NCBI GenBank assembly: GCA_902786245.1
Contig: CADABS010000005.1
Coordinates: 1 to 64,000 of the forward strand
Source of the DNA: an uncultured Erysipelotrichaceae bacterium
GTDB taxonomy: Bacteria > Bacillota_I > Bacilli_A > Erysipelotrichales > Erysipelotrichaceae
Reading direction: 5' to 3'
DNA: 64,000 bases
How positions within the stretch are numbered: position 1 is the first letter of the stretch; every line of letters starts with the position of its first letter. A model generated the notes under the pieces. That model had not been told where the DNA came from and ran no database searches. It was given only the letters and a program-made list of their open reading frames with translations. Below, in pieces: positions 1 through 64,000 of the stretch. Position numbers and translations under genes: made by a program.

Positions 1-299
1 TGGCGTTCCGTGTCTTCCCGGAAAGAAGACAGTTTATAATTCATCTTCAGATCCGGTTTGTAATGCAGGATATAATGTGCGAGTTCGTGCCACAGCAGGA
101 ACTCAATGTATTTCGGGTCAGAATTGGGTTTAATAAAAACACCCTTACGAGTGCCGGTGCAGAGGATCATTGAATCACGGTTATGAGTGATCAGCAGCGG
201 CGTGTAATAGATTTCGATTTCAAGCATTTCATACAGTTCATAGATGCTCGATGACTTCAGATTTCTGACCCTCTCATAAATGGATTCAATTGTCGTCAT
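1..299 (-). CDS. ImmA/IrrE-type metallopeptidase, partial
   Basis: The gene runs leftward and is cut by the window edge, so only the N-terminal ~99 residues are visible. They include the zinc-peptidase signature HELAH in the context LLWHELAHYIL, typical of ImmA/IrrE proteins. In known phages and ICEs these cleave the neighbouring CI/ImmR-type repressor to trigger induction. Here the gene sits 13 bases downstream of the repressor gene on the same strand, which fits that pairing. The start is the ATG at 297-299. The role as anti-repressor is inferred from family and context. Confidence 0.85.
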   Translation of the reverse strand, partial: MTTIESIYERVRNLKSSSIYELYEMLEIEIYYTPLLITHNRDSMILCTGTRKGVFIKPNSDPKYIEFLLWHELAHYILHYKPDLKMNYKLSSFREDTER

Positions 300-312
300 T
301 CAGATCACGCTT

Positions 313-708
313 TCAATCACTGGAGTGCATGATCTGAATCATGGCAGCAATTCTGTTTGCAAAATCAATCAGTTCCTGGTCGGACATGGCATCAAGGTCG
401 TAGCCACCGTACTGGGCTACCAAAGGGACTTCGAGAATGAACTTTATGGCTTCCTGTGCTGTTTTGAAGTCGGGGAGGGTAGGGCGGGGATTGCCATCGA
501 CATTATCCATTATCAAAGCATCAGTGGAGACACCAAAAATATCTGCAAGTTGCTGAACAGCACCCATCTTAGGTTCTGTTCTGCCGCTTTCCCAAGACCA
601 TATAGTCTTTCCGCTGACTGGCTCTCCGTTAACAATAATTCGGGCACCCAGTGCTTCCTGACTCATTCCGTTCAAAAGACGATATTTTTTAATCTTATCT
701 CCAATCAT
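313..708 (-). CDS. CI-like prophage repressor (XRE-family HTH)
   Basis: 131 residues. The N-terminal 60 residues form an XRE/Cro-CI helix-turn-helix (MSQEALGARI... GKTIWSWESGR). The C-terminal half is short, without a LexA-type protease domain, as in repressors controlled by an ImmA/IrrE peptidase. It is transcribed divergently from the Cro-like gene at 841, and inverted-repeat operators lie in the shared intergenic region. It probably maintains lysogeny by blocking the rightward early promoter. The start is an ATG preceded by AGGGGGA. A TATAAT box lies about 25 bases upstream of it on the minus strand. Confidence 0.85.
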   Translation of the reverse strand: MIGDKIKKYRLLNGMSQEALGARIIVNGEPVSGKTIWSWESGRTEPKMGAVQQLADIFGVSTDALIMDNVDGNPRPTLPDFKTAQEAIKFILEVPLVAQYGGYDLDAMSDQELIDFANRIAAMIQIMHSSD

Positions 709-731
709 GTTGAATCCCCCTTTGTGACCAT

Positions 732-751
732 ATTATAACCCTTTTGTAGAC
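732..751 (-). promoter_or_regulatory. Repressor promoter -10 and operator half-site
   Basis: On the minus strand a perfect TATAAT (732-737) precedes the repressor gene. Immediately upstream of it is TCTACAAAAG (741-750), which matches one arm and the spacer of the palindromic operator at 796-812. Binding here would overlap the repressor promoter, which suggests autoregulation. The -35 is weak (TTGTGT-like at 19 bases or TGTTTA at 16). Confidence 0.55.
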
Positions 752-766
752 ATTAAACACAAGAAA

Positions 767-783
767 ATATGCAAATTGTAGAA
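767..783. promoter_or_regulatory. Degenerate middle operator
   Basis: A 17-base stretch with TTGTAGA (776-782) aligned to the right arm of the reverse-complemented operator; 11 of 17 positions match the full palindrome. With the sites at 735-751 and 796-812 it gives three roughly spaced sites between the divergent genes, like the three-site switch of lambdoid phages. The assignment rests on sequence similarity only. Confidence 0.4.
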
Positions 784-790
784 TATTTTG

Positions 791-819
791 TTGACATCTA
801 CAAAACGTAGATATAGGAT
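791..819 (+). promoter_or_regulatory. Early rightward promoter with embedded operator
   Basis: A perfect -35 TTGACA (791-796) is separated by 17 bases from TAGGAT (814-819). The spacer contains a palindrome, ATCTAC-AAAAC-GTAGAT (796-812), with perfect 6-base arms. A repressor bound there would block RNA polymerase directly. The transcript would start about 15-20 bases before the Cro-like gene, whose Shine-Dalgarno is AGGAGG at 827-832. Confidence 0.7.
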
Positions 820-840
820 GTTGATAGGAGGTAAGAACAA

Positions 841-1047
841 ATGAACCAGCAGGAACGACTGACACTTAAATCAGCAAGAATGATGAGAGGACTAACACAA
901 GCTGAAATGGCTGAAAAACTCAATGTTCATCGGAACACGTACGCCCACTGGGAAGAAGATCCTGAATCTATCTCAGTGGCGAAAGCAAATGAAATTTGCG
1001 CAATTTTGAACGTGTCGATCGATAACATTGTTTTTTTTGGCTACTAA
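841..1047 (+). CDS. Cro-like HTH regulator
   Basis: 68 residues, essentially a single XRE-type helix-turn-helix (TQAEMAEKLNVHRNTYAHWEED). It is the first gene of the rightward early operon and is preceded by AGGAGG. By position and size it is the Cro-type antagonist of the CI-like repressor encoded at 313-708. It probably binds the same CTAC...GTAG operators, one further copy of which lies two bases after its stop codon. Confidence 0.75.
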   Translation: MNQQERLTLKSARMMRGLTQAEMAEKLNVHRNTYAHWEEDPESISVAKANEICAILNVSIDNIVFFGY

Positions 1048-1048
1048 G

Positions 1049-1063
1049 TCTACAAAACGTAGA
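1049..1063. promoter_or_regulatory. Downstream operator copy
   Basis: The 15-base sequence TCTACAAAACGTAGA repeats the core of the operator at 797-811 exactly. It lies between the stop of the Cro-like gene (1045-1047) and the Shine-Dalgarno AAAGGAGG (1063-1070) of the next gene. An exact copy within an operon suggests a fourth regulator site, possibly acting as a roadblock or covering a second promoter. Confidence 0.6.
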
Positions 1064-1074
1064 AAGGAGGAACC

Positions 1075-1374
1075 ATGAAACTTACGCGTAAACAGGCCGA
1101 TGAATACGTTCGCGATCCGGCGAACTGGGAGATCATCCCCGGCAACGAATATGTCCGGGCAGCAAGAATGGAATTCAAAGGCACGACCTACATCCGGTTT
1201 GATAAGAAGTCTGTCGAGAATTATTTCGAAGCAGTCATCAAGAAAACCGAACCTGTCCGGACAAAATTCACACCGTCTGAGTACACCAAGATGCTGGAGG
1301 GCGGATATTCAATCCCTGTATCCAAGACGACGATTACCAACGAGATCTACGCCCTGGCTAAGGAGGATTCATGA
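1075..1374 (+). CDS. Hypothetical early phage protein
   Basis: 99 residues, not recognised. It is mixed alpha/beta with many charged residues (motifs such as TYIRFDKKSVENYF). It has a strong AAAGGAGG site just after the downstream operator, and its stop overlaps the next start (ATGA), so the two genes are translationally coupled. Second gene of the early operon. No membrane segment. Confidence 0.6.
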   Translation: MKLTRKQADEYVRDPANWEIIPGNEYVRAARMEFKGTTYIRFDKKSVENYFEAVIKKTEPVRTKFTPSEYTKMLEGGYSIPVSKTTITNEIYALAKEDS

Positions 1375-1664
1375 CAAATGGATTGATCAGAGCTGAGATC
1401 CTGCGGAAAGGCACACGGCTGAACCAGAAAGACATTCAGATTCTTCTGGGCAAGAGCAGGCAGAGTGCAAAGAAGATTTACGAGAAAGCGATCGAATTGG
1501 ATAATGCCGAACTCGGAATTTACCAAACAGATAACAAAGCTCGTCTTAAGACGGTCCTTACTGTTGAGGGAATTACATTTTCGGAACTCGAAAGACAGAT
1601 CAAATTTGAGCGCTGGTTAGAAAAAGAAAAGGCGGATAGTGACGTATCCGCCGCTCAAAAATAG
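1371..1664 (+). CDS. Hypothetical early protein with HTH-like segment
   Basis: 97 residues. Residues ~20-40 (LNQKDIQILLGKSRQSAKKIYEKA) resemble a helix-turn-helix, and the C-terminal half is a charged helix. It is coupled to the preceding gene by an ATGA overlap. The last codons (1631-1652) lie in a perfect stem-loop that, read on the opposite strand, has terminator form. A DNA-binding role such as excisionase-like or regulatory is only a guess. Confidence 0.55.
   Translation: MTNGLIRAEILRKGTRLNQKDIQILLGKSRQSAKKIYEKAIELDNAELGIYQTDNKARLKTVLTVEGITFSELERQIKFERWLEKEKADSDVSAAQK
1631..1652 (-). terminator. Terminator-like hairpin, leftward
   Basis: GGCGGATA (1631-1638), a 6-base loop and TATCCGCC (1645-1652) form a perfect 8-bp stem. 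On the minus strand the stem is followed by TTTTCTTTTTCT, the form of a rho-independent terminator. In the plus direction no T-run follows. It would stop antisense transcripts coming from the right before they enter the switch region. Confidence 0.45.
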
Positions 1665-1712
1665 AGCGTCTGTATATCAAGACAACTCTATTTTACCAAA
1701 ATGGAGGAAATC

Positions 1713-1835
1713 ATGAAAGAAAACACAATTATAACCGATGTTTTAATCGGACTCTGGATCACGGGAATCATTCCTCTCCTGGCTTCGGCTGTTCTGATCG
1801 GAACGGTGAGCAGCTTGCTGGAGGTGATCTTCTGA
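1713..1835 (+). CDS. 40-residue membrane microprotein
   Basis: A short gene beginning MKENTIITDVLIG, almost all hydrophobic after residue 5, so it is probably one transmembrane helix (residues ~8-38). It has an ATGGAGGAAA site eight bases upstream, and its TGA overlaps the next start (TGATG at 1833-1837). Function unknown. Small inner-membrane proteins in early phage operons sometimes act in exclusion, but nothing here shows that. Confidence 0.5.
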   Translation: MKENTIITDVLIGLWITGIIPLLASAVLIGTVSSLLEVIF

Positions 1836-2086
1836 TGCTGTGGTATTCGATGATTACACCGCCGGAAAGAGACGGCATATACTACGTCCGCAATTCCACC
1901 AAGGTTGATTCATCAGATCTTCGGAACCGTGGCTCAAAACTGTACTGGGACATTAACACCTATGCTTTTACCACTACCGGCGGATGGAACACTCATATTG
2001 ACTATGACGGCAGCATCCAGGCACAAAACAAAATCGTCTTCGGAGAATCAGCCGAATGGTCAGAGGTCGACTATGTTGACGATTGA
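1835..2086 (+). CDS. Hypothetical phage protein
   Basis: 83 residues, soluble, rich in Tyr, Trp and Asp, without recognised motifs. Start ATG overlaps the stop of the microprotein gene before it, with GAGGTGAT as ribosome site. It lies in the unbroken rightward early operon. Not recognised; confidence that it is a gene rests on coupling and on start/stop packing. Confidence 0.55.
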   Translation: MLWYSMITPPERDGIYYVRNSTKVDSSDLRNRGSKLYWDINTYAFTTTGGWNTHIDYDGSIQAQNKIVFGESAEWSEVDYVDD

Positions 2087-2096
2087 AGAAGTAACC

Positions 2097-2228
2097 ATGT
2101 ACGCCGTGTACAGCGCAAGTGGAGATTGCTTGAAGATCTTCGAAGAAGAATGGGAAGCAGAAGATTACATCCGTGAATACGAAGAAGAAAGCGCTGATTA
2201 CGAAGCGATGAGGAACGAGAGATGGTAA
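2097..2228 (+). CDS. Small acidic phage protein
   Basis: 43 residues starting MYAVYSASGDCLKIF and rich in Glu (EEEWEAEDYIREYEEESADYE). The pattern 'M.VYSASGD.L..FE...EAE.YI' is common in small uncharacterised phage proteins. I chose the ATG at 2097, preceded by GAAGAAG; an in-frame ATG at 2073 is possible and would add eight residues. Its end overlaps the next gene by seven bases. Confidence 0.5.
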   Translation: MYAVYSASGDCLKIFEEEWEAEDYIREYEEESADYEAMRNERW

Positions 2229-2566
2229 CAATCATGTTCATTATCTGCATTCTGCTGATTGGATTTGCATTCGTTGGAATCAGCGCAGTCGCAAGTAGCA
2301 CAGACGATGCACTTTTGCTTGCGAGGAAATTGGAAATGCAGATTGAGACACTTCGCATCAAGATAGATGCCTATAGCGAACTGTACGATTCCATGACAGA
2401 GGAAATCGACAAGGCCAATGTCCGGACAGAGGACATGAAACGCCAGTTAATCGAAATCCAGAATGCATACGTTGTCGCAAAGAGACAGAACGAAAACATC
2501 GCTCATGAACTTGCCCGGAACGGCGGAGTCAATTGGGCGAAGAAGTATGAAACGAAGGAAGAATAA
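2222..2566 (+). CDS. Membrane-anchored coiled-coil protein
   Basis: 114 residues. One N-terminal hydrophobic segment (residues ~3-27, IMFIICILLIGFAFVGISAV) is followed by a long charged helix with heptad character (residues ~32-100). This looks like a membrane-tethered coiled coil. It overlaps the preceding gene by seven bases. Function unknown; phage proteins of this build occur in superinfection exclusion but also in other roles. Confidence 0.55.
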   Translation: MVTIMFIICILLIGFAFVGISAVASSTDDALLLARKLEMQIETLRIKIDAYSELYDSMTEEIDKANVRTEDMKRQLIEIQNAYVVAKRQNENIAHELARNGGVNWAKKYETKEE

Positions 2567-3121
2567 GTGAAAAACATGGCAAAAGATTATAAGCACCCGG
2601 TTAGAAACGGCCCCACACAGGCATCGTTTTACGGAAAGATAGCGAAAGATATAGATATTAACGAAGCACTTGATGAACTCAGAAAGAAGAGACATGAGTG
2701 GCTTGAAGCAATGCATGCTCTTGGAACATGCGTATGTAACAACACAGGAATGAACGCATTTCAGCAGTTGCAGGTATATAGGGCATACGCTCCGCAGCTC
2801 GTAAAATCATTCAACGTTGTTTATGCACTGTCCAATTACTTTGCTGCTCAGTTAGAAGTGCTAGAGGAAAAAAGCGTAGCAAACAAAAACAAAAAATGGA
2901 CGAAAGAAGAAGATGAAAAAGTTATCAACATGCTCTGTGATGGTGCAACCGAATTAGAGATAGCGATAAAAACAGGGCGTTCCATTGGCGCAATACACAC
3001 AAGAGTTTCAAACCTTGTAGGAATATCGAAAGAAAGAAAAATCGAAGGAGAATTTTCGGGAGTGGTTGATGGAAAGCCGACATCTGGAACGATAAAAGGC
3101 GTTTACAAAAAAGAACGGTAA
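2567..3121 (+). CDS. SANT/Myb-like DNA-binding protein
   Basis: 184 residues. The first 100 are helical and unrecognised. Residues ~108-150 (KKWTKEEDEKVINML... TGRSIGAIHTRVSNL) match the SANT/Myb-like helix-turn-helix found in many phage proteins, with W..EED near its start. It therefore probably binds DNA. The listed start is a GTG directly after the previous stop; an ATG three codons on (2576) is an alternative. It lies just before the replication genes. Confidence 0.6.
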   Translation: MKNMAKDYKHPVRNGPTQASFYGKIAKDIDINEALDELRKKRHEWLEAMHALGTCVCNNTGMNAFQQLQVYRAYAPQLVKSFNVVYALSNYFAAQLEVLEEKSVANKNKKWTKEEDEKVINMLCDGATELEIAIKTGRSIGAIHTRVSNLVGISKERKIEGEFSGVVDGKPTSGTIKGVYKKER

Positions 3122-3160
3122 GGAGAACTTAGCACACAAGCTGATGAGAGGAGAACAGAA

Positions 3161-3643
3161 ATGAGTTCACTGTATGAATTGACCGGCAAGTATCTGCAGA
3201 TACAGGCTGTCATGGAAGATGGGGATGAAGAATATCCATTCGAACTGTTAACAGTCGGCGAAGATCTGAATCAGAAGATCGAGAACTATGGTCGTATCAT
3301 CCGGAATCTGGAAGCGGACACAAATGCCTATGCCGACGAAATCAAAAGGCTGACCGAAAAGATGAAGGCGGCGCAGAGAGGCGTTGAGCGCATGAAACAG
3401 GCTGTCTATGACTCTATGAAGGCAACCGGCAGGAAGAAGGTCAAGACAGACCTGTTCGATTTCACGATTGCCGGCAAGGGCGGCCTGAAGCCCCTGGTCT
3501 TTGATAAAGAAGTACCGCAGGAATACTGCAAGGTCGTTTACCAGCCGGATAAGGAGAAGATCCGCAAGGCAATCGAAGAAGATGGGGAATATCTTGAATT
3601 CGCTCATCTGGAAGAAAGAGGAGAATATCTGAGGATCAAATAA
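3161..3643 (+). CDS. Siphovirus Gp157-family protein
   Basis: 160 residues. The long N-terminal coiled coil (residues ~35-85) and the C-terminal block 'GRKKVKTDLFDFTIAGKGG... VPQEYCKVVYQPDKEKIRKAIEEDGE' are characteristic of the Gp157 family, found at the head of siphophage recombination blocks. Its exact role is not established; it has been linked to phage resistance and DNA metabolism. It is followed after one base by an ATPase gene. Shine-Dalgarno GAGAGGAG. Confidence 0.85.
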   Translation: MSSLYELTGKYLQIQAVMEDGDEEYPFELLTVGEDLNQKIENYGRIIRNLEADTNAYADEIKRLTEKMKAAQRGVERMKQAVYDSMKATGRKKVKTDLFDFTIAGKGGLKPLVFDKEVPQEYCKVVYQPDKEKIRKAIEEDGEYLEFAHLEERGEYLRIK

Positions 3644-3644
3644 T

Positions 3645-4646
3645 ATGGCAATCGCAGTAATGATACTCGGTGAAAGCGGCACCGGCAAATCCGCTTCGTT
3701 AAGGAATTTCAAACCGGAAGACATTGCCCTGGTCAATGTTATCGGCAAACCGCTTCCGTTCCGGAACAGACATTTTGAATCGCTGGAATCTGACTCATAT
3801 TCCGAAATTATAAGTTTTCTGAAAAAGACAGATAAGAAATCCATCGTAATCGATGATGCCCAGTATCTGATGGCCAACGAATACATGAGACGTGCTCAGG
3901 AGAAAGGCTTTGACAAGTTTACCGAAATGGGACAGAACTTCTGGAATCTGGTAACGATGTGCGTGAAGAAACTGCCAGCGGATACGATCGTCTATTTCCT
4001 GCAGCACACCGAAAGAACCGATACCGGCAGCGTCAAAGCTAAGACGATCGGCAATCTGCTGGATTCCAAAATCACACTGGAGGGCATGTTCTCCATCGTG
4101 CTGCGGACAAGCGTCAATGATGGGGAGTACTGCTTCCGGACACAGAACAATGGTCAGGACACGGTCAAATCGCCCGTTGGGATGTTTGACGGGGAAGAAA
4201 TCCCGAACGATCTGAAGATGGTCGATACAAAGATCCGGGAGTATTACGAGCTGGACAGCAGCACACAGCAGCCGGAAGAGAAACCTGAAGTTAAACCTAA
4301 GGCGAAACCTAAGGAGAAACCTAAGGTTAAACCACAGGATAATCCAAAGCCTAAGCAGCCCGAACCGGTACTGGATCTGTATTCGCCGACACAGGGGATC
4401 ATCGACGATGATAATCCACTGATGCCGTCAGAACCGCTGACAAAGTTCGGAGAGATCAAGGCGGTCATGGACAAGAAGGGAATCACCAACGAAGAGCTGC
4501 GCAGATTCGTTGCGGAGAAGACCCACATCTATGCTTATGAAAAACCCATCAGCGAATACGATCCGGATCTGATCGACTATCTGATCGCAAATATCAACAA
4601 GGTTTACACCGCCATCGTAGAGATGCGCAATCCATTAGATGACTAG
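3645..4646 (+). CDS. RecA-like phage AAA ATPase (Sak4-like candidate)
   Basis: 333 residues. Walker A is GESGTGKS (residues 9-16) and Walker B is SIVIDDAQYL (~65-74), the core of phage NTPases used in recombination; Sak4 single-strand annealing proteins have this fold. After residue ~200 comes a Lys-Pro repeat linker (KPxVKPKAKPKEKPKVKP) and then a small C-terminal helical domain. Its position beside a DUF669 protein and RusA supports a role in phage recombination or replication. The Sak4 assignment is inference. Confidence 0.75.
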   Translation: MAIAVMILGESGTGKSASLRNFKPEDIALVNVIGKPLPFRNRHFESLESDSYSEIISFLKKTDKKSIVIDDAQYLMANEYMRRAQEKGFDKFTEMGQNFWNLVTMCVKKLPADTIVYFLQHTERTDTGSVKAKTIGNLLDSKITLEGMFSIVLRTSVNDGEYCFRTQNNGQDTVKSPVGMFDGEEIPNDLKMVDTKIREYYELDSSTQQPEEKPEVKPKAKPKEKPKVKPQDNPKPKQPEPVLDLYSPTQGIIDDDNPLMPSEPLTKFGEIKAVMDKKGITNEELRRFVAEKTHIYAYEKPISEYDPDLIDYLIANINKVYTAIVEMRNPLDD

Positions 4647-4659
4647 GAGGATAAGAACA

Positions 4660-5097
4660 ATGGCAAACAGCAAATACAATCAGACATTTGAAGTACCGGA
4701 GCAGGAATATGTCCTGCTGAATCCGGGCGAATACACATTTACCGTAGATGATATCGAATTCGGGGATTATAACGGTAGTTCAAAGATTCCTGCCTGCGGC
4801 ATGGTTATCGCTCATCTGCATGTTGACACAGATGCAGGAAGAGCGTTTCTGGACAACCGCTTCTACATCTGCCAGGAGTGTGCCGGGCTGAACGCCGCCT
4901 TCTTCAAATCCATCGGAGATCTGAAGGATGGCCAGAAGACTTTCACAATGGACTGGGACCATGTCAAAGGAAAGACCGGTCTCGTCAAGACTTCCCAGAG
5001 GGAATACAACGGCAATATGTACAACCAGGTCGACCGCTTCGTTGCACCGAAGAAACAGGCACAGAAGAAGAACAAGTTCGAGGATCTGGAATGGTAA
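4660..5097 (+). CDS. DUF669 protein (SSB-like)
   Basis: 145 residues starting MANSKYNQTFEVPEQEYVLLNPGEYTF. The N-terminal beta-rich region with 'FYICQECAGLNAAFFKSIGD' and 'KGKTGLVKTSQREYNGNMYNQVDRF' fits DUF669, an OB-like family next to phage ATPases and thought to bind single-stranded DNA. The ATG at 4660 is chosen because AGGAGG lies at 4645-4650; the upstream ATG lacks a site. It overlaps RusA by seven bases. Confidence 0.8.
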   Translation: MANSKYNQTFEVPEQEYVLLNPGEYTFTVDDIEFGDYNGSSKIPACGMVIAHLHVDTDAGRAFLDNRFYICQECAGLNAAFFKSIGDLKDGQKTFTMDWDHVKGKTGLVKTSQREYNGNMYNQVDRFVAPKKQAQKKNKFEDLEW

Positions 5098-5528
5098 TTG
5101 AGTTTACCATTCCGGGTGAACCCAAAGGCAAGGGGCGGCCAAGACTCGGCCGCTCCGGCCATGCGTATACGCCGCATGACACTGCTGCTTATGAGAATCT
5201 GGTCAAGGTGTGCTTCTCCGAAGCGTATCCGGATCATAAGACTCTGGCAGCAGATGTTCCGGTGACTGCATACATTAGGGCTTATTATAAGATCCCGAAA
5301 TCAACATCAAAGAAAAAGTATCTGGCAATGATCATAGGATCTCTGTATCCACTGAAAAAACCGGATCTGGACAATATTGCAAAGATCATCTGTGACGCGC
5401 TGAACGGCATTGCCTATTATGACGATGCTCAGGTCCGAAAGATGATCATTGAGAAATATTACTCCAAGGATCCCAGGGTCGATGTCAGATTCGAATGGGA
5501 GAATGACGAATGTATATCATCAAGCTGA
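5091..5528 (+). CDS. rusA: RusA-family Holliday junction resolvase
   Basis: 145 residues. The RusA signature KPDLDNIAKIICDALNGIAYYDDAQV (about residues 84-109) contains the acidic catalytic residues that bind Mg, and the N-terminus has the basic GEPKGKGRPR segment. RusA cleaves Holliday junctions made during phage recombination and replication. The start ATG lies inside the end of the DUF669 gene, and the 3' end overlaps the next small gene by 19 bases, so the block is tightly coupled. Confidence 0.9.
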   Translation: MVIEFTIPGEPKGKGRPRLGRSGHAYTPHDTAAYENLVKVCFSEAYPDHKTLAADVPVTAYIRAYYKIPKSTSKKKYLAMIIGSLYPLKKPDLDNIAKIICDALNGIAYYDDAQVRKMIIEKYYSKDPRVDVRFEWENDECISSS

Positions 5529-5707
5529 CAGAGAAGGCTTTTGTCCTGAAGGACTGGGTGATCACCACTTCTGAATCGGAGGCGATATCACAGGCATATT
5601 CAGATAAGGCAGAAGCAGAGAATCTGGCTTTTAAATACGGCGGCACTGTCCATCAGGTAACGACAAAACCGATCAAGACTGCAGGTGGACGCAATGCCGG
5701 AAAATAA
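5510..5707 (+). CDS. Hypothetical phage protein in replication block
   Basis: 65 residues, MYIIKLTEKAFVLKDW..., a small soluble alpha/beta protein without a known motif. It overlaps RusA at its start and the primase-helicase at its end. The pattern 'AFVLKDWVITTSESEAISQAYSDKAEAENLAFKYGG' suggests a small DNA-metabolism accessory protein, but nothing specific is recognisable. Confidence 0.55.
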   Translation: MYIIKLTEKAFVLKDWVITTSESEAISQAYSDKAEAENLAFKYGGTVHQVTTKPIKTAGGRNAGK

Positions 5708-7775
5708 GCTGGATCTGAAAGAATTATTGCAATATGTGGATCCTGCCAGTCTGGATTACCTGGAATGGACACAGATCGGCATGGCGCTCAAAACAGAAGG
5801 GTATTCAGCAGAAGACTGGGAAGACTGGTCTTCTACTGATCCCAGACATGTTAATGGTGAGTGCCTTACAAAATGGGATTCATTTAACGGCGCCGGGATC
5901 ACCGGAGCCTTTATCACCGCAAAAGCAAAAGAAAACGGCTGGGAACCGGCAAGCAGAGGCAAAGTCCGGATGTCCGGTTCCGACCGCTACAACGTTACTT
6001 ATTCATGGGAAGATGACCAGCTGATCACGGACCAGGCATGGCTGGAAACAGAAGAGTTCCAGGAACCGAAGAACTGGAATCCTGTGTCAGATGCGATCAC
6101 TTATCTGCAGACGCTGTTCGATCCGGGCGATTACGTCGGCTATGTCATGCGTTCCAGATACATCGATGACAGGGATAAATACATCCCTGCGGACAAAGGT
6201 ACCTATACAGTCACTGCCGGGCAGCTGATCGATGCATTGAATGCCGAGAAATCAATAGAGAAAGCGTTTGGTACGTATGATGTGAATTCCGGAGCCTGGA
6301 TCCGATTCAATCCGTTAAACGGCAGCGGCGTCAAGAACGACAATGTTTCTGAATTCAAATATGCACTCGTCGAATGCGACAACATGTCTTTAGAAAAACA
6401 GGTCGCGTTGATGAAGGAGCTGCAGCTGCCGATCGCGGCGATGGTCTATTCCGGAAAAAAGTCAATCCATGCCATCGTGCATATCGATGCCTCCAGTTAC
6501 GCAGAATACCGCTCCAGAGTTGATTATCTGTATCAGATCTGTTCAGACAACGGTCTGATGCTGGACACGCAGAACAAGAATCCGAGCCGTCTGTCCCGGA
6601 TGCCGGGCGTCTACAGGAATGGCCATAAGCAGTTCCTGATCGATACCAATATCGGCAAGGAATCTTATGAAGCATGGAAAGACTGGGTCGATGAGACGAC
6701 AGACAATCTGCCGGATCCGATCAGCCTGACTTCTCAATTTCAGGAAGATCCGCCTTTGGCCGGAGAAATGATCGAGGGCATCCTGAGGCAGGGACACAAG
6801 ATGCTGATATCAGGACCGTCAAAAGCGGGAAAGTCCTTCCTGCTGATGGAACTGTGTATCGCAATCGCTGAGGGAATGAACTGGATCGGCCGTAGATGCA
6901 CCCAGGGGAAAGTCCTGTACATCAATCTGGAGATCGATGCGGCATCCTGCTATCACCGCTTCAAAGCCATCTACGAAGCCTTAGGGCTGAATGTGGATAC
7001 CCATCAGGAGAATATCGATATCTGGAATCTGAGAGGTCATGCGATGCAGCTGAATGAACTGACACCGAAACTGATCAGACGATGCAAGGCACAGAACTAC
7101 ATCGCCATTATCATCGACCCGATCTATAAAATCATCACCGGTTCAGAGAACGACGCAGCGGATATGGGCAAATTCTGCAACGAGTTCGACCGTATCGCGG
7201 AAGAGCTGCATGCCAGTGTCATCTATTGCCATCACCATTCAAAAGGCTTCCAGGGGCAGAAAAAAGCCCAGGACAGAATGAGCGGTTCCGGAGTCTTCGC
7301 CAGAGATCCGGATGCAGTGGTGGACATGGTACAGCTCGATCTGTCTGATGCCATCAATGAAGTCCATACCGGATGGCGGGTGGAAAGCACACTGAGGGAA
7401 TTCCCGAACATGAAACCGATCGACCTGTGGTTTGAGTATCCGATCCACAAGGTCACAGATGACCTGAAGGATGCGATGCCGGAATCGGATCTGAGAGAGC
7501 AGCAGAAAGAATGGGCCGTCATCGACGAAGACCGGAAGAAGAAGCGCGAAGAGAAGAAGAAGCAGAAAGAAGAGGAAGAATTGGTCAGGTTCTGGACTGT
7601 ATTCTGTCAGATCGAACGGGAAAAGGGGTCTGTGACAGTTCCGGATCTGAAAGATGAGCTGGGAATCGAGGATAATCGGACAATCAAAAAACGGCTCGAT
7701 CAGATACCGGAATTAGAGATCGTTTCGCAGGAAAACGGCAAACCTAATGTCATCAGGCGGAAAAACAGACCCTAG
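5694..7775 (+). CDS. PrimPol-helicase fusion replication protein
   Basis: 693 residues. Residues ~10-80 fit a PriCT-2 domain. Residues ~210-330 look like an archaeo-eukaryotic-type primase core (YALVECDNM, then SGKKSIHAIVHID). From ~374 comes a RecA-fold helicase/ATPase with Walker A GPSKAGKS and Walker B IAIIIDPIYK, followed by a charged tail and a possible winged helix. Such proteins prime and unwind phage DNA at the origin. ATG 5694 is chosen (AGGTGG upstream); GTG 5685 is possible. Its stop codon lies inside the first iteron. Confidence 0.8.
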   Translation: MPENKLDLKELLQYVDPASLDYLEWTQIGMALKTEGYSAEDWEDWSSTDPRHVNGECLTKWDSFNGAGITGAFITAKAKENGWEPASRGKVRMSGSDRYNVTYSWEDDQLITDQAWLETEEFQEPKNWNPVSDAITYLQTLFDPGDYVGYVMRSRYIDDRDKYIPADKGTYTVTAGQLIDALNAEKSIEKAFGTYDVNSGAWIRFNPLNGSGVKNDNVSEFKYALVECDNMSLEKQVALMKELQLPIAAMVYSGKKSIHAIVHIDASSYAEYRSRVDYLYQICSDNGLMLDTQNKNPSRLSRMPGVYRNGHKQFLIDTNIGKESYEAWKDWVDETTDNLPDPISLTSQFQEDPPLAGEMIEGILRQGHKMLISGPSKAGKSFLLMELCIAIAEGMNWIGRRCTQGKVLYINLEIDAASCYHRFKAIYEALGLNVDTHQENIDIWNLRGHAMQLNELTPKLIRRCKAQNYIAIIIDPIYKIITGSENDAADMGKFCNEFDRIAEELHASVIYCHHHSKGFQGQKKAQDRMSGSGVFARDPDAVVDMVQLDLSDAINEVHTGWRVESTLREFPNMKPIDLWFEYPIHKVTDDLKDAMPESDLREQQKEWAVIDEDRKKKREEKKKQKEEEELVRFWTVFCQIEREKGSVTVPDLKDELGIEDNRTIKKRLDQIPELEIVSQENGKPNVIRRKNRP

Positions 7776-7858
7776 TAATTGACCTTAGTAACCTTGGTAA
7801 TCATGAAAATTACTAGGGTAGGACGACCTTGGTAATTGACCCTAGTAACCCTAGTAAT
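7770..7858. repeat. Iteron array, candidate phage replication origin
   Basis: Six direct copies and one inverted copy of a 10-base motif CC[CT][AT][AG]GTAA[TC] occur at 7770-7779, 7783-7792, 7792-7801, 7809-7818 (inverted), 7827-7836, 7840-7849 and 7849-7858. They form two 32-base triplets (7770-7801 and 7827-7858) with identical internal spacing, flanking the inverted copy. The array begins in the stop codon of the primase-helicase gene, a usual place for a phage origin. Function is inferred. Confidence 0.65.
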
Positions 7859-7948
7859 GCAAACAATGCAACCCCTGCAGTAACATCTTACGTATCTATA
7901 AATATATAAGGCATGCAAGGGTTGTAACCGCGGTGCAGGCACACACAC

Positions 7949-7989
7949 GGTGTGGCTTGGCGAACGCTTACGCCAAAGCCAACCACACC
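7949..7989. other. Long imperfect stem-loop next to the iterons
   Basis: GGTGTGG (7949-7955) pairs with CCACACC (7983-7989), and CTTGGCG (7956-7962) pairs with CGCCAAAG (7971-7978) around an 8-base loop, with small bulges. No T-run follows, so it is not a simple terminator. The 250-base gene-free stretch 7776-8024 holds the iterons, a GCAACCC...GGGTTG inverted pair (~7867-7927) and this hairpin, which fits a structured origin. Confidence 0.5.
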
Positions 7990-8024
7990 ATGGGTACCAT
8001 GCCGAGACCCGAACTGGAGATAAC

Positions 8025-8180
8025 ATGACGAAATATGAAAAATGGGAAATCTGGGACGAGATCCTCGGATGGACATACAGGTCATTCATTTACAAGCCAT
8101 GGCCAGAGAAAGACCATGCTAGGTATTATCTGAAGAATTGCCCGTCTGTTCAGATTTCAGATCCGGATCTTCCGTTTTAA
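8025..8180 (+). CDS. Small phage protein
   Basis: 51 residues, MTKYEKWEIWDEILGW..., rich in Trp and Tyr; not recognised. The ATG at 8025 follows CTGGAGATAAC; an upstream in-frame ATG would start inside the structured non-coding region and lacks a ribosome site. It is first in a new run of closely packed accessory genes downstream of the candidate origin. Confidence 0.5.
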   Translation: MTKYEKWEIWDEILGWTYRSFIYKPWPEKDHARYYLKNCPSVQISDPDLPF

Positions 8181-8189
8181 GGAGAAGCA

Positions 8190-8519
8190 ATGACAATACA
8201 GAAAACAGGGCGGCTGACTGTAGAAGCAAAACAGCTGGAACGTCTGGAACATTACCCTCAGGACCGCATCCCGTTCCTGAGGAACTCGATGGCAGCAACG
8301 GAAGACAGTGTTGCCTTCAAGAAGTACAGATGGGGAGAACTGACGCTCGATCAGTTAAGAGAGTCAGTCGCCAGAACGAACTGCCTGCCGATCGAGGCAG
8401 TGACAGATCTGAGATTAAACACAGAATTGGAGATCACAGGATGGATGAATTATTCGAAGAAATCAGAAGATACATCGCTGAAGCCAGCGAAGCGTGGGAG
8501 ACCAAAATCAAATGCGTAA
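8190..8519 (+). CDS. Hypothetical phage protein
   Basis: 109 residues with a basic C-terminus (KPAKRGRPKS, an AT-hook-like GRP core). The N-terminal part is helical (LTVEAKQLERLEHYPQDRIPFLRNSMAATEDSVAFKKYRWGELTLDQLRES). The AT-hook-like tail suggests contact with DNA; otherwise unrecognised. Shine-Dalgarno AAGGAGAAG. Its end overlaps the next gene by eight bases. Confidence 0.5.
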   Translation: MTIQKTGRLTVEAKQLERLEHYPQDRIPFLRNSMAATEDSVAFKKYRWGELTLDQLRESVARTNCLPIEAVTDLRLNTELEITGWMNYSKKSEDTSLKPAKRGRPKSNA

Positions 8520-8901
8520 ATATTTAGTGACATGCGACCGCTGCGGAAAGGACTGCGGCGAAAAAGGCTACAAAGTAGTCTTCGGCTACGAAAACGAGAA
8601 CACCGCCGGCAGGATTGGCAGCCCGGAGACAGACAAACTCGACTTCTGCATGGACTGCATGAAGCAGATCCAGCAGATGGTGGCAGGATTCGCCGAAAGA
8701 AGAGAAGCGGAACCGAAGCCCGTCCAGAAGGAGAAGAAGCAGCCGAAGATCGACAAAGGCAAGGTCAGAGCGCTGCGGAATGCCGGGTGGAAGGTAAAGG
8801 ACATTGCCGGCGAAATGGGATGCAGCCCACAGGCCGTGTACAGCGTTCTGAAGGAGGCAGAGAATGGCGACGAAGCAGCTGAGTCTGTTCTGGCGTCCTG
8901 A
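8512..8901 (+). CDS. Zinc-ribbon plus HTH phage protein
   Basis: 129 residues. The N-terminus carries CDRCGKDC and FCMDCMKQ, a probable four-Cys zinc site. Residues ~85-120 (KVRALRNAGWKVKDIAGEMGCSPQAVYSVLKEAE) are a resolvase-type helix-turn-helix. It therefore probably binds DNA. The ATG at 8512 overlaps the preceding gene; a GTG 18 bases upstream is possible. Specific role unknown. Confidence 0.6.
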   Translation: MRKYLVTCDRCGKDCGEKGYKVVFGYENENTAGRIGSPETDKLDFCMDCMKQIQQMVAGFAERREAEPKPVQKEKKQPKIDKGKVRALRNAGWKVKDIAGEMGCSPQAVYSVLKEAENGDEAAESVLAS

Positions 8902-9184
8902 GGAAGAGCGTCCGGCAATGGTAAAGACGGAAGTGCCGGAAAAGTCACCGACATCAGAGGAAGACTACATGATCGAACTGCTTCGGGCGGCTGACGAATG
9001 CGTGAAATGCCACGTAAAGCCGGTGTTCTATGTTAGTAAGAACCACAAGAGTATACAAGGGTATACGTTCGATTACATTGGTATGAAGTGCCCGCTGTGC
9101 GGATTCAGCTGCGGAGGAGCGGGTGGTGAAGACATGGAGACGGTCAGACATTGGAACGACTGTAACAGGAGTTTCAATCGGTGA
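8864..9184 (+). CDS. Zinc-finger phage protein (Lar-like pattern)
   Basis: 106 residues. Two Cys pairs (CVKCHVK and CPLCGFSCGG) followed by a 'VRHWNDCNRSF' tail recall Lar-family restriction-alleviation proteins, which end in CP.CG...A...WN.R. The N-terminal extension MATKQLSLFWRPEEER is unusual for that family, and the similarity is weak. It overlaps the previous gene by 38 bases. Confidence 0.5.
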   Translation: MATKQLSLFWRPEEERPAMVKTEVPEKSPTSEEDYMIELLRAADECVKCHVKPVFYVSKNHKSIQGYTFDYIGMKCPLCGFSCGGAGGEDMETVRHWNDCNRSFNR

Positions 9185-9199
9185 CAGGGAGAAAATGAT

Positions 9200-9655
9200 A
9201 TGGGGAACAAGAAAAAAGCAGTATCTTTCAGCCGGCAGTGCTTCGAATCTGCTTTAGAGCGTACAGGATTATCCAAAAACAAATTAGCTAAGAAGGCTTT
9301 CCCAGATGTGGCGGATCCAGCCCGTAAACTGCATAAATACTTAGAAGCCGGCGAAATGGCGCCTGATGTTTTGGACACGATTGCCACGGAGTTGGGCGTT
9401 TCAACTGATTATTTATCAGGAACGTATAGCGACACAACAACAATTCTTACAGAGCGTATTGTTGCGTATAAAACAGACGGTCGCATAGTGAGAGCGTATG
9501 ATCAGGAAGAACTCATCCGGTGCAAGGATTGCAAGTGGTTCAGAACGTTCTACCACGGAGAGACCATGCCATTCAGCTATGAGTGCGCAAAATTATGGCT
9601 GACAGGAATCGGAGTTGATGACTTCTGTTCAAAGGCAGAGAGGAGAGAAGAATGA
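9200..9655 (+). CDS. HTH protein with C-terminal Cys motif
   Basis: 151 residues. Residues ~10-75 form an XRE-like helix-turn-helix (LSKNKLAKKAF... LDTIATELGVSTDYLSG). The C-terminal part has CKDCKWF...CAKLW...DDFCSKAER, a four-Cys pattern common in small Firmicutes phage proteins. The fusion of the two is the notable point. Possibly a minor regulator in the accessory block. Confidence 0.6.
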   Translation: MGNKKKAVSFSRQCFESALERTGLSKNKLAKKAFPDVADPARKLHKYLEAGEMAPDVLDTIATELGVSTDYLSGTYSDTTTILTERIVAYKTDGRIVRAYDQEELIRCKDCKWFRTFYHGETMPFSYECAKLWLTGIGVDDFCSKAERREE

Positions 9656-9858
9656 GCGGTCGAAAATACAAGCGAGGTAAGCAGATATGCACAGTTTCCG
9701 ACTTCGATCAAAGCTGCAGCAAGTTCTATGTCGTTTACTTTGGCCCGTGTAACCCGCAGACAAAACACCGCTCATTCTTGATTTCATGGCAGTATTGCAC
9801 ACTGCTGAATTTCATCGAAAAAGGATGGGTATTTGAAGCAGAAAGTAGAGAAGAATGA
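9652..9858 (+). CDS. Hypothetical phage protein
   Basis: 68 residues, basic N-terminus (MSGRKYKRGKQI) and aromatic-rich centre. Starts on an ATGA overlap with the preceding gene and ends on an ATGA-type overlap with the next, so it is translationally coupled on both sides. No recognised domain. Confidence 0.45.
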   Translation: MSGRKYKRGKQICTVSDFDQSCSKFYVVYFGPCNPQTKHRSFLISWQYCTLLNFIEKGWVFEAESREE

Positions 9859-10259
9859 AATTGAACGAGATACATGCAGATATTGAACGGTATTTTGCAG
9901 AAGATTGCTATTGCCCAAACGAAGTGTACTCGGTTGATGGGTTTTGCTATCAGTTGGTATACGGTGATGCCGATTGCAAGGTGGTAGGAACATATCCGAG
10001 CGGAAAAGAAGGCGAAGAAATCACATTTGTTATCACAGCAAGCGGAAAAGAACATGATCATCCGATTCTGCTCAATATCTGGCACACATCCGAGATGGTT
10101 ACAGGAATGGAACGCTATGAATATTCTGAGGAAAATCTGAAGAATATCATCCGGTATTTTAAGGGAGAAATCAGCACTGTTCCGTTGACCGAAGCCGAGG
10201 ATCTGAAGAAGAGTGTTGCTGAAATTCTGAGCATTTCCGATGGATTGATTGTTTCGTGA
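9855..10259 (+). CDS. Hypothetical phage protein
   Basis: 134 residues, acidic, soluble, alpha/beta (MKLNEIHADIERYFAEDCYCPNE...). No zinc motif or known fold is obvious. Coupled to the preceding gene by four bases. The next gene has its own AGGAGG after a 16-base gap. Slightly lower GC than the replication block, as is usual for accessory phage genes. Confidence 0.5.
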   Translation: MKLNEIHADIERYFAEDCYCPNEVYSVDGFCYQLVYGDADCKVVGTYPSGKEGEEITFVITASGKEHDHPILLNIWHTSEMVTGMERYEYSEENLKNIIRYFKGEISTVPLTEAEDLKKSVAEILSISDGLIVS

Positions 10260-10275
10260 GAGGAGGTTGAATATA

Positions 10276-10581
10276 ATGCCGGACACAATGAGTAATGAAG
10301 ATCTGGATGTAATGATCAATGCGCAGCTGGATGAAGCGCAGGAAAAATATGAGAAAGCACTGGAAAAACTGAAGCGGGATCTTGATGGAGTATACTTCCG
10401 GATCTGCAGGGACGGGAAATGGCAGAATATTTGCTTTTCCGATCTGACGCCGGAAGAACGTGACAAGGTTACAGAGGGCAGGAGCGCAGAGTGGCTGAGG
10501 TCACTGGCGTATCATCTTGCGGACAGACTGGTAGAGATCGCAGATTTTGCAGGGGTGAGCGGAAATGGACAGGCTGATTAG
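10276..10581 (+). CDS. Hypothetical helical phage protein
   Basis: 101 residues, MPDTMSNEDLDVMINAQ..., with a charged helical first half (LDEAQEKYEKALEKLKRDLDG) that may form a coiled coil. AGGAGG at 10261-10266 supports the ATG at 10276. It overlaps the next gene by 17 bases. Function not recognised. Confidence 0.5.
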   Translation: MPDTMSNEDLDVMINAQLDEAQEKYEKALEKLKRDLDGVYFRICRDGKWQNICFSDLTPEERDKVTEGRSAEWLRSLAYHLADRLVEIADFAGVSGNGQAD

Positions 10582-10861
10582 TGCGGATGCGTTGATGGAA
10601 AACCATTTTTCACCTAGTCACAGAATTGCACTGAGTTATGCAGATAAGCAGTGGATGCGGAAGATTATTAGCGAAGCACCGACAGTAGATGCTGTTCCGG
10701 TGGAGTTCATAAAAGGAGAACTGGAACGTCTGAAAGCGAATCGTATAGACGCAGACTCGGATGATGTTGATTATGCATGGGATTTAAAAATGAAGATTGA
10801 GGCTTTATCAGATTTGCTTGGTGCATGGGAGGACACTTATGAGATTGATTTATGCAGATGA
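10565..10861 (+). CDS. Small phage protein with TVDAVPVE motif
   Basis: 98 residues beginning MDRLISADALMENHF and containing EAPTVDAVPVEFIKGELERL, a pattern widespread in small Firmicutes phage ORFs ('RLIDADAL... APTIDAVPV'). The gene at 10839 carries the same TVDAxPVE element, so the two look like paralogous modules. Function unknown. Confidence 0.55.
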   Translation: MDRLISADALMENHFSPSHRIALSYADKQWMRKIISEAPTVDAVPVEFIKGELERLKANRIDADSDDVDYAWDLKMKIEALSDLLGAWEDTYEIDLCR

Positions 10862-11072
10862 AATACCGTACGAAAAAGGCGAGGTATCGCTCGGAAACGG
10901 CAATTACGAAACGGTTAACATTACATATGAAGGCGATATTGATGCAATGGAGACAGTAGACGCAATCCCTGTTGAATGGCTTGAAGGTCTGCACAAAACA
11001 GCACAGTCAGACGAGGCAGACAGGATGATTGATGAAATCATCTCGTTATGGGAAGCGAGGAAAAATGAGTGA
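10839..11072 (+). CDS. Small phage protein, paralogue-like of the preceding gene
   Basis: 77 residues, MRLIYADEIPYEKGE... with METVDAIPVEWLEGLHK, matching the TVDA-PVE module of the gene before it. The ATG at 10839 is chosen because GGGAGG lies at 10827-10832, inside the previous coding sequence. It overlaps the next gene by eight bases. Role unknown. Confidence 0.5.
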   Translation: MRLIYADEIPYEKGEVSLGNGNYETVNITYEGDIDAMETVDAIPVEWLEGLHKTAQSDEADRMIDEIISLWEARKNE

Positions 11073-11400
11073 CTTTACTTTCGAAATGCCGATAGATGAG
11101 GAGACGTGGGAGTTGATAGGAAACGCAGATTTTGCTCAGACCGAAAAGGTATGGTTTCAAAATAAACACGGCATATCTGCCGAGTTTGCAAAGGTCAGAC
11201 ATGGGCATTGGGAGTTTGAAGGATGGAACACGTATACATGCTCATCTTGCGGTGCGGTATATGGCACAGAACAGTTAACTGCATTACAGCAGTATACTAC
11301 AGACCCGGCTTTTCCAAGGTACTGTCCGAACTGCGGTAGCAGAAACGTAGTAGAAACATGGAACGTACCGGATTGGAGAAAGAAAGATGACGAGAGATGA
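11065..11400 (+). CDS. Zinc-ribbon phage protein
   Basis: 111 residues. The C-terminal half has CSSCGAVYG and, about 30 residues on, CPNCGSRN, a four-Cys zinc ribbon preceded by the typical 'HGHWEFEGWNTYTC' lead. This build is common in the accessory region of Firmicutes phages, with no proven role. GCGAGG lies seven bases before the ATG at 11065. Confidence 0.6.
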   Translation: MSDFTFEMPIDEETWELIGNADFAQTEKVWFQNKHGISAEFAKVRHGHWEFEGWNTYTCSSCGAVYGTEQLTALQQYTTDPAFPRYCPNCGSRNVVETWNVPDWRKKDDER

Positions 11401-11569
11401 TCATCAGAAGATACTGAACATCGCCGATATGATTCAAGGCGAAATCAACCGGATGTGTGTGACAGGCGAAATCGCAGAACTTGACACGATGGCATTCTAT
11501 GCCGAGGAGAACATAAAGCGACTGAGAGACATGCGGTACAGAGAACTGACAGGACAGGAGGAACGATGA
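11387..11569 (+). CDS. Small helical phage protein
   Basis: 60 residues, MTRDDHQKILNIADMI..., predicted all-helical and charged. The start ATG lies inside the end of the zinc-ribbon gene behind TTGGAGAAAG, and the end overlaps the following gene by four bases. Unrecognised. Confidence 0.45.
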   Translation: MTRDDHQKILNIADMIQGEINRMCVTGEIAELDTMAFYAEENIKRLRDMRYRELTGQEER

Positions 11570-11817
11570 CAGAAGCAGAAGTAAAGAAACATCTGAAGGC
11601 AGCGGAAGGATTCGACAAAGAAGGCGAAGCGTACGTCCATTCCGAGTATAAACTTGGCGACCATCCGCTGATCGTTGCAGGAGACAGCATCGTTGTGATT
11701 CGCATCATCGAAAGGATCGCCACAAGACTAGCAAAAATCTGTGGGCAGGAATTTGACGATATTATCGAGGCAGTGAAAGAGATGCACGATTGGGACGCAG
11801 AACTGATGAGGAACTGA
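11566..11817 (+). CDS. Hypothetical phage protein
   Basis: 83 residues, MTEAEVKKHLKAAEGFD..., with a hydrophobic strand-helix centre (HPLIVAGDSIVVIRIIERIATRLAKI). It is not long enough to be clearly membrane-bound. AGGAGG immediately precedes its overlap start. Last of the packed accessory run before the late regulator. Unrecognised. Confidence 0.5.
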   Translation: MTEAEVKKHLKAAEGFDKEGEAYVHSEYKLGDHPLIVAGDSIVVIRIIERIATRLAKICGQEFDDIIEAVKEMHDWDAELMRN

Positions 11818-11920
11818 CGGCCAAGTGGGGGAACAGAAATCATGGTTGACGAGTGGTGGATAGACGGCTGGATCTCGATTTGGCTGGACAGGCAGACGAA
11901 GGAATTACAGGAGGCGATTG

Positions 11921-12313
11921 GTGGAGTTAGAGAGGCTGAGAGAAGTCAGGCACATTCAGAGAGAGATAGACGAGCTGGAACAACTGAAGAAGTATCTGTA
12001 TTATCCGGTCGGCAGTCCGAACTTAACATCTGAAGGATTCGGCAGCACTCCGGGCGATCCGACGGTCCGCGCCGTCAATGCGATCAGGGAGGTCGAGGAA
12101 CAGATCTGTGATATCCAGAATCGTCTGGCCAAAGAGGTATCTGAGATTCTCGATTGGATTTACAACGACGTTCACCAGTCAGAACTGAGGCAGATCTTTA
12201 TCTGTCATTATCTGCAGGGTATGTCATGGGAGCAGACGACCATGCATGTGCTGGGGTACGTCGGGTCAGACACTGCAAAGAAAAGAGTATACAGATATTT
12301 CGATGCAGAATAA
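11921..12313 (+). CDS. Late transcription regulator, sigma region 4-like (ArpU/DUF1492 type)
   Basis: 130 residues from a GTG start with AGGAGG at 11909-11914. An N-terminal coiled coil (ERLREVRHIQREIDELEQLKKYL) precedes 'SPNLTSEGFGSTPGDPTVRAVN', and the C-terminal ~60 residues (LRQIFICHYLQGMSWEQTTMHVLGYVGSDTAKKRVYRYF) resemble sigma-70 region 4. This is the layout of ArpU/DUF1492-type proteins that switch on late genes in Firmicutes phages. It lies directly before the packaging genes, as expected. TTG 11918 is an alternative start. Confidence 0.75.
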   Translation: MELERLREVRHIQREIDELEQLKKYLYYPVGSPNLTSEGFGSTPGDPTVRAVNAIREVEEQICDIQNRLAKEVSEILDWIYNDVHQSELRQIFICHYLQGMSWEQTTMHVLGYVGSDTAKKRVYRYFDAE

Positions 12314-12373
12314 AAGTGACCCGCCACGGCCCGAAAGAATGTTCTAATATAACAGCATGAATCAGAGTGAAAG

Positions 12374-12403
12374 GGGAGGCTATGGTGAGCGGCTTCCCTT
12401 TTT
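12374..12403 (+). terminator. Rho-independent terminator before the late region
   Basis: GGGAGGCT (12374-12381) pairs with GGCTTCCC (12391-12398), with two G-T wobbles, around a 9-base loop, followed by five T. It sits 60 bases after the late regulator and so separates early/middle from late transcription. The other sequence between 12314 and 12496 contains no convincing gene. Confidence 0.6.
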
Positions 12404-12496
12404 CATGCGGCGATGGGAGCGGTTGTCATCATTTCAGCCGCATGCGCGATAGGACACTTTCCTTCTTCGAACCGCTCTCATTTATCTGGAGGATAT

Positions 12497-12700
12497 ATGG
12501 CAGAGGCAGATGTGATCGATATCAGCTGGATGGATCCGGAACAACTCAGGGTACATCTGCGCGGAACATCAGAACTGACTTCCTGTCCGTGCATGCGCTG
12601 CACATCAGTGTGCGACAGCCTCAGCACGGTAGAGAACTGTGATGCATATCAGCTGTGGTACTGGCAGATGATGAGAAACAGGGAGAAGCGCAAGCGATGA
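12497..12700 (+). CDS. Small Cys-containing phage protein
   Basis: 67 residues, MAEADVIDISWMDPEQL..., with CPCMRCTSVCDSLSTVENC in the middle, a probable metal-binding cluster. CTGGAGGATAT supports the ATG at 12497. It overlaps the next small gene by four bases. It precedes the HNH gene, a place often taken by small packaging-associated ORFs, but nothing marks it as a small terminase. Confidence 0.45.
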   Translation: MAEADVIDISWMDPEQLRVHLRGTSELTSCPCMRCTSVCDSLSTVENCDAYQLWYWQMMRNREKRKR

Positions 12701-12828
12701 ATGAAGAAAAACCATGTGATTACTGTGATAACAGAGACGTCTGCACAGTGCAGGATATATGTTCAGATCTGAGGACATATCTGACAAAGGAGAACCATGG
12801 CGAGGACGGTAACAAAGAGACCGGATAA
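12697..12828 (+). CDS. Short Cys-rich phage protein
   Basis: 43 residues, MNEEKPCDYCDNRDVC..., with CDYC and C-x5-C spacing, probably binding zinc. It begins on an ATGA overlap with the preceding gene and extends 32 bases into the HNH gene. It closely resembles the first in appearance (both short, both Cys-clustered), but no homology can be claimed. Confidence 0.4.
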   Translation: MNEEKPCDYCDNRDVCTVQDICSDLRTYLTKENHGEDGNKETG

Positions 12829-13153
12829 GGACGGATCGCACCGGGCACAATTCGACAAGAACAAAAAGAAGATCTATGCGACGCAGCAGATCTGCGGCAT
12901 CTGCGGTCAGCCGGTTGACTTCTCGCTGAAGTGGCCGGATCCGATGTCACCGACGATCGACCACATCATCCCAGTGTCAGCAGGCGGACACCCGTCCGAC
13001 CTGGCTAATCTGCAATTGGCTCACTTTACATGCAACAGACAAAAATCAAATAAATTAGTTAACAACCAATACAAGAAAACACAGAAGACCGAAGTGATTT
13101 CAAACAGAATATTACCCCAGGCGATGGATTGGAAGACATATCGTGCAAAGTAG
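12797..13153 (+). CDS. HNH endonuclease (packaging-associated)
   Basis: 118 residues. CGICGQP and a later Cys provide the zinc site, and 'TIDHIIPVSAGGHPSDLANLQLAHFTCNRQKSNK' is a clear HNH motif (H-x-P, N-L, H-x2-C-N). HNH proteins encoded beside the terminase assist cutting at cos in many long-tailed phages. Here the gene lies directly before a GC-rich inverted repeat and the portal gene. Shine-Dalgarno AAGGAG. Confidence 0.9.
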   Translation: MARTVTKRPDKDGSHRAQFDKNKKKIYATQQICGICGQPVDFSLKWPDPMSPTIDHIIPVSAGGHPSDLANLQLAHFTCNRQKSNKLVNNQYKKTQKTEVISNRILPQAMDWKTYRAK

Positions 13154-13198
13154 GGGGAGTACCTCCCTCCCCGGTATGGCTCCGACCTTCACTCCCCC
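13153..13198. other. GC-rich inverted repeat, candidate cos region
   Basis: GGGGGAGT (13153-13160) and ACTCCCCC (13191-13198) form a perfect inverted repeat around a C-rich centre, in the 112-base gap between the HNH and portal genes. HNH-terminase phages often carry cos near this point. No direct evidence of cutting can be read from the sequence. Confidence 0.3.
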
Positions 13199-13229
13199 GG
13201 TCTACGAAGATTTTTCGCAGAAAACTCAC

Positions 13230-13253
13230 AGCGACCCTTGCGGCCGCTTTTTT
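13230..13253 (+). terminator. Weak terminator-like hairpin before portal gene
   Basis: AGCGACC (13230-13236) pairs with GGCCGCT (13242-13248), one mismatch, loop of five, followed by T-run to 13253. It ends 8 bases before the AGGAGG of the portal gene. It may instead be part of the packaging-site structure. Confidence 0.35.
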
Positions 13254-13265
13254 ACAGGAGGCTTT

Positions 13266-14516
13266 ATGGCAGAATACAAAGGCATCGATTATCTCAGACG
13301 GAAGCTTTCACAGAAGCGCTCAAGGGTACTTCTGCGTTACAAGTACTATGAAATGAAGGACATTGACCTGTCCAAGGGCATCACGATTCCGGCATCGCTC
13401 CGGTCCCAGTTCAGATCTGTTTTCGGCTGGTGTGCAAAGTCGGTGGACAGTCTGGCAGACAGGCTGCAGCTGCGCGGATTTGCGGATGATAACTTTGACA
13501 TCATGGAAATATTCAACATGAATAATCCGGATGTCCTTTTTGATTCTGCAATACTGGGCGCTTTGATTTCGTCCTGTGACTTTATCTATATTTCCGCTGA
13601 TGAAGATGGTTATCCAAGATTGCAGGTCATCGATGGTGCCAATGCGACCGGTATCATAGATCCGTTCACGAACATGCTGACGGAAGGATATGCTGTCCTG
13701 GAAAGAGATGATCATAACCAACCGACTATTGAAGCGTATTTCACTGCCGGAGAAACGCAGTATTACTACAAAGGCGATCCGGATATTCAGACGATTGAAA
13801 ACAAAGCACCATATCCGTTACTGGTGCCAATCATTTACAGACCGGACGCAAAAAGACCGTTCGGTCATTCCCGGATATCCCGGTCCTGCATGTATCTGCA
13901 GAGAGCAGCAAAGAACACTATGGAAAGATCGGAGATCTCTGCTGAGTTCTACTCCTTCCCGCAGAAATATGTCCTCGGTCTGAGTTCAGATGCCGAGAGT
14001 TTCGACACCTGGCAGGCAACGATTTCCAGCATGCTCGACTTCCGTTATGACGAAGAGAATGGCAACACACCATCTGTCGGACAGTTTACGCAGCAGTCTA
14101 TGTCACCATACACAGAGCAGCTCCGAACGATTGCATCAGTCTTCGCAGGAGAAACGGGACTGACATTGGATGATCTGGGCTTCGTATCTCAGAATCCAAG
14201 CTCTGCAGAGGCTATAAAGGCTTCTCACGAAGGCCTGCGTCTTACAGCCAGGAAAGCACAGAGAACATTCGGGTCAGGTTTTCTGAATGCCGGTTATCTT
14301 GCAGCGTGTATCCGAGATGATTTTTCCTATCTCAGAAGACAGGTTTATCTGACCAGGGCGTTATGGGAACCAATCTTCGAACCGGACATGGCAGCACTCG
14401 GTATGATCGGCGATGGTGTCGGCAAAATCAACACAGCTGTGCCCGGATATTTCACTGAAGAGAACCTCAGGGATCTGACCGGAATACCCAGTGCAAAGAC
14501 TGAAGAGGAATTCTGA
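13266..14516 (+). CDS. Phage portal protein
   Basis: 416 residues. Features of the portal family are visible: an N-terminal helical region, the 'YRPDAKRPFGHSRISRSCMYLQRAA' stretch near the middle, and 'FVSQNPSSAEAIKASHEGLRLTARKAQRTFGSGF' toward the C-terminus, as in SPP1/Gp6-type portals of Firmicutes siphophages. The dodecameric portal is the DNA entry channel of the head. The ATG at 13266 has ACAGGAGG upstream; the frame is open further upstream through the non-coding inverted repeat, which I do not regard as coding. It couples to the MuF gene (TGATG). Confidence 0.9.
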   Translation: MAEYKGIDYLRRKLSQKRSRVLLRYKYYEMKDIDLSKGITIPASLRSQFRSVFGWCAKSVDSLADRLQLRGFADDNFDIMEIFNMNNPDVLFDSAILGALISSCDFIYISADEDGYPRLQVIDGANATGIIDPFTNMLTEGYAVLERDDHNQPTIEAYFTAGETQYYYKGDPDIQTIENKAPYPLLVPIIYRPDAKRPFGHSRISRSCMYLQRAAKNTMERSEISAEFYSFPQKYVLGLSSDAESFDTWQATISSMLDFRYDEENGNTPSVGQFTQQSMSPYTEQLRTIASVFAGETGLTLDDLGFVSQNPSSAEAIKASHEGLRLTARKAQRTFGSGFLNAGYLAACIRDDFSYLRRQVYLTRALWEPIFEPDMAALGMIGDGVGKINTAVPGYFTEENLRDLTGIPSAKTEEEF

Positions 14517-15568
14517 TGGCGATACCGGCAGAAACGCTGCAGACAATGCAGGAACAGTTTCAGAATCAGGTCAAAACAGACGGGCAACTGAACAGGATCA
14601 GGAAAAAGATCCAGAACGGAGGAACATTCAAAGATGCCGAGCAGTACGGGATGCGCAGCGGTCAGCTGCTGTCAAAGACGCTCAAAACGAACATTACTGC
14701 TGATCTATTCAATGATGGAGAGTCCTTAGACGTCAGCAATCTGGCATCTGCCATCATACCGATGATGGAACAGAACTATAGCTATGTCTCCACAGCGACT
14801 GCGGCGGTTCAGAAGGCTGCTAACATTGCCGGCGGTCTCGGTATGAATCCTGTTAAGCCGGAGTTTGACCGAAGCGCTGCAATGAACATCGTCGGCAGAA
14901 TGGCAAACTATGATTCATTTGAGGATGCAGAATGGATGCTGGATGAACCGCTGGTGGCCAACTCTGTCAGCACGGTCGACAGAACCCTGCATGATAACGC
15001 TGATTTCCAGTACAGATCTGGATTGAAACCTAAGATCATCCGAACCTGTGAAGCAGATGCATGTCCGTGGTGCCAGGAACTTGAAGGCGAATACGACTAC
15101 GAAGAAGTCAAAGAAGGAAACAGTCCTGTATACCAGAGACATAGCAACTGTATGTGCGAAGTCACGTTTGAACCAGGTGATGGAAGAGTGCAGGATGTGT
15201 ATTCAAAACAGTGGTATGACGAGGATAATCAAACAAAGAGAATCAGCTTTGCAAGGAAGCAAGAATTAAACGCTTCACGTCAAGAAACGGTCGGTTTGGA
15301 AAACCGAAGAATATTGGCATCAAGGAAGACGGATCATATAAAAGAACGGCAGAAAAAGAAAGACAGAAACATCTCTGATCAAGCAATCAATAGTGTCATA
15401 AAACATCCATTACACAAAACGGGTGTTCTTATTGACGAAAAGGGTCGGCCTTACGTACAATATATAGGAAACAAAGTGACTGTTGTCATTAATCCGGATA
15501 GTGGAGCACAGATAACTGTAAGACGTACAACAAAGTACGAACGAGAAAAATGGAAAAAGAAAAAATAG
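14516..15568 (+). CDS. MuF-type minor head protein with C-terminal nuclease-toxin-like domain
   Basis: 350 residues. Residues ~170-225 are the MuF head-morphogenesis signature (CPWCQELEGEYDYEEV... YQRHSNCMCEVTFEPGDG). A linker is followed by residues ~270-350, 'TDHIKERQKKKDRNISDQAINSVIKHPL... PYVQYIGNKVTVVINPDSGAQITVRRT', which resembles BECR-fold RNase domains (DUF4258/BrnT/PBECR-like: His, then Arg, then a final Thr-containing strand). MuF proteins carrying exchangeable toxin tips are an established class in temperate phages. A small acidic gene overlaps its end, as expected for an immunity partner. Nuclease activity is inferred. Confidence 0.75.
   Translation: MAIPAETLQTMQEQFQNQVKTDGQLNRIRKKIQNGGTFKDAEQYGMRSGQLLSKTLKTNITADLFNDGESLDVSNLASAIIPMMEQNYSYVSTATAAVQKAANIAGGLGMNPVKPEFDRSAAMNIVGRMANYDSFEDAEWMLDEPLVANSVSTVDRTLHDNADFQYRSGLKPKIIRTCEADACPWCQELEGEYDYEEVKEGNSPVYQRHSNCMCEVTFEPGDGRVQDVYSKQWYDEDNQTKRISFARKQELNASRQETVGLENRRILASRKTDHIKERQKKKDRNISDQAINSVIKHPLHKTGVLIDEKGRPYVQYIGNKVTVVINPDSGAQITVRRTTKYEREKWKKKK
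15432..15461 (+). promoter_or_regulatory. Internal promoter for the putative immunity gene
   Basis: TTGACG (15432-15437), 18-base spacer, TACAAT (15456-15461), inside the toxin-tip coding region and about 90 bases before the next gene. It would let the immunity gene be expressed in the lysogen, when late genes are silent. Based on consensus match only. Confidence 0.45.
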
Positions 15569-15753
15569 GGTTTACAAAAGAGCAGCGCATATTTATGGAA
15601 GAAAATAATATTGATTCTGATAATCTTGTCCAGGTATTCGAAAAAACAGATGAAATGCTAATAAAAAAGGGTTTTGATGAAAACTATAATCCAACAGAGA
15701 TTGGTGTGATGTGCGAATCAATACTTGACACATTGGTAGATATGGGGTTTTAA
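15550..15753 (+). CDS. Putative immunity protein for the MuF toxin tip
   Basis: 67 residues, acidic and AT-rich (MEKEKIGFTKEQRIFMEENN... GFDENYNPTEIGVMCESILDTLVDMGF). It overlaps the MuF gene by 19 bases and is absent from normal head modules. The 'G-D-x2-Y-P-T-x-x-G-x2-x-E-x-I-L-D' ending recalls small immunity proteins. With an internal promoter before it and a terminator directly after, it forms its own small unit. Immunity function is inferred from position, size and charge. The ribosome site is weak (GAACGAG). Confidence 0.6.
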   Translation: MEKEKIGFTKEQRIFMEENNIDSDNLVQVFEKTDEMLIKKGFDENYNPTEIGVMCESILDTLVDMGF

Positions 15754-15773
15754 GCACTCTCCGGAGTGTTTTT
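15754..15773 (+). terminator. Rho-independent terminator after the immunity gene
   Basis: GCACTC and GAGTGT (15754-15759 and 15764-15769) pair around loop TCCG, followed by T-run to 15773, two bases after the stop codon. Late transcription into the terminase gene must read through it or start anew. Confidence 0.65.
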
Positions 15774-15803
15774 CTTATGTAACAAAAAACAGGAGGTAGG
15801 AGT

Positions 15804-17246
15804 ATGTCACAGGTCCGCAAGGGCAGACAGACTCCCACACAATCCGTTGTATTACCTTACTCAAAAACCAGAGGGCAGGAAGCAATCGATCTGTATAACC
15901 AGACAAAGCGCACTGCTCTGGAATGGCAGGAACTTCTGATCAGTGACATCATGGCCGTTGATGATGACGGATTATGGGTCCATCAGAAGTTCGGATACTC
16001 CGTTCCAAGAAGAAACGGTAAGAACGAGATCGTGGCCATGAGAGAAATGGCCGGTCTCGTAGCCGGCGAGATCATCTGCCATACCGCACACAGAACAACG
16101 ACATCAAGCAGCGCCTGGAAGCGGCTGATCAAGCTGCTGACAGAGGCGGGGTATGTCGAACTGGGGCGGAAGAAGAAAGATGAGATCCCACCGGAGAAGT
16201 CATTCCGGACGAATAAGCAGCACGGTCTCGAAAATATCGTACTGACCAATGGCGGGCAGATTGATTTCCGCACAAGAACGCCGAATGGCGGTCTTGGTGA
16301 AGGCTTCGACCTTCTGGTCATCGATGAAGCACAGGAATATACAGACGATCAGGAAAGCGCTCTGATCTATACTGTATCTGATTCATCGAATCCACAGACG
16401 ATCTTCTGCGGAACACCGCCGACGACTGTTTCCGCCGGCACAGTGTTCATGAAAATGCGCAATGATTGCCTTGCCGGCGATACATTCGATACGGGCTGGG
16501 CAGAGTGGTCCATACCAAAACAGACGGACGATGTCTATAACACGGAATTATGGTATGAGACAAACCCTTCTATGGGAGCACATCTGGATGAAAGAAAGAT
16601 CCGCCAGGAGATCCGGAAGGATGTCATCGACTTCAACATCCAGCGTCTGGGTGTCTGGCTGCAGTACAATCAGAAGTCGGAGATCAGCGAAGCAGAATGG
16701 ATGGCATTTCAATGCAGCAGTTTGCCTAAACTGAAAGGGCAGCTGTTTGCCGGCATCAAGTACGGCATCGATGGCCAGAACGTTTCGGTGTCCATTGCCT
16801 GTAAGACTGAGGATAACAGGGTCTTCGTCGAATGCATCGACTGTCAGTCGATCCGCAAAGGAGATGGATGGATCATCCGTTTCCTGAAAGAGGCTGACAT
16901 CCGGATGGCAGTGGTCGATGGCAAGTCGGGACAGGAGCTGCTTCTGCAGGAATGTCATGACAATAAGGTGAAGCCTGTGCCTCAGCCGATCAAGGTGGCG
17001 GAAGCCTGTACTGCATCAACGATGTTTACCCAGGCATTGGAACAGAAAACGATCTGCCATATGGGTCAGCCCTCGCTGGTACAGAGCGTATGTAATTGTG
17101 AAAGACGGAATATCGGTACACAGGGTGGTTATGGTTTCCGGTCATTGAAAGACGGTGTGGATATCACTCTGATGGAGTCGATGGTGCTGGCACATTGGGC
17201 GTGTGCAACAAGTAAGGAAAGAAGAAAACAAATAGTCAGATTCTAA
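15804..17246 (+). CDS. terL: Terminase large subunit
   Basis: 480 residues. The ATPase domain has a phage-type Walker A (PRRNGKNE, residues 68-75) and Walker B LLVIDEAQE (170-178), followed by the coupling motif 'TIFCGTPPT'. The C-terminal half carries the RNase H-like nuclease (KYGIDGQNVSVSIA, later RMAVVDGKSG). It pumps and cuts DNA at the portal. The gene lies after portal and MuF rather than before them, and no small-subunit gene is recognisable. AGGAGG precedes the ATG. Confidence 0.92.
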   Translation: MSQVRKGRQTPTQSVVLPYSKTRGQEAIDLYNQTKRTALEWQELLISDIMAVDDDGLWVHQKFGYSVPRRNGKNEIVAMREMAGLVAGEIICHTAHRTTTSSSAWKRLIKLLTEAGYVELGRKKKDEIPPEKSFRTNKQHGLENIVLTNGGQIDFRTRTPNGGLGEGFDLLVIDEAQEYTDDQESALIYTVSDSSNPQTIFCGTPPTTVSAGTVFMKMRNDCLAGDTFDTGWAEWSIPKQTDDVYNTELWYETNPSMGAHLDERKIRQEIRKDVIDFNIQRLGVWLQYNQKSEISEAEWMAFQCSSLPKLKGQLFAGIKYGIDGQNVSVSIACKTEDNRVFVECIDCQSIRKGDGWIIRFLKEADIRMAVVDGKSGQELLLQECHDNKVKPVPQPIKVAEACTASTMFTQALEQKTICHMGQPSLVQSVCNCERRNIGTQGGYGFRSLKDGVDITLMESMVLAHWACATSKERRKQIVRF

Positions 17247-17248
17247 TC

Positions 17249-17272
17249 AGACGGTCGAAAGATCGTCTTTTT
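17249..17272 (+). terminator. Terminator after terL
   Basis: AGACGGTC (17249-17256) pairs with GATCGTCT (17261-17268), one G-T wobble, around a GAAA tetraloop, then a T-run. It starts three bases after the terL stop codon and separates packaging from capsid genes, perhaps only partially. Confidence 0.75.
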
Positions 17273-17320
17273 AGATATTTACGTTTACCACACGGAAAAG
17301 TGGGAGAGGAGAACAAAGAA

Positions 17321-17788
17321 ATGTCAGATTTTACACCGATCACAACACAGGAACAGTTTGATTCTGCAATCAAGGAAAGACTCGAAAGAGCAAACAAGAA
17401 ATATGAGGGATACACATCGCCTCAGGATCTTGAAAAGCTCAAGGCTGATTATGACAAACAGATTGCGGATCTGAGCGCTGCAGCTGAAGCCAGTGCGAAG
17501 AAGTATGCAAATTACGATAAAGAACTGGCGGACCGGGATTCCAGGATCAAGAGCTTCGAAACCGCATCGATCAGGACAAGGGTCGCTCATGAGATGGGGC
17601 TTCCGTATGGCGCAGGAGATTATCTGAAGGGTGACGACGAGAAATCTATTCAGGAGAGCGCAAAAGCGGTCAAGGCGCTGTTTGGCACCGGACGCAAAGC
17701 CGCTCCGACAGGTTCGACAGAACCGTCAAGCAGAGATTCCAAGACAGAAGCACTGCGCTCTGTTCTGCAGAATCTGAAAGGCCAGTAA
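17321..17788 (+). CDS. Capsid scaffolding protein
   Basis: 155 residues. A long charged helix (residues ~20-90: KERLERANKKYEGYTSPQDLEKLKADYDKQIADL) is followed by 'TRVAHEMGLPYGAGDYLKGDDEKSIQESAKAVKALF' and a Ser/Gln-rich tail, the build of DUF4355-type scaffolds coded directly before the capsid gene. It guides procapsid assembly and is then lost. The ATG at 17321 has GAGAGGAG upstream; GTG 17300 is a less likely start. Confidence 0.8.
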   Translation: MSDFTPITTQEQFDSAIKERLERANKKYEGYTSPQDLEKLKADYDKQIADLSAAAEASAKKYANYDKELADRDSRIKSFETASIRTRVAHEMGLPYGAGDYLKGDDEKSIQESAKAVKALFGTGRKAAPTGSTEPSSRDSKTEALRSVLQNLKGQ

Positions 17789-17800
17789 GGAGGAAAGAAA

Positions 17801-18700
17801 ATGGCAAATGTATTAACAAAGGGAGAACTTCTTCCGGAACATCTCGTATCTGAAATGTTCAACAAAGTCAGAGGTCACAGTTCTCTGGCTGCGCTGAATG
17901 GCGGCATGCCGCTGCCGTTCAACGGAATCAAAGAATTCACATTCACACTCGACAAGGAAGCGGATATCGTTGCTGAGAACGGTGCGAAGTCCAACGGCGG
18001 CGCTACTGTCGCGGCTAAGACAATCGTTCCGATCAAATTTGAATATGGTGCACGTGTATCCGATGAGTTCCTGTACGGCACGGAAGAATACCAGCTGTCT
18101 GTACTGGAACAGTTCACGGAAGCTGCGGCTAAGAAGTTTGCCCGCGGTCTCGACCTGGCTGCATTCCACGGCGTAAACCCGAGAACCGGATCTGCGTCTG
18201 CTGTTGTCGGAAATAACAACTTCGATGCCGTAATCACAAACAAGGTGAATTATGTGGCTGCCTCTGCGGACACAAATATCGAGTCTGCTCTTGCGCTCGT
18301 TGAAGCAGCAGATGTGATGGCTAATGGTATTGCCATGGCTCCGACGATGAGAAGTGCACTGGCAGCGCTGACAGCCAACGGCGTCCGTAAGTATCCGGAA
18401 TTTGCGTTCGGTGCAAATCCGGGAGCGCTTGGTGGCATGAAGATCGATGTCAATCCGACCGTAAACGGAGCATCTTCTCCGGATGTTGCAATTCTGGGTG
18501 ACTTCGCAAATGCCTTCAAGTGGGGCTATGCGAAGGAAATCCCGCTGGAAGTCATCGAATACGGCAATCCAGACAACGACGATGAAGCTGGCGACCTGAA
18601 GGGGCACAACCAGGTATATCTCAGAGCGGAAGCATATATCGGCTGGGGTATCCTGGCACCGGAATTCTTTGCTCGGATCGGCACGAGCATCGTTCAGTAA
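17801..18700 (+). CDS. Major capsid protein (HK97 fold)
   Basis: 299 residues. The N-arm, then E-loop-like 'IKEFTFTLDKEADIVAENGAKSNGGATVAAKTIVPIKFEYGARVSDEFL' and A-domain 'ADVMANGIAMAPTMRSALAAL... NPGALGGMKIDVNP', agree with HK97-fold capsid proteins. It follows the scaffold gene after 12 bases with AAGGAGG. Highly biased codon use fits strong late expression. Confidence 0.9.
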   Translation: MANVLTKGELLPEHLVSEMFNKVRGHSSLAALNGGMPLPFNGIKEFTFTLDKEADIVAENGAKSNGGATVAAKTIVPIKFEYGARVSDEFLYGTEEYQLSVLEQFTEAAAKKFARGLDLAAFHGVNPRTGSASAVVGNNNFDAVITNKVNYVAASADTNIESALALVEAADVMANGIAMAPTMRSALAALTANGVRKYPEFAFGANPGALGGMKIDVNPTVNGASSPDVAILGDFANAFKWGYAKEIPLEVIEYGNPDNDDEAGDLKGHNQVYLRAEAYIGWGILAPEFFARIGTSIVQ

Positions 18701-18858
18701 TGCTCTACCGGAACAAGGTTACCGGTGTAATTGTTGATATTGAATCTGAAGCCGGAGGTGTGTGGAAACCAGTTGAGGCGCCTGCACAGCCGGCTTCAGA
18801 CAAGCCGAAAAAGCCGATCAGGAAAACGGTAAAAAAGTCAACAAAGAAAGCGGGGTGA
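18700..18858 (+). CDS. Small basic head protein
   Basis: 52 residues starting MLYRNKVTGVIVDIESEAGGVWKPVEAP, with a Lys-rich tail (KPKKPIRKTVKKSTKK). It begins on the last base of the capsid stop codon (TAATG). Small proteins with this 'GGxWxPV' core often lie between capsid and connector genes. Possibly head-decorating or DNA-contacting; not proven. Confidence 0.6.
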   Translation: MLYRNKVTGVIVDIESEAGGVWKPVEAPAQPASDKPKKPIRKTVKKSTKKAG

Positions 18859-18862
18859 ATCT

Positions 18863-19264
18863 ATGGGAGCGGTTTATGCGACCGTCGGAGACGTGATCGA
18901 TCTGAAAAGAGCCTTGACGCCGGAAGAGATGGAAAGAGTCGAGGCTCTTCTGCCTGTGATCAGTGCTGCTTTGAGATATGAGGCAGATAAAACCGGAAGA
19001 GACCTGGATGCAATGATCGAGGCAAATGAAGACCTGGGCTTTGTCGCAAAATCTGTAACGGTAGATGTGGCCATGCGGGAACTGATGACCTCGACCAGTG
19101 CAGACAGCGAACCGCTGACACAGTATTCGCAGTCAGCCCTTGGATACAGCGTCTCAGGCACGTATCTCGTACCAGGCGGAGGATTATTCATCAAGAATAC
19201 GGAACTTGCCAGACTGGGCTTGAAACGGCAGAGAATCGGGGTGATCGAACCGTATGCCTATTAA
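18863..19264 (+). CDS. Head-tail connector protein
   Basis: 133 residues, helical. 'ATVGDVIDLKRALTPEEMERVEALLPVISAALRYEADKTGRDLD' and 'VDVAMRELM' fit the Gp6/Gp15/Gp19-type connector family that binds below the portal. First of four small connector/tail-completion genes that overlap by 4-11 bases, the standard siphophage order. Confidence 0.8.
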   Translation: MGAVYATVGDVIDLKRALTPEEMERVEALLPVISAALRYEADKTGRDLDAMIEANEDLGFVAKSVTVDVAMRELMTSTSADSEPLTQYSQSALGYSVSGTYLVPGGGLFIKNTELARLGLKRQRIGVIEPYAY

Positions 19265-19589
19265 GGGAATGACGGTCAGACTTATCACGCTGACCCAGAC
19301 CGGGGTAGATGGTTTCAATGCACCGGTCTATGAAGAGTCTTACGAAGATGTCGAGAACGTTCTGGTCGGACAGCCGGTGCAGTCACCGATTGTTGATCAG
19401 CAGACGCTGCAAGGCAAGATGGCCGCTTTTTCACTGGGGATTCCCAAAGGTGATACACACATCTGGAAAGATCAGATCGTTGAGTTCTTCGGAAGGCGGT
19501 GGCATGTATTCGGGGATGTGATCATGGGGATTGAGGAGAATGTACCGGGTCCCTGGCATCACATCTACAATGTGGAGCGCTATGAATAA
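19254..19589 (+). CDS. Head closure protein
   Basis: 111 residues, beta-rich, with 'GMTVRLITLTQTGVDGFNAPVYEESYEDVENVLVG' at the start and 'DQIVEFFGRRWHVFGD' later, as in head-closure (head-tail stopper) proteins. It seals the filled head and joins the tail. Overlaps the connector gene by 11 bases. Confidence 0.75.
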   Translation: MPIKGMTVRLITLTQTGVDGFNAPVYEESYEDVENVLVGQPVQSPIVDQQTLQGKMAAFSLGIPKGDTHIWKDQIVEFFGRRWHVFGDVIMGIEENVPGPWHHIYNVERYE

Positions 19590-19827
19590 ACTTGTGTTAA
19601 ATTCTGCGGGAGTCAACGAGTTGCTCAGAAGCGAAGGGCTGAGAACTGCAATCGAAGGCCATGCGGCAGAACTTGTCGAGTCATTGGGTGACGGCTATGA
19701 ATATGAAATCGTTTATGGTGCCAAAGACGGCCGTGTACGCGCTTTTGTCAAGACTGCCAGTCAGAAGGCTGTACAGGATAATCTGGAGAACAACACGATG
19801 CTGAAAACGGCTGGAGGCGGGAAATGA
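19582..19827 (+). CDS. HK97 gp10-like tail component
   Basis: 81 residues, MNKLVLNSAGVNELLRSEGLRTAIEGHAAELVESLGDGYEYEIV..., with the short form and position of HK97 gp10-like tail-joining proteins. The ATG at 19582 is chosen because GTGGAGCGC lies just before it and it overlaps the head-closure gene by eight bases. Confidence 0.7.
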   Translation: MNKLVLNSAGVNELLRSEGLRTAIEGHAAELVESLGDGYEYEIVYGAKDGRVRAFVKTASQKAVQDNLENNTMLKTAGGGK

Positions 19828-20168
19828 TCATAGAAAAAACAGTGCTGGGCTATCTGTCAGATCGTCTTGATGCGCCGGTATATATGGAAAAGCCTGCCAA
19901 TCCGCCGGGGTCGTATGTACTCGTCATCAAGACCGGTTCATCTGTGAGCAATTTCATATACCGGGCGATGATCGTGGTTCAGTCAATTGCACCATCGCTG
20001 TATGAGGCTGCGCAGCTGAACGAGGCAGTCAAGAGCACGATGAATGGCATCATAGAGCTGAACGAGATAACCAGATGTACTCTGAACAGCGATTATGAGT
20101 TCACAAACACACAGACGAAAGAACGGCGGTACCAGGCCGTGTTTGAACTGGTACATTACGGAGGTTAA
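19824..20168 (+). CDS. Tail completion/terminator protein
   Basis: 114 residues. 'MIIEKTVLGYLSDRLDAPVYMEKPANPPGSYVLVIKTGSS' and 'SLYEAAQLNEAVKSTMNGI' match tail-terminator proteins that cap the tail tube and set its joining end. ATGA overlap with the gp10-like gene; the major tail gene follows after three bases. Confidence 0.75.
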   Translation: MIIEKTVLGYLSDRLDAPVYMEKPANPPGSYVLVIKTGSSVSNFIYRAMIVVQSIAPSLYEAAQLNEAVKSTMNGIIELNEITRCTLNSDYEFTNTQTKERRYQAVFELVHYGG

Positions 20169-20171
20169 GAA

Positions 20172-20723
20172 ATGGCAAATAATGCTGCAAATGTAACAGC
20201 CGGCAAGCCGATGATCGGCGGCGCCGTTCATGTGGCTCCGATCGGGACAACACTGCCCACAACGGCACTTGCCACACTGAACGAAGCGTTCCTTGATATC
20301 GGTTATATCAGTGCTGACGGCATCAGCAACGACATTTCACGTACCAGCACATCGATCCGTGCATGGGGCGGTGATGAAGTGCTGAACATTCAGAACGAGA
20401 AGAACGATATCTGGACGTTCACCATGATCGAAGCAAAGAACATCAATGTTCTGAAACAGGTCTTCGGAGAAGAAAATGTCACGGAGACAGGCGGAGCAAT
20501 TACGGTAACGGTAAATTCCAAGGAATTGACGAGCTGGTCATGGGTATTCGATATGCTGCTGTCTGATGGCTCTGCAAAACGTTCTGTTCTGCCGAATGCA
20601 AAGATCACAAATGTGGCAGAGATCACGTACAGTGACAGTGCTGCAGTCGGATATAACGCTACGCTGAACGCGATGCCGGACACAAACGGAAATACACATT
20701 ACGAGTATATTTCTGCGCAGTAA
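20172..20723 (+). CDS. Major tail (tube) protein
   Basis: 183 residues, beta-rich, with 'GGAVHVAPIGTTLPTTALATLNEAFLDIGYISADGISNDISRTSTSIRAWGGDEV' typical of siphophage major tail proteins and the closing 'YSDSAAVGYNATLNAMPDTNGNTHYEYI'. It forms the tail tube. GGAGG precedes it, and it is followed by the frameshifting chaperone genes as in lambda. Confidence 0.85.
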   Translation: MANNAANVTAGKPMIGGAVHVAPIGTTLPTTALATLNEAFLDIGYISADGISNDISRTSTSIRAWGGDEVLNIQNEKNDIWTFTMIEAKNINVLKQVFGEENVTETGGAITVTVNSKELTSWSWVFDMLLSDGSAKRSVLPNAKITNVAEITYSDSAAVGYNATLNAMPDTNGNTHYEYISAQ

Positions 20724-20732
20724 GGAGGACGC

Positions 20733-20996
20733 ATGCTGAAAGGGGCAACCAGCAGTGGTTTTGAATATGAAATCGTTGATGAAGCGCTGGATAACATGGA
20801 ACTCATCGACGCTCTTGCGGAGCTTGATTCCGGCAAGAGGCTTTATATCTCCCGGGTACTGACGATGATGCTCGGAGAAGAACAGAAAAAAAGACTGTAT
20901 GAACACTGCCGCAATGAGAACGGCATCGTACAGGTAACAAGTATCGAGAAAGAAATTCTCGATATGCTGAAAGCATCTGAAACAGGAAAAAACTGA
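20733..20996 (+). CDS. Tail assembly chaperone, short form (gpG-like)
   Basis: 87 residues, acidic, helical (EYEIVDEALDNMELIDALAELDSGKRLYISRVLTMMLGEEQKKRLYEH). It lies between the major tail and tape-measure genes. Its last codons are GGA AAA AAC TGA, so the stop follows a slippery heptamer. Most ribosomes give this short form; some shift to give a longer protein with the 21011 frame. Confidence 0.8.
   Translation: MLKGATSSGFEYEIVDEALDNMELIDALAELDSGKRLYISRVLTMMLGEEQKKRLYEHCRNENGIVQVTSIEKEILDMLKASETGKN
20987..20993 (+). other. -1 frameshift slippery site A AAA AAC
   Basis: The heptamer A AAA AAC is in phase with the gpG-like frame (codons AAA, AAC), one codon before TGA at 20994-20996. The -1 frame is open from here to 21346. 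This is the canonical programmed -1 frameshift arrangement of siphophage tail chaperones. The shifted product is 204 residues. Confidence 0.8.
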
Positions 20997-21010
20997 TTGC
21001 CCTTGCCGGC

Positions 21011-21346
21011 ATGATTTCGCGAAGCCAGAACGAACTGATATGCGATTTCGCAGAAGAATATCATATCTATGACTTCCGGAATCTGCCGGCACGGACTGCC
21101 GCAATACTGGCGGCAGGCCTAAGGGGCGATTCAAGAACAAAGTTGAAAATGTCCGGGCTGAAATACCCGGTTTATGTATATTTACTGGCTGGCATTTTTG
21201 ACCGGCTGGGCACTTCTGAACATTCAGTACTCAGCAAACTGCTTGACATTCAGAAGCCTGACGAGATCATGGCAGTTTCGTCGCCGGAAGAATGGCAGAA
21301 GGAATGGAAAAGAAGGACAGAGAGGGGAACAGAAGATGGCGACTGA
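21011..21346 (+). CDS. Tail assembly chaperone, shifted extension (gpT-like)
   Basis: The frame is open from the slip at 20993 (CTG ATT GCC...) and codes 117 residues fused to gpG, including 'SQNELICDFAEEYHIYDFRNLPARTAAILAAGLRGDSRTKLKMSG'. The ATG at 21011 lacks a Shine-Dalgarno, so independent initiation is unlikely. The fusion (gpGT) binds the tape measure during tail assembly in lambda-like systems. Confidence 0.75.
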   Translation: MISRSQNELICDFAEEYHIYDFRNLPARTAAILAAGLRGDSRTKLKMSGLKYPVYVYLLAGIFDRLGTSEHSVLSKLLDIQKPDEIMAVSSPEEWQKEWKRRTERGTEDGD

Positions 21347-22967
21347 GTTAGCGACATATTATGTGCAGATCGTTCCATCTGCGGATGGCATTCAGGGAAA
21401 GATCTCTGAGGCAATGGGGAACGAAGCGGAGAAAGCAGGGACTGAATCCGGATCGAAGTTTGCCTCCAAACTGTCTGCAGCAATCGGCGGCGGCGCAGCA
21501 ATGGTCGCATCTGCCGCTACAGCTTTGTATGGAGCCGTAACATCCGGAATTACTAATCTTGCATCTTACGGAGATAACATCGATAAGATGTCGCAGAAGT
21601 TTGGAATCTCTGCCCAGGCTTACCAGGAATGGGATGCGATTCTTCAGCACTCCGGAACATCGATCGAGGCAATGAAGCCTGCGTTTAAAAATCTGGCGTC
21701 ATTGGCAGAAAACAATGCCGTTGCATTTGAGCAGCTTGGCATTTCCCAGGAACAGGTCGCGACGATGTCGACAGAAGATTTGTTCTCCGCAACAATCACA
21801 GCGTTGCAGGGAATGGAAGAAGGCAGTCAAAGGACTGCACTTGCAACAGAACTTCTTGGCAAAGCCGGGATGGAACTCGGTCCGCTGCTCAATACCACAG
21901 CAGAAGATACGGAGGCTATGCGGCAGGCAGTCAATGATCTGGGCGGTGTTCTTTCGGACGATGCGGTGAAAGACGCAGCAGCGTTCCAGGATGCGCTTCA
22001 GGACATGCAGACCAGTATGCAGGGAATGGGGAATCAGCTGCTTGCACAGTTCTTGCCATCGTTTACCACGATTATGGATGGACTTACAAAGATTTTCTCC
22101 GGCAATACCGGTGAGGGAGTGGTATTGATCAGAGAAGGCATGGAGGAGATTACAAGCGGCATTCTGAGAGCAATCCCGGATATCGTTGGAGCGGCAGCGC
22201 AAATGGTCGGAGAGATCATCGGGCTGCTGATCGACTATCTGCCGGAGTTCCTGGATTCCGGCATTCAGATCATTGGAAGCTTGATTTCAGGTATTTCCAG
22301 CAACATGCCGGCAATCATCTCCAAGATTATCGAAGTTGCCACAACATTACTGTCTTCACTTATGAGCAGACTGCCGGAATTCCTCGGGATGGGTGTTCAG
22401 CTGATCGTGTCGATCATCAAGGGCCTGGTGCAGGCAGTTCCGCAGATCATCTCGTCGATCGGATCGATTGCCAGGTCAATGCTCGATTCATTTAAGCATG
22501 TTGACTGGGCATCAATTGGCAGAAATGTCATTGACGGTATAGTCAACGGTCTGAGAAATTTCGGATCTAATATTGCCAGTACACTGATGGGCTTTGCAGA
22601 GAGTGCATTCAGATCCGTGAAGAACTTCTTTGGAATCAATTCTCCTTCAAGACTGTTCAAAGACCAGATTGGCAAAAACATTGCTCTGGGCTTTGCAGAG
22701 GGCATTGAAGATAATACTGATGCGGTTTCAGACGCAATCGATGATCTGAATGATATTACCACTTCCGGTTTCAAGAATGACCTGGTGATGAACGCTTCCG
22801 TATCAGGAGGATTTGCAGGAACAGCAGGGAATCAAAAGACCACAAATGTCGGAGGCATTGTTTTCAATATCACCACAGCAGAAGGCCAGAACCCGAATGA
22901 TTTTGCCCAGGCTATTAAAGAAATGCTGACAAATGAACTGATCAGAGAGGAGGCTGTATTCGCATGA
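21336..22967 (+). CDS. Tape measure protein
   Basis: 543 residues. The start MATELATYYVQIVPSADGIQGKISE, the Ala/Gly-rich hydrophobic stretch (residues ~50-75), helical central part and 'FFGINSPSRLFKDQIGKNIALGFAEGIE' near the end are typical of siphophage tape measures. It sets tail length; 543 residues is short, predicting a tail of about 80 nm by the usual 1.5 angstrom per residue rule. The ATG at 21336 overlaps the chaperone extension by 11 bases. Confidence 0.9.
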   Translation: MATELATYYVQIVPSADGIQGKISEAMGNEAEKAGTESGSKFASKLSAAIGGGAAMVASAATALYGAVTSGITNLASYGDNIDKMSQKFGISAQAYQEWDAILQHSGTSIEAMKPAFKNLASLAENNAVAFEQLGISQEQVATMSTEDLFSATITALQGMEEGSQRTALATELLGKAGMELGPLLNTTAEDTEAMRQAVNDLGGVLSDDAVKDAAAFQDALQDMQTSMQGMGNQLLAQFLPSFTTIMDGLTKIFSGNTGEGVVLIREGMEEITSGILRAIPDIVGAAAQMVGEIIGLLIDYLPEFLDSGIQIIGSLISGISSNMPAIISKIIEVATTLLSSLMSRLPEFLGMGVQLIVSIIKGLVQAVPQIISSIGSIARSMLDSFKHVDWASIGRNVIDGIVNGLRNFGSNIASTLMGFAESAFRSVKNFFGINSPSRLFKDQIGKNIALGFAEGIEDNTDAVSDAIDDLNDITTSGFKNDLVMNASVSGGFAGTAGNQKTTNVGGIVFNITTAEGQNPNDFAQAIKEMLTNELIREEAVFA

Positions 22968-24724
22968 ACGAATTGATTTTCAATGGAAAAAGTTTATCAG
23001 AGTTCAGCGCTTATGTTGCTTCTTCCAATTTTCTTGACGGCGCACAGAAAGATGTTGAATCCATTGCCATTCCCGGAAGATCCGGAGAACTGCAACTGGA
23101 TAATAGGCGTTTCCACAACATGACCATAAGGACAACTGTCTATATCACAGGAAACATGCAGCAGAACATGGCGGCATTGCGCAATTATCTGAACAGCTGC
23201 GGAGGGTATTGCCGGTATGAAGAAAGTTTGGATCCGGATCATTACCGCATGGCCAGTTTTGTTTCAGCATTTGAGCCATATGCATACGACCGGATCTCCG
23301 GTGCAGTTACTCTGGAATTCAATGCTTACCCACAGAGGTGGCTGAAATCCGGCGAGACTCCCACGGATGCCACCCCGTCTTCCACAACATCACCCGGGTC
23401 TACTGTATCCGTGCCGAATCCTAGTGGATTGAGTTCTGTCTCTGATTTGAAGGTGGATATCAATCCTGTACAGGAAGGAAGCGGTGACCCGTCTCCGACA
23501 AATATTCGTCCCATCTCCGGACACACACAGGCAACAGTCTACCGTGTGGGCAAGAACTTACTGCCGAACAATTGGGTATCAAGGACAACGAACGGGGTCA
23601 CATTCACACCACAGCCGAACGGCAGAGTCAGAGTCTATGGCACAGCCACAGACTACACAATCTATTTAGATTCTTTCGTGTGGACAGGAGACACAGGCGT
23701 TTACTATTTCAACGGCTGTCCGGACGGCTCGGCGACAACGTTCGATACGTTCATCTATGACAACACAAACGGGCAGAGAGCAAGGAAGAGAGACGGCGTT
23801 ACACCGTGCGACTCATGCTATTCCGGATCACAGGAAGTTCTGTTAGTTAAGGGAACACGATATTCATATGTAATCCGTGTGCAGAGCGGTTTTGCGATGA
23901 CACAGCAGTTATTCGCCTCTATGATTAGGCGCTCTGCTGATGACGCATACTATGACCAGTACAATGGCGTAGAATACACCATCGAACTCGGTGACACTGT
24001 CTATGGCGGAACGCTTGATGTTACTACAGGGGTGCTGACGGTGGATAAAGGTTTCACTACTGTCAGTGCGCAAACATGGACGTACGATTCAACATACACA
24101 CGGTTCAGCACAAGAATCACAGATTTAAAGACGGGTCTGCCTACAAGAGGCGTAACGCTTTTGTCTTCTGCTTTCGTCACAATAGATGACGGACGAGGAA
24201 TCAGTGCCGTTCCCGATAACGCAATTTATGGTGCAGGTGCATCAAATTATGTTTATATCAAAACAAGTTTGTATACATCTGCGTCCGACTTTGTGAATGC
24301 ACTCGGCGATGCGCAGATTGTCTATCCTCTCGCAACACCTACAACAGTGCAGTTGACACCACAGCAGGTAAGCCTTCTGCAAGGGTCAAATTACATAAAC
24401 GCATCGACCGGAGATGTAGAGATAACCGTATCAACGCCGGGCATGCTTCTGAATCCTACGCTTTTCGAAAGCAAGCCTATCATCCGCATGTACGGAAACG
24501 GCACGGTCAATATCGGCAACGTGACCATCACTGTCAGCAATTCGCCGTTCGATTTTGTCGACTTAGACTGCGAGACAATGGATGCACACTACGGGTCGGG
24601 CAATGCAAATCCGTACATATCCATCAGCACAGACGATTTTATAACGCTGAAGCCGGGAGAGAACTACGTCACATATTCGGGCTTTACGGTAGTGAGAATC
24701 ACGCCGAGGTGGTACGAGATATGA
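22964..24724 (+). CDS. Distal tail protein (Dit) with inserted carbohydrate-binding-like module
   Basis: 586 residues, more than twice a plain Dit. The N-terminal ~135 residues (MNELIFNGKSLSEFSAYV... AYPQRWLKSGE) and the last ~85 (PIIRMYGNGTVNIGNVTITV... TPRWYEI) form the Dit ring and galectin-like parts. Between them is an inserted region containing 'KNLLPNNW... GVTFTPQPNGRVRVYGTAT... YYFNGCPDGSATTF', clearly like a segment of the receptor-binding protein coded at 26478. This is an 'evolved Dit' that probably helps bind host surface glycans. ATGA overlap with the tape-measure gene. Confidence 0.85.
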   Translation: MNELIFNGKSLSEFSAYVASSNFLDGAQKDVESIAIPGRSGELQLDNRRFHNMTIRTTVYITGNMQQNMAALRNYLNSCGGYCRYEESLDPDHYRMASFVSAFEPYAYDRISGAVTLEFNAYPQRWLKSGETPTDATPSSTTSPGSTVSVPNPSGLSSVSDLKVDINPVQEGSGDPSPTNIRPISGHTQATVYRVGKNLLPNNWVSRTTNGVTFTPQPNGRVRVYGTATDYTIYLDSFVWTGDTGVYYFNGCPDGSATTFDTFIYDNTNGQRARKRDGVTPCDSCYSGSQEVLLVKGTRYSYVIRVQSGFAMTQQLFASMIRRSADDAYYDQYNGVEYTIELGDTVYGGTLDVTTGVLTVDKGFTTVSAQTWTYDSTYTRFSTRITDLKTGLPTRGVTLLSSAFVTIDDGRGISAVPDNAIYGAGASNYVYIKTSLYTSASDFVNALGDAQIVYPLATPTTVQLTPQQVSLLQGSNYINASTGDVEITVSTPGMLLNPTLFESKPIIRMYGNGTVNIGNVTITVSNSPFDFVDLDCETMDAHYGSGNANPYISISTDDFITLKPGENYVTYSGFTVVRITPRWYEI

Positions 24725-26481
24725 TACCTATCCTTTACGAGACGAGCGAAAACACGTATACCAGCAACGGGATCGGGCACATGGCGGACGCTACGTCTTG
24801 CATCGTGACAGAAGCGCTGAACGGCGGGTACGAGCTCGAAATGGTTTACCCGGTGACGGGCAGCCTGTTCAATCAGCTCGCGGCGGAGCGGATCATACTC
24901 GCGAAGCCTGCAGACACCGGACGGGCGCAGCCGTTCAGGATAAAAAAGATCAGCAAGCCGTTAAACGGTTTAATCAAGATCTATGCCCAGCACAAAAGTT
25001 ACGATCTGAATTCGGTGCCGGTGGCACCTTTTAAAACCGCCGGCATCGGGAACGCCCTCAATGGCATCGTGAGTAACTCGCTTTTGGCGAGTGGCTACAG
25101 CGTCTGGACAGACATCGTCAATACATCGACGCCGTTCAATAACACGCAGGTGAAGTCTTTCCGGGCATGTCTCGGCGGAAACGAAGGAAGCATCCTCGAT
25201 GCTTTCAGACAGGTCGAATATGAGTGGGATAGAAACACGGTCAAAGCACATCAGTACAGAGGCACAGACAATGGTGTCTCAATCCGTTACGGCAAGAACT
25301 TGACGGACATCAATCACGAAACATCAAGTGAAGCAGTCTATACCGGAGTGCTTGCACAGTGGGTTGATTCAGAGAGCGGTGACTGCATCTATGGAGATAT
25401 CCAGCCGACTGCATCGACATCACCTGTGCAGAGAGTGTTCATCTATGATGCCACCTCGGATTTTGACGAAGCACCTACATCAGCGCAGTTGAATGACCGG
25501 GCAATCAAATACATTTCCGATAACGGGTTGGATTCCCCGGCAGTGAATATCACTGTCAGTTTTGTTGCTCTGTGGCAGACGGAAGAGTACAAAGACATTG
25601 CATCGCTTGAACGTGTATCTATGGGCGATACAGTCCATATTATCTTTACTCAGTACGGCATCAACGCACAGGCGAAAGTCATCAAGACCGTCTATGACGT
25701 ACTGAAAGAACGGTACGAATCGGTAGAACTCGGACGGGCGAAAGCATCGCTGTCTAAGACGATCAAGCAGACCACAGGGGCGGACTTGGCATCTTCATTC
25801 AATTCGCTTTCGTCCTATGTCCGGTCAGTAAGCGGACAAATCTCACAGACACAGGCGGACCTTGAGGAACGGATGGCACAGGCTATTGCGGACGCTGCTG
25901 ATGCAATGACCGGAGGCACGGGCGGATATGTCTATGTCTCACGGAACAGTGCCGGACAGCCCAATGAGATTTACATCATGGACTCACCCAGTACTGGCAC
26001 AGCGGTCAATGTCATCCGTATGAACATGAACGGCATTGCCGGATCATCAAACGGCGTTAACGGTCCATGGAACATGGCCATCCTTACCGATGGTCAGATA
26101 GTGGCAGATGCCATCACCACAGGCGAACTGAACGGTGCATTAATCCGTGCCGGGTCGATATTGACGAGCGCGCTGGAAGTGGATGCATATAATGCGGTCA
26201 CCAACTTCAATTCACACTTCAGTTTTCAGAGCGATGGCATGCACATCACGATGCCGAATGCGGCGTATCAGTCGCTCTTTTCGAACAAAGGAATGCGAGT
26301 CATCACCAACAGCGGTGTGCCTACGCTTATTGCTGAAGAGGACTCCGTCACGGCGGAAAATTTCACAGCAAATAACTTCCTCATGATTGCCGGGTCATTG
26401 GCTACGGCACGTTTTCAGACGTACCACGATAACGTGGACGATGAAGACATGTTCGGATGTTTCTGGGAGGAAACTGCATGA
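24721..26481 (+). CDS. Tail-associated protein (Tal/Gp18-type hub)
   Basis: 586 residues. The N-terminal ~370 residues (IPILYETSENTYTSNGIGHMADATSCIVTEALNGGYELEMVYPV...) match the prophage endopeptidase tail hub family that sits under Dit. The C-terminal part has an Ala-rich helix and 'AILTDGQIVADAITTGELNGALIRAGSI', as in baseplate proteins with trimeric ends. No peptidoglycan hydrolase motif is evident. ATG 24721 overlaps the Dit stop codon. Confidence 0.85.
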   Translation: MIPILYETSENTYTSNGIGHMADATSCIVTEALNGGYELEMVYPVTGSLFNQLAAERIILAKPADTGRAQPFRIKKISKPLNGLIKIYAQHKSYDLNSVPVAPFKTAGIGNALNGIVSNSLLASGYSVWTDIVNTSTPFNNTQVKSFRACLGGNEGSILDAFRQVEYEWDRNTVKAHQYRGTDNGVSIRYGKNLTDINHETSSEAVYTGVLAQWVDSESGDCIYGDIQPTASTSPVQRVFIYDATSDFDEAPTSAQLNDRAIKYISDNGLDSPAVNITVSFVALWQTEEYKDIASLERVSMGDTVHIIFTQYGINAQAKVIKTVYDVLKERYESVELGRAKASLSKTIKQTTGADLASSFNSLSSYVRSVSGQISQTQADLEERMAQAIADAADAMTGGTGGYVYVSRNSAGQPNEIYIMDSPSTGTAVNVIRMNMNGIAGSSNGVNGPWNMAILTDGQIVADAITTGELNGALIRAGSILTSALEVDAYNAVTNFNSHFSFQSDGMHITMPNAAYQSLFSNKGMRVITNSGVPTLIAEEDSVTAENFTANNFLMIAGSLATARFQTYHDNVDDEDMFGCFWEETA

Positions 26482-28928
26482 CACAGATCGGAACAAATTG
26501 GACAACAATAGGGCAGTCTGACAACGGCAGATTCCACCTTAAATATCAGGCATACTATTCGACACAGGATGTGGCAAACAACCGCACCTATGTCTATAGA
26601 CGCTTGCTGTTGACGGTTGACACCTACGGCGAAATCAGCGCAGTCAATTATGAGTTTTCCGGTACAAATCTGAACACTGCATCGGGCGGATACATTGCCT
26701 ATTCAGCAGGTGACCATGTCCTCACAACAGGTGAGGGATATGTATATCACTCGTCAGATGGTTCATGGAGCCAGTCGGTCACAGGCACAGCAAACTTCGG
26801 CGGTGCTTATGTATGGACGGCTTCGGGAACGGCAACACTTCCGACCATACCGAGAACATCACAGCCTACGCTTTCAACGCCGTCAACAAACATCGGCAAC
26901 TCTGTCACGATCTATACGAACCGAGCATCAACGAGTTTCACGCATGACATCACAGCGACTTTCGGCACATCGGCAACAGTGCATAGTATCGCAACGAATG
27001 TCGGTGACTCAGCAAAGTTCAATTCATCATCGTTCGTGTCTGCGTTGGTCAATGCGAAGGCATCGAGCGGAAACACATACGTCTATTTCACGGTGACCAC
27101 AAAGCACGGGTCTACTGTCATCGGAACAGCGCAGTGCAATCTGCTCATCACTATCAATCCTTCCGTGCCGACTCTCGACAAGTCGAGCGTCACAACAGGC
27201 ACTAACGCAGTCCTGTCAACGAACAGAACCACAACGGCACGAATTCACACGGTAGTAGCGAAAATAGGCAGTACGGAGATTCTGAGACAGATAAACGTAA
27301 CCACCACGTTTACCTTCAATACCACAACGTACCGGACGGAAATCATGCAGGCAGCCGGAACAACGGCAAAGTCCGTCAAGGTGGTGTTTACGGTCACAAC
27401 GTATCTCAACAGCGTCTCGATCGGGTCAAAAAATGTCACGCTGACAGTCAACGTCAATACAAGCACATACAAGCCGACAATCACGTTCGGAACGATGACC
27501 GACCGGAACACAGCGACATCCCCGTATCACACAGCGACACAGATGATAAATGGCCTGTCGAAACTCCGGCAAGTGATTACCTTCGGAGTCTCGGAATCCT
27601 ATGAGCTGCTCGACAGCGCAACGGTCACCATCGGCGGAAGAACATTCACGCCCTCAGTCGATGGTCTCTCAAAGCTGACATACAACCTCGATGTTGATAA
27701 TGTGTCGGCAAACAAAATCACGGTCACAGTCATCGACAAACGAGGCACGAAAGTCACCGCATCGAAGACTTTCACACTGCTCGGCTATCAGGTCCCTAAC
27801 CTCACATCGACATCCGTCTCACGGACGAGCATGACAGGAGAGGAAGCCAAGTTCAGCATCAAAGGACGGGGATACGCAGCCACATATTCCGGTTCTTCGT
27901 CTGTCACCAATTCCATCACGGTCAAGTACCGCACAAGGGTAGTAGGCGGAACATATGGCTCGGAAAAAACTGCCGGAACTGCATCTCTCAGCGGTGATGG
28001 GATGACTTCATGGACGGTGGCGGATACTTTCCCGGATGCTTTCGACTATTCAAAGCAGTACGAAATCAGATTTACCATCTCGGATGCCTTCAACACGATC
28101 ACACAGACACTAAAACTGTACAACGGTGTTCCGCCCTACGGATGGGGCAAAACCCATTTCGATGTATATGGGAAATTCCACATTCATGACCGGACAGACG
28201 CGTCTCAGAAATGGGTCTTTCCGGATGCCTTAGACGCGATGATGCGGACGCAGGGATCGAAAAACCTGCTTCAGTGCCGGTCATCCGAAACGACTTTCAG
28301 AGGGGTGACGTTCTCTTACGATTCATGGAACAGAGTCACGGCAGAAGGAACGGCAACGGGCGGAAACGCCTACATCAACTTCGGCGCATTCGTCTGCCCA
28401 AGAGCAGGCAGCTACACCTTCAGCGGATGCCCAGCAGGCGGAAGCGGTACGACCTATTACCTGCAGGTGCAAAGCACAACCGGAGCATCACTCGGCAACG
28501 ATTTTGGCAATGGAGTCACCATCTCATGCACATACGGCACTAAATATTGTGTCTATCTGCTTATCCCGGATGGGCAGGCGGTCACAGGCGTTACCTTTAC
28601 GCCGATGGTCAGAAGTGCAGAGATTGCGTCTCCGGCATTTCTTCCATTCGCACCGCCATTCAGTCAGATGCAGAACTTTGCCCTGATGCCAAGAGGCGAT
28701 GTGACAAACGCCAATTCCGCAACGGACTTGGGAATCTACAGAGTTTCCGATGGAACAGGCACACCGTCTGCATCCGGTCTTCTGATCGTGCTTAATGCTT
28801 TTACATGGGATGCATCAAACCTGCGCTGGCAGGTCTTTTTAACATCTGCACCAGGCATATATGTGCGGTACAGAAACTCATCGGGAACATGGACTGCATG
28901 GAGACAGGTGACCACAACAGCGGTCTAA
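26478..28928 (+). CDS. DUF859-type receptor-binding/baseplate protein
   Basis: 816 residues, Thr/Ser-rich, with repeated Ig-like beta domains (residues ~130-430). 'NGVPPYGWGKTHFDVYGKFHIH' (~residues 552-573) is the signature of DUF859 siphophage proteins. After it, residues ~590-730 (KNLLQCRSSETTFRGVTFSY... GTATGGNAYINF... YTFSGCPAGGSGTTYYLQV... PMVRSAEIASPAFLPF) form a module also present in Dit. The end, 'LGIYRVSDGTGTPSASGLLIV... VRYRNSSGTWTAWRQV', is a pyocin-knob-like tip. Likely the host-receptor binder. Confidence 0.8.
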   Translation: MTQIGTNWTTIGQSDNGRFHLKYQAYYSTQDVANNRTYVYRRLLLTVDTYGEISAVNYEFSGTNLNTASGGYIAYSAGDHVLTTGEGYVYHSSDGSWSQSVTGTANFGGAYVWTASGTATLPTIPRTSQPTLSTPSTNIGNSVTIYTNRASTSFTHDITATFGTSATVHSIATNVGDSAKFNSSSFVSALVNAKASSGNTYVYFTVTTKHGSTVIGTAQCNLLITINPSVPTLDKSSVTTGTNAVLSTNRTTTARIHTVVAKIGSTEILRQINVTTTFTFNTTTYRTEIMQAAGTTAKSVKVVFTVTTYLNSVSIGSKNVTLTVNVNTSTYKPTITFGTMTDRNTATSPYHTATQMINGLSKLRQVITFGVSESYELLDSATVTIGGRTFTPSVDGLSKLTYNLDVDNVSANKITVTVIDKRGTKVTASKTFTLLGYQVPNLTSTSVSRTSMTGEEAKFSIKGRGYAATYSGSSSVTNSITVKYRTRVVGGTYGSEKTAGTASLSGDGMTSWTVADTFPDAFDYSKQYEIRFTISDAFNTITQTLKLYNGVPPYGWGKTHFDVYGKFHIHDRTDASQKWVFPDALDAMMRTQGSKNLLQCRSSETTFRGVTFSYDSWNRVTAEGTATGGNAYINFGAFVCPRAGSYTFSGCPAGGSGTTYYLQVQSTTGASLGNDFGNGVTISCTYGTKYCVYLLIPDGQAVTGVTFTPMVRSAEIASPAFLPFAPPFSQMQNFALMPRGDVTNANSATDLGIYRVSDGTGTPSASGLLIVLNAFTWDASNLRWQVFLTSAPGIYVRYRNSSGTWTAWRQVTTTAV

Positions 28929-28938
28929 GGAGGAAATC

Positions 28939-29712
28939 ATGGCTAAGACACCACAGGACTTTATCAACGCCTATAATGGCAAGCGCATCGACTATGACGG
29001 AGTCGCAAACGTACAGTGCGTAGACGCAAAGAAGCAGTTTGACGCATGGGCAGGCTATCCCGTTCTGCCGACCATCACCGGATGGGCTGATGGATATTGG
29101 TGGTACAGGAACTCACAGGGATGGGGAAGATACTATGAATTCATCACCAATCCCAAAGCACTGCGTCCCGGCGATTGGTGCTTCTGGGCAATCGGCAGTC
29201 GCAGTTGTCCGTCATCCCATGTCGGCATGTTCGTGGGATATGCGAACACAGCAAAGACTGCCGGGCGTATCTTCAGCGAGAACCAGGGAACGCCTAACAG
29301 CGGATTCAGCACAGTGACAATCAATCTCGACATCTGTGGAGCATTCCGCCCGAGAATCTTCGTGAACACCACAAACGAGACCGAGTTTGTCAAATCTCTG
29401 TACAAGAACATTCTCGGCAGAGAATACGATACCGGCGGTCTGAGGACGTGGGTCAATGCTCTGGATAACGGCGTACCGGCGAAGGCTGTTGTATCGAGTT
29501 TTTTCGATAGCCGTGAGTACAAAAACAAGAAAAAGTCGGATGCGCAGTTCCTCATCGATTGCTACAGTGGCTATCTGCACCGCAAACCAGACAAGTCGGG
29601 AACGACGCATTGGACCAAGGTGCTTGCCGCGAAAGGTCGCAGTGCGGTCCTGACTGGCTTCGGTAACAGCGCTGAATTCAAGCGTATTCTTACGAAGTAT
29701 GAATTAGTGTGA
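28939..29712 (+). CDS. CHAP endolysin with DUF4214-type repeat domain
   Basis: 257 residues. Residues ~1-135 are a CHAP amidase/peptidase: catalytic Cys in VQCVD (~28) and His in SSHVGMF (~94), with 'RPGDWCFW' between. Residues ~150-255 hold two repeats of the DUF4214 pattern (FVKSLYKNILGREYDTGGLRTWVNAL... and FLIDCYSGYLHRKPDKSGTTHW), which replace the usual wall-binding domain. No signal peptide, so it needs the neighbouring holin. Shine-Dalgarno AAGGAGG. Confidence 0.85.
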   Translation: MAKTPQDFINAYNGKRIDYDGVANVQCVDAKKQFDAWAGYPVLPTITGWADGYWWYRNSQGWGRYYEFITNPKALRPGDWCFWAIGSRSCPSSHVGMFVGYANTAKTAGRIFSENQGTPNSGFSTVTINLDICGAFRPRIFVNTTNETEFVKSLYKNILGREYDTGGLRTWVNALDNGVPAKAVVSSFFDSREYKNKKKSDAQFLIDCYSGYLHRKPDKSGTTHWTKVLAAKGRSAVLTGFGNSAEFKRILTKYELV

Positions 29713-29720
29713 GGGCAGCC

Positions 29721-30251
29721 ATGGAAGATCTGATCAAAAAACTGGGAGACTTTTTCACAAAGCTCTCCGCTGGAGAAATCGCGATAGGCGTTGTACTGTC
29801 GACGATTGCCCAGGCTTATGGAGGATGGACAGAAGGAATGACAGCATTGGTGATATGCATGATCATCGACTATATCACCGGTCTTGTCGTTGCCGGATTG
29901 TTTCATGCATCGAAGAAAACTGAAAGCGGCAGACTTGAAAGCCGTGCCGGATGGAAGGGTTTAGTGCGCAAGGTCACAACGATGCTGATCGTGCTTGTTG
30001 CAGCGTATGTGGACAAGACATTCGGCACATCATTCATCCGGGACGCGGTGGTCATCGGCTTTATGGCAAACGAAGTGATCTCCATTGTGGAGAACGCCGG
30101 ACTGATGGGAATGCCGATTCCTAAGGCGGTTGTCAATATGATCGACTTGCTGAAAATTAAGGCGGAAGAATCCGCCGGACAGGTTGCTCCGGTCCGACCG
30201 GAAGACATCGAGCCTGAGGAAGACCCGGGCACGAACAACACAATCGAATAG
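29721..30251 (+). CDS. Phage holin
   Basis: 176 residues with three to four hydrophobic segments (IAIGVVLSTIAQAYGG, ALVICMIIDYITGLVVAGL, VRKVTTMLIVLVAAYVD, VVIGFMANEVISIVENAG), matching the toxin-secretion/phage-lysis holin family. 'IDYITGL' and 'SIVENAGLMG' are hallmark motifs. It makes the membrane lesion that frees the endolysin. ATG 29721 is preceded by GAGGG; GTG 29709, overlapping the endolysin stop, is possible. Confidence 0.9.
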   Translation: MEDLIKKLGDFFTKLSAGEIAIGVVLSTIAQAYGGWTEGMTALVICMIIDYITGLVVAGLFHASKKTESGRLESRAGWKGLVRKVTTMLIVLVAAYVDKTFGTSFIRDAVVIGFMANEVISIVENAGLMGMPIPKAVVNMIDLLKIKAEESAGQVAPVRPEDIEPEEDPGTNNTIE

Positions 30252-30261
30252 CATTAAAGCA

Positions 30262-30300
30262 GACCCTCTTGTCATTAACGGCAGGAGGGTCATTTTTTTT
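30262..30300 (+). terminator. Late-operon terminator
   Basis: GACCCTC (30262-30268) pairs with GAGGGTC (30285-30291), followed by eight T. It ends the late phage operon just after the holin. The following gene-free stretch (30301-30632) holds a second terminator and direct repeats described separately. Confidence 0.8.
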
Positions 30301-30425
30301 AATGCATGATCGTGGCTACTATTTGACTACTTTTGCCAAAAACCCTATGGTAATGAAAAACAAAGAATGCCCATTTTAAGCACTTTTTGACACTTTACGG
30401 AACATAAAAAACATCATTTTTCTAA

Positions 30426-30445
30426 TCTGCCAAGCGGCACCATCA
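30426..30445. repeat. Direct repeat B, left copy (possible attachment core)
   Basis: TCTGCCAAGCGGCACCATCA matches 19 of 20 bases at 33893-33912. Each copy lies just before a hairpin built on AACCGCA/TGCGGTT. The pair brackets the four-gene AT-rich cassette and the two A repeats, so it may be an att core at each end. Function inferred. Confidence 0.5.
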
Positions 30446-30452
30446 GTCAAAG

Positions 30453-30477
30453 AAACCGCATAAATATGCGGTTTTTT
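30453..30477. terminator. Bidirectional terminator-like hairpin
   Basis: AAACCGCA (30453-30460) pairs with TGCGGTTT (30467-30474) around TAAATA, with a T-run to 30477 on the plus strand and A-rich sequence on the other side. It lies between the phage lysis module and the cassette, and would stop leftward transcripts of the cassette as well. Confidence 0.6.
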
Positions 30478-30495
30478 CAATGCCTATGTATTCAG

Positions 30496-30528
30496 ATGGG
30501 TCAATTTTGGGTCATTTTTTCAAAAATA
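30496..30528. repeat. Direct repeat A, left copy (possible integrase arm sites)
   Basis: Two tandem GGGTCA-type elements (GGGTCAATTTT then GGGTCATTTTTT, 30498-30520), followed by CAAAAAT. A near-identical arrangement in the same orientation lies at 33757-33790. Tandem short repeats just inside an att core are typical of arm-type integrase sites, which is the reading I favour. Confidence 0.45.
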
Positions 30529-30632
30529 CAGCAGATTTGCTAACCGATTTGTCTATGATCAGTGAAGCAAATTCTACTTGTTTATATACTCTGCTTTCAT
30601 AGTTCCATAATCGTCATCTCCATCATGATCAT

Positions 30633-31346
30633 CTATGAAATCTGCGGATATATAACAATCCATAGATCAATAATGCTTTCGCCATCAAAGATAGGTGCTT
30701 CTATCGCTTCTTCGAGAGAGTCGAATGCAAACTCATCTATACCGTTTGTTATTAGAGTAATATCTTCAAAGGGACAAATCGCACAATGCCGTCCATCAAC
30801 ATAAAACTCTTCATCTGTGCATATGAAGTCGCATATTTCTTGTTTTGTCATTTTCGGCAAATTTGTCAAATGTTGCCCGTGAACATCTTCACCATCCAAA
30901 GGTTTAAGCCTAAGAGGTAATATGTAATCGTTTTGATCGCTGTAATCCGTTTTGATGGTGACCATTGCAATTTCGCTTACCTGAAATCGAAAACCATCTT
31001 TGTCATAAAGAATATCCATCAACTTAATATTAGAGTATCCTTCCTTCCATTCCAAAAGATATAGCTTTTTTCCGGCAACCATATATTCATCAAGTATTTT
31101 TAATAAAAACACTCTTTCCTGCATTGTAAATCCAATTGTTTGGCCAATCAATTCTTCCGGATCTCTAGGAAATTGAATGGATACAAACTCCGTCGGCTGG
31201 ATCCAAGTAATTGGATAACTTCCAGAATTACAGACTAAAAACTTGGCGCTTAAATCCTCTACATCTCTTTTTTTGTCCAAAGCGATTACGGTCTGATTCT
31301 TAATCCTGAAGGCATCGATCACTTTATATCTCATATCATCGATCAT
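30633..31346 (-). CDS. Unrecognised cassette protein 4
   Basis: 237 residues, soluble, slightly acidic, AT-rich coding sequence unlike the phage genes to the left. The body contains 'EELIGQTIGFTMQERVFLLKILDEYMVAGKKLYLLEWKEG' and a C-terminal Cys pair (HCAICPFED). No known family recognised. Last gene of a leftward four-gene run; it overlaps the gene before it by four bases, so the run is an operon. Possible lysogenic-conversion or defence role. Confidence 0.65.
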   Translation of the reverse strand: MIDDMRYKVIDAFRIKNQTVIALDKKRDVEDLSAKFLVCNSGSYPITWIQPTEFVSIQFPRDPEELIGQTIGFTMQERVFLLKILDEYMVAGKKLYLLEWKEGYSNIKLMDILYDKDGFRFQVSEIAMVTIKTDYSDQNDYILPLRLKPLDGEDVHGQHLTNLPKMTKQEICDFICTDEEFYVDGRHCAICPFEDITLITNGIDEFAFDSLEEAIEAPIFDGESIIDLWIVIYPQIS

Positions 31347-31975
31347 ATCAACTCGCCACTCTCTTTATAACTCAAAGTAAAACTTGTAAGGATTCGGATT
31401 AGTGTACTATCACCGGAAACTCCATACTGTGTAACTAACGGATAACCGTCATCACTTATCAATGCAACACTAAAATGCGACTTTACATTTCGGTCAAAAT
31501 CCATATATGTCTGCTCTTCAAAAATGTTTTCATATTCATATTTCATCTGACGAAGAGTCTGTTTTAGCATATTATACTGATCATGATTCAGATTAAAACC
31601 CTGGCATGTAAAGCGTTCATCGGTATCTACCCATACCCCCAACTCCTTCGAAATCATATTCAAATCATAACTGACGTTTGAATGCTTAATACTGTTTATG
31701 TTAATTACCACACGCACATAGTAGTCATGTCCGTTCTGCTCCAAGGTCTTATGATTTACGCTGTCATCCGAAAAGCTTTTCCCGCATTTTGTACAGGACC
31801 ACTGGTCGAGAACAGGGGGAATCAGGCACCTGCCAAAAACAACCCTTCTCCCTTGCCGGATCATTTCCCATATTGAATGTCTATTTGAAAAGTGTCCATA
31901 TATCAGTTCGGCTGTCTCTTCAGAACCACAGTATGGACATTTAGGGTAACTGATTTTATGAATATACTGTTTCAT
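31343..31975 (-). CDS. Unrecognised zinc-ribbon cassette protein 3
   Basis: 210 residues from MKQYIHKISYPKCPYCGS. Two Cys pairs (CPYC near residue 13 and CTKCGKSF near residue 54) form a probable zinc ribbon. The rest is alpha/beta with 'VRVVININSIKHSNVSYDLNMISKELG' and 'LNHDQYNMLKQTLRQMKYEYENIFEEQ'. The start at 31975 is chosen because it gives a 20-base overlap with the upstream gene and the ribbon begins there. It recalls its neighbour at 32786, which also has an N-terminal ribbon. Confidence 0.65.
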   Translation of the reverse strand: MKQYIHKISYPKCPYCGSEETAELIYGHFSNRHSIWEMIRQGRRVVFGRCLIPPVLDQWSCTKCGKSFSDDSVNHKTLEQNGHDYYVRVVININSIKHSNVSYDLNMISKELGVWVDTDERFTCQGFNLNHDQYNMLKQTLRQMKYEYENIFEEQTYMDFDRNVKSHFSVALISDDGYPLVTQYGVSGDSTLIRILTSFTLSYKESGELI

Positions 31976-32756
31976 AGCATTGTAAACTCCGCAATTGCGG
32001 CAAGGACATAATCTCGTTAATGACAGGATAGTTTGATTTCTCCTTAAAGTATTGTGCTGTACTGCGTGGATTTGTATTCTTTCCAAGCCATGCACATCCA
32101 AATTCTATGCGATAGCCATCCAAATAAACTCTGTCATCTTCATAATAGCCATAAGTGTCCTTATCCATATCACTGACACTATTAAAATAATCTCTCGCAA
32201 AGCTCTTTGCTTTTTCCAAAAGATTCGTTTCTATCCGGAATGTAACAATCGGATCAGGGAGTTTCCCGCAGAACATATGAAGGGATACATCGCCTGTTGG
32301 ATAAAGCTTCACAAAACTGTTCCTGCTTCCGGCATATTGTGAAACAATCATAAATATATCATCATCTGTAATCATGGCTTTATTATGCTTCCAGAGAGCA
32401 TCGGTCTCTTCTGCCAGTGAGATAATCAGTTCTTCTATTCGAAAGCCATCTCTGATCGGTACTGCAAGATATATTTCTTTTTTATACTTGTCAATGAGAT
32501 CTGCCATTTTCCATATTATCTTTTCGTTTGTCCACGAATCATCAAACTGTTCGATACCAATAACGATTGGCCCAAAATCTTTTTTGGAGGATAATTTCTC
32601 AAAAAACATCTGTTCATTTTGCAGTAGTTGCTTGACATTAAGCCTTCTGTAATCAGGGAATTCTTCCATACGGATCTTTATGCTGAACAGTAAATCAATC
32701 TCCTTTTTTACATGATCATCAATGAGTTTTATGGTGTTCTTCTCGTCAATCAGCAT
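31956..32756 (-). CDS. Unrecognised cassette protein 2
   Basis: 266 residues, soluble, no metal motif or signal. Segments include 'PDYRRLNVKQLLQNEQMFFEKL', 'FGPIVIGIEQFDDSWTNEKIIWKMADLIDKYKKEIYLAVPIRDGF' and 'DDDIFMIVSQYAGSRNSFVKLYPTGDVSLHMFCGKL'. Not recognised. Second gene of the leftward run, 29 bases after the first, overlapping the third. AT-rich, so probably acquired. Confidence 0.65.
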   Translation of the reverse strand: MLIDEKNTIKLIDDHVKKEIDLLFSIKIRMEEFPDYRRLNVKQLLQNEQMFFEKLSSKKDFGPIVIGIEQFDDSWTNEKIIWKMADLIDKYKKEIYLAVPIRDGFRIEELIISLAEETDALWKHNKAMITDDDIFMIVSQYAGSRNSFVKLYPTGDVSLHMFCGKLPDPIVTFRIETNLLEKAKSFARDYFNSVSDMDKDTYGYYEDDRVYLDGYRIEFGCAWLGKNTNPRSTAQYFKEKSNYPVINEIMSLPQLRSLQCYETVYS

Positions 32757-32785
32757 ATTTACCTCTATTCATACGCAATAACTTC

Positions 32786-33673
32786 CTAATAGTTAAAACT
32801 CTTAGAAGTATAGTGCCTGAACATGTTCCACACATCAGCAGACTCATCTTTTTCCAATCGATCAATCACTTCGTCACCTACCGCCTGTGCTATCAATTCC
32901 TCCCCATGATCCATAACATATTCAACGAATTCCGAATATTTTCTAAATAGTCCCATGTCGTTTTGCTCATACGACTTTATCATTGGTTGGAAGATACACG
33001 TAAACGCAAACCCATAGTGATCAAGACCATATACAGAAACATAGTTTTCATACAACTCTTTGTTTTCCGGAATGTGCTCACACAGCATTTTGTATACTTC
33101 GTTCAAATTGATTGTCTCGGGTTTAATGCGTTTCTCGTTCATCTGTGTATAACCTGCCTCATGCCGCAGTTCTTCCGGCAAGTACTTCCTCATACCTGAG
33201 TATGAATAATGACAATGCATATAATACTGATACTTATCCCGAGGATCCTGCGGATCAATAATCTTGCAGCAGATTTTATTAGCGTTTAATGCCTCTTTAA
33301 CTACATCCATTTTGTCTGGTTCAAGATATAAAATGCTCCCATCCATTAACATTGATCTCATTTGAAGACCAGTGACCTGAATTATTTTTGCAAGATGAAG
33401 TATTATTCTGTTACCTGGCATTTGCTTCTGGGGATCTATGACAAGTTTTGTGGATTCATAAAATATAGGATCACCTTCACAGGGGGTATTTAATTCAACA
33501 GAAGCCATTAGCCAGCACCTGGAGCACCTGACAAACAAGGAACCCCTACAGTTTTGTTTCCAATATAATGATTTATGCCCGCATTCAGGACATATCTCTG
33601 GTTCTGCCTGATTATGATGGATTTTATATACAATGCATTCTTCACAGCCATTTTGTTTTGGAAATCCGCTCAT
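32786..33673 (-). CDS. Unrecognised zinc-ribbon cassette protein 1, immunity-like C-terminus
   Basis: 295 residues starting MSGFPKQNGCEECIVYK. CEEC, CPECGH and CSRCW in the first 60 residues indicate two zinc knuckles. The middle (RIILHLAKIIQVTGLQMRSMLMDGSILYLEPDKMDVVKEALNA) has the form of an L7/L12-like alpha-beta unit. The last ~75 residues (LFRKYSEFVEYVMDHGEELIAQAVGDEVIDRLEKDESADVWNMFRHY) resemble helical immunity proteins of polymorphic-toxin systems. GGAGGGAACGAAA supports the ATG at 33673. First gene of the cassette operon. Confidence 0.65.
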   Translation of the reverse strand: MSGFPKQNGCEECIVYKIHHNQAEPEICPECGHKSLYWKQNCRGSLFVRCSRCWLMASVELNTPCEGDPIFYESTKLVIDPQKQMPGNRIILHLAKIIQVTGLQMRSMLMDGSILYLEPDKMDVVKEALNANKICCKIIDPQDPRDKYQYYMHCHYSYSGMRKYLPEELRHEAGYTQMNEKRIKPETINLNEVYKMLCEHIPENKELYENYVSVYGLDHYGFAFTCIFQPMIKSYEQNDMGLFRKYSEFVEYVMDHGEELIAQAVGDEVIDRLEKDESADVWNMFRHYTSKSFNY

Positions 33674-33756
33674 TTTCGTTCCCTCCATTTTGAGTATCCC
33701 AAGGAAACTCCGCAAAAAAACTGCCAGCAATGAGATTTGTTAAATCAGCTGGGTTG

Positions 33757-33790
33757 TTGGGTCATTTTTGGGTCAATTTTTTAAAAATGG
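33757..33790. repeat. Direct repeat A, right copy
   Basis: Tandem GGGTCATTTTT and GGGTCAATTTT (33759-33781) followed by TTAAAAAT repeats the 30496 site in the same orientation, with the two sub-elements in swapped order. It lies between the promoter side of the cassette and repeat B. Otherwise the stretch 33674-33943 holds no gene. Confidence 0.45.
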
Positions 33791-33892
33791 AAGATCCGAA
33801 TAGAGACGCATATTCCCTTTTAAAGCTTCACAAGACCGTATAAGAATTCTAAAAGCATACATTAGTACTATGTAAGAGTACTTGTGTGACGG

Positions 33893-33912
33893 TCTGCCAA
33901 GTGGCACCATCA
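33893..33912. repeat. Direct repeat B, right copy (possible attR)
   Basis: TCTGCCAAGTGGCACCATCA, one base different from 30426-30445; this copy has the perfect internal inverted repeat TGCCA-AG-TGGCA. It sits at the junction with clear host genes, directly beside the terminator of the next leftward host gene, a common prophage insertion point. Confidence 0.5.
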
Positions 33913-33937
33913 AAAACCGCAGATGATGACTGCGGTT
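33912..33937 (-). terminator. Terminator of the leftward tandem-HTH gene
   Basis: On the minus strand AACCGCAG pairs with CTGCGGTT (33930-33937 and 33915-33922), loop of seven, followed by five T (33912-33916 read in reverse). It lies seven bases beyond the stop of the gene at 33944. Confidence 0.7.
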
Positions 33938-33943
33938 CAAAGG

Positions 33944-35656
33944 CTACAGAGAACTCTGCCGGATGAGCCTGCGGGCATATTCATGGAAAGCCTCTACCAG
34001 CAGAGGATGCGATACTTCAAAACTGATCGGAGAATCACCGGTATAGATGATCTGCACGAAATGACCGCAGATCAGGATCCGGATGTTATCGAAGGTATTC
34101 TGCTGCAGAGGGATAAACCGGTAATCCGGGTTTTCTTTCTGCAGTGAGCGGATGGCCTGTACATGGGCTCTGTACTGTTCCGGTGTATAGAACAGCTGCG
34201 TACCGCCGGGCAGTTTTTCCGCCGGTATCTGTGCAGGCAGATCCTCATGCAGAGGCATACATTCGGTAATTCTGCCGGTGCGCAGAAGTTCCAGGAAGCT
34301 GACATGCATGTTTTTCCAGTATTCATACAGCTGCGGGGACTGAAACTCTGCCGCGAGTTCTTCCGGCATGGTCGCAATGGATAACGTATTCTGGATCAGC
34401 GTGCATCCCGAGGCTTCCGGCAGGGACAGAGACGGATTCATCCGCACAAGCATCCTTGCCTGCTGCAGAAGCGACTGGTATTCAAATACACACTGGTTCA
34501 GTTCTTCCGTGCCGGTGACGTAATTGTACAGTCCGTGCGATTCCGCACCGGCTGTATGAAAAGCCCTGATACAGGATGATTCCGGATTGAGAAAGAAGGT
34601 ATGCGAAAAGCGGGCATCTCTCTGCTTCAGGCTGTAGTACGACTCCAGCATGCCTGTCATATACAGCGGTATCCAGCCTTTGAGGGCAGAAATCATTTCA
34701 TCCGGTTCTCTGGCGATGTTATGAATGACCGTAATGTGCGTGCCCCCGGCAGCGCACAGATACATCAATGCCGACCATTGCCTAAAGAATCCTGCATCTT
34801 CTGTCATCCACTGCATATTCTGATCGGAATACAGGTACAGATGACCGGCATGATTCTGCGCTGCTTCACTGAGAAAGCGCAGAACAGCTTCGCGCAGTCC
34901 TTCATTTCCGGTATATCTTTCTTTTTTTTCAAAGTTTCCGGCTGCGGGAAGAAATCCTGCAGGAAATGCGGTGGGAGCTGCGGGAGGACGGTACCGGTCT
35001 ACTGCTTCCAGCAGGGACTGGGCAGAGCGGATCGCCGGCAGGTACTGGTCTTCGCTTTCCAGCAGCCAGACCGTAAACACGTCTTCATCGATTTCATCCG
35101 CCGCAATATGCATGATGCGGCCGAGTTCATCTCTGCGGTTATAATGCATGGTCAGATCCCACAGCTGTGCGCATATTCTTTCTGCCGCAGGAGATCCGGC
35201 CTGGGGAATGCGGGTACCTTTCCGGTAGCGGCTGATCAAAGAAGAATCGACATACAGAAGCCGGCCCAGTTTTGCATTGGAAAGATCGAGCATCGTCATG
35301 ACTTCATCCAGTTTCCGGCTGAAGGATTTCAGTTTTTTCTTTTTCTTTGTTTCCGGCATTTCCTTTGCGGGTTCATCGGAAAAGAGCCATGTATGCAGTG
35401 CATTCTGTATCTGTGCGTCTTCTGCTTCAGAATCTGCTCCGCACAGGGCACACAGCTGGGCCATGGTTTCATTTCTGCGGGCACAGAGCAGAATACCCTG
35501 CACGAGCTTTGCGGCAGAAGAACCGTTCTGCTTCGGTACCCGTGAGCCGGTGCGGAAGCGGCTGATGCCGGTACGGTCCAGTCCGGCGGCTTCTGCCAGA
35601 GTACTGTCGCCGGTACCGGTGCCTTTCATGATCTGATCGAGTTTCTGAGAAAACAT
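33944..35656 (-). CDS. Large regulator with two tandem HTH domains
   Basis: 570 residues. Residues ~1-45 (KLDQIMKGTGTGDSTLAEAAGLDRTGISRFRTGSRVPK) and ~112-155 (KLDEVMTMLDLSNAKLGRLLYVDSSLISRYRKGTRIPQ) are two copies of an XRE-like helix-turn-helix sharing KLDxxM, 'S.L/K', 'ISR(F/Y)R.G(S/T)R(V/I)P'. The 400-residue remainder is a probable sensor or signal domain and is not recognised. It is divergent from the membrane-protein cluster at 35777 and may control it. No membrane segment. Confidence 0.65.
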   Translation of the reverse strand: MFSQKLDQIMKGTGTGDSTLAEAAGLDRTGISRFRTGSRVPKQNGSSAAKLVQGILLCARRNETMAQLCALCGADSEAEDAQIQNALHTWLFSDEPAKEMPETKKKKKLKSFSRKLDEVMTMLDLSNAKLGRLLYVDSSLISRYRKGTRIPQAGSPAAERICAQLWDLTMHYNRRDELGRIMHIAADEIDEDVFTVWLLESEDQYLPAIRSAQSLLEAVDRYRPPAAPTAFPAGFLPAAGNFEKKERYTGNEGLREAVLRFLSEAAQNHAGHLYLYSDQNMQWMTEDAGFFRQWSALMYLCAAGGTHITVIHNIAREPDEMISALKGWIPLYMTGMLESYYSLKQRDARFSHTFFLNPESSCIRAFHTAGAESHGLYNYVTGTEELNQCVFEYQSLLQQARMLVRMNPSLSLPEASGCTLIQNTLSIATMPEELAAEFQSPQLYEYWKNMHVSFLELLRTGRITECMPLHEDLPAQIPAEKLPGGTQLFYTPEQYRAHVQAIRSLQKENPDYRFIPLQQNTFDNIRILICGHFVQIIYTGDSPISFEVSHPLLVEAFHEYARRLIRQSSL

Positions 35657-35776
35657 AATATACTCCCTGACTGTACAAGAACTGTCAATGACATTATATA
35701 TGGCACAGAGCGGACATGTTCATGAATCGTTATAATTTAATCGGATAAATTGCTTTTTCCGGAAAGGAAGGATGAG

Positions 35777-36481
35777 ATGTCCGTACAGTATGAACAGGCA
35801 CCGCGTGCATCTGCAGAAAACGAAAGACTGATCCTCGAAGCATTTGCCGGTGAGAATGAAGAAAGCCCGGAAAAAGAGACGGCAGAACCGAAAAGACCGG
35901 AAACATATACCTGGGTCTATGAACTGCCGATGATCCGGAGTTTTTTCCTGCTCTTTGAAGTATGGCGGGTATTCGGCATCGCGGCCGGTATCATGATTGC
36001 ATTCACAATGATTATCGATCTGTTCAGCGGCGGGATCTCCGGCATGATCCGCGGACTGGTGCCGGTTCTGCTTGTTTCTGCCGTTCTTATGGTGATTTCA
36101 CTTGTCGCTTACTGGATCGTGGTCCGGGCCAATAACGGGAGGTATACGGTTCTTTTTGAGATGGATGAAAAAGGCGTCGACCATATCCAGATCAAAACCG
36201 ATAAGGCAAAGGCACTGGATCTGCTTGCCATGCTGGCAGGGAAAAAGACGGGAAATCTGAGCGCACAGGGAGCGGGCATGCTTTCGGCATCCGGCAATTC
36301 CCTGTATTCCGATTTCCGGAAAGTCAGAAAGATCCGGGCTTATCCGCAGAAGAACCTGATTGAACTGAAAAGTACATGGATACGCAATCAGGTCTTTGCG
36401 GAAGACGATGCATTCGAAGAAATCTTTGCATTTATTGCGGAGCACTGTCCGGATGCGGATACAGAGGTGATCGGAGGATGA
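35777..36481 (+). CDS. Two-TM membrane protein of unknown function
   Basis: 234 residues. An acidic N-terminal tail precedes two hydrophobic segments (about residues 66-90 and 98-122: IAAGIMIAFTMIIDLF and LVPVLLVSAVLMVISLVAYWIVV), then a cytosolic domain ending 'FRKVRKIRAYPQKNLIELKSTWIRNQVFAEDDAFEEIFAFI', a PH-like strand pattern. First gene of a rightward cluster of four. The ATG at 35777 follows GGAAAGGAAGG. TATAAT at about 35735 may be its -10. Confidence 0.6.
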   Translation: MSVQYEQAPRASAENERLILEAFAGENEESPEKETAEPKRPETYTWVYELPMIRSFFLLFEVWRVFGIAAGIMIAFTMIIDLFSGGISGMIRGLVPVLLVSAVLMVISLVAYWIVVRANNGRYTVLFEMDEKGVDHIQIKTDKAKALDLLAMLAGKKTGNLSAQGAGMLSASGNSLYSDFRKVRKIRAYPQKNLIELKSTWIRNQVFAEDDAFEEIFAFIAEHCPDADTEVIGG

Positions 36482-36485
36482 TGCA

Positions 36486-36959
36486 ATGAAAAAATATCTG
36501 CGGATCCTGCTTGCAGCGGTGCTGCTTATTGCATGCGGGTGTACACCGCATGGGAACGGCAATGCGCCTTATGAACCGGATACACCGGCACCGGAACCGC
36601 ATGCCGGCATATTCACCTCGGAACACGGCACGATGGAATTCAGCGGCGACGGTGAAAGCATCGTGATCGATTTTGATGAAGAACTCAGCAGGCTGAGCGG
36701 ACTGCCTGCAGGACGGCAGGAAGGCACCTATGTTTTTTGCAGCGGCAATCTGCCGCCGCATGGCTCTGTTCCCGTCCGCTGTGATACTGCCCATGAGCTG
36801 AAAATCGATGTCAGCGGTGTTTCAGCGGTGATCGTAATGGGTACTGTCAATACAGACGGCACTGCATCCGTCGGGGTGAATACGGTCACACCGGAGCGGA
36901 TACCGATGCTGTTCAGCACAGACGGAGAGAATCTGTGCATTGAATTTCTGAAAGGATGA
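36486..36959 (+). CDS. Predicted lipoprotein
   Basis: 157 residues. Signal peptide MKKYLRILLAAVLLIAC with lipobox LIAC puts the lipidated Cys at 17; then a Pro-rich linker (PYEPDTPAPEPHAG) and a beta-rich domain (GTMEFSGDGESIVIDFDEEL). Exported and membrane-anchored. Four bases after the preceding gene, so co-transcribed. Function unknown. Confidence 0.65.
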   Translation: MKKYLRILLAAVLLIACGCTPHGNGNAPYEPDTPAPEPHAGIFTSEHGTMEFSGDGESIVIDFDEELSRLSGLPAGRQEGTYVFCSGNLPPHGSVPVRCDTAHELKIDVSGVSAVIVMGTVNTDGTASVGVNTVTPERIPMLFSTDGENLCIEFLKG

Positions 36960-36968
36960 AAGATAACT

Positions 36969-37898
36969 ATGGCTGTATATTGTCCCAACTGCGGCAGAAA
37001 ACTGCCGGACGGCGCTTCTTTCTGCGATCAGTGCGGCATGCAGATCACTGCACCTGCCGCAAAGAAAAAATCTTCCGGAGCATTCGTCAAGCTGCTTCTG
37101 ACTGCCGCTGTTCTATGTGCTGCCGCATTCGGCGGCATGGCTCTGTGGGAGAAAATCTATCACCGCACTCCGCCGGAAGATCCTTCTTCCATGCCGGACA
37201 GCGAAACCCTGTCTGTTCTTCCTGACGGTGAGGATGTTGAAACAGAAAAGAAGGAAGACGGAGATACGGCCCAGGGAATAGAAGCGATGGAACCCCCGCA
37301 GGATAATACTGAGCCGGAGAACAGCCCTCCTGCATCAGAGGATGTCTCTCAAGGGATAGAGCAGATGGAACCGCAGGATACTGCTGAAACGGAAACACAG
37401 GAAAACAGCACACCCGCATCTGACGATACTGCGCAGGGAATACTGAAGCCTGCCGGAGAACCCCGCTTTGATGATTTCCTGTTCTATGAAAACGATGTCT
37501 ATGCCAACGGCATACCTGCCGATGCGGCATTGCTTTCCGCTGCAGCGATATCCGGGGAATGGAAATACTGTATGACATTCAACCGCCTGAATGAAGGGGA
37601 GGAGCGGATCGATGAGATCGGCCTTGCGGAAGTATCCTTTACAGGGGATACTGCACAGCTGATTCTGCATCCGGTGTATATCCGCTATGGCACCCATGTC
37701 GAACCGGAGAATGAAGCGGAAGTCGGCTACACACCGTTTACCGGTACATGGGACAATGAATATATCGATGTGAAGGCAGGCGGAACTTCAATCGGGCTCG
37801 GCCCGTATTATTCCCATGGCGGATCGGAATACGTACTCGGCAATATCGTGGTGAAAGACAGCGGCATGTTCGGCGATGTGCTGCTGGTCAGACCGTAA
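36969..37898 (+). CDS. Zinc-ribbon membrane protein with acidic repeats
   Basis: 309 residues. N-terminal double zinc ribbon (YCPNCGRKLPDGASFCDQCG), one transmembrane helix (~residues 39-58), then an external low-complexity part with three copies of an acidic unit ([DS]xxQGIxxMEP...), then a folded C-terminal domain (~residues 160-309). Single-pass zinc-ribbon proteins of this kind are common in Firmicutes, mostly uncharacterised. Part of the 35777-38193 cluster. Confidence 0.6.
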   Translation: MAVYCPNCGRKLPDGASFCDQCGMQITAPAAKKKSSGAFVKLLLTAAVLCAAAFGGMALWEKIYHRTPPEDPSSMPDSETLSVLPDGEDVETEKKEDGDTAQGIEAMEPPQDNTEPENSPPASEDVSQGIEQMEPQDTAETETQENSTPASDDTAQGILKPAGEPRFDDFLFYENDVYANGIPADAALLSAAAISGEWKYCMTFNRLNEGEERIDEIGLAEVSFTGDTAQLILHPVYIRYGTHVEPENEAEVGYTPFTGTWDNEYIDVKAGGTSIGLGPYYSHGGSEYVLGNIVVKDSGMFGDVLLVRP

Positions 37899-37908
37899 GG
37901 AGAAAAAA

Positions 37909-38193
37909 ATGAAACGCTATCAGTCATTTAAAGATCTTGTCAAAGATGCATCGCAGCTCTGTCTGGTCTGGCGGGATGTACAGGGAAAACCGGTGACCGT
38001 TCTGGAACTGATCGATTCCATGGATAAAAATGCGGATCTGCAGCCGCCGCAGGCATATATGCTTTCCGAAGAAGGGGCGATCGGTGCGACCGACAGATGG
38101 GAATATGCCGTTACATGGATCCTTGTGCCGATGGAAGACGGAGAAGAAAAAGATGCCATCCTGCAGAAGCTGGAGACATATCTGAAATCATGA
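37909..38193 (+). CDS. Hypothetical protein
   Basis: 94 residues, MKRYQSFKDLVKDASQLCLVW..., small and soluble, not recognised. AAGGAG precedes the ATG, 10 bases after the zinc-ribbon gene, and a terminator follows within 40 bases, so it closes the cluster that begins at 35777. Confidence 0.55.
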   Translation: MKRYQSFKDLVKDASQLCLVWRDVQGKPVTVLELIDSMDKNADLQPPQAYMLSEEGAIGATDRWEYAVTWILVPMEDGEEKDAILQKLETYLKS

Positions 38194-38208
38194 TCAAAGA
38201 ATGAAAGG

Positions 38209-38230
38209 CAGTTCACACGGACTGTTTTTT
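38209..38230 (+). terminator. Terminator of the membrane-protein cluster
   Basis: CAGTTC (38209-38214) pairs with GGACTG (38219-38224) around ACAC, followed by six T. Sixteen bases after the stop codon. Confidence 0.65.
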
Positions 38231-38306
38231 CTTCTGTCTTTTGCATACATATTTGTGGCATAATGGAAAAAGTCTGCTGTTGAAAACAACAACAGTCAGG
38301 AGGCTT

Positions 38307-39641
38307 ATGAGTACAAGAGAAAGACTGGGAAGCCGGCTCGGCTTCATTATGCTGTCAGCCGGATGCGCGATCGGCTGCGGAAATGTATGGAAATTCCCGT
38401 GGATGTGCGGGCAGTACGGAGGCGGCAGCTTTATGGTACTGTATTTTATTTTTCTTCTCGTGCTGGGTCTGCCGGTGCTGACGATGGAATTTTCCGTCGG
38501 CAGAGCAGCCCAGACATCGCCCGTGCATATGTATCGGAAACTGCAGAAAAAGGGATGCTGGAATCTGTGGGGAGCAGTATGCCTGTTCGGCAATATCGCA
38601 TTGATGGCATTCTACTGTGTCGTGACCGGATGGATCCTGTATTACTTCTTCCGCTTTGCGGCCGGAAGAACAGAAGGACTGGGCTTTGCGGCAATGATTT
38701 CGGATCCTGCCGTCAATGTCATATCCCTGCTGATCACCGTCGTAGCGGCATTTGCGGTGCTGAGCTTCGATCTGCAGAACGGACTGGAGAGAATCACCAA
38801 GGGAATGATGATCACACTGCTCATTCTGATGGCAGTGCTGGCAGTGCACAGTCTGCGTCTGCCCGGTGCAGCAGAAGGACTGAAGTTCTATCTCGTTCCG
38901 GATTTTTCCAAAATCAACGGGGAAACGGCAGCCGGTGCCATGAACCAGGCGTTTTTCACATTGTCTGTCGGCATGGGCAGCATGGCGATTTTCGGCAGCT
39001 ATATCGATCAGGAAAGAACCCTGATGGGAGAAGCCCTGCATGTGATTGCACTGGATACCGCTGTTGCCGTGATTGCCGGTCTGATCATGTTTCCGGCCTG
39101 CTTTACCTATGGCGTGGAAGTGACATCAGGTCCGAGTCTTCTGTTCGATACGATGGCGACGGTGTTCAATCATATGGCCGGCGGCAGATGGTGGGGCATG
39201 CTGTTTTTCCTGTTCATGGTATTTGCGGCCATGTCGACGGTGCTCGGTGTCTGTGAAAACATTCTGGCAATGGTCCGGGAACTGACCGGCTGGAGCCGCC
39301 CGAAAGGCAGCCTGATCTGTGCGGCAGGGGTATTTGCGTCTGCCCTGACGACTGCCCTGGGATACAGTGTTCTGCATTTTCAGCCGTTTGCGCCGGGCTC
39401 TTCCTGGCTGGATTTCTGGGATTTTATCGTTTCCGTCAACATCCTGCCGCTGGGCTCTCTGCTTCTTTCGGTATTCTGCTGCAGTGCATCGGGCTGGGGC
39501 TGGGAGGCATTCCTGCAGGAAGCCAATGCCGGCAGGGGACTCCGGGTGAGCCGGGCGATGAAGCCGGTATTCCGGTTTGCTGTTCCGGCAGTCATTCTGT
39601 TTGTCTATATCTACGGTCTGGCTGTATTCAAATGGCGCTGA
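38307..39641 (+). CDS. Sodium-dependent transporter (NSS/SNF family)
   Basis: 444 residues, about 11 hydrophobic segments. The N-terminal 'RLGFIMLSAGCAIGCGNVWKFPWMCGQYGGGSFMVLY' is the TM1 Na/substrate site of LeuT-type neurotransmitter:sodium symporters, and 'GMGSMAIFGSYI' matches TM6. Imports an amino acid or related amine with Na; substrate not predictable. AGGAGG supports the ATG at 38307. Length is usual for bacterial members. Confidence 0.9.
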   Translation: MSTRERLGSRLGFIMLSAGCAIGCGNVWKFPWMCGQYGGGSFMVLYFIFLLVLGLPVLTMEFSVGRAAQTSPVHMYRKLQKKGCWNLWGAVCLFGNIALMAFYCVVTGWILYYFFRFAAGRTEGLGFAAMISDPAVNVISLLITVVAAFAVLSFDLQNGLERITKGMMITLLILMAVLAVHSLRLPGAAEGLKFYLVPDFSKINGETAAGAMNQAFFTLSVGMGSMAIFGSYIDQERTLMGEALHVIALDTAVAVIAGLIMFPACFTYGVEVTSGPSLLFDTMATVFNHMAGGRWWGMLFFLFMVFAAMSTVLGVCENILAMVRELTGWSRPKGSLICAAGVFASALTTALGYSVLHFQPFAPGSSWLDFWDFIVSVNILPLGSLLLSVFCCSASGWGWEAFLQEANAGRGLRVSRAMKPVFRFAVPAVILFVYIYGLAVFKWR

Positions 39642-39674
39642 TGCGCTACAATAATGAAAAAGGCAGGACCGTAT

Positions 39675-41654
39675 ATGTTTATCAAAGATCATCAGGCACT
39701 GATTGTCAGACACGCAGGCGAAACGCTGCGGATCGAGCCGTGGGGCATCGATTCTCTGCGCATCCGCTCCACCCGCTACCCGCAGTTTACAGAGCATGAC
39801 TGGGCATTGACCGAGCAACCGGCCAGAACGGAAGCGGAAATTCATATCGGTGAAACATCGGCGGAAATCATATGCGGCAGAATCAGAGCCGCTGTCAATC
39901 CCCAGGGCGTCATCGCGTTCTATAAAGACGGTAAATGCTTCCTGCGGAAATATTTCCGCAATTATGAAGGAACCCTCGGAAACGAAAGCAGATGCCTGAA
40001 GTATATCAACCGCGACTACCGGCCGTATATCGGCGGCGATTACCGGATCGTGCAGAAATTCGATTCCGATCCGCAGGAAAAGATTTTCGGCATGGGTCAG
40101 TATCAGCAGGCCAATACCGATCTCAAGGGATGCATTCTTGATCTTGAGCAGAGAAACAGCCAGGTATCGGTACCGTTCTTCATCTCCTCAAAGGGCTACG
40201 GATTCCTCTGGAACAATCCGGCCGTCGGCCGGGCTTCCTTCGGTACGAATATTACCGAATTTACTGCGGAAGCAGTGAAGCAGCTGGATGAATGGATCAC
40301 GGCAGCCGATACCCCGAAACAGATCCTGTTCAACTATACGGCAGCTACCGGCAGAGCACCGCATTTCCCGGAAGATCTGATGGGACTGTGGCAGTGCAAG
40401 CTCAGATACAGAACCCAGCAGGAAGTGCTGGATACCGCCCGGGCCTGTGCAGAACACGGTGTGAAGATCAATGCGATCGTGATCGACTACTTCCACTGGA
40501 CCTGCCAGGGAGACTGGAAATTCGATCCGCAATACTGGCCCGATCCCAAAGCGATGGCCGATGAACTGCATGCGATGGGCATCAAAGTATGCGTATCGGT
40601 GTGGCCTTCCGTAGACAAAAAGAGCGAAAACTTCAATGAGATGCTGGAACGCGGTCTGCTCATCCAGACCGAGCGGGGCGGATATCAGACCTATGACTAT
40701 CAGGGCGACTGTACCGAAATCGATGCGACCAATCCCGAGACCCGCCAGTACCTCTATGAGAAAGTGAAAAAGAACTACCTGGATCTGGGCATCGATATGA
40801 TCTGGCTGGACAATGCTGAGCCGGATTATGTCAAATATGATTTTGATCAGTACCGCTATTACATCGGCACCGCGCTTTCCTGTTCGAATATCTGGCCGCA
40901 GTATTTCAGCCGTGCCATCTATGACAATATGATTGCGGACGGCCGGAAGGATCCGGTCAACCTGCTGCGCAGCTGCTGGGCAGGTTCGCAGAAATACGGC
41001 AATGTGATCTGGTCAGGCGATGTGCCAAGTACCTTTGAATCCTTCCGCGACCAGCTGCAGTGCGGCATCAATATGGGACTGGCAGGCATTCCCTGGTGGA
41101 CGACCGATATCGGCGGTTTCATGACCGATGATGTCAATGACCCGGTATTCCGTCAGCTGCTGATCCGCTGGTTCGAATTCGCCGCATTCACTGCCGTCCT
41201 GCGCATGCACGGCGACAGAGGTCCGTATGACATTCCGCCTCTGGATGACAGAGACTTCGGCGGCGGCTATCTGCATACCGGTCAGCCGAATGAATTATGG
41301 TCCTATGGCGAAGAGAATTTCCGGATCATGAAGAAATATCTGGATATCCGTCTGTCCATGCATGACTACATCGCTTCCCTGTATGAAGAAGCCTCCAGAG
41401 AAGGCAGTCCGCTGCTCAGGGCGATGTTCTATGAATTCCCGGAAGACGCGGAATGCTGGGAAATATACGATCAGTTCATGTTCGGCAGCAGGTATCTGGT
41501 CGCACCTGTCCTGTATCAGGATACCTTTGAAAGAGAAGTCTATCTGCCAGCGGGCAGATGGCAGGATTTCCATACCGGAAAAATCCTGGAAGGCGGCAGA
41601 AGGATCATGGTTCCGTCACCGCTGGATGTGATACCGGTATTCATCAAAGCATAG
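39675..41654 (+). CDS. Glycoside hydrolase family 31 (alpha-glucosidase/alpha-xylosidase type)
   Basis: 659 residues. GH31 features: 'KIFGMGQYQQ', 'FPEDLMGLWQCKLRYRTQQEVL', nucleophile Asp in MIWLDNAEPD (~379), acid/base Asp in VIWSGDVPSTF (~449) and 'GIPWWTTDIGGF'. No signal peptide, so it acts in the cytosol on imported oligosaccharides. The WLDNAEPD context is closer to xylosidase-like members than to classic maltases, but the substrate is open. ATG 39675 has GGCAGGA upstream; an ATG at 39654 sits in a TACAAT promoter-like box. Confidence 0.88.
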   Translation: MFIKDHQALIVRHAGETLRIEPWGIDSLRIRSTRYPQFTEHDWALTEQPARTEAEIHIGETSAEIICGRIRAAVNPQGVIAFYKDGKCFLRKYFRNYEGTLGNESRCLKYINRDYRPYIGGDYRIVQKFDSDPQEKIFGMGQYQQANTDLKGCILDLEQRNSQVSVPFFISSKGYGFLWNNPAVGRASFGTNITEFTAEAVKQLDEWITAADTPKQILFNYTAATGRAPHFPEDLMGLWQCKLRYRTQQEVLDTARACAEHGVKINAIVIDYFHWTCQGDWKFDPQYWPDPKAMADELHAMGIKVCVSVWPSVDKKSENFNEMLERGLLIQTERGGYQTYDYQGDCTEIDATNPETRQYLYEKVKKNYLDLGIDMIWLDNAEPDYVKYDFDQYRYYIGTALSCSNIWPQYFSRAIYDNMIADGRKDPVNLLRSCWAGSQKYGNVIWSGDVPSTFESFRDQLQCGINMGLAGIPWWTTDIGGFMTDDVNDPVFRQLLIRWFEFAAFTAVLRMHGDRGPYDIPPLDDRDFGGGYLHTGQPNELWSYGEENFRIMKKYLDIRLSMHDYIASLYEEASREGSPLLRAMFYEFPEDAECWEIYDQFMFGSRYLVAPVLYQDTFEREVYLPAGRWQDFHTGKILEGGRRIMVPSPLDVIPVFIKA

Positions 41655-41656
41655 TA

Positions 41657-41678
41657 AAAGCCAGGGAAACCTGGCTTT
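41657..41678. terminator. Bidirectional terminator between convergent genes
   Basis: AAAGCCAGG (41657-41665) and CCTGGCTTT (41670-41678) form a perfect 9-bp stem with a GAAA loop. It serves the GH31 gene on the left and the phosphatase gene on the right, whose stop codon begins within it. Confidence 0.8.
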
Positions 41679-42855
41679 AATATTGCTCGATCGTTACGAT
41701 CTTTCCGAGTCTGCGCAGATTGTCGGCCATTTCTTCAATGACCATCTGCTTGGCGCTGAGCGATATGGAACTGCCGAATCCTTTATGGCCTTCGTTTTCG
41801 GACATGCCCAGCAGGAAGCGTATCCTGCTGGAATTGCCCAGTGCCCTGACCAGACAGGAGGCGCCGTCCTGTTCCTTTGACAGCAGCAGTTCTTCATAGA
41901 AGTCATGGTCCTGACCGGCCAGCCGCAGGAACATATTGGCTTTCTGCATGGTGAGCAGACCTTCCGTGACAAGGTCGATGCCTTTGATCATCGCCTTGGG
42001 CGGGACATCTTCCGACATCGGCGAATCGGTATCGGTGAGCACTTCGGTATGCAGATAGCGGGCAGCGACGAGACTTGTTGTTCCGCCGCATACGATCTTA
42101 TACCGGGTCGCATTCATCAGTTTCATCATGACCTTGTCATCATCTTCCCGGTGCGCAGGCGGTCCGGCCATGACGACGGTTTCTTCGGCCGGGACGATAT
42201 GCACATCCGCAACGGTGCAGTCATCATACGGTTTTCCGCCATAGAGATTATTGACCATCGCCAGCAGGATGCGGTCGGCTTCCCGGGCCGGGTCTTCCGG
42301 ACGGATCTCATCTGCCAGGAAGGCTTCCACCGCATTCTGGTCCCAGCCGTAGTTGAGTTCCTGTTCTGTTCCGGCATACAGGATGCCGTCGGAGAAGATG
42401 AGAATATGATCGCCCGGCTTCAATTCCAGATCGGAAGTATAAATCGTTTTTCCGCTGATCCGGCGCTCTTCTTTTCTGATCGGCATGACTTCTCCGCTGC
42501 GCAGGAATACGGCAGCCGGATTGTCATACTGGGCAAGATGGGCATGTCCGTCATAGAACACCTGCAGGATCGTGAAGGTGCTGTAGGCAACTTCTCTTTC
42601 GGAACATACCGGCAGGGTCGCCGCAATCGTCTCGACCGCTTCATTCAGGGACAGTCCTTCAAAGATCATTTCCGAGATGATCGTTCCGGTCAGGGTGGAC
42701 AGGATATTCGCCTTGACACCTGATCCCAGTCCGTCCGCCAGAACCAGGACAAAGCAGTCATCGCTCTGTCTGATCATGACTCTGTCGCCGCAGAGTTCTT
42801 CGCCGAAATGGAAGAGGGAACGCCAGTCGGCATCGACATGGATTTTCTCGTTCAT
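41677..42855 (-). CDS. SpoIIE-type PP2C serine phosphatase
   Basis: 392 residues from MNEKIHVDADWRSLFHFG. The N-terminal ~220 residues are a SpoIIE/PP2C domain (GDRVMIRQSDDCFVLVLADGLGSGVKA; DHILIFSDGIL; PYDDCTVADVHI), with the metal-binding Asp residues present. The C-terminal ~150 residues are unassigned (YKIVCGGTTSLVAARYLHTEV...). It follows the hydrogenase-like sensor gene after one base on the same strand. This pairing is known for group C sensory FeFe-hydrogenases, suggesting redox or hydrogen signalling through Ser/Thr dephosphorylation. Confidence 0.85.
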   Translation of the reverse strand: MNEKIHVDADWRSLFHFGEELCGDRVMIRQSDDCFVLVLADGLGSGVKANILSTLTGTIISEMIFEGLSLNEAVETIAATLPVCSEREVAYSTFTILQVFYDGHAHLAQYDNPAAVFLRSGEVMPIRKEERRISGKTIYTSDLELKPGDHILIFSDGILYAGTEQELNYGWDQNAVEAFLADEIRPEDPAREADRILLAMVNNLYGGKPYDDCTVADVHIVPAEETVVMAGPPAHREDDDKVMMKLMNATRYKIVCGGTTSLVAARYLHTEVLTDTDSPMSEDVPPKAMIKGIDLVTEGLLTMQKANMFLRLAGQDHDFYEELLLSKEQDGASCLVRALGNSSRIRFLLGMSENEGHKGFGSSISLSAKQMVIEEMADNLRRLGKIVTIEQY

Positions 42856-42856
42856 G

Positions 42857-44533
42857 CTATTCACCGCGGATGACTTTCTGCAGCTCGAGCAGGGCGACTT
42901 TGGAACGGGCTGTCGTCTCACCGAGCATGGAGGCGATTTCCTGTACGGATTTCATCTGTTCATTGATGACTTTCTGGGTCACTTCCATCGCTTCCGTACG
43001 CATCGCGGCCAGTTTCATTTCCTGCTTTGTTTCTTCGGTCCTGTCCATCAGGATGATGACCGTCAGATTCTGGCCACGGGCATGGACGACGGCGTGTTCG
43101 ATCAGCTTCTGGTAGCTTTCATAGAAACACTGGAAGTATCCGGTCTTTCTGCGCTTTTCTTTGACCAGATCAATCAGTCCGGTATCGGGAAGAATGCCTT
43201 CCAGAGGCATGCCGGAGGCATCGACTTTTTCAAAGCCGAGCATGGTTTTTGCGGCATTGTTCATATCCCGGATGAGCAGATCGTCATCGACGACGAGGAT
43301 GCCGTTGGGAGTATTATCCAGCATGACTGCGGAAAGCGACTGGGCTCTTTCCAGCGCATCCGGCAGACAGATCTTCGGATCGGCTTTTCCGTCGAGTACG
43401 GCAATGGCCTTGAGGCGGCATGTTTCATAGCCGCAGGCACCGCAGTCGCGGATCTTCATCGGTTCTGTTTTGCCCATGGCAATCATCTGTTTCTGAATCT
43501 CTTCTTCGGTATGGACCGGACGGTAGATGTTCTCTTTGCGCCATTGCGCATGCATGTCCACAGGCAGCTCTCCGGTGGTGATCTTCGGGGTATTGGCGGT
43601 TTGCCTGCTGATCCGCAGCTGACCGAGGAATTCATTGTGTGTAAAATGCGAAAGCAGCGGTCCGGCCAGGCAGGAGCCTTTGCATGCGTTGACTTCCAGC
43701 AGGCAGCCTTCCAGTTCGCCCCGGCGGATGGCTTCCAGCATATAGCGGATCTTTTCAATGCCGTCGACCGGTACATATTCATAATTGGGATTTTCCGGCA
43801 GGGTTGCGATGATGCCGCCCGGCGTCGGATAGGCCCGGGCAATGGATCCTTCAAATGCCTCCCATTGCGGCCGTTCTGCTTCCTGCAGATCTGCTTTCAG
43901 CCAGCCGACCAGTTCTTCCATGGATATGCATGCATCGGCAGCGCCGGCAAAGCGGACGTCCTCGATCTCTTTATATTTGGCGATGCAAGGGGAAAGGAAT
44001 ACGATCTTCGCATCGGGATGGGCACTGCGGATCATCCGGGCATGGGCAATCAGCGGGGATACGACCGGTGCCATCTGGTCTGTCAGATCGCCGTATTCTT
44101 TTTCAATCAGGGAATTGACGGCCGGGCAGCAGGTCGTGATGATATTCTTCATCGTATGCTCTTCGATCAGGTTCATGTATGCCCTGGAAACCATGGCTGC
44201 TCCGCGGGCTGTTTCTTCGATATCACTGAAGCCGCGGCTTTTCAGCAGTTCTTTGAGCGCATTGAAATCTTTCCAGACAACCGCAAAGCTCGGGGCGGTG
44301 CTGAGAATGACTTCCCGTCCTTCTCTGAGCCACTGCAGTACTTCCTTCATCTGCGATTTCTGCTTTTTTGCGTCATGCGGGCAGGCAGTATAGCAGCGTC
44401 CGCACAGAATGCATTCGTTGGGTTCGATTCTGGGTGAATTATTGATGTATGTCATGGCATTTGTCGGGCAGGCACGTACGCACCGCAGACAGTTATGACA
44501 GTGATGATCCACCAGCTGAATGTAATCTTTCAT
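42857..44533 (-). CDS. Sensory FeFe-hydrogenase-like protein (group C, HydS-type) with PAS
   Basis: 558 residues. Two 4Fe-4S motifs at the start (CHNCLRCVRACP, CILCGRCYTACP); H-cluster motifs TTCCPAVNSL, LSPCIAKYKEIEDV and VNACKGSCLAGP; an Fe-S domain IRDCGACGYETCR; a PAS domain (~residues 405-470, NGILVVDDDLLIRDMNNAAKTMLGF); and a C-terminal helix. This is the layout of putative hydrogen-sensing group C FeFe-hydrogenases, encoded with a PP2C phosphatase as here. Whether it binds a full H-cluster or makes hydrogen cannot be read from sequence. Confidence 0.85.
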   Translation of the reverse strand: MKDYIQLVDHHCHNCLRCVRACPTNAMTYINNSPRIEPNECILCGRCYTACPHDAKKQKSQMKEVLQWLREGREVILSTAPSFAVVWKDFNALKELLKSRGFSDIEETARGAAMVSRAYMNLIEEHTMKNIITTCCPAVNSLIEKEYGDLTDQMAPVVSPLIAHARMIRSAHPDAKIVFLSPCIAKYKEIEDVRFAGAADACISMEELVGWLKADLQEAERPQWEAFEGSIARAYPTPGGIIATLPENPNYEYVPVDGIEKIRYMLEAIRRGELEGCLLEVNACKGSCLAGPLLSHFTHNEFLGQLRISRQTANTPKITTGELPVDMHAQWRKENIYRPVHTEEEIQKQMIAMGKTEPMKIRDCGACGYETCRLKAIAVLDGKADPKICLPDALERAQSLSAVMLDNTPNGILVVDDDLLIRDMNNAAKTMLGFEKVDASGMPLEGILPDTGLIDLVKEKRRKTGYFQCFYESYQKLIEHAVVHARGQNLTVIILMDRTEETKQEMKLAAMRTEAMEVTQKVINEQMKSVQEIASMLGETTARSKVALLELQKVIRGE

Positions 44534-44595
44534 AATAGTTAAATCTCCTGTTATCCGTGCTGCATTATATCATTGGAATGCCCGATAATACATTG

Positions 44596-45237
44596 TCAGT
44601 GAAGCGGCAGTGCAACAAGTTTATGATGATCAATGGTGTATATTTCATCCGTAAAAGAAGTATCTGTTTCACTGTGGCTGGTATAGATCATCATTCTTCC
44701 GGCACCTGCGGATACATGGTCTTTCAGCAGAGCCATCGTTTTTGTGACAGCAGTCTGATCGAGTGAATCAAACGGCTCATCCAGGATCAGGTATTTCGGG
44801 TCATCCATCACTGCCTGGATCAGGCGCATTTTCTGACGCATTCCCAGGGAATAAGTCCGGTATTTCTTATGGATATCATCCGTCAGATCGAAGTATTCAA
44901 TCAGTTCTTTCAGTTTTTCTGCAGAGCAGCGTTTCCGAATATCTGCCAGGTATGCAAGATTGTCATATCCGCTCCATTGGCTCATAAACTGCGGTGCATC
45001 GATAAATATGCCGGCATCTTCAATGAAATCTCTGCCGTTCTCTCCGAGAACACTGCCGTCACAGATGACCTGGCCGCTGTCAGGAAAACTGTAGCCGACA
45101 ATCATTTTCAGCAGGACGCTTTTTCCGATGCCGTTTTCCCCGGCAATCTTTATGACCGGACTGCTGAAGACTGCGCTGACATCTTCAAAGAGAATGTTTT
45201 CTTTATATTTTTTGCGAATATGCTTCAGTTCAATCAT
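44596..45237 (-). CDS. ABC transporter ATP-binding protein
   Basis: 213 residues. Walker A GENGIGKS (~residues 34-41), signature YSLGMRQK, Walker B YLILDEPFDSLD and a terminal switch His ('YTSHS'). The form matches short ATPases of bacteriocin- or antibiotic-type exporters. Last gene of a leftward operon with three membrane proteins and an exported peptide. Overlaps the gene before it by eight bases. Confidence 0.9.
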   Translation of the reverse strand: MIELKHIRKKYKENILFEDVSAVFSSPVIKIAGENGIGKSVLLKMIVGYSFPDSGQVICDGSVLGENGRDFIEDAGIFIDAPQFMSQWSGYDNLAYLADIRKRCSAEKLKELIEYFDLTDDIHKKYRTYSLGMRQKMRLIQAVMDDPKYLILDEPFDSLDQTAVTKTMALLKDHVSAGAGRMMIYTSHSETDTSFTDEIYTIDHHKLVALPLH

Positions 45238-45943
45238 GAATATTCACTTCCTTTCGTTTAAAAAAGTGAAGTTCACATAAAGCCATGGCGCAGAACAGTC
45301 CGGCAGATAAAACCAGACCGTATAATTCCATCAGGAGGTCAGCTGAACATGTGATCAGATGCTGCCCGCTGACCGCATCGAATCCGATTCCGGCCAGAAC
45401 AGACAGAAACGGAAGCGTGAAAACATACGAGGGAGGATTGAACAGGCAGAAGATCCGGATTGCACAGATCATCGTCTGCAGCAAAACAGAAAAGCGGATA
45501 CAGTACAGACAGACACAGAGAACCGATGCGGCAGAAATATTCTCTCTGATCCAGAACAAAGACAGCATTGCAATGGAAACAATGATCATGATAAGCAGTA
45601 CTGACAGACGGATAATGTCATGCAGGCTTTCTCGGATCATCTGCTTCAGAACTTCATTGCGGCTGCTTCTGTACAAGCGCATGGAGAGAAAGGAAGTGTT
45701 CTCATTGATACATGACAGAAATGCATCTGCAGTGAAATGGAAAAACCAGAGAAACCATATGATATGCATCGGATCAAACCTGCTGAACCGGAAATGCGCA
45801 AACATGCTGAAATTGAGAAACTGCAGATTCAGAAGAACAGGATAGCTGTTATTCTGCCGGTAAGGCAGAAGCAGGAAAAAGAATGACATGATATATGCAG
45901 CAGATGTCGTTATACCAAGTCTTTTCCAGCCGACTCCAGCCAT
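45230..45943 (-). CDS. ABC transporter membrane protein
   Basis: 237 residues, six or so hydrophobic segments (AAYIMSFFFLLLP, IIRLSVLLIMIIVSIAMLSLFWI, VLCVCLYCIRFSVLLQTMI, FTLPFLSVLAGIGF, ELYGLVLSAGLFCAMAL). Phe/Ile-rich, no recognised family. It overlaps the ATPase gene and starts inside the previous membrane gene, so it is a likely permease subunit of the same system. Confidence 0.65.
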   Translation of the reverse strand: MAGVGWKRLGITTSAAYIMSFFFLLLPYRQNNSYPVLLNLQFLNFSMFAHFRFSRFDPMHIIWFLWFFHFTADAFLSCINENTSFLSMRLYRSSRNEVLKQMIRESLHDIIRLSVLLIMIIVSIAMLSLFWIRENISAASVLCVCLYCIRFSVLLQTMICAIRIFCLFNPPSYVFTLPFLSVLAGIGFDAVSGQHLITCSADLLMELYGLVLSAGLFCAMALCELHFFKRKEVNIHD

Positions 45944-46557
45944 TGATGCCGCCTCCTTTCACAGCCCATCATGATTTCCGTATATATACAGGTGAATACG
46001 GTAAAAGCGGTTATACAGCATAAAAATCTCAGAGGCTGTTCTTTTTGCAGGAGAGAGAATGGATTCAGGGCAGAAGGGACCAGAATCTGCAGAATGTACA
46101 GCAGATTCCATAGGATATATCCCGCCGTAATCCGCCGGAAGTTGCCGTACAGAAGAATTAAACATGCAGTGTCTGCCGCAAACAGCAGAAGACAGGTATT
46201 TCTGTACAGCAGTGTTCTGATTTCGAAAAGGGGATCGCAGATACCGAACAGAACAGTCTGAAAAAGCGTCACGTAAACTGTCATTGTCATCAGCCGCTTA
46301 ACCGCACAGGCCAGCCGGTGTCTGTAATACTGCCGGATTGATTCAAAACGGTATATGACTGTCATCATCGGCATTTCAGATGACATCTGATAAAACAGGA
46401 AGAACGAGAAAACTGCCATATATGTGTATTCCTGCAGAATCTGTGAACAGACGGATGTCTGCAGTTTCGCAGTACTCCGGATCAGCAGTGCTGTATAAAC
46501 CAGATTTGTCAGACAGCTTCCGAGAGTTCCGGACATAACTGTTCTATATTTCCGCAT
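45910..46557 (-). CDS. ABC transporter membrane protein
   Basis: 215 residues, about six hydrophobic segments (YMAVFSFFLFYQMSSEMPM, LMTMTVYVTLFQTVLFGI, CLLLFAADTACLILLYG, YILWNLLYILQILVPSALNPF, FLCCITAFTVFTCIYTEIM). No known family. It overlaps both neighbours (34 bases and 14 bases). Three different membrane proteins with one ATPase is an unusual number and suggests an immunity or export complex. Confidence 0.6.
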   Translation of the reverse strand: MRKYRTVMSGTLGSCLTNLVYTALLIRSTAKLQTSVCSQILQEYTYMAVFSFFLFYQMSSEMPMMTVIYRFESIRQYYRHRLACAVKRLMTMTVYVTLFQTVLFGICDPLFEIRTLLYRNTCLLLFAADTACLILLYGNFRRITAGYILWNLLYILQILVPSALNPFSLLQKEQPLRFLCCITAFTVFTCIYTEIMMGCERRRHQWLESAGKDLV

Positions 46558-47428
46558 ATTCTGTCTGTTTCAGAATTGTCATGATTCCGATGAACATGGG
46601 AATCATGTTGATTGCAATAATCAGCGGTGTATTGATATCCGAATAAGAGCCGGCTGCCATAATTACAGACGGGTTGACATACAGAGATACCTGCGGAATG
46701 ATCCAGTACAGAGAAAATCCAATGGCAGAAAGCCCGTAGTAATAGAGGACAGGAGCTGCGGCAGCTGTCTTGAAGCCCGGCGATATCAGAACGGCCGCTT
46801 CCGAAAAAACAGCATAGACAGATGGAATCAGAAAGAAACGGACAGAACCTTCCAGCACATAATATGCAAATATATGCCGGAGATAGAATCCTTCCGGCAG
46901 AACGTCATCAAACAGGGTACGGGACATACAGCCGAACCAGCGGGGATCGGCACCGGTTGCGATACGCATGAATATCACAAACAGCATATACGGTACAAAT
47001 ACGGACAGTGCAGCGCATACGGAATGCTTCACCGCTTTCAGGAAAATCATCCGCCGGTAACGGCAGTTCCGGAAATATTCAAAACGGTATACAGTTCTTC
47101 GCTCACGGTAAAAGCAGATACCTGCAAGAACGCCGTAAAGCGGAATAAACAGTTGAAACAGCTGGGTTGAAAAAATGATCTTCGTATCAAATCCCATCGC
47201 CGGGAAATTGAATACTGTAAAACGCAGAAAATCCCATTCGGTAAAAGGTACAGACGGGTCATCCGTTCCTAAATAAAGCCTTTTGTACTGCATATAATCA
47301 AATTCGTGATTCATAAGCTTTTTGATCCAGAACAGAAGCTGCTGGTCCATCAGAAAAAACAGGATCATCAGAAACAATGAAACCAATCCGGCAATGATAT
47401 ACGGTTTATATTCATGATTTCGGTTCAT
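46544..47428 (-). CDS. ABC transporter membrane protein
   Basis: 294 residues from MNRNHEYKPYIIAGLVSLFLMILFFLMD, ABC-2-like: first helix, a large external loop (~residues 30-80), then five further helices. The ATG at 47428 has GAGGTGCTGT upstream. Directly downstream of the exported peptide gene (58-base gap). The permease role is inferred from topology and operon. Confidence 0.6.
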   Translation of the reverse strand: MNRNHEYKPYIIAGLVSLFLMILFFLMDQQLLFWIKKLMNHEFDYMQYKRLYLGTDDPSVPFTEWDFLRFTVFNFPAMGFDTKIIFSTQLFQLFIPLYGVLAGICFYRERRTVYRFEYFRNCRYRRMIFLKAVKHSVCAALSVFVPYMLFVIFMRIATGADPRWFGCMSRTLFDDVLPEGFYLRHIFAYYVLEGSVRFFLIPSVYAVFSEAAVLISPGFKTAAAAPVLYYYGLSAIGFSLYWIIPQVSLYVNPSVIMAAGSYSDINTPLIIAINMIPMFIGIMTILKQTEYAEI

Positions 47429-47486
47429 ACAGCACCTCACAGGACAGAACAGGCAGGAGTCCATACCTGTTCTGTCCATTTCATAA

Positions 47487-47879
47487 TTACGGTTCCCAGA
47501 TACCGGTTACACAGGTATATGGATTGATGATATGTTCACGTCTAGCCCTGAGATAGTAGGGGTTTGTAAAATCAAGACTGTTTTCAGCAATGAATCTTGC
47601 CTGCAGATAAGTAAACAGTACCTCTGGTCCTACAACAGTGCCGTTAGCGTCAATGACCTGAAACCATTCATTATGAGACGCTTTATTGGAAGTCTGCCAT
47701 TCAACATAAGCCGCCAGTGAAGTGTCCTGTTTATAATTTCCTGTTGACTTATCACTGTATGTCCAGTCTTCTGTTATTACAAAACCAGTCTGATAAGCTT
47801 TTGCCGGGATAATCATTGTTCCGATCAGGGCAATGACCGCAAAACCCAGGCCAAGTATTCTGAATTTTTCAGTAATCAT
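47487..47879 (-). CDS. Exported small protein, possible transporter-linked peptide (DUF2712-like pattern)
   Basis: 130 residues. Cleavable signal peptide (residues 1-~28, FAVIALIGTMIIPAKA), then a ~100-residue mature part with 'YKQDTSLAAYVEWQTSNKASHNEWFQVID' and the end 'YYLRARREHIINPYTCVTGIWEP'. Short secreted proteins ending VxGxW with an adjacent ABC transporter occur in Firmicutes (DUF2712-like); a bacteriocin or signal function is possible. First gene of the operon, divergent from a GHKL kinase. AAGCAGGTGAA precedes the ATG. Confidence 0.6.
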   Translation of the reverse strand: MITEKFRILGLGFAVIALIGTMIIPAKAYQTGFVITEDWTYSDKSTGNYKQDTSLAAYVEWQTSNKASHNEWFQVIDANGTVVGPEVLFTYLQARFIAENSLDFTNPYYLRARREHIINPYTCVTGIWEP

Positions 47880-48042
47880 AATTCACCTGCTTTCTTTCAA
47901 ATTCAAAACACATATGAATGCTGAATCGTACGATTGAAACAAGAACAGTACATGCTGATACGAGAGAACCCGGCATGTATGTCCGACATGTCTGTCTTAT
48001 ACATAGCAGTATTTACCGGATGCCTGAACAGATTCTGCGCGA

Positions 48043-48095
48043 ACTGTTTATTTTGTGCTGTGAATCGTTTATTTCTACATGCAGTGAGGTATAAA
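48043..48095 (+). promoter_or_regulatory. LytTR-type binding site and promoter for the kinase gene
   Basis: ACTGTTTAT (48043-48051) and ATCGTTTAT (48064-48072) are direct repeats 21 bases apart, each matching the LytTR consensus at eight of nine positions, with the usual 12-base gap. A TATAAA box follows at 48090-48095, without a good -35, as in activator-dependent promoters. It precedes the kinase gene by 28 bases. The nearby 12-base palindrome AATCGTACGATT (47924-47935) lies toward the peptide gene. Confidence 0.6.
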
Positions 48096-48123
48096 ATTGT
48101 TAATTGGCAGGAGATAATGAATC

Positions 48124-49401
48124 ATGTTTTATTTGCAGATCATTGAACTGGCTGTTGATGCGATGATATTTGCCTGGTTTTCATGCGAATACATGTGCAT
48201 CGAATCAGACCGGAAAATAAGCTATCTGATTGCATTTACAGCAATTCTGACAGCGGTATTGTGGCGGTTCAATCTGGATCTGCACAAGGTATTCTTTTCT
48301 GCGCTGCAGGCAGCTGTCATGTTTGCGGTGATGTGGTTTTTCCGTGACAGATCGCTTCCGCAGAGGGCTGTTTCTGCTTTGATCTATATCCTTATGCTGG
48401 ATATCATTGTGTCGACCGGTGAGCAGTCAGCGAATCTTCTTGTAAAAATATATGGACATTTCGCACATATAAATCTTCGGAAGCTGTTTCAGCAGGAAGT
48501 GTTCCAGTACATGTTTTTTCTGAGCAGACCTCTGATTATTGTTCTGCTGGGCATGGTGAACCGGTTTTTCAGAAAATACCAGACGATGCAGAACAGATAC
48601 GCGCCTCTGTTTATCCTGATTTTTCTGATGCTGGATATTGTAATAACGGCTCTGGAAGGCGTGGTCTACCGATCGGCAGACAATATCAAAGTATTCTCGC
48701 CGGTGATCATTCTCCTCAGTGCAGTTGCTTTCCTGATGTATTACATTTTCAATCAGTCTTCGCAGGACAGTTTCCGGGAAAAGCAGGCGTCTGAAATTTC
48801 GCTTGCATTGCAGAATACAATGGAAAATGCTGAATTCTATACGCAGAAAGAAAGCGAACTGCGGATCATCAGACATGATCTGAAAAATCAGTTTCTGATA
48901 CTGCATTCTTATCTGGAAAACGGCGAATATGAAAAATGCGAAGATATCGTGCAGAGAACACTGCAGCAGCTGAATGAAATGCCTGTGCATCCGCAGACCG
49001 GATATTCTGCAATCGATGCGGTCATTTCGGTCAAGTTTCTGAAAGCAAAGGCATCCGGCATCCGGACAGCGTCTTTCATCAGCGTCCGGTGTCTGAAGAA
49101 AGAAACCGAATATGATATTGCGATGATCATCGGAAATCTGCTCGATAATGCAATTGAGAACAATATCAGCGATCCGGCGCGTGCCTTCATCCGGCTGAAA
49201 ACCGAGCAGAATGACAGTATTGTTATTTCCGTAAGCAATTCGACAGAGGGGGGAGATTTCAAAACTGAGAAAGAAAACAAAAAAGACCATGGAATCGGTC
49301 TCTCCAGTGTCCGTCAGATTGCATCCATGCATAACGGAGGACTGTCGGCAGACATTCATGACGGTACGTGTACAACCGTTGTCATACTGAATGATATCTG
49401 A
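48124..49401 (+). CDS. GHKL-type sensor histidine kinase (AgrC/BlpH-like)
   Basis: 425 residues. The N-terminal ~210 residues contain six hydrophobic helices, a peptide-sensor type membrane domain. A coiled coil leads to the H-box IRHDLKNQ (His ~251), N-box GNLLDNAIE and G-box DHGIGLSSVRQIA. This is the class that senses secreted peptides and pairs with LytTR regulators; one is encoded next door, but on the opposite strand, overlapping by 20 bases at the 3' ends. ATG 48124 follows AGGAGATAATGAATC. Confidence 0.85.
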   Translation: MFYLQIIELAVDAMIFAWFSCEYMCIESDRKISYLIAFTAILTAVLWRFNLDLHKVFFSALQAAVMFAVMWFFRDRSLPQRAVSALIYILMLDIIVSTGEQSANLLVKIYGHFAHINLRKLFQQEVFQYMFFLSRPLIIVLLGMVNRFFRKYQTMQNRYAPLFILIFLMLDIVITALEGVVYRSADNIKVFSPVIILLSAVAFLMYYIFNQSSQDSFREKQASEISLALQNTMENAEFYTQKESELRIIRHDLKNQFLILHSYLENGEYEKCEDIVQRTLQQLNEMPVHPQTGYSAIDAVISVKFLKAKASGIRTASFISVRCLKKETEYDIAMIIGNLLDNAIENNISDPARAFIRLKTEQNDSIVISVSNSTEGGDFKTEKENKKDHGIGLSSVRQIASMHNGGLSADIHDGTCTTVVILNDI

Positions 49402-50125
49402 CGAAAGCTTTATTGATTTCATCGAATCGGTCTCTTGCGACCGGAACCGGATTGCGGAGACCTTTTAAATACAGCTTTCTGCCGCCGATGCGGGCAATAT
49501 AGTGCAGGTTGACAAACAGCGATCTGCTGGCAAACAGGAATATCTGATCCGCATCTATCAATTCGTAAAGCGAACCGAGCGTATGCTTTCTGATCTGCAG
49601 TTCTTCTGCATCGGCTGTGTGGATAAAGACATCGCGGTTATTGACTTCGCAGTATACGATTGAACGCAGCGGTATCCGGACAGTTCTGGTAGAACTGATT
49701 ATTTCAACAGCAATCGAAGACTCGGCTGTCTTTTCACTGATGATTCTGTAAATCACATCGGGCAGTCTTTCCGTGAGATCTTTCTTGTCAATAAAAGCAA
49801 TGACATTCAACCCGAATGCATCAAAGACCAGTTCCGGATAGGATGTCAGAAATACAACAGGAATATGCGGACAGATCTGTCGCAGTCTGTGGGCGATTTC
49901 AAAACCGAAAGTCCGGGTCTTCTGATCGCTTTTCAGAATCTGTCCGTCAGAAAATGCATAGGGCATCTGGATGTCCAGAAATACCGCATCATACTGACCG
50001 GCCGCTTTGAGGAACTGGCCCGGATTGCTGAAAAAAGAAAATGTATCTGTAAGAGAAGTCTTTGCGACAGCCAGCTCAAATATATCCCGATAATTTATAT
50101 CGTCATCGACTACAGCGAATTTCAT
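49382..50125 (-). CDS. LytTR-family response regulator
   Basis: 247 residues from MKFAVVDDDINYRDIF. Receiver domain with acidic pocket DDD (7-9), phospho-acceptor Asp51 (VFLDIQMP), Thr and Lys (FLTSY, DKKD). Residues ~145-245 are a LytTR DNA-binding domain (RSIVYCEVNNRDVFIHTADAEELQIRKHTLGSLYEL). It should be activated by the convergent kinase and bind tandem repeats such as those at 48043-48072. The ATG at 50125 begins the receiver fold; upstream in-frame codons are not credible. Confidence 0.85.
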   Translation of the reverse strand: MKFAVVDDDINYRDIFELAVAKTSLTDTFSFFSNPGQFLKAAGQYDAVFLDIQMPYAFSDGQILKSDQKTRTFGFEIAHRLRQICPHIPVVFLTSYPELVFDAFGLNVIAFIDKKDLTERLPDVIYRIISEKTAESSIAVEIISSTRTVRIPLRSIVYCEVNNRDVFIHTADAEELQIRKHTLGSLYELIDADQIFLFASRSLFVNLHYIARIGGRKLYLKGLRNPVPVARDRFDEINKAFVRYHSV

Positions 50126-50298
50126 GGCTATATGATACCGCAATCCGTACATATCTGTTTTTCTTTCACAGCACAAAATCTGCAGTTCGCGCAGTATTCT
50201 GTGAAATATGCATATCTGCAGACAGCCTGCGGGGCTGAAACTGCGGCTGGCATCCGGAGAAAAACTAAAAAGCGATAATTCCAATGAAATACATCCGT

Positions 50299-50358
50299 CC
50301 CCCGAAAATGCAATATATCCCCCGAAAAGTTGAAATATGACAGATCCTGTCATATGTA
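50299..50358 (+). promoter_or_regulatory. Tandem repeats, palindrome and promoter-like elements
   Basis: CCCCCGAAAA occurs twice (50299-50308, 50319-50328) 20 bases apart. Next comes TTGAAA (50330-50335), then a perfect palindrome ATATGACAG-ATC-CTGTCATAT (50335-50355) and TATGTA (50353-50358). The palindrome fills the 17-base promoter spacer. The arrangement suggests a rightward promoter under an activator (tandem repeats) and a repressor (palindrome). No protein gene starts directly after it. Confidence 0.45.
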
Positions 50359-50364
50359 TTAATC

Positions 50365-50579
50365 ACCGGAATTCAATGAGTAATCAATATTCCGGCTGAA
50401 TAAGGGTGTGCCCGCAGACAGTGTCTGAAAAAAGGAGATCATATTTCCCTGCGGAAAGGAAATGAAGATACCGTCAGCGGGATGGGCGCGGTGTATAAAC
50501 AGCACGGTACACGCGCATTCCGGCGGGGGAAACCGGAGATACCGGAGGAATTTCCATGATGGAATGATCCGGCTTTTTT
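50365..50579 (+). ncRNA. Candidate small RNA between LytTR and TetR genes
   Basis: The gene-free stretch 50126-50701 contains, after the promoter-like site, a strong hairpin (GCGCGGTGTA 50486-50495 with TACACGCGC 50508-50516). A two-tier hairpin follows (CCGGA 50542-50546 with TCCGG 50568-50572, inner TTCCA/TGGAA) and then six T at 50574-50579. That is a terminated transcript of about 215 bases without a convincing ORF. It may be a small RNA of the two-component system, or a leader for the TetR gene. Purely structural evidence. Confidence 0.35.
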
Positions 50580-50701
50580 CTGTTTTTTTTACAGAAAGTA
50601 CTATATGCATACATGTTTAGACAAAGTCTGCAGGATGTCTTTTTCACCTGCATTGACACCCGAAGATGCATATGAGATAAAACAGACGTGGATTTAATCA
50701 T

Positions 50702-51310
50702 ATGAATACACGTGACCTGAGATTTGTAAAAACTGAAGAACTGATCCGCAGTGCATTTCTTTCGTGCGCCTGCGAAAACACCATTGAGAACATTCATATC
50801 AAGGACATCTGTGCAAAGGCACGCATATCCCGCAATGCTTTCTACAGCCACTATGAAACAAAATACGATCTGCTTGAAGCTGTCTATCAGGATGTGGAAC
50901 GGAAGATCCTTGAGGAACTGACACCGGAAATCATTACGAATCTTTCTGCCGGCAGTATCTATGACACGACCGGCTGGTGCATCAAAACGGTCGATGAAAA
51001 CCGGGAGATTCTGCGGATCCTTTCAAAATGCTCGCAGACACGCTTCCGGGAAATGATTTCCAGAACGTTCCTTGACGGGACTCTGACGGCCGTCTACAGC
51101 GGTATCAGTGCGGTGGAAAATGATACCCTCCTGCAGCTGAGCAGGGGATATATTACGGACGGTCTGAGCGGTATTCTTACATACTGGCTGGAAGACAGCA
51201 GCCGCATCAGCAGAGAGGAACTGGCCGGGATGCTGACGGATATATCTAAAGGCGCAGTGGAGTACTTCTACCGGAAGCTGGATGAAAACCGGAATGTTGA
51301 AAGACGCTGA
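50702..51310 (+). CDS. TetR-family transcriptional regulator
   Basis: 202 residues. N-terminal TetR helix-turn-helix 'NIHIKDICAKARISRNAFYSHYETKYDLLEAVYQDVERKIL' (~residues 32-72), with Phe-Tyr at the usual places, and a helical ligand domain. Divergence from neighbours is not evident; it may control the glutathione peroxidase gene that follows after 60 bases, or itself. No Shine-Dalgarno stronger than GTGGA. Confidence 0.8.
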   Translation: MNTRDLRFVKTEELIRSAFLSCACENTIENIHIKDICAKARISRNAFYSHYETKYDLLEAVYQDVERKILEELTPEIITNLSAGSIYDTTGWCIKTVDENREILRILSKCSQTRFREMISRTFLDGTLTAVYSGISAVENDTLLQLSRGYITDGLSGILTYWLEDSSRISREELAGMLTDISKGAVEYFYRKLDENRNVERR

Positions 51311-51371
51311 TCAAATCGCTTGCGGTTCAGCGTACATTTGGTGAAACTACAGACAGAAGGAGATGGATACG

Positions 51372-51911
51372 ATGGGATTTTATGATTACAAGCTGCCCGA
51401 CAGACAAGGAAATGAAGTAAGCACCGCGGATTATGTCGGAAAGGTCGTACTGGTTGTCAATACCGCTACCGGCTGCGGCTTTACACCGCATTATGAACCG
51501 ATCGAGAAGATGTATGAGGATTATCATGATCAGGGCTTTGAAGTCATTGACGTTCCCTGCAACCAGTTCGGTCAGCAGACACCGGGAAGCGATGAAGAGA
51601 TCCACGAGTTCTGCACACTGAGATACAATACGCAGTTCCCGCAGATGAAGAAGTCGGATGTCAACGGCGAAAACCAGCTGCCGCTGTTTGCCTATCTCAA
51701 GAGCCAGAAGGGCTTTGAGGGATTCACCGGTGACAAGGCACCGTTCATGAACCAGCATCTGGCAAAGATCGATCCGGATTTCATGAACAATTCCGATATC
51801 AAATGGAACTTCACGAAGTTCGTCGTCGACCGTCAGGGCAATGTCGTTGCACGGTTCGAGCCGACAGCGGACATGGCGGATGTCGAAGCCTGCGTCAGAT
51901 CACTGCTGTAA
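51372..51911 (+). CDS. Glutathione peroxidase (BsaA/Gpx type)
   Basis: 179 residues from MGFYDYKLPDRQGNEV. The active-site Cys is Cys35 (NTATGCGFTPHY); Gln in PCNQFGQQ and Trp in IKWNFTKFVVD complete the tetrad. It reduces peroxides, in bacteria usually with thioredoxin as donor. Sec is not used. AAGGAG lies nine bases before ATG 51372; ATG 51363 overlaps that site and is less likely. Confidence 0.9.
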   Translation: MGFYDYKLPDRQGNEVSTADYVGKVVLVVNTATGCGFTPHYEPIEKMYEDYHDQGFEVIDVPCNQFGQQTPGSDEEIHEFCTLRYNTQFPQMKKSDVNGENQLPLFAYLKSQKGFEGFTGDKAPFMNQHLAKIDPDFMNNSDIKWNFTKFVVDRQGNVVARFEPTADMADVEACVRSLL

Positions 51912-51919
51912 TGCCTGTA

Positions 51920-51940
51920 AAACGCCTGCGGGCGTTTTTT
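51920..51940 (+). terminator. Terminator after glutathione peroxidase
   Basis: AAACGCC (51920-51926) pairs with GGCGTTT (51931-51937) around TGCG, with T-run to 51940. Eight bases after the stop codon. Confidence 0.8.
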
Positions 51941-52001
51941 CTTTTCGCGCAATAATTCTGAACAGTGTATGATAAATACAATGAAAGCCGGGGGAAACAT
52001 C

Positions 52002-52730
52002 ATGAAAATACTGACATACACCAATGACGGAAAGAACAGTTTTCTCTGCGAAACGCAGGGCGGCTGGATCCTGATCAATACCGGATATAAGCAGGACCTG
52101 AATGCCTTCCGCAGATTTCTGCGCAGGAACGGGCTGAAAGCATCCGACCTGCAGGCAGTGATCCTGACGGACTGCCGGGCAGCCAGTGCCGGATTTGCGG
52201 CGGAGCTGCTGAATATGACAAAAGCCGATCTGTATGTATCCGGACAGGGTGCTCCGGGACTGCTGCAGGGAAGAAATATCAGCACACCGATGTTTACCGC
52301 ATCGCGCGGTGCGGTCGCTTCGCTGGGCCGGGTGATCCGCCGGGAGGAGACGTCAAACTGCTATGCGCCTGTATCGTTCTTTCACCGCAGCCGTCTGAAG
52401 TATACGGAAGACCTGAATGTCCGCAGCGAGCTGCTGCGCCAATTCGGGGTACGGGTACTGGCATCGCCGGGATATACACCGGATTCCGTGACGTATTATT
52501 TTGACAGCGGCGAGACATTCTGCGGCAATGCGGTCCGTCAGGGATTCGGTGTCATGCATCATCTGCCCCGGATGTTTGCTGACCGGGAAGAACTTGTGCG
52601 CACCTGGCAGAGTCTGATTTCCGTCAATAACGGCATGCTGTATCCATCCGAAGGCAGACCGTTCGCAGCTGCTTTGCTGCACAGAGATCTCAATGATCTG
52701 AAAAAGGCCCAGCTGTATGCAGTTGGCTGA
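52002..52730 (+). CDS. Metallo-beta-lactamase-fold protein lacking the metal site
   Basis: 242 residues from MKILTYTNDGKNSFLCETQGGWILINTGY. The strand order and 'LKASDLQAVILTDCRAASAGFAAELLNMTKADLYVSGQGAPGLLQG' align with the MBL fold, but the HxHxDH motif is replaced by TDCRAASA. 'VRVLASPGYTPDSVTYYFDSGETFCGN' lacks the His of the usual 'PGHTPGS' and the metal-binding Asp. It is probably catalytically dead or repurposed. First of a tightly spaced six-gene run. ATG 52002 follows GGGGGAAAC. Confidence 0.7.
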   Translation: MKILTYTNDGKNSFLCETQGGWILINTGYKQDLNAFRRFLRRNGLKASDLQAVILTDCRAASAGFAAELLNMTKADLYVSGQGAPGLLQGRNISTPMFTASRGAVASLGRVIRREETSNCYAPVSFFHRSRLKYTEDLNVRSELLRQFGVRVLASPGYTPDSVTYYFDSGETFCGNAVRQGFGVMHHLPRMFADREELVRTWQSLISVNNGMLYPSEGRPFAAALLHRDLNDLKKAQLYAVG

Positions 52731-53223
52731 GCGTTATATCTGTACGCCGGTCCGTCTGGAAGACGCGGAAACGGTATCTGCGATCGAGCAGATCTGCTTT
52801 CCGCCCAATGAAGCATGCACACCGGAAATCATGCATCAGCGGGTGGAAACCATCACAGATGCATTCATGACGGTACGTCTTTGCAGTACTGATGAACCTG
52901 TCGGATTCATCAACGGACTGGTGAGCGATGAAGAAGATTTCCGGGATGATTTCTTTCTGCATACAGAATTGCATGATCCATCCGGTTCTCATGTCATGAT
53001 CATGGGACTGGATATTCTGCCGGAACACCGGGGACAGGGACTGGCATCGTTTCTGATGAAGGCGTTTGCGGCAGATCAGAAAAGCAGGGGCAGGACCAGA
53101 CTGGTTCTGACCTGTCTGGAAGACAGAACAGAAATGTACAGGCATATGGGATTCACTGATCATGGCATCGCCGATTCAACTTGGGGCGGCGAGGTCTGGC
53201 ATCTGATGGATATGGATTTATGA
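52717..53223 (+). CDS. GNAT acetyltransferase
   Basis: 168 residues. Acetyl-CoA site 'MIMGLDILPEHRGQGLASFLMKAFA' (R-x2-G-x-G/A motif), then 'LTCLEDRTEMYRHMGFTDHGIADS', as in arylalkylamine-type N-acetyltransferases. 'RLEDAETVSAIEQICFPPNEACTPEIMHQRVE' is the standard start of that group. Substrate unknown. Overlaps the previous gene by 14 bases. Confidence 0.8.
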   Translation: MQLAERYICTPVRLEDAETVSAIEQICFPPNEACTPEIMHQRVETITDAFMTVRLCSTDEPVGFINGLVSDEEDFRDDFFLHTELHDPSGSHVMIMGLDILPEHRGQGLASFLMKAFAADQKSRGRTRLVLTCLEDRTEMYRHMGFTDHGIADSTWGGEVWHLMDMDL

Positions 53224-53240
53224 AAAGGAGACATGAAAGC

Positions 53241-54275
53241 ATGAAGTACAGCGAAAACACAGAATATCTTCTGCAGGTCATGAAAGATCTGCTGGCAGTC
53301 GACAGTCCGACCGGCTTTACCGCAAAGGCAACGGAATTTGCAGTCAGAGAATTCGAGAAGCTCGGCTTTAAGGCTTCAGTGACAAGAAAGGGTTCTGTTC
53401 TGGCGGAAATCGGCGGCGAAGGGGAACCGGTCATCGTCACAGCGCATATGGATACGCTCGGCGGCATCGTCGCGGAAGTCAAGCAGAACGGACGTCTGCG
53501 TCTTTCCAACCTCGGCGGTCTGCATCCGGTAGCGGCGGAAACCGAAAACGTACGGATCTATACCCGCAGGGGAACGGTCGTTGACGGATGTTTCCAGCTT
53601 CTCAATCCGAGCACCCATGTCAATCCGAAGATGAAGGAAACCGTACGTACCTATGACAATACGGAAGTCGTCATCGATGAAGATGTGAAGACAAAAGAAG
53701 ATACACTGGCCCTGGGAATCACCAACGGCTGCTTTGTCTGTTTTGATCCGAGAACCGTCATCACGGAATCCGGCTATATCAAGAGCCGCTATCTGGATGA
53801 CAAGCTGGCGGCTGCCATTCTCTTTGCCCTGGCAAAGAAAGTCCGGGAAGGAGAACTGCAGCTGAAGAGAAAAGTCTATCTGTTCCTGACGACCTATGAA
53901 GAAGTCGGCCACGGCGGCAAGGGCGGTCTGCCGGAAGATGCAGAAGAGATCCTGGCAGTGGATATGGGCTGCGTCGGCGACGGTCTGGAAGGCAGCGAAA
54001 GAAAAGTATCGGTCTGTGCCAAGGATGCACATGGTCCGTATGACTTTGGAGTCACGGATGAACTCGTCCGGCTGGCGGAAGAAAACGGACTGCAGTATGC
54101 GGTCGATGTATATCTGAATTACAGTTCCGATGCCCAGGCGGCAATTGCGGCCGGCTATGACCTGAAACATGCCCTGATCGGACCGGGTGTATATGCTTCC
54201 CACGGCTATGAAAGAAGCCATGTCGAAGGTGCGGAGAATACCCTGCAGCTGCTTGAGGCATATCTGAAAAAATAG
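53241..54275 (+). CDS. M42-family aminopeptidase
   Basis: 344 residues. Dinuclear metal ligands are visible: His in VIVTAHMDTLGG, Asp in KSRYLDDKLA, Glu pair in TTYEEVGHGG, Asp in ILAVDMGCVGD and His in YASHGYERSHVEG. Cytosolic dodecameric aminopeptidase of the FrvX/YsdC/PepA group that trims peptides. ATG 53241 is preferred (AAAGGAG 11 bases upstream); an ATG at 53220 would add seven residues. Confidence 0.9.
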   Translation: MKYSENTEYLLQVMKDLLAVDSPTGFTAKATEFAVREFEKLGFKASVTRKGSVLAEIGGEGEPVIVTAHMDTLGGIVAEVKQNGRLRLSNLGGLHPVAAETENVRIYTRRGTVVDGCFQLLNPSTHVNPKMKETVRTYDNTEVVIDEDVKTKEDTLALGITNGCFVCFDPRTVITESGYIKSRYLDDKLAAAILFALAKKVREGELQLKRKVYLFLTTYEEVGHGGKGGLPEDAEEILAVDMGCVGDGLEGSERKVSVCAKDAHGPYDFGVTDELVRLAEENGLQYAVDVYLNYSSDAQAAIAAGYDLKHALIGPGVYASHGYERSHVEGAENTLQLLEAYLKK

Positions 54276-54286
54276 CGGAGCAGGGC

Positions 54287-54904
54287 ATGGATAAAACGAT
54301 TCAGTACTACGATGAACATGCCGGCAGTTATGTCAATGACACAAAGAACGCTTCCATGAAATATGCCTATGATCGTTTTCTCTTCTATATGCCGAAAGAA
54401 GGAAAGATCCTGGATCTTGGCTGCGGCAGCGGCAGAGATTCCCTGTATTTCAAAAATCAGGGCTACGAAGTGGATGCGGCAGACGGCTCTGCGGAAATGG
54501 CAGCGGCAGCGTCGGCGTATACCGGACTGCCGGTGCGGATCATGCGCTTTGACGAACTCAGCGCAACGCAGGAATACCAGGGCATCTGGGCCTGTGCTTC
54601 GCTGCTGCACTGCCCGTATGAAGAACTGGGCGGTCTGTTTGACAGGATGCTGGAAGCGCTGAAATGGGAAGGCGTTATCTACGCTTCCTTCAAATTCGGT
54701 GACTTTGAAGGATACCGGGGTGAGCGCTGGTTCACCGATCTCAATATCGAACGCATGGCAGAGATTCTGACAGAAAGAAAGAATTGTCTTCTGCTGGAAT
54801 GCTGGAAGAGCCATGATGTCAGAAAAGAAAGATTCAGCGAGATGTGGCTGAACTTCATCATCCGCAGAACAGTAACGGATAAGGAGGCAGAAAATGCAGT
54901 GTAA
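54287..54904 (+). CDS. Class I SAM-dependent methyltransferase
   Basis: 205 residues. SAM motif I 'GKILDLGCGSGRDSLYFKNQGYEVDAADGSAEM' (~residues 39-70), and 'GIWACASLLHCP' further on, as in TehB/UbiE-like small methyltransferases. Substrate unknown. The C-terminus has 'MWLNFIIRR'. Eleven bases after the peptidase gene; overlaps the following zinc-ribbon gene by 11. Confidence 0.8.
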   Translation: MDKTIQYYDEHAGSYVNDTKNASMKYAYDRFLFYMPKEGKILDLGCGSGRDSLYFKNQGYEVDAADGSAEMAAAASAYTGLPVRIMRFDELSATQEYQGIWACASLLHCPYEELGGLFDRMLEALKWEGVIYASFKFGDFEGYRGERWFTDLNIERMAEILTERKNCLLLECWKSHDVRKERFSEMWLNFIIRRTVTDKEAENAV

Positions 54905-55052
54905 AAGATGCGGCAGAAGCATTCCGGACCGGGCTCTGAAATGCCCGTACTGCGACACGAGAACAGCCAATGGCTGGAAGCGGGAAGGCGAAAAGATATT
55001 CGTCGATCCGTTCAAGAAACTGGCGAAGAAGATCGGCATCAAGAAGCCATGA
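54894..55052 (+). CDS. 52-residue zinc-ribbon protein
   Basis: MQCKRCGRSIPDRALKCPYC... has CxxC pairs at residues 3-6 and 17-20, a minimal zinc ribbon, then a basic tail (KKLAKKIGIKKP). AAGGAGG precedes the ATG. It bridges the methyltransferase and ATPase genes with overlaps on both sides (11 and 4 bases). Small ribbon proteins of this type are widespread and unstudied. Confidence 0.6.
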   Translation: MQCKRCGRSIPDRALKCPYCDTRTANGWKREGEKIFVDPFKKLAKKIGIKKP

Positions 55053-55771
55053 AAGAACTGCTGATCCGCGGTCTGAGGATCCGCTGGGAAGAGATACCGG
55101 AAGACAGCTGGCTGCGCTCCGTCGAAGCGCTTGCGTCCATGCAGGAACTGCTGTTTCAGGCACCGGTAACCTTTCTGACCGGTGAAAACGGAACCGGCAA
55201 ATCGACCCTGCTGGAGGCAGCGGCTGTCGCCTGCGGTTTCAGTGCGGAAGGCGGCACCCGCAATTACCGCTTTTCGACCCGCGATACGCATTCGCAGCTG
55301 TACCGGGCTCTGACCGTGATCCGGGGCAGCGTTCCTCTGCGGCACGGCTATTTCCTGCGGGCGGAGAGTTTCTACAATACGGCGACGATGGAAGAAGAAT
55401 ACGCGGATGGCGATCATCCGTCCCGCGGCTATCATCTCAAATCGCACGGCGAGAGTTTTCTGGCGCTGGCCCGGGACCAGTTTCACGGACCGGGAATCTA
55501 TTTTCTGGATGAACCCGAAGCGGCATTATCGGTACAGAGACAGTTCTCTCTGCTCAGGGTCATCCATGAGGCAGTGCAGAGCGGCGGACAGTTTATCATC
55601 GCCACGCATTCGCCGATCCTGACCGGGTATCCGGACGGTGAGATCCTGTCATTCGATAACGGGGAAATCCGGCCGGTATCCTATGAAGAAACAGACAGCT
55701 GGCGGCTGACGAAACTGTTTCTGGAACACCGGGAAAGAGTTCTATACAACCTGTTTCATGAAGAAGACTGA
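55049..55771 (+). CDS. AAA ATPase, ABC/SMC-like, small
   Basis: 240 residues from MKELLIRGLRIRWEEIPEDSWL. Walker A TGENGTGKSTLLE (~residues 46-58), ABC-signature-like SHGESFLAL, Walker B IYFLDEPEAALSV and the switch His in ATHSPIL. These features are those of single-domain AAA_23/AAA_21 ATPases. Similar proteins are common in Firmicutes (YbbA/predicted ATPase group) with no firm role. ATGA coupling with the ribbon gene. Terminator begins within its stop codon. Confidence 0.8.
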   Translation: MKELLIRGLRIRWEEIPEDSWLRSVEALASMQELLFQAPVTFLTGENGTGKSTLLEAAAVACGFSAEGGTRNYRFSTRDTHSQLYRALTVIRGSVPLRHGYFLRAESFYNTATMEEEYADGDHPSRGYHLKSHGESFLALARDQFHGPGIYFLDEPEAALSVQRQFSLLRVIHEAVQSGGQFIIATHSPILTGYPDGEILSFDNGEIRPVSYEETDSWRLTKLFLEHRERVLYNLFHEED

Positions 55772-55796
55772 ACAGACAGATCGTGTTCAGTTTTTT
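55768..55796 (+). terminator. Terminator overlapping the CIRCE element
   Basis: CTGAACA (55768-55774) pairs with TGTTCAG (55784-55790), loop of nine, then six T (55791-55796). The last two T are also the first two bases of CIRCE. Confidence 0.75.
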
Positions 55797-55836
55797 AGCA
55801 CTTTGGAGTTGACAGTGCTAAGACAATGACTATAAT
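55795..55836 (+). promoter_or_regulatory. CIRCE operator and promoter of groESL
   Basis: TTAGCACTT-N9-CAGTGCTAA (55795-55821) is a CIRCE element, one change in each arm pairing correctly with the other. Inside and after it are TTGACA (55809-55814) and TATAAT (55831-55836), 16 bases apart. HrcA bound here would block transcription until heat or folding stress. A further half-site, GAGTGCTAA (55860-55868), lies just before the groES Shine-Dalgarno. Confidence 0.9.
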
Positions 55837-55881
55837 TAGTTTTGGCAAATGGTAGTGAAGAGTGCTAAAAAGGAGGCTATG

Positions 55882-57797
<1,916 letters not shown>

Positions 57798-57817
57798 TCT
57801 GAATCTTTGAATCACTG

Positions 57818-57842
57818 ACCGGTCCGTTTGGACCGGTTTTTC
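57818..57842 (+). terminator. groESL terminator
   Basis: ACCGGTCC (57818-57825) and GGACCGGT (57830-57837) pair perfectly around GTTT, then T-run to 57842. Confidence 0.9.
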
Positions 57843-57876
57843 AGGTGTGGTACACTGTAATGCGGAGCGGTTGGTT

Positions 57877-59643
57877 ATGATAATCGGAATAGACTTAGGG
57901 ACAACGAATTCACTGGGAAGCTTCTGGCAGGACGGCATGGTCAGAATGATTCCCAATGCATACGGTTCAATGATGACGCCCAGCGTCGTTGCCGTGGATG
58001 AAAAGGATCAGATCCTGACCGGACTGCCGGCGAAGAAATACGCGCTGGAACATCCGGAGAGATCCGTATCTCTTTTCAAGAGAAAAATGGGGAGCACGGA
58101 AAAAGTAAAGCTGGGCAGAAGAGAATTCCTGCCGGAAGAGCTCAGCAGCTTTATCATCCGTTCGATCATTGACGATGCGGAGCGGATGACACAGCAGAAG
58201 GTAACGGAAGCGGTCATTTCCGTACCGGCGTATTTTTATGATGCCCAGCGCTTTGCGACCAAAAGAGCCGGTGCGCTGGCCGGCATCAAAGTTGAAAGAA
58301 TCATCAATGAGCCCAGTGCTGCAGCCCTGGCCGCATATTTCGACAGCCGCAGGGAACAGATGGCACTGGTCTTCGATTTCGGCGGAGGAACCCTGGATGT
58401 TTCGGTCGTCGACTGTGTCGGATCGGTCGTTTCCATTCTGGCGATCGCCGGCGACAATATGCTGGGCGGCAGCGATTTTGACAGAGTCATCGCGGAAAGC
58501 TTCATGAAGGAACACCGGATCAGCCGTCTGGACGCACAGGAACAGGAAGCGCTTCTGCTGGCTGCGGAACAATGCAAGATCCGTCTCAGCAGTGAAAAAG
58601 AAACAGATCTTGTCTTCCGCCTGGATGATGTGAAGTATACAAGCCGCTACACCCGGACAAGACTGGCCCGGGAAAGCGAAGAGATCCTGATGCGGATCCG
58701 GAATGTCACTGCCCGGGTACTGCGTGATGCGGATGTCAATATGGCAGATATCGAACAGATCATTCTGGCCGGGGGCTCGGCCAAAATGCCTCTGATTCAG
58801 TCCTATGTCCGCTTCCTGTTCAAAAAGACACCGTATTATACGGACAGCTGCGATGAACTGGTTGCCTATGGCGTCGGCCTGTTCTGCGGCATCAAGGAAC
58901 GGAAGGAAGGCATCCGCCAGTATATCCTTTCGGATATATGTCCGTTCTCATTGAGTCAGGCGACATGGAACGAAGCGGTGCCGCAGCGCGATTACAGCAC
59001 GGTGATCATTCCCCGCAATTCCATTCTTCCCTGTTCCATTGAAAAGTCATTCTATACGATCCGGGACAATCAGGAACGAATGGATATAACCGTTCTGCAG
59101 GGAGATGCGGTGTATGCCGACCAGAATAAACTGCTGGATAAGTTTACCGTAAAAGTTCCGAAGAACCGGAAGGGGGAAGAAGCTGCGAAGATCCGCTATA
59201 CCTATGATATCAACGGAATCCTGCTCGTCGATGTGACCGTTGTCTCCACCGGCGAGACAACCAGCCGTGTGATCTCCGACAGACTTTCGGAAGAAGAACT
59301 GCAGAAACAGATCGCAAAACTGGAAAAGCTCAGGATCCATCCCCGCGATGTCAGAGAAAACCGGGAAATGCTGGAAAAGCTGATCCGGGTCACGGAAGAA
59401 AGCACAGGTCCGAAGCAGGAATGGTTCATGGATCTGCTGAAATACTTTGAGAATACACTGGAAAGCCAGAATGTCTACCGCATTGAAAAACTGAAGGCAA
59501 GGATCGCGGAAATCCTGTCCGCAGAGGAAACCGAAGAATTCACCGATCCCCATGATTTCCTGTCGGAACTGGAAGAAGAAGAGAACGAAGAAGAAACCGA
59601 TGAACCGGAGGAATGGGAGGTGTTCTCGAAATGGATCAGTTAG
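57877..59643 (+). CDS. HscC-like Hsp70
   Basis: 588 residues. 'MIIGIDLGTTNS', 'VISVPAYFYDAQRFATKRAGALAGIKVERIINEPSAAALAAY', 'VFDFGGGTLDVSVVD' and 'ILAGGSAKMP' define an intact Hsp70 ATPase. The substrate domain (~residues 380-500) is followed by an acidic C-terminus that lacks the EEVD-like or DnaK tail. It groups with HscC-type specialised Hsp70s rather than DnaK by its short lid and its gene partner, a membrane J-protein that overlaps by 13 bases. ATG 57877 is preferred over an upstream start. Confidence 0.85.
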   Translation: MIIGIDLGTTNSLGSFWQDGMVRMIPNAYGSMMTPSVVAVDEKDQILTGLPAKKYALEHPERSVSLFKRKMGSTEKVKLGRREFLPEELSSFIIRSIIDDAERMTQQKVTEAVISVPAYFYDAQRFATKRAGALAGIKVERIINEPSAAALAAYFDSRREQMALVFDFGGGTLDVSVVDCVGSVVSILAIAGDNMLGGSDFDRVIAESFMKEHRISRLDAQEQEALLLAAEQCKIRLSSEKETDLVFRLDDVKYTSRYTRTRLARESEEILMRIRNVTARVLRDADVNMADIEQIILAGGSAKMPLIQSYVRFLFKKTPYYTDSCDELVAYGVGLFCGIKERKEGIRQYILSDICPFSLSQATWNEAVPQRDYSTVIIPRNSILPCSIEKSFYTIRDNQERMDITVLQGDAVYADQNKLLDKFTVKVPKNRKGEEAAKIRYTYDINGILLVDVTVVSTGETTSRVISDRLSEEELQKQIAKLEKLRIHPRDVRENREMLEKLIRVTEESTGPKQEWFMDLLKYFENTLESQNVYRIEKLKARIAEILSAEETEEFTDPHDFLSELEEEENEEETDEPEEWEVFSKWIS

Positions 59644-60503
59644 AGGCATGCCGGATCCTGGGAGTGGCAGAAGGAAGCAGTGAAGAAGAAATCAAAGAGG
59701 CATACAGAAAATGCACTTCCATCACGCATCCCGAAGAAGATCCGGAGGGTTTTGTGCGGATCCAGCAGGCATACAGGTACCTGACAGGAAAGCACCGGAC
59801 GGTCAGTTCTTTCACCGTATCTGCGCCTATACCGGAAACACCGCATGTACCGGCAGAGGAACCGGAAGACAGCTCATATTTTGAAGAAATCAGTGAAAAA
59901 GCGGATGCGGCTTATATCCGCAGGACACAGCAGGAAGAAGAACTCGATGAACTGCGCAGTCTGATCAAGTACGGCGGAAAGATCCATGATCCGGAACATG
60001 TCAGGGAACTGCTGGAAAAGTATACGCTCTCGTACGATCAGTATACGCATCTGCAGCGGCAGATCACTCAGCAGGACAGAAAAGCAGTCCGCCGCGATCA
60101 TCCTTGCCATCCTCTGCTGGAACTGCTCAGGGAAAAACGCGGCATCCGGCCGTTATCGGTGATTGAACTGGCAGTTTTGGCAATCGCAGCGTTTCTGACA
60201 TTTGAAATGCAGCGGATCGGCTCCCTGCAGGAAGCGGTATGGACGGCAGTGATGAATGCCGGCATCATCGTACTGTTCCGGGAGCTGCGCAGAATCATCC
60301 TGCCCGAGCCGGCCCTGATGATTTTTGCGGTGCTGATGTTTTCTGCAGGTGTCGTTACGATCGTGATGGAACATGAGGCAAGCGAATATGCCGGCTTCTA
60401 TATGATGGCGGTCGGATTCATCCTGGTGATCATTGCGGCTGTACAGCTGGTGCTGTTTGCCATCCGCAGTATGCGCCAGAGAAAACACAGCAGTATCTTT
60501 TAA
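59631..60503 (+). CDS. Membrane J-domain protein with HPE instead of HPD
   Basis: 290 residues. Residues 1-65 form a J domain (ACRILGVAEGSSEEEIKEAYRKCTSITHPEEDPEGFVRIQQAYRYLTG), but the invariant HPD is His33-Pro34-Glu35. A charged middle part is followed by four hydrophobic segments (residues ~180-285). The fused partner arrangement resembles E. coli HscC with the membrane J-proteins DjlB/DjlC. ATG 59631 lies inside the Hsp70 gene behind GGGAGG. Asp-to-Glu in HPD may alter ATPase stimulation. Confidence 0.75.
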   Translation: MDQLEACRILGVAEGSSEEEIKEAYRKCTSITHPEEDPEGFVRIQQAYRYLTGKHRTVSSFTVSAPIPETPHVPAEEPEDSSYFEEISEKADAAYIRRTQQEEELDELRSLIKYGGKIHDPEHVRELLEKYTLSYDQYTHLQRQITQQDRKAVRRDHPCHPLLELLREKRGIRPLSVIELAVLAIAAFLTFEMQRIGSLQEAVWTAVMNAGIIVLFRELRRIILPEPALMIFAVLMFSAGVVTIVMEHEASEYAGFYMMAVGFILVIIAAVQLVLFAIRSMRQRKHSSIF

Positions 60504-60541
60504 AAATACAGTATGATGAGTACATACGGAGCGAATGATTT

Positions 60542-61111
60542 ATGAATGTATATGACTGGGACAATACGATTTACAGAGGCGATTCGACATTTGATTTTCT
60601 GCGCTGGCTGCTGGTGCACAGACCTGCATCCTTCAAAGGACTGCCGAGAGCCGCAGGCTGTGCATTTCTCTATGCAGTCAGGGCAATGAAAAAACTGCAG
60701 TTCAAGCAGAATGTCTATCATATGTTCACCTATGTCGATGACATGGAGCAGGCGGTGGAAGAGTTTACCTCCTCCCATATGGACCATGTCAAAGACTGGT
60801 ACCGGGCGGCGCAGAGACCGGATGATCTGGTTATTTCCGCTTCGCCGGAATTTCTGATTTCCTCGTTCTGCAGAAAAGCAGGCATTGAACACTGCATGGC
60901 TTCTGTCGTCGACATCCGTACCGGTGAATACGACGGACTCAACTGCCATGGCAAAGAAAAGACCCGGCGGTTTTATGAAGTCTACCCGCAGGGTCATATC
61001 GAGTCGTTCTATTCCGATTCTCTTTCCGACAGTCCGTTGGCGGAACTGGCAGACAGAGCCTATCTGGTCAAGGGCGATGTACTGAAGGACTGGCCGGAAC
61101 GAGCGTCTTGA
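60542..61111 (+). CDS. HAD-superfamily phosphatase (IB subfamily)
   Basis: 189 residues. Motif I DWDNTIYRGDST (nucleophile Asp5), 'DDLVISASPEFLIS' (motif II Ser) and 'YSDSLSDSPLAELAD' (motif IV) fit the SerB-like IB group. It dephosphorylates a small metabolite, perhaps a lipid head-group or serine phosphate; substrate unknown. Its last 44 bases overlap the 3' end of the convergent tyrosine-phosphatase gene. Confidence 0.85.
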   Translation: MNVYDWDNTIYRGDSTFDFLRWLLVHRPASFKGLPRAAGCAFLYAVRAMKKLQFKQNVYHMFTYVDDMEQAVEEFTSSHMDHVKDWYRAAQRPDDLVISASPEFLISSFCRKAGIEHCMASVVDIRTGEYDGLNCHGKEKTRRFYEVYPQGHIESFYSDSLSDSPLAELADRAYLVKGDVLKDWPERAS

Positions 61112-61544
61112 GCAGACACCGGCATCCGTTTTCGATATCCGCATAGGCTTCATCGAAGCAATCTGTATACCAGGGATCGCGGACATCGCGGGGATCATCG
61201 GTATAATCCAGAAGAAGGGAGATTCTGTGCGCGGGATCTCCTTTTGTCATTCTCTGCAGATACGAAAGATTGCTGCGGTCCATGCATATGACATAGTCGT
61301 AATATCCGTATTCCTGCATGGTCATCCGGTGGGCTCTGTGATTTGAAACAGGGATGCCGTGTTCCCTGAGAACCGCAAGGGCAGGCGGATAAATGGGGTT
61401 TCCGTGTTCTTCATCGCTGACCGCGGCAGAGGCGATTTCAAATTCATCCTGCAGACCGCTGTCACGGACGAGCTTCTTCATGATATATTCCGCCATCGGC
61501 GAACGGCAGATATTGCCGTGGCATACGAACAATACTTTTATCAT
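61068..61544 (-). CDS. Low-molecular-weight protein tyrosine phosphatase
   Basis: 158 residues, complete. P-loop VCHGNICRSPMAEYI (Cys8, Arg14) and acid Asp in DPRDVRDPWYTDCFDEAY. The first ~17 codons are duplicated, with synonymous changes, at 63620-63680. Thus the gene appears to have been split by a mobile element that carried in a substitute 5' end. The present promoter must lie in element DNA. Convergent with the HAD gene. Confidence 0.9.
   Translation of the reverse strand: MIKVLFVCHGNICRSPMAEYIMKKLVRDSGLQDEFEIASAAVSDEEHGNPIYPPALAVLREHGIPVSNHRAHRMTMQEYGYYDYVICMDRSNLSYLQRMTKGDPAHRISLLLDYTDDPRDVRDPWYTDCFDEAYADIENGCRCLLKTLVPASPSVHRP
61506..61544. repeat. Attachment-site copy in the phosphatase 5' end (right)
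   Basis: The 39 bases coding MIKVLFVCHGNIC match about 32 of 39 at 63642-63680 (MIRILFVCHGNIC), in the same orientation; nearly all changes are silent or conservative. The two copies bound a ~2.1 kb AT-rich segment. This is what integration by a tyrosine recombinase into the gene's conserved P-loop codons would leave. Confidence 0.65.
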
Positions 61545-61731
61545 GGTTACGATTTGCCTCGATATGCCATTTTAAGCCTCTGTTTTCAATGGTTTCCGGA
61601 TTGCCCTCATTCTGTTGCCGATATGGCATTTCGTGCCTTATCAAGGCTTATTATGGTTCGCTTTCGGTATAAAACTCGGTATAAAATCCGAGAAAATAAC
61701 CTGAGCATTTTCAAGGCTTTCGAGGCTTTTC

Positions 61732-61870
61732 CTACCCGATCTTGAGTCGTGTGACCTCAGCTTTTGCATCCTCATAATTAACATGAGTATACGTGTTGAG
61801 TGTAACTCCGATCTCGCTATGTCCCATGCTTTAGTTATCGCATTTAGATGCAACTCGTATAGTTACATAG
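61732..61870 (-). pseudogene. Tyrosine integrase C-terminal remnant
   Basis: From 61827 to the TAG at 61732 one frame reads MGHSEIGVTLNTYTHVNYEDAKAEVTRLKIG, which is the end of a phage/ICE tyrosine recombinase, with the catalytic His and Tyr (LNTYTHV). Just upstream the frame shifts (ELHLNAITKA in another frame), and everything before is missing. It lies next to the phosphatase 5' end, where an integrase would be expected beside its att site. Decayed. Confidence 0.8.
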
Positions 61871-61912
61871 TGAATAATATATCGATTGACTTGTACACTG
61901 GAATAATACACT

Positions 61913-62119
61913 TCAATCTCCTTTGTTTTCTTTAAAATAGCTTTCACCACTTTTTATTTGCAATGCTAAAAGTTGTTGAACTTTACCATCTTTGTCCGTA
62001 CGTTCCATGTGTGCATCAATACCTATATCATCAATAGGTTGTTCTCTAAACATCCACTCAGTCTTTGAAGCTATTAATGAACAGTATGATACGCCGGTGC
62101 GTTCTGTAGTATTTGCCAT
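61913..62119 (-). pseudogene. Truncated DUF4365 gene
   Basis: 68 residues, MANTTERTGVSYCSLIASKTEWMFREQPIDDIGIDAHMERTDKDGKVQQLLALQIKSGESYFKENKGD. This is the N-terminal DUF4365 domain with its conserved REQP-DIGIDAH and QIKSG motifs, as in restriction-nuclease-like proteins of defence islands. Normal members are several hundred residues, so the gene has lost its remainder. Catalytic-type residues Asp and QIKSG (PD-D/ExK like) are still present. Confidence 0.7.
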
Positions 62120-62241
62120 TTTGTATCCCCCATTTCAATTCTACTCATATAATTGCAACTCTTACGCATTAACAAACCGTTCTTTATAGAACACTGTGAC
62201 AGGTCATTAACTCTTTAATCATCACTTCATTTCCTTCGCGT

Positions 62242-63438
62242 TTATTTAGGCGAATTTGATAAGCCGTCCATCTTCAGGAAATCCTTGAACCTTATATGCA
62301 TTACGTTACTTGTTGAGTAATCAATATCGTCGTTAGTTATAAGTATGCGCTTATCCATTTGATCGGTTCCGTTGAATGCCGACATTTCTCTTCTATATGT
62401 TTTGTCTTCTGCGACGCTGTATGCGACCTGTACGTAGTATCTCAAGTTGTCTTTCTCAGCCAGAAAATCGATTTCTCTTCCGTTGTTGTCATATACGGTA
62501 ACGTTATATCCCATATACAACAACTCGTTATATACAATATTTTCGAGGTTATGAGTAAGGTCATATCTTTTGTCTTCACAACGTATTGAATTAAGAGCAA
62601 CATCACAGTTGTATATCTTATGACTCTGTTCCAATTCCTTTTTTGCACGTCTGGAATAACGATTGACCTGATCGATAATATAAGCTTCTGACAGATAACT
62701 GATCCACTTTTGGACTGTATTTGAAGTACAGGGAATACCCTTACTCTTCATATAGTCTGCTATGGACTTTGCAGAATAGATTCTTGCATTAGAGATTAGA
62801 ATAAAACTCGCTACTTTTCTGAACTCGCGATCTTTCTTGATCTTATAACGATTGATTATATCGTTTACGACAATGGTATCATCCAAATCGTTAAGGTATC
62901 TTCGTATCTCGTTTTCAGTGTTAAACTCCAGTCGCTTGGGAAATCCGCCCCATATCAGATAATCAGTCTCCGATACTGACTTGCCGAGTTCTTTGGCATA
63001 TTCGGATACTTCCTTGAATACGAAAGGCCGTATCCGGAAGCTGACATATCTTCCGGATAACTCTTTTGTAAACTCTCCGGACAGGAGCTTAGAGTTTGAT
63101 CCTGTGATAAAAACTGAGCACTTGCGAAGCCTTAAGGTCTTGCAAGCGAGCTGCCAGTCTTCTATCTCCTGCACTTCATCAAGAAACACATAGCAAAGGC
63201 CTGTTGTTCTATTATCTTCAACATAAGTTACGATATCTTTCCAAGTATTGATCTTCTCGGTTACCAATCGGTCTTCGAAGTTCAGGAAGATAATGTTATC
63301 GCTATTTTGGCGGATCTCGTCCATAACCTGTTCTAATACTACGGATTTTCCGCAGCGGCGCACACCGGTAATAATCTTGATCAGATCACTGTCGTAAAAA
63401 CCTCGGATCTCATTTATATATTTTTCTCTTTTTATCAT
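62242..63438 (-). CDS. AAA_14/DUF4143 ATPase
   Basis: 398 residues from MIKREKYINEIRGFYDSDL. Walker A GVRRCGKSVVLEQ (~25-37), Walker B CYVFLDEVQEIEDW, sensor 'VFITGSNSKLLSGEFTKELSGRY' and a C-terminal nuclease-like DUF4143 part (GREIDFLAEKDNLRYYVQV). Such ATPases are common in bacteria and mobile regions with unclear function. It is the only intact gene of the element. ATG 63438 follows AAGGTGATCATC. Four inverted-repeat elements lie immediately upstream. Confidence 0.88.
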   Translation of the reverse strand: MIKREKYINEIRGFYDSDLIKIITGVRRCGKSVVLEQVMDEIRQNSDNIIFLNFEDRLVTEKINTWKDIVTYVEDNRTTGLCYVFLDEVQEIEDWQLACKTLRLRKCSVFITGSNSKLLSGEFTKELSGRYVSFRIRPFVFKEVSEYAKELGKSVSETDYLIWGGFPKRLEFNTENEIRRYLNDLDDTIVVNDIINRYKIKKDREFRKVASFILISNARIYSAKSIADYMKSKGIPCTSNTVQKWISYLSEAYIIDQVNRYSRRAKKELEQSHKIYNCDVALNSIRCEDKRYDLTHNLENIVYNELLYMGYNVTVYDNNGREIDFLAEKDNLRYYVQVAYSVAEDKTYRREMSAFNGTDQMDKRILITNDDIDYSTSNVMHIRFKDFLKMDGLSNSPK

Positions 63439-63461
63439 GATGATCACCTTCAATATGTTCT

Positions 63462-63540
63462 TATTGAGAATTTTATCGCATTTTTGCAAAATTCTCAATA
63501 GAGATGAGAATATTGAGAATTTCTTGCGGAATTCTCAATA
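63462..63540. repeat. Two inverted repeats upstream of the AAA/DUF4143 gene
   Basis: The 11-mer TATTGAGAATT occurs at 63462-63472 and 63511-63521, and its exact complement AATTCTCAATA at 63490-63500 and 63530-63540. They form two palindromes with 17- and 8-base spacers, directly before the gene on its promoter side. Likely operators for autoregulation, or recognition sites of the element. No gene lies in 63439-63619. Confidence 0.75.
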
Positions 63541-63619
63541 TGGTTGTTATGGTAAGGTGTTGTACCGGGCTTGGTTGAATCGGTATAAAATGCTTCTGCA
63601 AAGCCTCGAAACGTCTGAT

Positions 63620-63680
63620 ATCAGTGGCTTTCATTTTGCCCGCAGATGTTGCCATGGCATACAAACAGTATTCTGATCAT
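63620..63680 (-). pseudogene. Detached 5' end of the tyrosine phosphatase gene (attachment-site copy)
   Basis: Reads MIRILFVCHGNIC then GQNESH and a stop: the first 13 codons of the low-molecular-weight tyrosine phosphatase, diverging exactly after the P-loop Cys. Its ATG overlaps the stop of the upstream gene (ATGA), so this is the original host start, formerly coupled to that gene. The rest of the phosphatase now lies 2.1 kb away at 61068-61544. Confidence 0.75.
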
Positions 63681-64000
63681 TCTGAGAACTTCCTTTTCTT
63701 CAGGGTTACCTCGATGACGGTATCGCAGGGATCGGGCAGATCCGGATCTTCACCGAGATCGGTAAATACAAGATCGGGATAGTTGCCGGTGATCCATGTA
63801 TCGGATACCGGCAGGCTTCTGCCGTCATACAGCAGCCGGATGGATCCGATATCCTCTCTGCGGATGCCCGTCAGGGGGATGCCGCCGATCATCGGCTCCA
63901 GAACGTGATAATACAGTCTGTTTTCTTTTGCGGTGATGCGTCCGTATTCGGGCTTATCAATCGGGCAGTATCCGCAGCCATAGACGGATGCGCTGTTTCT
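63677..64000 (-). CDS. C-terminal end of a probable GH29 alpha-L-fucosidase, partial
   Basis: The frame is open to the right edge, so the start is outside. The visible ~107 residues contain 'EYGRITAKENRLYYHVLEP... GGIPLTGIRREDIGSIRLLYDGRSLPVSDTWITGNYPDLVFTDLGEDPDLPDPCDTVIEV', which agrees with the C-terminal beta domain of Firmicutes alpha-L-fucosidases (ending LPDP-DTVIEV). Catalytic part not visible, so the call is provisional. Confidence 0.55.
   Translation of the reverse strand, partial: RNSASVYGCGYCPIDKPEYGRITAKENRLYYHVLEPMIGGIPLTGIRREDIGSIRLLYDGRSLPVSDTWITGNYPDLVFTDLGEDPDLPDPCDTVIEVTLKKRKFSE

Follow-up and report, generated by a model that had tools for sequence, protein, structure and literature searches.

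An integrase-less, CIME-like element with a putative orphan immunity cargo adjoins a prophage at tRNA-Thr(GGT) in a Solobacterium genome

The four leftward genes at positions 30633-33673 of the window (the whole 64,000-nt stretch of DNA that was analyzed, bases 1-64000 of the 73.7-kb contig C5 in the 2.75-Mb draft genome of a gut bacterium of the genus Solobacterium) probably form the orphan polyimmunity cargo of a CIME-like element at the 3′ end of tRNA-Thr(GGT), beside which a prophage inserted later. An initial annotation of the same DNA had assigned them to the prophage, as a four-gene lysogenic-conversion cassette and the candidate for an undescribed defense, exclusion or immunity system. 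The domains of the encoded proteins, the ends of the element and the extent of the prophage each bear on the choice between these readings.

The region is filled by four open reading frames, here called A to D (295, 266, about 210 and 237 aa), as follows:

33673-32786, minus strand: gene A, 295 aa, with an N-terminal zinc ribbon and a DUF7674-like domain at residues 196-292
32756-31956, minus strand: gene B, 266 aa, without a relative in any search
31975-31343, minus strand: gene C, 210 aa, with its start ATG at 31975, an N-terminal zinc ribbon and a C-terminal domain without a family
31346-30633, minus strand: gene D, 237 aa, with two putative immunity-slot domains at residues 5-73 and 166-237

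Three of these frames exceed what shuffled sequence yields. In 300 dinucleotide shuffles of the cassette region the longest open frame had 210 codons (mean 110), so that three frames of 237-295 codons within one short stretch are not a product of chance and the genes are real. Their description as overlapping holds for B and C (20 bp) and for C and D (4 bp, ATGA) but not for A and B, which lie 29 bp apart. The distinctly lower GC content was also confirmed: the cassette has 37.7%, the phage 48.8% and the host 52.7%. The composition is foreign, and the genes are not part of the prophage. A promoter search of the cassette gave no candidate above chance level.

Gene D has relatives of both its ends in a MuF-type slot, in two different phages, and in both cases the minor head protein belongs to phrog_2494, the family that also includes the minor head protein of the window prophage (14516-15568). 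In particular, the last 72 residues of D (166-237) match phrog_27650 with an E-value of 1e-9 and are about 36% identical to a 70-aa gene of Streptococcus suis phages, while a profile built from two S. suis phage proteins recovers D with an E-value of 2.6e-14; the 70-aa gene overlaps the end of a tailed phrog_2494 minor head protein gene, and the terminase comes next. Residues 5-73, in turn, are 31% identical (E = 1e-9) to a stand-alone 71-aa gene in a Solobacterium prophage of genome G048, where it sits between the gene of a variable-tailed phrog_2494 minor head protein, which precedes it, and the terminase, which follows. That prophage (L086/L087) is decayed and retains the D-like slot gene, a putative immunity gene; its portal and terminase share about 60% identity with those of the window prophage. 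The phrog_2494 head proteins considered here have weak matches to Pfam VG15, no Pfam Mu F match was obtained for them, and the toxin-like tails have no significant Pfam match, save a weak Ntox24-like one. Because D unites slot proteins of two different phages, it agrees with polyimmunity proteins as described (PMC3482391), and we propose that its two domains give polyimmunity against minor-head toxin tails (MuF-like; phrog_2494).

The C-terminal domain of D recurs in rows of small genes, both in the related genome L014, beside DUF7675, and in the Javan361 satellite phage of Streptococcus, beside a fragment that by eye resembles DUF7675; in genome G039 it forms an orphan gene. Further, the window prophage has a 67-aa gene of its own (15550-15753, phrog_7261) that overlaps its minor head gene with a variable tail; the two are probably the prophage's own head-toxin/immunity pair, distinct from D.

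Gene A provides a second domain of the immunity type. The initial annotation had noted one immunity-like C-terminus, which the phrog_27650 match bears out for D, and the C-terminus of A now joins it with a match to DUF7674 (E = 1.6e-5), whose 25.3 bits fall just under the curated cut-off of 27. A survey of DUF7674 across 295 genomes of the phylum shows three DUF7674 genes that directly follow one shared toxin-like tail gene (L018, L019 and L020), with a DUF4417 gene upstream in L019 and L020, and these modules are possibly a type of small toxin-immunity element. An L019 frame beside the DUF7674 gene resembles Ntox24, although its E-value of 1.1e-3 misses the curated cut-off, and it also resembles the tail of a head protein of S. 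suis phage phi891591 (pairwise E = 1e-5). A match between the second half of the L019 toxin-like frame and the C-terminal domain of D was tested and was not significant.

The two N-terminal zinc ribbons reported earlier are likewise present, as CxxC pairs in A and C with weak Pfam matches. The ribbon of C is common to small proteins of Ilyobacter, Solobacterium and others, and C and D are found elsewhere solely as separate domains. Searches of A to D against Pfam, NCBIfam, PADLOC, PHROGs and PDB sequences returned nothing beyond the leads for A, for D and for the ribbon of C; B matches no recognized family and C matches by its ribbon only. Full-length relatives are equally scarce: A turned up in none of the others among 316 genomes of the order, B turned up in none of the others among 273 genomes of the family and has no relative in any search, a scan of genome contigs gave none for C, and the phages, plasmids and viral contigs searched held none for any of the four. 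Since B has no relative and C a ribbon only, half of the cassette is assigned by association. Two further likenesses were set aside, namely that of the C-terminal domain of C to zinc-ribbon proteins of G022 and G054, where homology was tested and not supported, and that of the middle region of A to the C-terminal fold of ribosomal L7/L12, which was seen by eye and is not claimed. Single-sequence structure predictions of A and B reached pLDDT values of 41 and 43 and were unusable for fold searches.

These results bear directly on whether A to D could be a dedicated multi-subunit anti-phage defense, in which the four proteins cooperate, the zinc-ribbon proteins serve as sensors of nucleic acid or protein, and a mobile element carries the system at a defense hotspot. 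The compact, co-oriented operon would suit such a system, as would an Abi_2 (abortive-infection family) protein in a sister element at the same tRNA, but we consider it unlikely. PADLOC returned 0 matches for A to D, no enzymatic domain was found in them with Pfam, NCBIfam or PHROGs, and each half of D exists as a stand-alone gene in an immunity slot. Moreover, A to D were found together in no other genome searched, so that the whole cassette is known from one genome, and their domains recur apart; this distribution argues against one four-subunit defense machine. The earlier proposal is thus retained for immunity, through the domains of D and A, but not for an undescribed four-gene defense system, as the genes are not conserved together within the genomes searched, an outcome that the annotation itself had named as speaking against it. 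Independent antidotes explain the gene distribution better than subunits of one system do, and we infer the same for B and C. The nearest head protein with a tail lies 15 kb away, inside the prophage, and no toxin-domain frame was found between 30445 and 33893; the cargo is best read as a putative orphan immunity array, that is, antidote-type genes without toxins.

The array lies within an element that has ends of its own. The relevant features of the window, and the sister element in genome G033, are:

30426-30445, unstranded: att copy 1, a copy of the tRNA-Thr(GGT) 3′ end; prophage attR and left boundary of the cassette element
30460-30478, unstranded: hairpin CCGCAT-ATGCGG with a T run, within the conserved left end
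30497-30520, plus strand: left arm-like repeats GGGTCA with 11-bp spacing; the conserved left end reaches about 30549
33758-33781, plus strand: right arm-like repeats GGGTCA of the cassette element
33782-33892, unstranded: conserved right end, common to G017, G032, G033 and partly G075
33893-33912, unstranded: att copy 2, outer boundary of the element, with host DNA beyond
L061:12370-14824: G033 sister element, with conserved ends at tRNA-Thr(GGT), Abi_2 and HTH cargo, and without an integrase

The two att copies are instances of the 20-mer TCTGCCAAGyGGCACCATCA, the first part of which is the 3′ end of tRNA-Thr(GGT). Its 19-base core has exactly two copies genome-wide at up to 2 mismatches, where the chance expectation in the window is 0.00. 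Inside the att copies, each end of the cassette has two GGGTCA hexamers 11 bp apart. Within its own genome, at up to 2 mismatches, this arm pattern was found only at the two cassette ends, and it is therefore absent near all seven integrase genes found in the genome; the integrase search of the same genome placed none in the cassette. A short remnant of the C-terminal end of an integrase may persist at the left end, to judge from the sequence VFLKK* there as compared with the FLNNLKK* of the prophage integrase.

The same ends occur in related genomes around other genes. In the sister Solobacterium genome G033, the left end of the element comes immediately after an intact tRNA-Thr(ggt), with no prophage; this end is 94.5% identical to that of the cassette over 128 bp, versus 68% for the neighboring chromosome. 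About 2.4 kb past it come the right arms, the right end and an att copy, and the cargo in between consists of an Abi_2-family protein (9.1e-9) and an HTH regulator, unrelated to A to D, again without an integrase. The left end is present also in G046, the right end recurs in four other species (G017, G032, G033 and, partly, G075), and the host genes beside these ends differ among G046 on the left and G017, G032 and G075 on the right. Overall, these comparisons point to a CIME-like cassette element that lacks an integrase and whose ends are conserved while its cargo varies. In two additional genomes, G045 (L056) and G064 (L058), variant arms, TGGGACAATTTTGGGACA, come after tRNA-Thr(ggt), and the stretch examined contains no integrase; these are possible further relics at the same tRNA-Thr site.

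Alternatively, the cassette could be the decayed remnant of a larger integrated element, from which the integrase and core genes were deleted and whose cargo is unexpressed or useless. The missing integrase, the possible integrase stub at the left end, the lack of relatives and the lack of a clear promoter would all agree with decay. However, the four frames are intact and close-packed, and intact but different cargo is found in two complete elements whose left ends are nearly identical, which makes this explanation quite doubtful.

The extent of the prophage follows from a second contig. The tRNA-Thr(GGT) gene is located on contig C13, where it directly adjoins the tyrosine integrase of the prophage (Phage_integrase, 1.8e-18; Arm-DNA-bind_4, 1.1e-5), and galU-like and coaX-like genes lie upstream of it, as they do in G033. 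The end of C13 (L009) and the start of C5 (window positions 1-297) hold the two halves of one split ImmA/IrrE gene, in frame and with no base missing, and the contigs are probably adjacent. With the tRNA and the integrase on C13 and the in-frame join to C5, the prophage spans from the tRNA-Thr of C13 via the first base of C5 to 30426-30445. Its attR therefore lies on the holin side of the cassette, and the placement of the genes between holin and attR has to be revised: they are outside the prophage, between the two att copies. The prophage ends share the arm geometry of the cassette element, with the motif GGCTAC instead of GGGTCA. The cassette adjoins the lysis genes and runs in the opposite direction, but a moron or lysogenic-conversion cassette belonging to the prophage is highly improbable, because attR precedes the genes, which are thus not between attL and attR, the arm motifs differ, and G033 has the left end of the element without a prophage. 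Beyond the element, the host encodes a 570-aa protein (33944-35656) with HTH repeats near its N-terminus (phrog_8, 2.6e-6), which has homologues at 31-41% identity in about nine other Solobacterium species.

The position of the left end directly at tRNA-Thr in G033, where no prophage intervenes, supports an integrase-less CIME-like element beside which the prophage inserted later. The likely order of events is that the element occupied tRNA-Thr first and that a separate prophage with its own integrase then entered at the 3′ end of this tRNA and came to lie between the two. This order resembles the accretion scenario for CIMEs, the cis-mobilizable elements in tandem accretion that were described from ICE/IME families (PMC5704250). 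As in CIMEs, both att sites are kept, integration and transfer genes are absent, and the element stands in tandem with a second one, with different arm motifs, at a single tRNA-Thr target; unlike in CIMEs, the second element is a prophage, and the short cargo differs between sister elements whose ends are nearly identical (PMC5704250).

The cargo has its own precedents. Zhang et al. described heterogeneous polyimmunity loci and polyimmunity proteins in 2012 (PMC3482391), and the cassette is like these loci in its tandem, co-oriented immunity-type genes without toxins, its fusion of unrelated immunity domains and its lineage-variable content: there are four co-oriented genes, two slot domains in D, a DUF7674-like domain in A and no linked toxin gene. 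It differs in that its assignable domains are slot proteins of phage minor head tails (phrog_27650 and an unnamed family) and DUF7674, and in its location on an att-flanked tRNA-Thr element without a recombinase of its own. The rAID system shares with the cassette short, co-oriented orphan immunity genes of 100-300 codons, mobile DNA and low identity to cognate immunity proteins. In contrast to that system, the cassette has neither a linked tyrosine recombinase nor a repeated intergenic motif, for which the 29-bp gap between A and B and the overlaps of 20 and 4 bp leave no room; its host belongs to the Bacillota, and the relatives of D are genes beside phage head proteins rather than T6SS effectors. 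Finally, in the MuF polymorphic toxins of temperate phages the tails are proposed to enter with the phage genome, and 89.4% of MuF toxin genes have a small downstream gene proposed to confer immunity, compared with 25.5% of short MuF genes (PMC5576092). The gene order is the same here, in that a small gene of the immunity type comes after a minor head protein whose tail is toxin-like, and both domains of D occur in that slot, but the cassette represents the immunity side alone, as a fusion and apart from any toxin. Each of these four kinds of system, polyimmunity loci, rAID arrays, CIMEs and MuF toxins, is already described; what is new is the combination of an integrase-less tRNA element, whose ends are conserved and whose cargo differs, with an orphan immunity array and the fusion of two phage-head-toxin slot domains.

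A mechanism may be added to what was observed, namely the architecture of the att sites and the element, the homologues and genomic slots of the two D domains, and the relationship of A to DUF7674. The cargo proteins would act as cytoplasmic antidotes, each binding to, and occluding, the toxin domain of a single polymorphic toxin that enters the cell. D would target toxin tails on phage minor head proteins that enter with the phage genome, and the DUF7674 domain of A would neutralize the toxin family encoded ahead of DUF7674 genes elsewhere, with B and C as further antidotes in the same array. In consequence, the cell or its resident prophage would survive or outcompete others upon infection by tail-bearing phages. 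This mechanism presumes that the slot genes are antidotes, that the tails are toxic, that D neutralizes both toxins, that B and C act alike and that the cassette is expressed.

These findings imply that what appears to be a prophage end can belong to an element inserted earlier at that tRNA, and that integrase-less elements can retain near-identical ends around different defense or immunity cargo. They also yield a testable prediction on minor-head tails, namely that a cell can accumulate antidotes to tails from several phages and join them in a single protein. More speculatively, it is possible that non-autonomous tRNA-Thr cassettes with conserved ends spread in ruminant-gut Solobacterium, swapping Abi genes and orphan antidotes, and that the antidotes shield cells and resident prophages from head-injected toxins. 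If true, immunity to phage-borne toxins would be a mobile and accumulating trait.
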